From a virus: a stretch of 21,746 nucleotides of DNA. The position numbers and the translations under genes were made by a program. The stretch covers positions 1-21,746 of IMG/VR virus record IMGVR_UViG_3300042565_001133; one strand, written 5' to 3'. Each line of letters starts with the position of its first letter. Positions within the stretch are counted from its first letter, which is position 1. Below are positions 1 through 21,746 of this stretch, piece after piece. The notes under the pieces are model-generated. The model was given only the letters and a program-made list of their open reading frames with translations. It ran no database searches and was not told where the DNA came from.

Positions 1-2
1 GG

Positions 3-461
3 ATTTATGCTCCGTTATCTCTACGTAAGAACCCTACCGCTCAAGTTTGTTCGGATGCGGTTGGTCAGTGGTTGGCTGACGGAACCTCGTTTGAGCAAAC
101 GATCAGCAACGCACCATTCTGTGATTTCATCTCTGCCCGCAATGTCACGGGTGGTGGTGAGCAGATGGGTCAGTATTTGGGTAAGGTCGTTCGTTGGTAT
201 CAGTCAAACGATGCTGCGCTTGAACCTATACGTTACGCTAAGAACAATAACAAGGTTCCCAAAACAGACGGTGCCCGCGCCTGCATGACATTGCTTGACA
301 AGGTTGCTCATCCGGCAGACCTTGACTACGTATGGTATCGCAAAGAAGCTATCAAGATTGCGATTGCGGTTGGTTGCTCAAGCTACTTGACTGCTGAGGA
401 ACTCGCTTTGGTCGCTCCTCCCCTTAAACAGCCTAGGAAGAATAAAAATGGAACACGGTAA
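3..461 (+). CDS. Hypothetical phage protein, 5'-truncated by window edge
   Basis: The reading frame is open from the first complete codon (base 3) to TAA at 459-461, giving 152 visible residues. I read it as the C-terminal part of a gene that begins outside the window. The only nearby start candidate is a TTG at 72 with no convincing ribosome binding site, and the codons before it read as normal protein. The visible part is soluble, mixed helical and basic at the end (KQPRKNKNGTR). No domain is recognised. It overlaps the next gene by 14 nt and lies two genes upstream of a recombination ATPase, so it belongs to the early operon. No function is assigned. Confidence 0.7.
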   Translation: MYAPLSLRKNPTAQVCSDAVGQWLADGTSFEQTISNAPFCDFISARNVTGGGEQMGQYLGKVVRWYQSNDAALEPIRYAKNNNKVPKTDGARACMTLLDKVAHPADLDYVWYRKEAIKIAIAVGCSSYLTAEELALVAPPLKQPRKNKNGTR

Positions 462-807
462 CGCTAGAACGGTATTTGTCGTACAGGTCGATAACAATAA
501 GGATCTGTCTGACGCTAAAAAGTACGGTCAACTGAGGGCTGTGTTCGGTAAACCGCGCAAACCCTACGACACCGCAGGCATGATCGCCAAAGCGCGGCGC
601 GTGTTGGCCGACTGGCAGTACGGTGATCACCTGTTGATGATCGGCGACCCGGCATTGTGCGCGGTCTGTATGGCTGTGACTAGTGAGCAGCACGACGTGG
701 TTAACTTGCTCAGTTGGGATCGTGATAGTTTTCAGTATGTACCCCAGCGTTGGGACTTCGGTCAGATGGGGATTGATTTTGACGATTTCGAAACGGCGGA
801 TGACTAA
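448..807 (+). CDS. Hypothetical early-operon protein
   Basis: A 119-residue protein. The ATG at 448 is preceded by a purine-rich AGGAAG at 435-440, and the start overlaps the end of the upstream gene. It has a hydrophobic beta-strand start (TVFVVQVDNN), a basic helical middle and a very acidic C-terminus (IDFDDFETADD). Two cysteines (LCAVC) sit in the middle. No family is recognised. It lies directly before the Sak4-like ATPase, so a role in early DNA metabolism is possible but only inferred from position. Confidence 0.75.
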   Translation: MEHGNARTVFVVQVDNNKDLSDAKKYGQLRAVFGKPRKPYDTAGMIAKARRVLADWQYGDHLLMIGDPALCAVCMAVTSEQHDVVNLLSWDRDSFQYVPQRWDFGQMGIDFDDFETADD

Positions 808-836
808 CCGCCTCAACTCAGAAAGGAGAAACAAAA

Positions 837-1586
837 ATGTCAAAAGAGAAATCATGGCAAGATACACTTCGCCACGGCAAGCAGGAGATCCCTCCTCGCT
901 TAGTTATTTACGGCGGACACGGTATCGGTAAGAGTACGCTGGCTAGTCAGTTTCCGGCCCCCATCTTCATCAGTACGGAAGATGGTCTGGACTCGTTGGA
1001 CGTGACTAGCTTCCCTCGCGCTGCGAATATCAATGAAGTGGTTGAGAGCATCAAGACCCTCATCAAAGAGGATCACGATTTCAAGACCGTGGTTATTGAT
1101 TCAGTTGACTGGCTGATTGAGCCGCTGATTGTTAGCAATGTTGAGTCGTCTCACGACGCCAAAGACCTTGCCTACGGTAAGGGTCAAATGCTCGTTGCTG
1201 AGGAGTTCCGCGAGATTTTGCAAGGCTTGGACGTGCTGCGCACTAAGCGCGGTATGAACGTGGTGCTCATCGCTCACTCAGCGGTCACCAAGTTTGAAGA
1301 CCCGCGCACTGAGCCGTATGACCGCTATCAGCCTAAGCTGCCTAACCGCTGTAACGCTCTGCTGCAAGAATGGGCAGACGTGATTGCGTTCGCTGCGTTT
1401 AAGGTTCTCATCCGTAAGTCTGACACTGGCTTCAACAACCAGAAAACTCGCGGCGTGACTACCGGCGAGCGGCTGCTTCACTTCGTTGAGAACCCGGCAT
1501 ACGCTGCTAAGAATCGCTATAACTGCCCCGATGAGATTGAAATGACCATTGCCAATCTCGAAAAACTCATTCCCATCGCTAAATAA
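837..1586 (+). CDS. RecA-like P-loop ATPase, Sak4-type phage recombinase
   Basis: A 249-residue ATPase likely to act in single-strand annealing or homologous recombination during phage DNA replication. The Walker A motif GGHGIGKST covers residues 26-34 (Lys32). Walker B is TVVIDSVDW at about 84-92 (Asp88). A sensor-like strand VVLIAHS is at 142-148. Size, motif spacing and the N-terminal position of the P-loop match the AAA_24/Sak4 group of short RecA-like proteins. The start ATG follows AAAGGAGA at a good distance. The next genes encode a DUF669 protein, a PD-(D/E)XK nuclease and a RuvC-like resolvase, the usual company of Sak4. A DnaB/RadA-like role cannot be fully excluded, but the protein is too short for a replicative helicase. 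Confidence 0.88.
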   Translation: MSKEKSWQDTLRHGKQEIPPRLVIYGGHGIGKSTLASQFPAPIFISTEDGLDSLDVTSFPRAANINEVVESIKTLIKEDHDFKTVVIDSVDWLIEPLIVSNVESSHDAKDLAYGKGQMLVAEEFREILQGLDVLRTKRGMNVVLIAHSAVTKFEDPRTEPYDRYQPKLPNRCNALLQEWADVIAFAAFKVLIRKSDTGFNNQKTRGVTTGERLLHFVENPAYAAKNRYNCPDEIEMTIANLEKLIPIAK

Positions 1587-1603
1587 CTCAAGGAGAAAGT
1601 ACC

Positions 1604-2095
1604 ATGGCTAAATTTGGTTTTGACGTCTCTGACGTCGCCCCCGACACCGGTGTTACTGGTGGCAGCTACGACCCCATTCCTGATGGTGATTATTTTCTGA
1701 AGGCTCTTGAAGCTGAAGAAAAAGCTACTTCTAAGGGTGATGGCACGTACATCAAGGTTAAGTTTGAGGTCGCTAAAGGCGAGTACTCAGGTCGCCTTCT
1801 GTGGCAAAACTTCAACATCAATAACCCGAGTGAAAAGGCGCAGCGTATCGGTCGCCAGCAACTTGTCGCTTGGGCTACGGCATGCGGTAAGCCAGACGCT
1901 GACGACACTGACAAGCTGCTTGACAAGCCGTTCCGGGCTGCTGTGTCAATTGAGAAAGGCACCGGCGGTTACGCTGACAGCAACCGCATTAAAGCCTTTT
2001 TGTTTGATCAGGGTGACACGCCTAAGGCCGCAGCGCCTAAGCCCGCCACGGCACCGGCACCCGCCGCTGCTAAATCCGCTAACCCCTGGGATTAA
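1604..2095 (+). CDS. DUF669-like single-stranded-DNA-binding protein
   Basis: A 163-residue protein that resembles the DUF669 phage family, thought to be SSB-like partners of phage recombinases. It has a beta-rich N-terminal two-thirds (IPDGDYFLKALEAEEK, then YIKVKFEVAKGEYSGRLLWQNF), which fits an OB-like core. A low-complexity Ala/Pro/Lys linker follows from about residue 135, and it ends in NPWD, comparable to the acidic, hydrophobic tip by which bacterial SSB recruits partners. A ribosome binding site (AAGGAGA) precedes the ATG at 1604. Only 3 nt separate it from the nuclease gene. Family assignment is by recognition. The OB fold and the tip function are inferred. Confidence 0.82.
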   Translation: MAKFGFDVSDVAPDTGVTGGSYDPIPDGDYFLKALEAEEKATSKGDGTYIKVKFEVAKGEYSGRLLWQNFNINNPSEKAQRIGRQQLVAWATACGKPDADDTDKLLDKPFRAAVSIEKGTGGYADSNRIKAFLFDQGDTPKAAAPKPATAPAPAAAKSANPWD

Positions 2096-2098
2096 ACC

Positions 2099-2935
2099 AT
2101 GGTAGCCATCCCGCCTAGACCCGAGCAGCAGATCGTTAATCGCGTTTACGCTGCTTTTCAAAAAGAGAGAGCAGGCTCTGACCTGTACCTCGGGCGGCTT
2201 GGCTCATCTTTTATAGGTGAAGAATGCATCCGACAAATATGGCTTGACTGGCGAGGTTTCGCTCGTGAGCAGTTTGAAGGACGCATTCTTCGTTTATTTG
2301 AGACGGGGCACCTGCAAGAAGCACGCATCATTGATGACTTGCGTCGCGCAGGTTTCGCGGTATGGGACAAACAGGAGGACGGCGCGCAGTATCAGTTTAT
2401 TGACGCGTCCGGACACTTTATCACTAAGGTGGACGGTGTCATCAAAGATGTTCCCGATAGCGATAAGCCGCACGTGCTCGAGGTGAAGACGCACAACAAG
2501 AACAGTTTCAGTTCGCTCGTCAAGAAAGGCGTTCAGTACGCTAAACCAACACACTATGCGCAGGTTCAAATCAGCATGGCGTTGGGTGGGTTTACTCGCG
2601 CTCTTTACGTAGCTGTCTGCAAAGACGATGAGCAGTTCTATGTTGAGCGTATCCGCGAAGACAAGGCTGAGCAGGCCAAACTGCAGCAGAAGATCATCAA
2701 ACTGACCGAGGCCCGGCTCCGCCCGGCTGGTATCAGCGACGACGGTAGCAGCTTCGGCTGCAAGTTCTGCAGTATGAAAGCTGTTTGCACTAAAGAAGTG
2801 GAACCGTTAACTCATTGCCGTACATGTAGCATGTGTACGCCGGGGCAAGAAGGTAAGTGGGTCTGTGAACTTAACCGGCACACCTTGACGCTGGATGAAC
2901 AGCGTAAGGGTTGCGAACATTACGAGGCCTTATGA
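2099..2935 (+). CDS. PD-(D/E)XK nuclease, Cas4/RecB-like, cysteine-rich C-terminus
   Basis: A 278-residue predicted exonuclease. The catalytic signature is Asp112 in KVDG followed by Glu128-x-Lys130 in VLEVKTH, the D...ExK arrangement of RecB/Cas4/YqaJ-type nucleases. A helix with HYAQVQ (152-157) lies where the family's Q/Y motif usually is. The C-terminus holds eight cysteines (221, 224, 230, 240, 243, 246, 256, 272), starting with CxxCx5C. This could bind an Fe-S cluster as in Cas4 or AddB, and possibly a second metal. In the recombination cassette it would resect DNA ends to make the single strand used by the ATPase and SSB-like protein. The start is 3 nt after the upstream stop. Its own ribosome binding site is weak, so translation is probably coupled. 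Confidence 0.85.
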   Translation: MVAIPPRPEQQIVNRVYAAFQKERAGSDLYLGRLGSSFIGEECIRQIWLDWRGFAREQFEGRILRLFETGHLQEARIIDDLRRAGFAVWDKQEDGAQYQFIDASGHFITKVDGVIKDVPDSDKPHVLEVKTHNKNSFSSLVKKGVQYAKPTHYAQVQISMALGGFTRALYVAVCKDDEQFYVERIREDKAEQAKLQQKIIKLTEARLRPAGISDDGSSFGCKFCSMKAVCTKEVEPLTHCRTCSMCTPGQEGKWVCELNRHTLTLDEQRKGCEHYEAL

Positions 2936-3408
2936 TTACGATCGGTATTGACCCAGGACTTAGCGGCGCTATAGGCGTACTCAAAGATGGTGCCTACGTT
3001 GCGGTGCTGGACATGCCAATTGTGGCCAAGGGGTCTGGTAGCGTAAAGAACGAAGTCGACCCCGCTGGGCTCATGACCCTGATCAGGCAATACGCACCGG
3101 CTGATAAAGCTGCATCTGTTGCGCTTGAGCGTGTCAACGCGATGCCTGGGCAGGGGTCGTCTTCAACCTTCAGCTTAGGTGATAGCTTTGGTTGTGCCCG
3201 GTCGGTGGTTGCGGCGTGTCGTTTTGGACTCACCTACGTCACCCCGACGCAGTGGAAAAAGTATTTCAAGTTAACCAGTGACAAAGAACTTTGTAGGGCG
3301 TTAGCGGTTCGCATGTTCCCCGAGGCACCGTTGAACCTTAAGAAGCATGCAGATCGTGCCGAGGCGCTCCTTATGGCACGTTGGCTATATGAGGTACGCT
3401 ACAAATGA
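2932..3408 (+). CDS. RuvC-like Holliday junction resolvase
   Basis: A 158-residue RNase H-fold nuclease. Asp7 lies in GIDPGLSGAIG, Glu66 in VALERV, and HADRAEA at 139-145 supplies the third acidic region (His139, Asp141). These match the RuvC active site, which cleaves four-way junctions with divalent metal. I chose the ATG at 2932 because it overlaps the upstream stop as ATGA and puts GIDPG at the family's usual distance from the N-terminus. A TTG at 2911 would add seven residues inside the nuclease gene. In phages this enzyme resolves recombination or replication intermediates before packaging, consistent with its Sak4/nuclease neighbours. Confidence 0.87.
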   Translation: MITIGIDPGLSGAIGVLKDGAYVAVLDMPIVAKGSGSVKNEVDPAGLMTLIRQYAPADKAASVALERVNAMPGQGSSSTFSLGDSFGCARSVVAACRFGLTYVTPTQWKKYFKLTSDKELCRALAVRMFPEAPLNLKKHADRAEALLMARWLYEVRYK

Positions 3409-3650
3409 TAGAAACACGTATACAAGGCATCCCCTGCTTGGTAGAGATGACTAGCGGTTCTTACCAAAAACCGTATAGCGGTAGCGCATACAATTGCGAA
3501 ACTGATTGGGATTATTACGGCGGTTGGTCTGACGTTGAATATCAGGTGTATGACCGCCGAGGTCGACCCGCACCGTGGCTTGAGAAGAAGATCACACCCA
3601 AAGATGATCAAGAAATAATTGAATTGTTGATTGAAAACGCTAGTGATTGA
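3405..3650 (+). CDS. Small hypothetical protein
   Basis: An 81-residue protein whose ATG overlaps the resolvase stop by 4 nt (ATGA), so it is translationally coupled. It is rich in Tyr, Trp and Asp in the middle (DWDYYGGW, VEYQVYDRRGRP) and ends in an acidic helix (EIIELLIENASD). This looks like a small soluble beta-plus-helix protein. No family is recognised. Its place in the early operon is the only hint of role. Confidence 0.75.
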   Translation: MIETRIQGIPCLVEMTSGSYQKPYSGSAYNCETDWDYYGGWSDVEYQVYDRRGRPAPWLEKKITPKDDQEIIELLIENASD

Positions 3651-3660
3651 GAGGACACAT

Positions 3661-3843
3661 ATGGAAATATATCAACCCTTATGCCCATGGCATATTAGAA
3701 TTGGCGACATGTTCATTTCACCCGGCCCCATACCCGGTGGTGACAAGGTTTGGATAGGTGAAGTCGACGGTGCTGAAGGTGGAGAGTTTGACACCAAAGA
3801 TTTAGCGCCTCTGCTCCGTAAATTCTATGATGAGAACTTCTGA
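3661..3843 (+). CDS. Small hypothetical protein
   Basis: A 60-residue protein. The ATG at 3661 is preceded by GAGAGG at 3648-3653, whereas an in-frame TTG at 3631 lies inside the preceding gene and is less likely. The sequence is Pro/Gly-rich at the start (CPWHIRIGDMFISPGPIPGG) and ends in LLRKFYDENF. It looks like a small beta-barrel-like fold, but no family is recognised. The stop TGA shares its last base with the next ATG (TGATG), so the two genes are coupled. Confidence 0.68.
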   Translation: MEIYQPLCPWHIRIGDMFISPGPIPGGDKVWIGEVDGAEGGEFDTKDLAPLLRKFYDENF

Positions 3844-4493
3844 TGAACCTAGTTTGCCCCCTCCCCCCGCTAAAGGTCTATGTTCGCGCTGAGTATCTCT
3901 ACGATCATCAGTCTCACCATGGTGAGTTTGTTGAAGGTATATGGTGCAGCGTCAAAGCGATACGTGGCCAAGCGTTCCGCTTTGAGACTTACTTGCCAAC
4001 TTACGGCGCTCTTTACGATAAGCTGCCGATCAGCGCCTTTATCGCCGTAGACTCTAAGAAACCCGGTGATGAGCCGCTGCTAGACCTTGATGTGCTTGAG
4101 ATCTGGGATGCGTTGTCATATTATGTCACCGTAATTGACAAACCCCTGCTTAAAGGTCTACGCGCAGAGTTCTACGGTAAGGACGGCAAGATGCATCCGG
4201 GTGAATATATGTTCACCTTAGACAGCTGTAACCCTGACCCGCGCATCCCTGACTTTACGTTAAGCGAGACTGCCGAAGACCACAAGAGTTACAACTTGCT
4301 TCAGCTTGACAACGGTCAGTTTGCCTTGCAGCCAAACAACCGCTGCCGGTTCTATGACGCTGCGTTCAACCCGAAAGAAATGAAGTTTCCTGATTTCAAA
4401 GTCGCTACGCGTAATTACAGCGTTGAAGACACCGCTAAATGGAGACTCGGAGATACCGACGATGTGATGTATGGCCAACGGACTGACATTTAA
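3843..4493 (+). CDS. Hypothetical phage protein
   Basis: A 216-residue soluble protein, start coupled to the upstream stop (TGATG). It has many aromatic residues and short beta-type stretches, with no signal peptide, membrane segment or recognised catalytic motif. The middle (GKDGKMHPGEYMFTLDSC) and the end (FKVATRNYSVEDTAKWRLGD) look like ordered beta structure. Proteins of this style occur downstream of phage recombination genes, but I cannot name a family. It is the penultimate gene of the plus-strand operon. Confidence 0.78.
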   Translation: MNLVCPLPPLKVYVRAEYLYDHQSHHGEFVEGIWCSVKAIRGQAFRFETYLPTYGALYDKLPISAFIAVDSKKPGDEPLLDLDVLEIWDALSYYVTVIDKPLLKGLRAEFYGKDGKMHPGEYMFTLDSCNPDPRIPDFTLSETAEDHKSYNLLQLDNGQFALQPNNRCRFYDAAFNPKEMKFPDFKVATRNYSVEDTAKWRLGDTDDVMYGQRTDI

Positions 4494-4507
4494 GTCTTGG
4501 GTGGTGG

Positions 4508-4708
4508 ATGAGATGTTGGGTGTATATAGCTGAATTGCTGGGTCCTGGCCTTCACTGGTTTAAACCCCAAGAACTATTTTTGCGCGCAATCGCTCAGGCT
4601 GAACGTGACGGACAGCATGATGCGGCTCATCACATCCGCATCATACTTGAGAACCGAAACCGGGTAATGATGGAGAAACAAAAAGAAGCCCCGCCGGAGC
4701 GGGGCTAA
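4508..4708 (+). CDS. Small hypothetical protein ending in the terminator hairpin
   Basis: A 66-residue protein, the last gene of the plus operon. The ATG at 4508 is preceded by a weak GGTGG purine stretch. It is mainly helical (ELFLRAIAQAERDGQHDAAHHIRIILENRN) with a charged tail. Its last codons (KEAPPERG, TAA) are made from the hairpin that terminates the opposite late operon, so the C-terminal sequence may be a by-product of that site. No family is recognised. Coding looks plausible from composition, but it is less certain than its neighbours. Confidence 0.55.
   Translation: MRCWVYIAELLGPGLHWFKPQELFLRAIAQAERDGQHDAAHHIRIILENRNRVMMEKQKEAPPERG
4676..4706 (-). terminator. Rho-independent terminator of the late (minus) operon
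   Basis: A perfect 8-bp stem, AGCCCCGC (4687-4694) with GCGGGGCT (4699-4706), has a CGGA tetraloop. Read on the minus strand it is followed directly by TCTTTTTGTTT (4686-4676). It lies 38 nt beyond the stop of the last late gene. The plus strand has no T tract after the stem, so it should act mainly on minus-strand transcripts. Confidence 0.85.
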
Positions 4709-4712
4709 GTGG

Positions 4713-4739
4713 CAACTACCCAAGGGGAAAAGGTAGTTG
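4713..4739. other. Second hairpin in the convergent junction
   Basis: CAACTACC (4713-4720) pairs perfectly with GGTAGTTG (4732-4739) around an 11-nt loop. The stem is mixed in composition and lacks a clean T tract on either strand. It may help stop plus-strand transcription or protect the 3' end of the late mRNA; both are inference. Confidence 0.5.
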
Positions 4740-4743
4740 AAGT

Positions 4744-6798
4744 TTACCTCAAGTTTGGATCAGAAAGGTCTTTCTGCTTAACCATTGCCGGGCCTGGGGC
4801 GCGACTGTTCCTTTCCATACGCTCAATATCAGCCTCAATGTCTGGGCCAGTGATGTCAGACGGCATGTCAATTGTCTGCATGTCGGCTTCAATGTTAGCT
4901 TCTGGCATTGTTTCATCAATCGGCGCTGACGGGAATGCCGCCGTGGTACCGGTAGTGAGACCCAACTCTTTACGCGTAACTTGAGCTGCTTTAGGGATAG
5001 CTTTTTCTGCTTCAGTCTCAAGCAGCTTGACCGCCGCTGCGACTTCTACCGGATCACTTGACATAAGCAATTTGGCAGTTTTCTCAGCAATTTCATCAGT
5101 CATAGTTGCGCTACGTGCGATGCGAGAAGCCATTTGGCTGAGGGAACCCATAAAACCACCGGTAATCGCATCACCAACCATTTGACCAACGCCGGGGCCT
5201 TCTTCAAAAGCCTCACGCGCAGCCGTACGACGGCCAGTAGCTGAACCGCCGAGAATACGGTTAGACTGTTGGAACAATTGAGACTCACGCTCAAGAGCCG
5301 ACTTGAACAACTCAAACTTGGCGGGGCTGTCAAACAGCGGTTGCAGCTTTGCTTGCATTTCCGGAGCACCGATAATGCGTTGGGCAGCATTCACGTTACC
5401 TGACGGCTTCATGATCCGAGAATAAATGTCACGCACTACGCCGGTTCGGAATGCGTCAAGTTCAGCTGGGCTCATGTCTTTAGTCAGGTTTATAACCTCT
5501 TCATGATCCATTTTGCCAAAGTCATTCATACCTTTACGCATAGCGGTAGCGACTTCAGCGTCACCGCGATAAACAGCGCGAGCTTTAGCGAAATCAGGAA
5601 CGACTGAATCGAGAGCGTCTAAAAACTCATTTTTCTTCAAAACGTAAACGCGTCCTAATGAAGACACTTTATCGGTTACAGGGTCAGTTTCATTTTCAAT
5701 CAAACGATCAATACCGCGTTTAACTTGGTCTAGAGTCTCAACGGTCGGCACAAACTGCTTGACTTTTTTACCCGTGGCTGGGTCAATCATCTCGCGATAA
5801 AGGTCTAACTGTCGACCTTCGGCACTCAGCAGTTCTTCAGCTTCTTTAATACCTTGCTTAAACTGCGGCAGTTCTAGGAACTTGAGCACTTCTGGGTTGG
5901 TAACTTCTCCGTAAGAGTATGCTTGTTGGTACAGCGGATCAGCTTTAATGCGCATTTCATTTTGAAGTTTTTTCAAATCGTCGTAGTAGTTACCGCCGCC
6001 GATACCTTGTTTTGCCTGCGTATAAGCGCGCTCACGCGAACCGAGCCGCTGACGATCTAGCGCTTCTTCAATAATGTCAGGGGCTGTGCCGCTACGCTGG
6101 GCAGCAGTCTCAGCGAGTCCGACAGTTGGACGGCTGACGTTAGCGAGAGTTGAAGGAATGTTGCGTGCACGGTCAGCAGCGATAACGTCTGCGGCCTGCT
6201 GCGGAGTCATACCAGATTGCTGCAGAGCCGTGTTAACCTTACCCGCAGCGCGCTCAGTGATGAGTTCTTCTGTCGGCGCAACCCGGTCACGCAGCCAGCG
6301 AGTAGCCGCCCCACCTCCGCGGATTACGGCAGGAGCAGCAAGACCAACGCCAGTGCCAATTATTGCCCCGGTAGCGGCACCGGAGCCGCGTTCACCGGGC
6401 TGCGCAGAACCCGCACCAGAGATAGCGCCAGTGGTGGCCCCGGTAGCTACAGTACGAGTCACCGGGTTAGCAGCCAAAGCACGCAGACGGTTGAGAGCAC
6501 CCGCAGTGCGTGCAGCTGTCACCGGAGCAGCTGCCTGACCGCCGGGCACAAACACTGAGGCCGCTACCGGCAGCATCCCCCCGGTGAATTCAAGCGCCGG
6601 AGCAACGAACGGGTTCTCTTTAGAATACTGAGCGTAATCGCGATTGATCTGCGCCAGTTCTGCCTCGTACCCTTTGCTGCCCGGCAGTTTAGAGCGCAGC
6701 CATGCTTCGGCTTCATCACCCCAGCCCATACCCAGACCTTGGCCGATAACAGCGCGAGCCGCACCAACAGTTTGACTTGCAGGTTTACGTTCCGGCAT
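4744..6798 (-). CDS. Large virion protein, probable DNA-ejection (internal) protein
   Basis: A 684-residue, mostly helical protein, the last gene of the late operon. A glycine-zipper hydrophobic stretch at about residues 118-160 (TGATTGAISGAG, then ATGAIIGTGVGLAAPAV) is typical of phage ejection proteins that enter or cross the host envelope. Long charged helices follow (about 250-600), then a Pro/Met/Asp-rich tail. The ATG at 6798 overlaps the upstream stop (TAATG) and has AGGAGG nine bases upstream. Being third of three large Ala/Gly-rich proteins behind adaptor, fibre and hub, it sits where podoviruses keep their ejection proteins (compare T7 gp14-16 and P22 gp7/gp20/gp16). The role is inferred from architecture, not sequence identity. 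Confidence 0.75.
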   Translation of the reverse strand: MPERKPASQTVGAARAVIGQGLGMGWGDEAEAWLRSKLPGSKGYEAELAQINRDYAQYSKENPFVAPALEFTGGMLPVAASVFVPGGQAAAPVTAARTAGALNRLRALAANPVTRTVATGATTGAISGAGSAQPGERGSGAATGAIIGTGVGLAAPAVIRGGGAATRWLRDRVAPTEELITERAAGKVNTALQQSGMTPQQAADVIAADRARNIPSTLANVSRPTVGLAETAAQRSGTAPDIIEEALDRQRLGSRERAYTQAKQGIGGGNYYDDLKKLQNEMRIKADPLYQQAYSYGEVTNPEVLKFLELPQFKQGIKEAEELLSAEGRQLDLYREMIDPATGKKVKQFVPTVETLDQVKRGIDRLIENETDPVTDKVSSLGRVYVLKKNEFLDALDSVVPDFAKARAVYRGDAEVATAMRKGMNDFGKMDHEEVINLTKDMSPAELDAFRTGVVRDIYSRIMKPSGNVNAAQRIIGAPEMQAKLQPLFDSPAKFELFKSALERESQLFQQSNRILGGSATGRRTAAREAFEEGPGVGQMVGDAITGGFMGSLSQMASRIARSATMTDEIAEKTAKLLMSSDPVEVAAAVKLLETEAEKAIPKAAQVTRKELGLTTGTTAAFPSAPIDETMPEANIEADMQTIDMPSDITGPDIEADIERMERNSRAPGPAMVKQKDLSDPNLR

Positions 6799-9536
6799 TA
6801 TTCGGTACCTCCTGAAATCCGGCCATACATGCCGGAGGTGATGTCTTCAAGACGACGCTGCTGGCGGGTTTTACCACTCTTCAAACGAGCGTATGCGGTG
6901 CGCAGAATGTTAGCGCGCTCTTCAACACTCTTAGCATCAAGACCCTGAACATCTTGCAGCAATTTGATGTCGCTGTCAGACAGAACACCCTTAAGTTTCT
7001 CAGACGCCGATGAGATCATCTCGTTTTTGAGCAGCCCCTCAAGAGTGCGAGTGTTAAGCAGCTTGGGATCCTTAGAACCAGCAGCTTCAAGCGCCTTACG
7101 CTTAACAAAGTCTACCGTAGAATTGTCAAACGTATTCGGGTTCAGCTTATAAGCCTGACTGATCAAGTTCATAGCGTTATCAATAGAAGCCAACGAGTCT
7201 TCTGTACCGCGCTTGAGTTCGACCTCAGCTGGTGTCAGCTTACCGCTCTGCTGCTGTTTCAACGCTTGGTTCTGTTGAGCAAGAGACAAGTTACCGATTA
7301 GCGCATTTATCTGCGCCATCTTCTGCTCAACATTCAGTTCAGAAATCTGAGAAACACGTTTCTGGAAAGCGGGAGTACCCGGCGCAAGACCTTCATCAAG
7401 AGCCTGTTTACCCGCAGCAGACTGCGGTTCATTAGACTTGATATAATCGGTAATCATCTGCTTAGCTATTTCCCGCTTGTCTTTCATTTCCTCACTGGCT
7501 AGAGCGCGCAAGCTACCGAGTTCTTCTTTAGCTGCGCCGCTGCGCAGTTCTTGCGCCTTAAGCCGCAGAGCCAGCTTTTCACGTCCGCTTTCGCGTTGAC
7601 CCTTAGAGTAATCAGCCATTTCCTTACCTGCTAGAGCAAGGTTCTCAGTGAATTGCCCTGTGCGCGTCGGCGAGCCGAAAGCAGCCGCAAGTCGGAAGTA
7701 CATTTCAGCTTTAGAAGATTGGGCGTCTTCCGGGCTGGCGAGCGCCTTTTGCAGCATGTTGGCAAAAGCGTTAGACTCAGCAGTAGCACGTTCGCGGGCA
7801 CTCTTAAGTTCCGGGGCGTAAACACTTTCACCGGGGCCGTATTGCTTGAGCATAGCCATGAGACCGGCTTGGCGCGCATTAGGAGCAGTTTCACCGGGAG
7901 CGCCCATAGCCGAAGCATCAGCCGCCGCAGCGGTGTTCAAAGCGACGTCAGTCTGTGGAGCTTTAGCAAAGAAATTAGGGCCGGGTTCAACGTGAACGCT
8001 GCGACCTTTAGAGGCTAGAACGTCAAAGTCTGGGCCGAATTTACTTTTAAGCGCGCTTAACAGTTCACTCTGCGTCATGTTCGCAGGAGGGCGGAAATCA
8101 CGAGCGTTGTCCGTTATGTGGTAGCTGTCGGGTACACCGCCAACTTCCCGGTTACGTTCAGGGGTGCGCGCACCACCGGAAACGCCGAGACCGGGCACTA
8201 CTTCCATAGCTGTCTTTTCAAGCCAAGAGCCTAGCGGGCCGCTGCCCGGAGGCGCACCGTAAGCGTAAGCGTCGTCACCTGCCATCATACCGCTCAAGTC
8301 ATTAAAGCCGCCGTCAAAGAAGTTAGTCTTGACTTTATATTTCTTAGCAAGACCTTTCACTTCACCGCCGCGAGCTTTTGCCTCTTCATACTCTTCGGGG
8401 TCCTTGTAAAGATCACCGATATCGCCAATCGAGCTGGGGAGCGTGAGTGGGGGCAGCGTGAACGGGGGAGTGAAGGTGTAATTCCCTCCAGTAATCCGAG
8501 GGTCAAGGGTATTACCAAATGTATTCATGCTATTCAAATTATAGTTACCGTACCCGCTTATTGCCAAATCGTTAAACGTGTTACCCCCACCAAACACGCT
8601 CCGGGAACCACCCGCGTTATTAGGTTCCCACTGACTAGACACGTTGATTTGGGGTGGTGGGCCGACCGGGTTGACGCTGAGGTCGTTTAGTCTAAAGTCA
8701 GGCATATAACCATCACCGGACACATTTACGCCGGGGATCGTGGCTCCGGGTAAACCGTAATATGAGACAGGGTTGATGTTAAGATCTGACAGCCTAAAGT
8801 TAGGCATAACGCCATCCCCGGACACGGTTGGGCCGCGAATTGTAGTTCCGGGCAGGGGAACCGTGGTTCCGGTAAACGAGTTAGGTGCAACATTGTTGAC
8901 CTGCGTGTTTAATATGTCGCCCCCGCCATACGTATTATTAAGGTCAATATAGTCTGAACCGCCGCCAGCGTTTCCACCGCCGCCCGGAATGCCTCCGTCG
9001 GTTGTGTTTGTGGTACCGCCACCACCTCCCGTGCCGCCGCCGGGGCCTCCACCGCCAGTTGTACCTCCCGTACCGCCACCGGTAGTAGTGGTGCCACCCC
9101 CGCCAGTGTTTGTAGTGGTGCCCGTCACAGGTGTGTAAACAGGAGCACCGAGAGGAGAACCAAACATGCTACCGCCGCGAGCTTGAGCAGCGTCATAACC
9201 AGAGATGCCGTATTTTTGCATCTGCGCTCGCATATCTTGAGCTGTCGGACTCTGCGTAAGAATGTCCCGGACGTTTTTATAATACTGATCCATACCAACA
9301 CCGCCTTCAGCAGTAGCCGCAGCAGCACCAGCGGACGGACGCGTCTGATACTGCTCCGCACTATAAGTTGGCGTGTAACTCAAACGATCTTGATAATCTG
9401 AAACGTATTTGTTATACGCCGCACGGTCAGCCGCAGCCTGAGCAGCATTGGCGTCGGGCTTAGCACCAGCGTACTGAACCATGGTCGGTGTGGCAACCCC
9501 GTACCGCCGCATCAGCTGATTAAGTTCGTATCCCAT
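6798..9536 (-). CDS. Ejection-type virion protein with M15-like peptidoglycan peptidase domain
   Basis: A 912-residue protein in three parts. Residues 1-135 form a helical N-terminus. Residues about 139-195 form a Gly/Thr tract, followed by an Asn/Pro-rich region with two near-copies of SGDGxMPxFRLxDL (239-252 and 273-286). At about 452-520 lies a putative zinc peptidase core: GARTPERNREVGGVPDSYH with His473, then NARD with Asp480, then SVHVEP with His515. This fits the SxHxxGxAxD...H pattern of M15_3 D-Ala-D-Ala-type peptidases, except that Asp replaces the usual Gly of the first motif. Residues 560-900 are helical. The domain would cut peptide cross-links locally during DNA entry. The start has AAGGAG seven bases upstream. 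A free lysis enzyme is unlikely given size and operon place. Confidence 0.78.
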   Translation of the reverse strand: MGYELNQLMRRYGVATPTMVQYAGAKPDANAAQAAADRAAYNKYVSDYQDRLSYTPTYSAEQYQTRPSAGAAAATAEGGVGMDQYYKNVRDILTQSPTAQDMRAQMQKYGISGYDAAQARGGSMFGSPLGAPVYTPVTGTTTNTGGGGTTTTGGGTGGTTGGGGPGGGTGGGGGTTNTTDGGIPGGGGNAGGGSDYIDLNNTYGGGDILNTQVNNVAPNSFTGTTVPLPGTTIRGPTVSGDGVMPNFRLSDLNINPVSYYGLPGATIPGVNVSGDGYMPDFRLNDLSVNPVGPPPQINVSSQWEPNNAGGSRSVFGGGNTFNDLAISGYGNYNLNSMNTFGNTLDPRITGGNYTFTPPFTLPPLTLPSSIGDIGDLYKDPEEYEEAKARGGEVKGLAKKYKVKTNFFDGGFNDLSGMMAGDDAYAYGAPPGSGPLGSWLEKTAMEVVPGLGVSGGARTPERNREVGGVPDSYHITDNARDFRPPANMTQSELLSALKSKFGPDFDVLASKGRSVHVEPGPNFFAKAPQTDVALNTAAAADASAMGAPGETAPNARQAGLMAMLKQYGPGESVYAPELKSARERATAESNAFANMLQKALASPEDAQSSKAEMYFRLAAAFGSPTRTGQFTENLALAGKEMADYSKGQRESGREKLALRLKAQELRSGAAKEELGSLRALASEEMKDKREIAKQMITDYIKSNEPQSAAGKQALDEGLAPGTPAFQKRVSQISELNVEQKMAQINALIGNLSLAQQNQALKQQQSGKLTPAEVELKRGTEDSLASIDNAMNLISQAYKLNPNTFDNSTVDFVKRKALEAAGSKDPKLLNTRTLEGLLKNEMISSASEKLKGVLSDSDIKLLQDVQGLDAKSVEERANILRTAYARLKSGKTRQQRRLEDITSGMYGRISGGTE
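8666..8822 (-). repeat. Two-copy SGDG peptide repeat
   Basis: Residues 239-257 and 273-291 of the peptidase-bearing virion protein are near-identical units of 19 residues (SGDG, MP, FRL, DL, NPV conserved), 34 residues apart. The unit boundaries are preceded by similar PGTTI/PGATI phrases. This looks like a recent partial duplication in the linker ahead of the peptidase domain. Confidence 0.75.
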
Positions 9537-9547
9537 ATCTATACTCC

Positions 9548-11092
9548 TTAGCCCAGGCTATTCAGACCCTTGTACGTATAAAGCCCGGTCGCCAACTGCG
9601 AGAGAGGCGATGGCGAAAATGAAGCGCCGGTCGTTGTACCAGTGTTTGTTGTAATCTGCGGAGTGATCGGAGCCAAACCGCGAATCTGCGTACTCAAGAA
9701 ATCAGCCTGCTGCATCGGATAAAGCTGCTCCCTCATATGCTGCCTTTCAGCAGCACTCAGTTGAGCCTGTTCTTGCTGTTGCTGAGCAAGACCAGCGCCT
9801 TCAAGAGATGCGACGTCTGCCGAGCGCATCGCCTGTTCTTGCTGCTGCATGTTAGCCGCCTGCTGCAATGCCGTCATCTGGCGAGCGTAATCCTGAGCCT
9901 GAGCAGCTTGGGTTGCTTGAGCTGCACCCAGACCGAACTGCTGTTGAGCCTGACCGGCTTGGGTCTGAGCTTGCGCCAGATTACCCAACTGCGCCATCTG
10001 CTGACCGGTCAACTGACCCTGAGTCTGACCGATGTTAGCCAGATTCTGCATCTGCTGAGCAGAAAGCTGACCTTGAGTCTGACCCAAGTTGGCGAACATC
10101 TGCGCCTGTTGACCCGTGAGCTGACCGGCGGTCTGCGCCAGATTGCCGTATTGAGCACCACCCTGTAGAATGCGAGAAAGATCTGCGCCGCTGATGCTGC
10201 CGACAGTGCCAGCCAACTGACCTTGACGAGCAAGATCGGCCTGAGCAGCGCCGAGCGCCTGACCGTAACCCTGCTGTGCGGCTTGAGACTGAGCGTTGAG
10301 GATAGCTTCTTGCGTATCCCGCAGGGCGCGGGAGCCAAACTCACCCATACGGCTAGAACCGAACTGACCCGCCTTAACAAACGTGTCTGCCACGCCAGGC
10401 AGCAAGTTCTCTTGCAGGTTGCGAGCACCTTGGCGAGCGATGACGTCAAGAACCCCTTCCTGATACGGCGACATGTACTCGCCGACCTTAGACGCAGTGC
10501 TCTGGGCCGAGGCTTGTAGGTAAGGGTTAGCAGCGGACAAAGCCCGCTCAGCCAGAGACTGAGCCGTGCTCATACCGGCCTGACCCATGTAGGGTTGAGC
10601 TGCGCCTACAATGTCTTGAGAGGCTGCGCGATTGAGATAAGGTTGGGCAGCGCCAACAGCGTCAATACCCATAGCACGGTTAAGCGCGGGTTGAGCCGCA
10701 GCGACGATGTCCATGTTAGAAGCGCGGCCAAACAGGTTTTGCCCTGCGTCAAGGTTCGCGCCGACAAGATCTTGACGGAGGAACCTACCCTGCTCGGCTT
10801 TCAACGCGTCTGCGGTGCCTTTGCTACCAAAAGCCTCCATACCCGCTTGAGCGCGGTCCATAGCACCTTGGTAGAAACCTTGGTTGGCTTGAACTTGCTC
10901 ATAAGCCTGCCTTTGCAAGGGAGATAGCTCCGCCACCGTGGGTAGAGTATATTCTTCAAATGGCTTATTGGCTATGTTCTGCGCAACCTGAATCTGGTTG
11001 TAAATAGCGTCCTGCATCCACTTCGGAGTCTCCGTGGATGAAGTAACGTAAGAGGTCGCTGTCTGCGGCGTACCTTGAAACAAGCTGCCCAT
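9548..11092 (-). CDS. Gln/Ala-rich helical virion protein with 18-residue repeats
   Basis: A 514-residue protein, very rich in Gln and Ala, almost certainly helical. Two repeat sets are visible: three 16-residue units around residues 128-175 (DIVxAAQPYLNRA type) and four 18-residue units at 317-388 (NLGQTQGQLTGQQM type). The end is Ser/Thr/Pro-rich. No enzyme motif is present. It lies between two other large ejection-type genes, and its repeat-helical composition suits a structural or channel component inside the virion or tail. The ATG follows GGAGG nine bases upstream, within the end of the preceding gene, and the intergenic gap is one base. I recognise the style from phage genomes but cannot name a characterised homologue. 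Confidence 0.75.
   Translation of the reverse strand: MGSLFQGTPQTATSYVTSSTETPKWMQDAIYNQIQVAQNIANKPFEEYTLPTVAELSPLQRQAYEQVQANQGFYQGAMDRAQAGMEAFGSKGTADALKAEQGRFLRQDLVGANLDAGQNLFGRASNMDIVAAAQPALNRAMGIDAVGAAQPYLNRAASQDIVGAAQPYMGQAGMSTAQSLAERALSAANPYLQASAQSTASKVGEYMSPYQEGVLDVIARQGARNLQENLLPGVADTFVKAGQFGSSRMGEFGSRALRDTQEAILNAQSQAAQQGYGQALGAAQADLARQGQLAGTVGSISGADLSRILQGGAQYGNLAQTAGQLTGQQAQMFANLGQTQGQLSAQQMQNLANIGQTQGQLTGQQMAQLGNLAQAQTQAGQAQQQFGLGAAQATQAAQAQDYARQMTALQQAANMQQQEQAMRSADVASLEGAGLAQQQQEQAQLSAAERQHMREQLYPMQQADFLSTQIRGLAPITPQITTNTGTTTGASFSPSPLSQLATGLYTYKGLNSLG
9929..10144 (-). repeat. Four 54-bp tandem repeats (18-residue helical units)
   Basis: Residues 317-334, 335-352, 353-370 and 371-388 of the Gln-rich virion protein align as units beginning NL/NI, with GQTQGQL and TGQQ conserved in the middle two. 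The fourth unit is degenerate. Copies are similar in DNA too (CTGACC, CAGATT and CTGCTGA phrases recur at 54-bp steps). Eighteen residues equal exactly five alpha-helical turns. Confidence 0.8.
10568..10711 (-). repeat. Three 48-bp repeats (16-residue AAQP units)
   Basis: Residues 128-143, 144-159 and 160-175 of the same protein share D[IA]VxAAQPxLNRA or a close variant. The DNA copies keep the phrase that encodes GAAQPY. They lie well upstream of the 18-residue repeats, so the protein has two independent repeat expansions. Confidence 0.72.
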
Positions 11093-11093
11093 G

Positions 11094-12974
11094 TTATGCG
11101 ACCTCCCTCAGATAAGCAAGCGGTGATTTAGCGTTCGGACTGAATTTACCTTTAGCGAGCGCCTTACCTTTGTGTTTGCGGATGTTTTTACGCATTTCTT
11201 CCCAGCGTTCAGCACCCTTTTCAACGGAACCGTCACCCAACATAGCGGTAATTTCAGCGTCCATGACGAATTCACCGTCAGAAAGTTTAGCGTTAATCGT
11301 GTCATCGCGACCTGAACCTGAGCCGCGAGCGAACCGAGCAACAGCACTCAACGGACCACCCTGATACATACCCGGTGGTTGCGGTTGGGCTTGCGGTTGC
11401 ACATTATAATTGCCCCCGGTAACAGTTGGCCAGTTTCGCGCCATGAATTGGCTGAGGCTCTGGTTGTTAGCCGCAGCATCACGTTGCAGCTTTTCCCAAT
11501 CCCATGTGACTGACGGACGGTTAAAATACTCTTGCTGCTCAGGTGTCATCTGCTTAACCGCCTCTTGAACGGCGGGCGGGGCGGATGACAGCGCCTGAAG
11601 CGCCGTAGCACCAAGAGCCAAGGTGCCGAGCGTACCCATACCACCTATACCGCCCCTGCCACCGCTTGCGGGAGCCGTAGGCTGACCCGTGGTTGTGGCC
11701 GGAACAGCACCTTTACCCGTGATCCTATCAAAGAATGAAGGTTCATTAGCTTTCCATTCAACCGCATTAGTTTTAGCGTTGAATTGGTAACTGCCGGGTT
11801 GCGGTACAAGGTCGATTTGACCCGTCGTAGTGTTCAGCTGGTAGACACCGGGCTTACCGTCAACCGTTACGCCGGTAGAACCGGGCACGTTTTTAACCTG
11901 ACCGGGCATGTTAGGATCTAACGTCGCAGCTTCACCCGGAGCAGTTTCAGCCTTTTTAAGCGTTTGCAGAACACTTTCAGAAGGCTTGTAAGTCAAACCG
12001 CGAGCCAAACCGGACGCCGCGCCTGCCATAGCAGCGGTTTTCGGGTCGTAACCGACCGTGATACCTTGACCGAACGTGCGACCGGCTTGCTGAACACCCT
12101 GTTGAAAAGCTGTCGGAGCGTTGACTGTGCCAGCGAGTTCGCCGATAGCGCCACCGAGCACACCTTGGCCGATACCGCGCAGCACACCCTGACCCGTAGC
12201 CGCACCAGCAGCACCGCCGATGAGACCGCTACCGAGCACAGCCTGACCCGTGTTACCGAGACCCAAGCCAAGAGCCTTATTAACACCGCCGCCGACTACG
12301 CTACCCAGACCACCGCCTGCTCCACCCATCAAAGCGCCTTGCAGCACGTTGCCGCCGCTCAACGCAGATGATGCGCCGCCAATAACAGCGCCGCCGATAA
12401 CAGCAGCGCCAACACCTGACGCACCCAGAGCCGCACCAATAGCCGTGCCGACACCCGGTGCGATAATGCTCAACGCGATTGGCAACACAGCGCCAAGAAT
12501 CTTCTTGAAACTTTTGTACTCACGCAAACCGGTGTTCGGGTTAACTGTGCCCTGCCCGCCCATGCGACGAAGGATCTCAGCTTCACGCCGGTTAACATGC
12601 ACAAGTTCAGTGTCGCCGCCTTGACCGCCGGTTTGCAGCTTACGTCCTGCTACAGACAGACCGCCGCGAGAAAAACCGCGCTCACCAAGGCGGTCTTGCA
12701 AACCGTAAAAAGCAACAAGCAGGGAAACAACGAACACTTGATCAAACTGCTCAGGCATCATCCCCGGCTCGATGATACCGTCCTGAATGGCCGCAGCGAG
12801 CACTTCTTGATACTTATCAGGGTTCTGAAGAACAAACTCAAGCAGGGCGATTGCTTCGTCAAGATCTTCCGGCACGATGGGCATCCGCGCCACCTGCTCT
12901 TCCATGACGTCAACCGCTTTGGCATACTGCGGGTCGCTCGCAGCCATCTGCATGATAGCGTTTTTAATGTCCAT
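11094..12974 (-). CDS. Large glycine-zipper virion protein, probable ejection protein
   Basis: A 626-residue protein. The N-terminal region (1-100) is acidic and helical (EDLDEAIALLEFVLQNPD). A conserved-looking phrase NRREAEILRRMGGQGTVNPN lies at 128-147. Residues about 157-283 are a long hydrophobic Gly/Ala zipper (LPIALSIIAPGVG, AAVIGGAVIGGASSAL, VLGGAIGELAG) suited to membrane insertion. A Pro/Thr linker follows, then a C-terminal module (DDTINAKLSDGEFVMDAEIT, then LGDGS) typical of a family seen in many phage virion proteins. I chose the ATG at 12974, with AGAGGG just upstream and one base after the preceding stop. An in-frame ATG at 12995 would overlap that gene. A tape-measure role is unlikely given the short-tail gene set. 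Confidence 0.75.
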   Translation of the reverse strand: MDIKNAIMQMAASDPQYAKAVDVMEEQVARMPIVPEDLDEAIALLEFVLQNPDKYQEVLAAAIQDGIIEPGMMPEQFDQVFVVSLLVAFYGLQDRLGERGFSRGGLSVAGRKLQTGGQGGDTELVHVNRREAEILRRMGGQGTVNPNTGLREYKSFKKILGAVLPIALSIIAPGVGTAIGAALGASGVGAAVIGGAVIGGASSALSGGNVLQGALMGGAGGGLGSVVGGGVNKALGLGLGNTGQAVLGSGLIGGAAGAATGQGVLRGIGQGVLGGAIGELAGTVNAPTAFQQGVQQAGRTFGQGITVGYDPKTAAMAGAASGLARGLTYKPSESVLQTLKKAETAPGEAATLDPNMPGQVKNVPGSTGVTVDGKPGVYQLNTTTGQIDLVPQPGSYQFNAKTNAVEWKANEPSFFDRITGKGAVPATTTGQPTAPASGGRGGIGGMGTLGTLALGATALQALSSAPPAVQEAVKQMTPEQQEYFNRPSVTWDWEKLQRDAAANNQSLSQFMARNWPTVTGGNYNVQPQAQPQPPGMYQGGPLSAVARFARGSGSGRDDTINAKLSDGEFVMDAEITAMLGDGSVEKGAERWEEMRKNIRKHKGKALAKGKFSPNAKSPLAYLREVA

Positions 12975-12975
12975 A

Positions 12976-13410
12976 TTACCCTCTGCACCAAGCATGTGAA
13001 TGATAATCTTCGGCTAGAAAACCGTAAATGTGCAGGTCGTCATCAACGAATGCGCTGCGCATAACACCTTCTAGCTTGAATCCTAAATGCTCAATGAATT
13101 GTTTACATACCTCATTCTTTCCTCGAACCAAAGCGGTAACACGCGCAGCTCGTAACATTTTGAATGCGTATGAAAAAACCTCATTAAACAAAGTGATCGT
13201 CGCTTTGGGGGTCGCCCACCGGGGTTCCCCTGCGATATTAAGGTCTACGTTACGTGGGGTAAAGTTGCTAAACACCACCACACATTTGAAATCACCTTCA
13301 TCATCAACTAACGACATGGCTCTGAACAACGTAGGTGCAGCTGCAACGTCAAGGCGCTCACGCGCCCAAACTTCCGCTTCTTCCTCTCGTTCAAAACCAA
13401 TAAACTTCAT
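12976..13410 (-). CDS. GNAT-like N-acetyltransferase
   Basis: A 144-residue protein resembling the phage branch of the GNAT fold. The segment LVRGKNEVCKQFIEHLGFKL (94-113) and the following EGVMRSAFVDDDLHIYGF carry the features of the RimJ/RimL-type C-terminal half: N/K-rich turn, helix, GFxLEG, then a beta strand ending in a tyrosine. The acetyl-CoA-binding R/Q-x-x-G-x-G/A signature is not clear, so activity is uncertain. The ATG at 13410 overlaps the upstream stop (TAATG). A start at 13443 would run into the upstream gene. It sits inside the structural operon between a small protein and the ejection proteins, so it may act on a virion or host protein late in infection. The substrate is unknown. 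Confidence 0.68.
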   Translation of the reverse strand: MKFIGFEREEEAEVWARERLDVAAAPTLFRAMSLVDDEGDFKCVVVFSNFTPRNVDLNIAGEPRWATPKATITLFNEVFSYAFKMLRAARVTALVRGKNEVCKQFIEHLGFKLEGVMRSAFVDDDLHIYGFLAEDYHSHAWCRG

Positions 13411-13643
13411 TACTCTAACACCTGACAAAATCTCTCCGCCCACTCGCGCCAGTTGTCAAAACTATACGGCACTGGGAAATTCTCACGCAACGTCATGTTG
13501 TTCAAAAACTGCATTGCCCAGTTTTGCCATTGGTCTTCTATGTCTAAACGGCCAAACGCACCATACGGATCCAAGTCGAGCGCGATTTGGTCTGCCCAAT
13601 CTCGCAGCGACATACCCGTCGGTAGAGTGACGCGAATGCTCAT
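13410..13643 (-). CDS. Small hypothetical protein of the tail operon
   Basis: A 77-residue soluble protein rich in Trp and aromatics (LRDWADQIALDLDPYGAFGR, NWREWAERFCQVLE). The ATG overlaps the hub gene stop by 4 nt (ATGA), and its own stop overlaps the next ATG, so it is translationally coupled on both sides. No signal peptide or membrane segment. A small assembly or chaperone role for the tail is possible from position only. Confidence 0.75.
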   Translation of the reverse strand: MSIRVTLPTGMSLRDWADQIALDLDPYGAFGRLDIEDQWQNWAMQFLNNMTLRENFPVPYSFDNWREWAERFCQVLE

Positions 13644-15484
13644 CCCAACACCGTCTTGTCTCCGGTCGAAATGTGACCGATGATCTGACCCATTTGGTAA
13701 TTACCGTAAACCGCGTTGCTTTCAAACCGCACTCGCAGTTCGCGGCGCTGCTCTTTGAGCATAACAATCTGCTGCTGAGGCTCAGTAATATCGTTTGGAT
13801 CAACAAACGTAAAGATACTACTGAAGACTTCTGGGGCACGAGCGTTAGCGCGACCCGTAACCTGCACGGTCATGGGGCCGTTCTGCACGAAGTCCGGTTC
13901 AATCCGGGTGATTCGCACATACTCATTTTTACCCTGAACCACAGACGACAAATCGGCGGTTTCAAAGAAAGAGCGGATTGGGTTGATGTTAGGGCCGTCA
14001 ATTTCATCAACACCCTGCTCTTGAACCCAGACGCGGTAATCGTTGCCAACCCCTTCAACTCCGGTCAAGATAGGCGCGGCGAATGAGTTATTGAACGAAC
14101 CTGCTGAGCGACCCAGATTGGGTAGTTCAGTATCGTACCAAGTGTTCTCACGCACGTTGTAAACGACGGCATGGGTGCACTCGATAGCGTCACCTCGCGG
14201 GTAGCACCACCACACCTCACCGTAGCGCGGCACTTTGAAAGCGAACACTTTGGTGCTTTCCCGAGGGTTTATACCATCAAAGAAGTAGTTCAGGTTCATC
14301 TGGTTAGGCACTTCACGCACCACACCGTTGAACATCATGAACCGGTCTGTACCGCACCAAAAGAACACACCATCGTAATCTACGACGCAGTTTTCAGAAA
14401 TAATTGACGTGTCAGTCGCGACCACGTCAAACTGAAAAACATTAGCGCCGCCGGTAAATGTAGCGCGAATTACGGCGTCGTAAGCCCAAAAGATACCAGC
14501 GGGGGCGCTACCTGAACCTGCACGCAGAGGTAGACCCTTGATGATCTTTTGACCCCAAACGCGAGCTAAACCAGCGCCGTTGGCAAAATCGGTCAGGTTA
14601 GTGGGTTCACCCGGCTTACTCCAACCGATGATACCGTCCGTACCATAGTAGAACAAATACGGGTGTAACGATACGATACCGCCAGTGACGTTTGCGTCTG
14701 CCGGTAGTTTGACAGATTTGAGCAGCCCGGTACCCAACACCTCGCCAAAGAATATCTGCCCATCAACGTCGTTGCAGATGCAATCCATGTTAGGCGCAAC
14801 GTGCGCGATAAGATAGTTTTGGTTCGTGGAAGAATCGTACTGATAGTCAAACATCCACATATTGTAATTGTCAACTATGAGGGCATCCGAACCGCCGCTC
14901 ATGTTAGTTTTGGTCGTCGTGAGAGTAGTCGCACTAACGATGATGTTACCGTTAGAGGCGGATCCAGCAGCCGAAGCTGTAATGTTAACAGTCGCGCCGA
15001 CCGCAACCGCCGTGTAATTCGGGACGGACGTGTGCGCAGTGATGTTTGCCGCAACCGCAGTGGCCGTAGCCGCCAAACTGGTGGCATAGCTAACCGGAGC
15101 AGACATAATAGATACACCGTCAACGGTGATATCATTAATAGACCCGGCAGCGCCGCTCGTCAATGTTACGGAGCCTGTGGCGGTCGCAGCTACCGGGGTG
15201 CGACCTGTAACAATAGAACTGTTACCGGTAGCGTCAATGGTGAACCGCTCAAGAGTGCTTCTACCGCCAGAGTGGCAGTAAATAAAGTTCATCTGCGTGA
15301 AGTTAGCGAACCCCCGGCTGATCTCTTGCAGATATTTCTGAGTCGCCTTGTAGCCGCCCATTTTGCGCGGCAGACCGCGCTGCCAGCGAACCCACTGGCC
15401 GTCAGTGTAAAAGTCCCCTTCGAACTTAGTCCCATCCCGCTTAATGCCGGGATTAGATTTCAGAACGATCGTGGTATCAGGCAT
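13640..15484 (-). CDS. Tail hub / DNA-stabilisation protein (P22 gp10-like)
   Basis: A 614-residue beta-rich protein. Phrases such as LHPYLFYYGTDGIIGWSKPG, FWCGTDRFMMFNGVVREVP and VWWCYPRGDAIECTHAVVYN match the repeated blades of the phage stabilisation family (P22 gp10), in which the protein forms the hub below the portal/adaptor and holds packaged DNA. Residues about 101-199 are a Ser/Thr/Ala-rich beta domain (GSVTLTSGAAGS to MSGGSD) that looks inserted between blades. The ATG is coupled to the upstream stop (TAATG) with GGAGG nine bases before it. Neighbours (adaptor, fibre) support a podovirus tail. Confident as a tail protein; the exact family is less certain. Confidence 0.8.
   Translation of the reverse strand: MPDTTIVLKSNPGIKRDGTKFEGDFYTDGQWVRWQRGLPRKMGGYKATQKYLQEISRGFANFTQMNFIYCHSGGRSTLERFTIDATGNSSIVTGRTPVAATATGSVTLTSGAAGSINDITVDGVSIMSAPVSYATSLAATATAVAANITAHTSVPNYTAVAVGATVNITASAAGSASNGNIIVSATTLTTTKTNMSGGSDALIVDNYNMWMFDYQYDSSTNQNYLIAHVAPNMDCICNDVDGQIFFGEVLGTGLLKSVKLPADANVTGGIVSLHPYLFYYGTDGIIGWSKPGEPTNLTDFANGAGLARVWGQKIIKGLPLRAGSGSAPAGIFWAYDAVIRATFTGGANVFQFDVVATDTSIISENCVVDYDGVFFWCGTDRFMMFNGVVREVPNQMNLNYFFDGINPRESTKVFAFKVPRYGEVWWCYPRGDAIECTHAVVYNVRENTWYDTELPNLGRSAGSFNNSFAAPILTGVEGVGNDYRVWVQEQGVDEIDGPNINPIRSFFETADLSSVVQGKNEYVRITRIEPDFVQNGPMTVQVTGRANARAPEVFSSIFTFVDPNDITEPQQQIVMLKEQRRELRVRFESNAVYGNYQMGQIIGHISTGDKTVLG
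14888..15184 (-). other. Inserted low-complexity beta domain inside hub protein
   Basis: Residues 101-199 of the hub are composed almost only of Ala, Ser, Thr, Val, Gly and Asn, unlike the aromatic-rich flanks. Strand-turn periodicity (SINDITVDGVSI, TAVAVGATVNITA, NIIVSATTLTTT) suggests an Ig-like or fibre-like decoration domain. No frameshift is seen at either boundary. Confidence 0.6.
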
Positions 15485-16683
15485 TAGAACGAGCCTCCGT
15501 TAACCGCACCAGCGGGAAGCGCACCCAGCGCCGCATAAGCTGCTGCCCCGTCAACAGCGGTGAACACGCCGATACCGACCGAAGTGCCGCCCAAGTTAAT
15601 GAGCGCCGCCCCGGCAGTGGTCGCCCCGGTACCACCCTGAGAAACGTCTAGAGGGATAGAGACGCCAGAAGTGTCAGCATCCAGCACGTCGGTACCGTCG
15701 CAATACAAGATTGCTCTCTGGCCACTAGCGATGCTGACGCCGAGACCGGCAGAAGTCTTGATAGTGAAAGTGTATGATCCCGTCGTGCGGTTGTCAACCC
15801 AGTATTGCTGCACCGTGGCGGGCACAATGATGTTACGGTTACCGGTGAGCAACCCCGTAAACCGGTATGCTACGCGGTTCAACTCTGTGCCGGTCAACGC
15901 ATAATTACCCGTACCGGGCACGTTGATCACGGTATAGTCAAAAGCAAAAGTTGCTGACTGGCCGAAACCGATCGTGTAGAAGTTAGCCCCGTCACAAGCG
16001 ATGATGGCGGACTCGCCGGGTTGAAAACTCAGAAACGGCGCGCCGTTAATACTAGTGACACCCGGAGCGTCAGCTGACACCGCCCCTGTACCCGAGTTGC
16101 GCAGGTAAACGAACCAGTTATTAGCGATGATAACCGGGTCTGGTAGCGTGAAGGTTCCTGCTGCTCCCGTCCAGTTAAACATTCTAGCGCGGTCGGCCAA
16201 CGTCGTCGTGTAGTTAGAATTGAACTCCGTCACCGGCACAGATTGGCTGAGCAGCGCGCCCGTAGCGACGATACCCGTACCGGCCAGCGCCGAAGCGTTA
16301 GCGGTAGAAGTTGTGGCACCGTATTGTAGGATGTTCCAAGAGCCGCCTTCGGTCGTGTTGTTTGTCAGGTAGACCTGCCAAACTGTACCGCTCGCAATTG
16401 ATACGACCTGCACCCCCACAGCGTTCTTGACGATGAATGTGGAGGAACCCCGGTTGTTAAACAGGATAGTCTCGCCGGTACCCGCCTTCATCGCATCGGG
16501 CAGGAAGATGCTCAACCCGGCGGTAGACGGGGTGACGTCTATAATGCGAGTCGCTAAGTTGTTGCTAGCAGAAGTTTCTTCAGGCCAGCTGAGTACGACA
16601 TCAACGGTTAGCGTAATCGCACTGTAGCTAATTTCAGAAGGATAGATGTTCGCGCCGCCAAAGACGCCAGTGTAAACTGTCAT
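15484..16683 (-). CDS. Tail fibre-like protein with three beta repeats
   Basis: A 399-residue beta-rich protein. Three domains share the scheme (hydrophobic)-x-LP/VP... NxGTGxFxVK... GxxVxSIxxGQ... CDG: FLPDAMKAGTGETILFNNRG to GTVWQVYL, then TLPDPVIIANNWFVYLRN to IIACDGANFYTIG, then IVPATVQQYWVDNRTTG to AILYCDGTDV. The C-terminus holds SQGGTGATTAGAALINLG, the tail-fibre repeat phrase. The N-terminus (MTVYTGVFGGANIYPSEISY) should attach to the tail. Start and stop both overlap neighbours (TAATG). It likely forms trimeric fibres or a knob that contacts the host surface. Family assignment is by style. The receptor is unknown. Confidence 0.77.
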   Translation of the reverse strand: MTVYTGVFGGANIYPSEISYSAITLTVDVVLSWPEETSASNNLATRIIDVTPSTAGLSIFLPDAMKAGTGETILFNNRGSSTFIVKNAVGVQVVSIASGTVWQVYLTNNTTEGGSWNILQYGATTSTANASALAGTGIVATGALLSQSVPVTEFNSNYTTTLADRARMFNWTGAAGTFTLPDPVIIANNWFVYLRNSGTGAVSADAPGVTSINGAPFLSFQPGESAIIACDGANFYTIGFGQSATFAFDYTVINVPGTGNYALTGTELNRVAYRFTGLLTGNRNIIVPATVQQYWVDNRTTGSYTFTIKTSAGLGVSIASGQRAILYCDGTDVLDADTSGVSIPLDVSQGGTGATTAGAALINLGGTSVGIGVFTAVDGAAAYAALGALPAGAVNGGSF

Positions 16684-17315
16684 TATGCTTCACTCCGGTT
16701 TGCCGAGCGATCCAAGATACGCTTGAGGTCTTCACCGTTCAAGGCTTGCGCGGCACGATCGTACATGGCTTGCCACAATTGAACACGCTCATCGCTCTTC
16801 AAGAATGGGGTTGCCTCGAGCAACGTCGCGTAAAGCAGCAGATCAGGTGCGTACTCAGTGAGCCAGTTCGTCTGGAAATCATCGCCTAGGAACCGGGGCT
16901 GCTCGTAGTACAAAATTTCAAGGGTCTGCGCCGTCGCCGGGGGAGGCGTAATCAGCCAGTGCTGGTAATCGTAGTCGGCGTAAAACTGTGGTGTCGCAGT
17001 GGAGGCTTCATCAGGCCAGTAACTGCGGCAATACTCGTAAGAACGGGCGAAAATCGGGTTGTTGTCAACGGTCATGCTGACGGTGTCGCGCCAGCGGTCT
17101 GGCTTCATGTAGACTGCTACCCCGGCCTGCAACGGGGTCTGCACTGCGCGGATGAAGCCTTGAATCTTCAATTCACGAGCGATACGGCGCTCGCCTAGCG
17201 TCACTAAGCGAGGTAACTGGTCATAAACGATCTGGTCGCTCTCTTGAGTGAAACCTCGCTCAAGGTAACGACGCACGTCTACCAGCAAGCTGTCGTACGT
17301 CATGCTGTAGCTCAT
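16683..17315 (-). CDS. Head-tail adaptor protein
   Basis: A 210-residue helical protein, first gene behind the late promoter. YLERGFTQESDQIVYDQLPRLVTLGERRIARELKIQGF and the Trp/Pro-rich DYDYQHWLITPPP strand region match podovirus adaptor proteins that bind the portal and start the tail (SU10_adaptor-like, functionally T7 gp11/P22 gp4). The C-terminal helix LLLYATLLEATPFLKSDERV is also typical. The ATG at 17315 has GGAG five bases upstream. Next come the fibre and hub, the usual tail-assembly order. The family assignment is from recognition of length, order and motifs. Confidence 0.82.
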   Translation of the reverse strand: MSYSMTYDSLLVDVRRYLERGFTQESDQIVYDQLPRLVTLGERRIARELKIQGFIRAVQTPLQAGVAVYMKPDRWRDTVSMTVDNNPIFARSYEYCRSYWPDEASTATPQFYADYDYQHWLITPPPATAQTLEILYYEQPRFLGDDFQTNWLTEYAPDLLLYATLLEATPFLKSDERVQLWQAMYDRAAQALNGEDLKRILDRSANRSEA

Positions 17316-17337
17316 AAATACTCCGATGGTATTAGCA

Positions 17338-17348
17338 GCTGATTCAGC
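17338..17348. repeat. Inverted repeat in the 5' leader of the adaptor mRNA
   Basis: GCTGA-T-TCAGC is a perfect 5-bp inverted repeat with a one-base centre, about 20 nt before the adaptor start codon and downstream of the -10 box. It could be an operator half-site pair, a leader hairpin, or chance. At this length chance cannot be excluded. Confidence 0.35.
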
Positions 17349-17365
17349 ATGCGCCTGTGTGTTGA

Positions 17366-17395
17366 ATTATAGGCTTGAAAGGTGCCAAAAGGCAA
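17366..17395 (-). promoter_or_regulatory. Sigma-70-like promoter of the structural operon
   Basis: On the minus strand, TTGCCT (17395-17390) and consensus TATAAT (17371-17366) are separated by 18 bp, about 50 bp upstream of the adaptor start. The -10 is perfect and the -35 matches TTGACA at 4 of 6 positions. It lies in a 133-bp gene-free gap, the largest in the late arm. The spacer contains TGCCAAAAGGCA (17383-17394, plus-strand reading), a palindrome with a 4-base centre that overlaps the -35 and could bind a regulator. I see no convincing terminator for the lysis genes in the same gap. Confidence 0.72.
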
Positions 17396-17448
17396 CTCAT
17401 TTCAGTACCTAGCGAACGAAACAATCACAACCTTAGGATTCAGTCCCT

Positions 17449-17676
17449 TCAGAGCGATTGGTTTGGGCAGTCATTCTCGCAGAGGCACACCCACTTAGAA
17501 TTGTGTTTTTCTACCTCTTTAACGGTTTCGACGCTGTCTCTGGCAGTGTCATAGCTAAGGGGTTTAGCTATGCGGCAGTAATCACTGATCACCACTGGAG
17601 CGGTCGAACCGGTTGCGCAGCCGCTTGTCACGCACAATGTCAGAAGCGGCAACAACAGTTTCGGCTTTTTTAACAC
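17449..17676 (-). CDS. o-spanin (Rz1-like outer-membrane lipoprotein)
   Basis: A 75-residue lipoprotein. A basic N-terminus (LKKPK), a hydrophobic stretch (LLLPLLTLCV) and TSGC give a signal-peptidase-II site with the mature protein starting at Cys. The lipobox -3 residue is Thr, slightly unusual. The mature part has CRIAKPLSYD and ends in KWVCLCENDC, a cysteine-rich tail. I chose GTG at 17676: AGGAGG at 17691-17686 stands nine bases upstream, whereas a TTG at 17685 would touch the Shine-Dalgarno. The gene overlaps the i-spanin gene by 95 nt in another frame, the classic Rz/Rz1 layout. With the i-spanin it would fuse inner and outer membranes at lysis. Confidence 0.78.
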   Translation of the reverse strand: MLKKPKLLLPLLTLCVTSGCATGSTAPVVISDYCRIAKPLSYDTARDSVETVKEVEKHNSKWVCLCENDCPNQSL

Positions 17677-17800
17677 GGGATTCAACCTCCTTGACGGCGT
17701 CCAATGCAGCCTCTTTGCGTCCCTGCTCGATGAGCTGCTTCTGTTTACACCACGTAAGTGTGGTAGAAAGAACGCTCAGCAGGGACGCAAAAAGTTTCAC
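17582..17800 (-). CDS. i-spanin (Rz-like inner-membrane lysis protein)
   Basis: A 72-residue protein. An N-terminal membrane segment (KLFASLLSVLSTTLTW) is followed by a charged coiled coil (KQKQLIEQGRKEAALDAVKEVESRVKKAE) and a basic end. The GTG start at 17800 is one base after the holin stop and gives a proper N-terminal membrane anchor. A TTG at 17845 would lie inside the holin gene. It is shorter than lambda Rz, but order, topology and the overlapping downstream lipoprotein support the role. The o-spanin ribosome binding site lies inside this coding region. Confidence 0.75.
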   Translation of the reverse strand: MKLFASLLSVLSTTLTWCKQKQLIEQGRKEAALDAVKEVESRVKKAETVVAASDIVRDKRLRNRFDRSSGDQ

Positions 17801-17801
17801 G

Positions 17802-17969
17802 TCAAGGCTTCTTTTCAGCCAAGACGATCGCAGCCAGACCCGCAACCGCCATAACTACAGCAGCCGCAGCTTGATACAACGGTTCAGCGATGCCTACTGC
17901 GGCAGCAAGACCAGAGAAACCAGCGTAAGTGCTGGGTTCACGCAAACGATTTAGAATGAAATCAACCAT
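17802..17969 (-). CDS. Small holin
   Basis: A 55-residue membrane protein, short enough to be missed by length cut-offs. It starts MVDFILNRLREPSTYAG, then two hydrophobic stretches: AGFSGLAAAVGIA (16-28) and LYQAAAAVVMAVAGLAAIVLA (31-51), ending in EKKP. The N-terminal LNRLREPSTYAG phrase is familiar from short phage holins. The AGGAG of its ribosome binding site overlaps the endolysin stop TAG, so endolysin and holin translation are linked. It would form the inner-membrane lesion that releases the endolysin to the cell wall. The number of membrane passes (one or two) is not certain. Confidence 0.78.
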   Translation of the reverse strand: MVDFILNRLREPSTYAGFSGLAAAVGIAEPLYQAAAAVVMAVAGLAAIVLAEKKP

Positions 17970-17977
17970 ATAAACTC

Positions 17978-18460
17978 CTATCCTTCATTAGTAGAAACAA
18001 CGCCCCCTCGCATTTGAACCGGGGCACCATACACGGGGACACCTTTTGGCCAACGTGTAGCTATGCATCTCGACTTTGCCAGCATCATAACATTCACGCT
18101 GTTCTGCTGGTTACCGCCGAGAACATGATAATACAACGGATCTTCTCCGACGTAGAACCCTACGTGGCCACCACCATCACGTGAGAAGACAAGGATGGCA
18201 CCGGGCGCAAGTCGGGAGGAACGTAGCAAAGAGCCGTAGTCTCCCCAGACCCGCGCACGATACCATTCTTTAGGTACGGGTTGATCAGAAGCCCGGAGGC
18301 AATGAGCAACAAAAGTTCCGCACCACGGCGTCTCGTCATCTTTCCACCAAGCACCCAGCGAGATACCCCAGTTCACAATCTTAGAATTGTGACGCTTACC
18401 GGGGATCTCCCGTAGCCCGATGTGTTTTCGGGCTTCAATGAGCCATGGTGGTTCGATCAC
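17978..18460 (-). CDS. Endolysin, NlpC/P60-like (TIGR02594 type) cysteine peptidase
   Basis: About 160 residues, a cell-wall hydrolase. The domain begins at once: PPWLIEARKHIGLREIPGKR, then ETPWCGTFVAHCL with catalytic Cys47, GAILVFSRDGGGHVGFYVGE with His99, and LGGNQ at 114-118, the order of the phage TIGR02594 family. I favour GTG at 18460 because GAGG stands six bases upstream and the upstream glycosyltransferase ends at 18469. An ATG at 18547 would add 29 residues and overlap that gene by 79 nt. No signal peptide is seen, so export needs the holin encoded next. Substrate cleavage (probably within the stem peptide) is inferred from the family. Confidence 0.83.
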   Translation of the reverse strand: MIEPPWLIEARKHIGLREIPGKRHNSKIVNWGISLGAWWKDDETPWCGTFVAHCLRASDQPVPKEWYRARVWGDYGSLLRSSRLAPGAILVFSRDGGGHVGFYVGEDPLYYHVLGGNQQNSVNVMMLAKSRCIATRWPKGVPVYGAPVQMRGGVVSTNEG

Positions 18461-18468
18461 GGCCACCC

Positions 18469-19194
18469 TCAATGTTTGGTACTGGCCTCCGACGCTGCGT
18501 AGACGCCGGAGAAACAATACGCGCCAAAATGCCCAAGCTCGCACCATGGCGCGGCCCAGACCGTTCCTTTATATTTACGATATTCGTGGCAGAAATGATA
18601 GTCCTCGGACAGCAGTTGCCCATCCGTTACGCCAACTTGAAAAAAGTCGTAGACGGGCTGGTTGTCCGGGATGCTCGCGCCGCCGTTCGTGTACGTCTGG
18701 GTGTGTGGCGCAAGGTCTTCAAACACATCGCGGCGGATCAGCATAAAGCCGGTGCCGATGTGCTTGACCTGAAACGGCTCGTTTGCGTTGACCATGTCGT
18801 GGCCGTCGAGCTTGTTGAGGTTAAAGATGCCCGACAGTGTGGCGAGGTTTTTGTGGCCCAGCACCGCCCCCTGCCGCACCCGGTCCCAGTTCATGCCTTT
18901 CATTGGCACCGGGCCGCCGATGATGCCCTTGTCGGCCTTGATCATCAGGGCGATGTCGTTCGCCCGGAAACGCTGGTCGGCGTCGATAAACATCAGGTGG
19001 GTGGCGTCTTCCATTTGCAGGAAGTGGTGGGCGATGGTGTTGCGCCCACGCTGGATCAGGCTCTCATTGCCGAGGAAGATGCAGGTCAGTTTGATGTCGT
19101 ACTGCATACACGCCTCCTTGAGAGCCAGAAGGCTCTGCGTGTATTCGGTGCACATCATGCCCCCGTAGCAGGGCGTGCCGATGACGAGGTGCAT
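18469..19194 (-). CDS. GT-A fold glycosyltransferase
   Basis: A 241-residue predicted glycosyltransferase. MHLVIGTPCYGG opens with a nucleotide-binding strand. HLMFIDADQRF holds a DxD-type metal/sugar-nucleotide motif (Asp71, Asp73). GTGFMLIRRDVFE (147-159) and SEDYHFC (196-202, acid for acceptor activation) follow the usual GT2-like order. The donor and acceptor are unknown. It may modify host envelope glycans, virion proteins or DNA. The ATG at 19194 overlaps the upstream stop (TGATG). The gene is GC-rich (about 60%) relative to the endolysin and tail genes, so it may be a recent arrival. A purely metabolic role is less likely in a late operon. Confidence 0.8.
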   Translation of the reverse strand: MHLVIGTPCYGGMMCTEYTQSLLALKEACMQYDIKLTCIFLGNESLIQRGRNTIAHHFLQMEDATHLMFIDADQRFRANDIALMIKADKGIIGGPVPMKGMNWDRVRQGAVLGHKNLATLSGIFNLNKLDGHDMVNANEPFQVKHIGTGFMLIRRDVFEDLAPHTQTYTNGGASIPDNQPVYDFFQVGVTDGQLLSEDYHFCHEYRKYKGTVWAAPWCELGHFGAYCFSGVYAASEASTKH

Positions 19195-20012
19195 CACTCA
19201 CCTGTGATCTGGGGGACGTTCGTCAGGCTCTGGCGGTCGAGCAGGCTGAAGCCGCGATAGGCGGCGAACTTGGCGGGATCGTCTGCCCACTTGTCGGCGC
19301 ACGCCTCAAGCCACTGCACGGTCATCTCGTGCGTGGGGGCCTTGCCCTGACTGATGAGTTCGTTTTCGAGGTTGAGGTAGGCAAAGACCTCGGCCTGCGC
19401 CTGCGCGGCGTTGATGCCCAGATCGAAGAGGTAGATCATGTTGCCCTCGTCGATCACGCCGTTGCGGCTGCGGGCGGCGTTGAGCCCCTGCTTCATGCAG
19501 GTCATGATGTGGTAGCGGCACTCCTCCCGCTCGTAATCCTCTTCGGTGATCTCGTCCCTGCCGAGCTTCTCCAGCAGTTGCTTGTGCTGATTGGCGAAGA
19601 AGTTCATCTTGCGAAGCGCGCCGTTGACGTGGTTCTGGGTGCCGTCCAGTTGGCTCTGGATTTCGAGGATTTCGATCTCCAGCATCTCGCGGTCGAGGGC
19701 TTCGGTGGCGGCGGCAAGCTCTGCCTCCTTGCGCTTCAACTCCACCTGCTTCTTGCGCGCGGAGATGTACGCCTCTTGCAGGGCGGACTTGGTGCGGTCG
19801 ATCTCCGCCAGCGTGTGCTTGATCGAGCGGATTGGCGTGATGGCCGTCACGTCCAGCGCCACCTGCATGAACTGGCTGTGCGACTTGTAGAAGTTGCTGG
19901 TGTCCCGCGCGATGGCGGGCAGGCGCTCCTGAATGTTGGCCAGCATCGTGCGATATTCAGGTTTGGCGGCAGCGAGCGCTGTCCCCATGTCAGTGAGTAC
20001 GAGGTCGTTCAT
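19194..20012 (-). CDS. Hypothetical coiled-coil protein
   Basis: A 272-residue soluble protein of unknown function. Residues about 63-150 form a long charged helix with coiled-coil heptads (IDRTKSALQEAYISARKKQV, then EMLEIEILEIQSQL). Residues 160-270 are mixed, with CRYHIMTCMKQG and a Trp-rich end. No signal peptide or membrane segment. The ATG at 20012 has AAGGAG eight bases upstream. Its stop overlaps the glycosyltransferase start. GC is about 65% in sampled stretches, far above the flanking kelch-like repeats (near 45%). Together with the glycosyltransferase it forms a compact GC-rich pair, so a joint function is plausible but unproven. Confidence 0.75.
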   Translation of the reverse strand: MNDLVLTDMGTALAAAKPEYRTMLANIQERLPAIARDTSNFYKSHSQFMQVALDVTAITPIRSIKHTLAEIDRTKSALQEAYISARKKQVELKRKEAELAAATEALDREMLEIEILEIQSQLDGTQNHVNGALRKMNFFANQHKQLLEKLGRDEITEEDYEREECRYHIMTCMKQGLNAARSRNGVIDEGNMIYLFDLGINAAQAQAEVFAYLNLENELISQGKAPTHEMTVQWLEACADKWADDPAKFAAYRGFSLLDRQSLTNVPQITGE

Positions 20013-20041
20013 TGCTGTGCTCCTTGCGTTGAACGGGTGGG

Positions 20042-21067
20042 TTATAGGCCGCCATGGGCGCTGGAACAGCCGGAAACACCGCTGCGTGCAACCGTTAGAT
20101 CACCAAAATCAGTTGCGTTGCCGGTGGTGGCAATTGTAACGAAATCAATAACGTTCTGTCTAGTGTAAGAAGTGTTTTTCCCACCAGCAAAAACACCGCG
20201 AGTGCTAGACGCGCAACCAGCCAATCCCGTTCTTCCAACAGTCAAATCGCCAAAATCAACTGCGTTACCTGTAGACGCAATAGTTATGTACGAAATTGTG
20301 TTAAAACCCGTAATGCCTTCCCCGCCCCCAAAAAGGCCCCGTGTCGAGTTGGCGCAACCCGCAAGCTCAACTGGCGTGCCTGTCAAATCACCAAAATCCG
20401 TAGCGTTGCCAGTGGAAGCAATTGTTACATAATCGATGACATTCAACAAAGATGCGTCTATCCCACCAGCAAAAACGCCCCGCGTGGCTGAAGAGCAAGC
20501 CCCAAGTGCGTATCGCCTAACAGTTAGGTTTCCAAAACTGATCGCATTACCCGTACTCGCGATAGTGACGTAGCTTATTACGCTTGACTGGGGAGTAATG
20601 CCGTCATTCCCGCCACCAAAAAGCCCACGGGTAGATGAAGAGCAACCCGCCGCGTCTCTTACTGACGCTGTCAGAGACCCAAAAGAAGAGGAAGACCCAG
20701 TGGTCGCAAATGTTACGAAACGAATTGCGGTTCCACCGCCTCCGAATGTAGTGGTGCCCCCACCCCATAAGCCGCGAGTGGAAGAGGAGCACGAAGCCGT
20801 CCATGCAACCTCAGCCCCTAGATTGCCAAAAGTAGTTGAATTGCCCGCTGTGGAAATGTTTATATAATCAATCGTTTTAGTATCAGTGTCGGTTCCGCCT
20901 CCAAACAGCCCAATCGGCGCCACATTCCCCGCAATTGGCCACAGCCCCTGCTTCGTCCAGAAGGCCGCCTCGGCCAGCGTCCACACGCCGGGAGCCGCGC
21001 CGTTCTGGAACGGGCCAGCGGGCGTGACGGGTGTCTTGCGGATCAAGCCGCCGGGCCAGTTAGACAC
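20042..21067 (-). CDS. Kelch-like repeat tail adhesin (paralogue 2)
   Basis: A 341-residue protein. Residues 1-52 are a conserved-looking N-terminal module (SNWPGGLIRKTPVTPAGPFQ, then GVWTLAEAAFWTKQGLWP), probably a virion attachment domain. Residues 53-341 are six repeats of 46-49 residues with the scheme RGLFGGG - xIDYVTIATTGN - FGDLTVAR - AGCSSST. The di-glycine strand followed by a Tyr-containing strand resembles kelch beta-propeller repeats, and six copies could make a six-bladed propeller. It ends in CSSAHGGL. The GTG at 21067 is preceded by GGAGG (8 nt spacing) in the end of the upstream gene. An upstream in-frame start at 21160 would read through that gene. Likely a receptor-binding or decoration protein. 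The fold is inferred. Confidence 0.7.
   Translation of the reverse strand: MSNWPGGLIRKTPVTPAGPFQNGAAPGVWTLAEAAFWTKQGLWPIAGNVAPIGLFGGGTDTDTKTIDYINISTAGNSTTFGNLGAEVAWTASCSSSTRGLWGGGTTTFGGGGTAIRFVTFATTGSSSSFGSLTASVRDAAGCSSSTRGLFGGGNDGITPQSSVISYVTIASTGNAISFGNLTVRRYALGACSSATRGVFAGGIDASLLNVIDYVTIASTGNATDFGDLTGTPVELAGCANSTRGLFGGGEGITGFNTISYITIASTGNAVDFGDLTVGRTGLAGCASSTRGVFAGGKNTSYTRQNVIDFVTIATTGNATDFGDLTVARSGVSGCSSAHGGL
20045..20911 (-). repeat. Six tandem kelch-like repeats (about 138-147 bp each)
   Basis: Units of 46, 49, 49, 47, 47 and about 47 residues (plus C-terminal tail) begin at GLF/GVF and end at ST R. Copies vary in the loop after GGG and in DNA wobble positions, so they are diverged rather than freshly copied. 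The phrases encoding TGNATDFGDLT recur through the array. Confidence 0.85.
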
Positions 21068-21068
21068 G

Positions 21069-21746
21069 TTATAGTCCTCCGTGGCTGTCAGAGCAGGCGG
21101 CGGGCTGCAAGTTTGCAGAAATAAGATCGCCGAAGTCTGTTGCGTTGCCAGTGGTTGCAATCGTCACAAATTGAATGGTGTTTTCGGCACTACCTCCTTC
21201 GCCGCCTGCAAACAGCCCCCGCAAATTCGAAGAACACGAGGTCAAGTTTCTTTGCGCAGCCATAAGGTTCCCAAAACTCGTAGCATTGCCCGTGGTAGCG
21301 ATAGTTACATACCCTATAGTAGCAACGTCACTGCCGGTATTCCCGCCACCAAACAAACCACGCGTGCTAGACGAGCATCCGGCAAGAAGCCAAGGAGCTA
21401 CCGTTAAGTCCCCGAAGTCAATGGCGTTACCAGTCGTCGCGATGGTTACATAATCAATTATATTTGATGTTGTTGAGCCGCTGTCCAGACCCCCACCAAA
21501 CAAACCCCGCGTAGAGGAAGAGCATGAGGCCGAACCTCGGCGGGCTAAAGTCAAATCACCAAAATCAATTGCGTTACCGGTCGTAGCGATAGTGATGTAT
21601 TCTATCGTATTTGAGATGCTTCCACTTGTATTAACACCTCCTCCAAATAGGCCGCGCGTGCTAGAGGAGCAACCAGCAAGCAATGAACGGCCATCTAACA
21701 AGTCACCAAAATCAGTCGCATTTCCGGTAGTTGCTATTGTTACATA
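21069..21746 (-). CDS. Kelch-like repeat tail adhesin (paralogue 1), 5'-truncated by window edge
   Basis: At least 225 residues, open to the right edge of the window. The first residues seen (YVTIATTGNATDFGDL) are already mid-repeat, so the start lies beyond 21746. Four full repeats and one partial repeat are visible, of the same family as the downstream gene, ending in CSDSHGGL, the same C-terminal motif as its paralogue (CSSAHGGL). Single-base spacing to the next start and the shared ending point to tandem duplication. Probably a second surface or receptor-binding protein. The missing N-terminus would show whether it has the same attachment module. Confidence 0.72.
   Translation of the reverse strand, partial: YVTIATTGNATDFGDLLDGRSLLAGCSSSTRGLFGGGVNTSGSISNTIEYITIATTGNAIDFGDLTLARRGSASCSSSTRGLFGGGLDSGSTTSNIIDYVTIATTGNAIDFGDLTVAPWLLAGCSSSTRGLFGGGNTGSDVATIGYVTIATTGNATSFGNLMAAQRNLTSCSSNLRGLFAGGEGGSAENTIQFVTIATTGNATDFGDLISANLQPAACSDSHGGL
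21072..21746 (-). repeat. Kelch-like repeat array of the truncated paralogue
   Basis: Units start at GLFGGG or GLFAGG and carry EYITIATTGNAIDFGDLT-type phrases, with CSSSTR closing each full copy. The array continues past the window edge. Copies in this gene are more alike than those in the downstream gene's first two units (TKTIDYINISTAGN, TAIRFVTFATTGS). Confidence 0.82.
21076..21080 (-). promoter_or_regulatory. Shine-Dalgarno embedded in HGGL codons
   Basis: GGAGG is made by the two glycine codons (GGA GGA) of the C-terminal HGGL of the upstream paralogue and stands 8 nt before the GTG of the next gene. It decides the GTG start at 21067 and couples the two genes. Confidence 0.75.

Follow-up and report, generated by a model that had tools for sequence, protein, structure and literature searches.

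The two adjacent repeat genes (A and B) at the right end of the analysed stretch of DNA, a 21,746-nt virus record referred to here as the window, both lie on the minus strand and carry six repeats each at full length, which in B are confidently predicted to form a six-bladed β-propeller that is kelch-type by fold. Comparison with their relatives indicated that the diversity of these proteins probably arises through the replacement of entire propellers between conserved joints, and we consider it probable that, as a whole, the genes are best explained as adhesins with exchangeable, adaptor-anchored propeller tips. The preliminary description of the locus had been right in what it observed and in its guess of the fold, and its reading of the proteins as adhesins is likely; the unequal recombination of repeats that it had offered as the mechanism should give way to whole-propeller exchange.

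Organization of the propeller genes

The features of the locus, with coordinates in the window unless contig L004 is named, are given below.

20042–21067, minus strand: gene B, 341 aa, adaptor and six-bladed propeller, GTG start
20924–21067, minus strand: N-terminal adaptor of gene B, residues 1–48 (MSNWPGG...GVWTL...QGLWPIAGN), common to lectin-type and other modules in relatives
20057–20923, minus strand: propeller of gene B, residues about 49–337, the unit apparently swapped between relatives
20819–20923, minus strand: blade 1 of gene B, three strands, the inner strand coming from the C-terminus
20672–20812, minus strand: blade 2 of gene B
20525–20665, minus strand: blade 3 of gene B
20384–20521, minus strand: blade 4 of gene B
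20243–20371, minus strand: blade 5 of gene B
20096–20239, minus strand: blade 6 of gene B
20045–20092, minus strand: strand that closes the gene B propeller and the CSSAHGGL ending, Gly-Gly codons GGC GGC; last gene, without a Shine-Dalgarno
21069–21746, minus strand: C-terminal 225 aa of gene A, cut by the window end, with CSDSHGGL and the final four and a half repeats before it
21075–21080, minus strand: Gly-Gly codons GGA GGA of the HGGL of gene A, equal to the Shine-Dalgarno of gene B
L004:4040–4996: complete gene A, 319 aa, six repeats
L004:2871–4040: third tandem paralog, 389 aa, FN3 domain and six-bladed propeller, upstream of gene A and just outside the window
19194–20012, minus strand: downstream 272-aa gene, phrog_1409-like, a conserved flank that served to sample relatives

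The contig L004 was 100% identical to the window across a 2919-nt overlap and supplied the full gene A and the third paralog, which is preceded by tail-fibre-like genes, carries an FN3 domain (Pfam fn3, E = 2.5e-11) and has the same repeats as A and B. The two tandem paralogs described before are thus the adjacent genes A and B, but their actual number is three. Gene B starts at the GTG of 21065–21067 behind the ribosome site GGAGGA (21075–21080), and the upstream TTG of its longest ORF is not the start. The repeats of both genes are 46–49 residues long; the “at least ten” repeats counted previously are found inside the window as six in B and about four and a half in A, together with the shared CSxxHGGL ending (CSSAHGGL in B, CSDSHGGL in A). 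The self-alignment proposed as a check bore the repeats out, as the identity at a lag of 49 residues reached 79 matches in A (full length, from L004) and 78 in B, far beyond 1000 shuffles, which peaked at 43 and 47, respectively. Tandem Repeats Finder detected no tandem repeat in the DNA of the repeat genes, so the repeats are diverged.

Elsewhere in the window, a 242-aa gene of phrog_1574 (unknown function; 18469–19197) adjoins the cluster and, by the look of its sequence, may be glycosyltransferase-like, a short lipoprotein-like ORF next to an endolysin-like gene (17449–17685) is by eye possibly an outer spanin, and an Acyl-CoA N-acyltransferase-like gene (phrog_4470; 12976–13443) lies within the structural cluster.

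Predicted fold of the repeat proteins

The structure of gene B was modelled by AlphaFold2 from an alignment of 50 relatives (pLDDT 89.2, pTM 0.84). In agreement with the earlier guess of a β-propeller, residues about 49–337 were predicted to form a closed ring of six four-stranded blades. Foldseek against the PDB placed Kelch domains (KLHL3 and KEAP1) on top with E of about 1e-20, and in VIA-align the Z score was 39.2 against SAKe6BE, a designed six-bladed protein, and 37.7 against Keap1, with rmsd values of 2.0–2.2 over about 280 residues. The propeller opens mid-blade and blade I is completed by the C-terminal CSxx strand (CSSA in B), the last predicted strand spanning residues 319–335. Among 1282 full blades, strand B ends in a double Gly (85% and 93%) and strand C has a Tyr (93%); they lack the Trp conserved in strand D and have a Phe at column 44 (98%). 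The Pfam Kelch model found no match in genes A and B up to an E of 1, nor in L028 and the FN3 paralog up to 0.1. Because of the missing Trp and this lack of a Pfam Kelch match, the proteins are called kelch-type by fold and placed outside the Pfam repeat family. The fold is the basis of the kelch link, as the profile of 50 relatives matched none of the PDB sequences.

A near-identity DNA search of phage records gave no match to the locus. The tblastn search of gene B against phages found none at 1e-5, and a relaxed E added S-SKS1 and one adaptor match only; neither Pfam nor PHROGs held a function name for the propeller. The model of the 12-repeat protein of L028 was moderate (pLDDT 73.8, pTM 0.52), with low confidence at residues 331–341 between the halves. 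As its second half alone matched six-bladed propellers with a Z of 39.6, the prediction fits two propellers and not one twelve-bladed ring.

Constancy of the repeat number

To count the repeats, an HMM of the blade was built from these sequences and run over all ORFs. Complete propeller genes at the 80 loci found through gene B all had 6 or 12 repeats, bar four fragments. A second set of 74 usable loci was picked via the downstream 272-aa gene and is therefore free of selection on the propeller; here 144 genes had 6 repeats, 32 had 12 and five were fragments, so that 6 or 12 repeats were counted in 176 of 181 complete genes. Among loci with 4.5 kb or more of sequence upstream, the commonest layouts were 6-6-6 (21 loci) and 6-6-12 (19 loci), and each of 12 long records held all its propeller copies in a single cluster. 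The number of blades in a propeller is constant at six.

Several irregular genes were also seen. Remnants with two, one or no blade (L116:4587–5003, L074:3994–4194 and L144:2219–2425) resemble deletion products or assembly breaks, and the FN3-propeller gene is broken into two frames of 2 and 4 blades in L037:2645–3867 and L117:3514–4694. In L032, the genes at 1900, 3084 and 4880 share three short blade-sized matches of 92–93% between different propellers, possibly by local gene conversion.

Probable replacement of entire propellers

Downstream of gene B, the window was about 90–100% identical to L018 and L040 in nearly all 40-nt steps, a level that L028 reached some 400 nt farther along, whereas identity to all three was only about 20–80% in the propeller region. 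Through the final part of gene A and the greater part of the gene B adaptor, identity between L028 and the window was again 90–100%. For pairs with a downstream gene at least 95% identical, the median identity was 93% for adaptors and about 57% for propellers. The slots were then compared in pairs with at least 93% nucleotide identity in the downstream gene, and the numbers falling at ≥85, 70–85 and <70% propeller identity were 2/0/36 for F, 4/0/39 for A, 4/0/43 for B first and 5/0/42 for B last. The distribution is two-peaked, with 0 of the 175 comparisons between 70 and 85%; these counts describe a pattern and not a rate, because loci sharing an identical B propeller had been collapsed beforehand and the pairs, which share members, are non-independent. 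The data are metagenome assemblies throughout, in which individual chimeras are possible. The halves of two-propeller genes vary independently, as L123 and L128 are 99% identical in the first propeller and 55% in the last, and L123 and L127 are 63% in the first and 95% in the last. The sample contained 254 distinct propellers. Together, the sequence comparisons suggest that diversity arises through replacement of entire propellers between conserved joints, and further through switches of a gene between a single propeller and a pair, and substitution in the BC and DA loops. No description of such an exchange system was found in the literature, most subscription journals lying outside the search.

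The joints were mapped by comparing codons of the same residue between close pairs. At the 5′ side, codon identity was flank-like through the W of WPxAGN and fell to background about six codons on; at the 3′ side, identity was at background for the S of CS (6 of 18) and flank-like over the final G-G-L codons, of which 51 of 52 were identical. The junctions thus appear to be the end of the N-terminal adaptor and a point inside the CSxxHGGL codons. One propeller has apparently moved from slot to slot: the downstream regions of L115 and L116 are 95.5% identical, the B-slot propeller of L116 is the FN3-slot propeller of L115 (96.8% over 897 nt), and the final CACGGAGGTCTATAACCATG is that of the receiving slot.

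The shared ending as a translation signal

In genes directly before another adaptor gene, GGAGG was found in the HGGL Gly-Gly codons of 110 out of 136, nearly always 11–14 nt ahead of the next start, versus 2 of 84 last genes (Fisher p = 2e-34); it occurred at 116 of 851 internal GG pairs of the repeats. Within the window, gene A ends in CAC GGA GGA CTA TAA C GTG and gene B in CAT GGC GGC CTA TAA. Because of this difference between internal and last genes, the HGGL ending of internal genes appears to be dual-coded, as the protein end and as the Shine-Dalgarno of the next gene. The last genes still carry the HGGL motif (84 of 87), most of them without ribosome-site use, so the shared ending is explained in part only and HGGL has an additional cause.

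One variable face of the propeller

Column entropy over the 1282 full blades located the variable positions at columns 4–6 (the DA loop, after FGDL) and 21–27 (the BC loop, after GG). The BC loop varies in length too, neither loop has any conserved residue, and the AB turn and CD hairpin are conserved. The preliminary description had pointed to variable loops after GGG, and the loops after GG were indeed hypervariable, but the second set after FGDL varies as well. Likewise, where it had called for comparison of repeat number and loops among relatives, the loops were found to be hypervariable and the number constant at 6 or 12. Nonsynonymous to synonymous changes (N:S) in related propellers were 219:151 in the loops and 254:782 in the scaffold, and the loops thus appear to be under much weaker constraint than the scaffold, N:S alone being no proof of dN/dS above 1. 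In Keap1 and KLHL12, the ligand pocket is built by the BC and DA loops (PMC4668279, PMC7333892).

Adaptors, neighbours and probable role

The adaptors of the relatives are joined also to Laminin_G_3 and Gly_rich_2 (both L115), SBBP (L154) and, in L134, DUF7483 with a tail-fibre PHROG; a ConA-lectin protein of phage DSL-LC04 has an adaptor of the same kind. The neighbours of propeller genes include the SU10-type adaptor, which is present in 9 of 12 related long records, tail-fibre families and virion-protein families. From adaptors, neighbourhood and variability, the propeller proteins are most likely particle-bound adhesins of a short-tailed phage, and the tail-adhesin role assigned earlier is thus probable from the shared adaptors and neighbouring families. 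Repeat counts, family relations, the exchange pattern with its boundaries and the codon use are computed results and the fold is a prediction, whereas we infer virion location, receptor binding and homologous recombination as the process.

Assignment of a host through genome contigs was tried and rejected, as the six contigs were scattered over MAGs or single cells of unrelated groups. The propeller relatives L156–L161, binned with bacterial genomes of unrelated groups, are probably phage contigs in those bins.

Proposed explanation and alternatives

Genes A and B and the upstream FN3-propeller gene would encode virion adhesins of a short-tailed phage, in which the constant N-terminal adaptor would fix each protein to the particle and the six-bladed kelch-type propeller would be the tip that binds the receptor. 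One face (AB turns and CD hairpins) would stay near-invariant together with the scaffold, and the other, hypervariable face (BC and DA loops) would present the binding surface. Specificity would shift mainly through whole-propeller replacement by recombination at the adaptor end and the CSxxHGGL codons, and propellers could also be moved between slots or doubled inside a gene. As the HGGL Gly-Gly codons would be the ribosome-binding site of the next gene, a slot would keep its own translation signal upon replacement. We put forward more tentatively, as a possibility somewhat short of even, that the locus works as a combinatorial adhesin system, in which up to four positions (FN3, A, B first and B last) would each draw a six-bladed propeller independently from one large common pool and the CSxxHGGL codons would at once close the propeller, form the exchange joint and provide the ribosome-binding site of the next gene, so that any propeller might be dropped into any slot without harm to folding or translation.

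The preliminary description had proposed that unequal recombination between single repeats changes protein length and hence host range. The repeats are alike enough to recombine, and a few fragments of 0–4 blades and the three blade-sized matches of L032 could be cited in its favour, but the repeat number, fixed at 6 or 12 in all but five of the 181 genes, rejects a mechanism that works by gaining or losing single repeats. Shuffling of single blades as the main mechanism was also ruled against, since blades within one propeller (median identity 53.5%) are no closer than those between propellers (52.6–54.8%), and only four local matches of at least 75 nt at 92% were found among the 254 propellers; the proposal is very improbable. 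A retroelement acting on the loops by mutagenic retrohoming is hardly credible: variable loops on a constant scaffold do look like such targets, but change is all-or-none across the whole propeller, synonymous sites included, and no reverse transcriptase was found in 13 records, none known to be complete, in a search where three control genomes were positive. It is highly unlikely that the exchange pattern is an artefact of assemblers joining strains at the conserved adaptors and endings. The sequences are all metagenomic and their conserved ends around variable cores would let assemblers switch, but different propellers between these flanks would be needed in any case, slot-specific end sequences are retained, and the pattern recurs across contigs of many samples and records of 25–158 kb.

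Kelch domains are typical protein-binding modules, and the propellers could accordingly be intracellular infection proteins that bind host proteins as eukaryotic Kelch domains do and lie near tail genes by chance. This is unlikely, since the adaptors are common to lectin-like and tail-fibre modules, the neighbours are tail and virion-protein genes, and hypervariable exchange is typical of surface-binding parts. That the propellers are tail enzymes (glycan-cleaving depolymerases or oxidases) and not binding modules draws on the propeller folds of several phage tail enzymes and of galactose oxidase. Endosialidases are mentioned in PMC4901313. This reading appears quite unlikely, as no residue is conserved on the presumed pocket face (the BC and DA loops), unlike in an active site, and structural comparison ranks binding Kelch domains and designed proteins highest.

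Comparison with known systems

Modular exchange of phage receptor tips is already known. The proposed exchangeable-propeller adhesins add a case in which the exchange unit and its joints are legible at base level over dozens of natural relatives, with a constant scaffold, one variable face, a fixed blade number and a joint that probably doubles as a ribosome-binding site. The 254 propellers on one scaffold offer a natural library for the evolution of binding specificity on a rigid fold. The closest named sequence family, phrog_19111, is annotated as of unknown function and gains a testable role; the structure-library relatives A0A6J7WZC1 (uncultured Caudovirales) and M4QT40 (Synechococcus phage S-SKS1) are likewise annotated.

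Kelch-type propellers encoded by several genes close together are described in phage CBB and other giant phages, and the kelch protein CBB_552 was found in the CBB virion; these are giant myoviruses, and the parts of that report available to us mention neither cassette exchange nor a fixed blade number (PMC5259590). PRD1 P2 and phiKZ gp131C, as far as they are covered by the citing text, also have propellers at putative receptor-binding positions but differ in having five and seven blades and another architecture (PMC4901313). The adhesin Gp45 of Staphylococcus phage phi11 resembles the present proteins in a β-propeller thought to hold the receptor site, but is five-bladed and trimeric with a helical stem and tower, and no tandem exchangeable cassettes are given for it (PMC4901313). 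The Kelch domains of Keap1 and KLHL proteins (PMC4668279, PMC7333892) share with the phage propeller the six blades, the GG ending strand B, the Tyr in strand C, the C-terminal strand A that closes blade I and the face of BC and DA loops, which is the binding face in Keap1/KLHL, with Z of 37–38 over about 280 residues. The phage propeller differs from them in its identity of about 14%, in its much more regular blades without a Pfam Kelch match, and in lacking a conserved Trp in strand D, with a near-invariant Phe four to five residues later.
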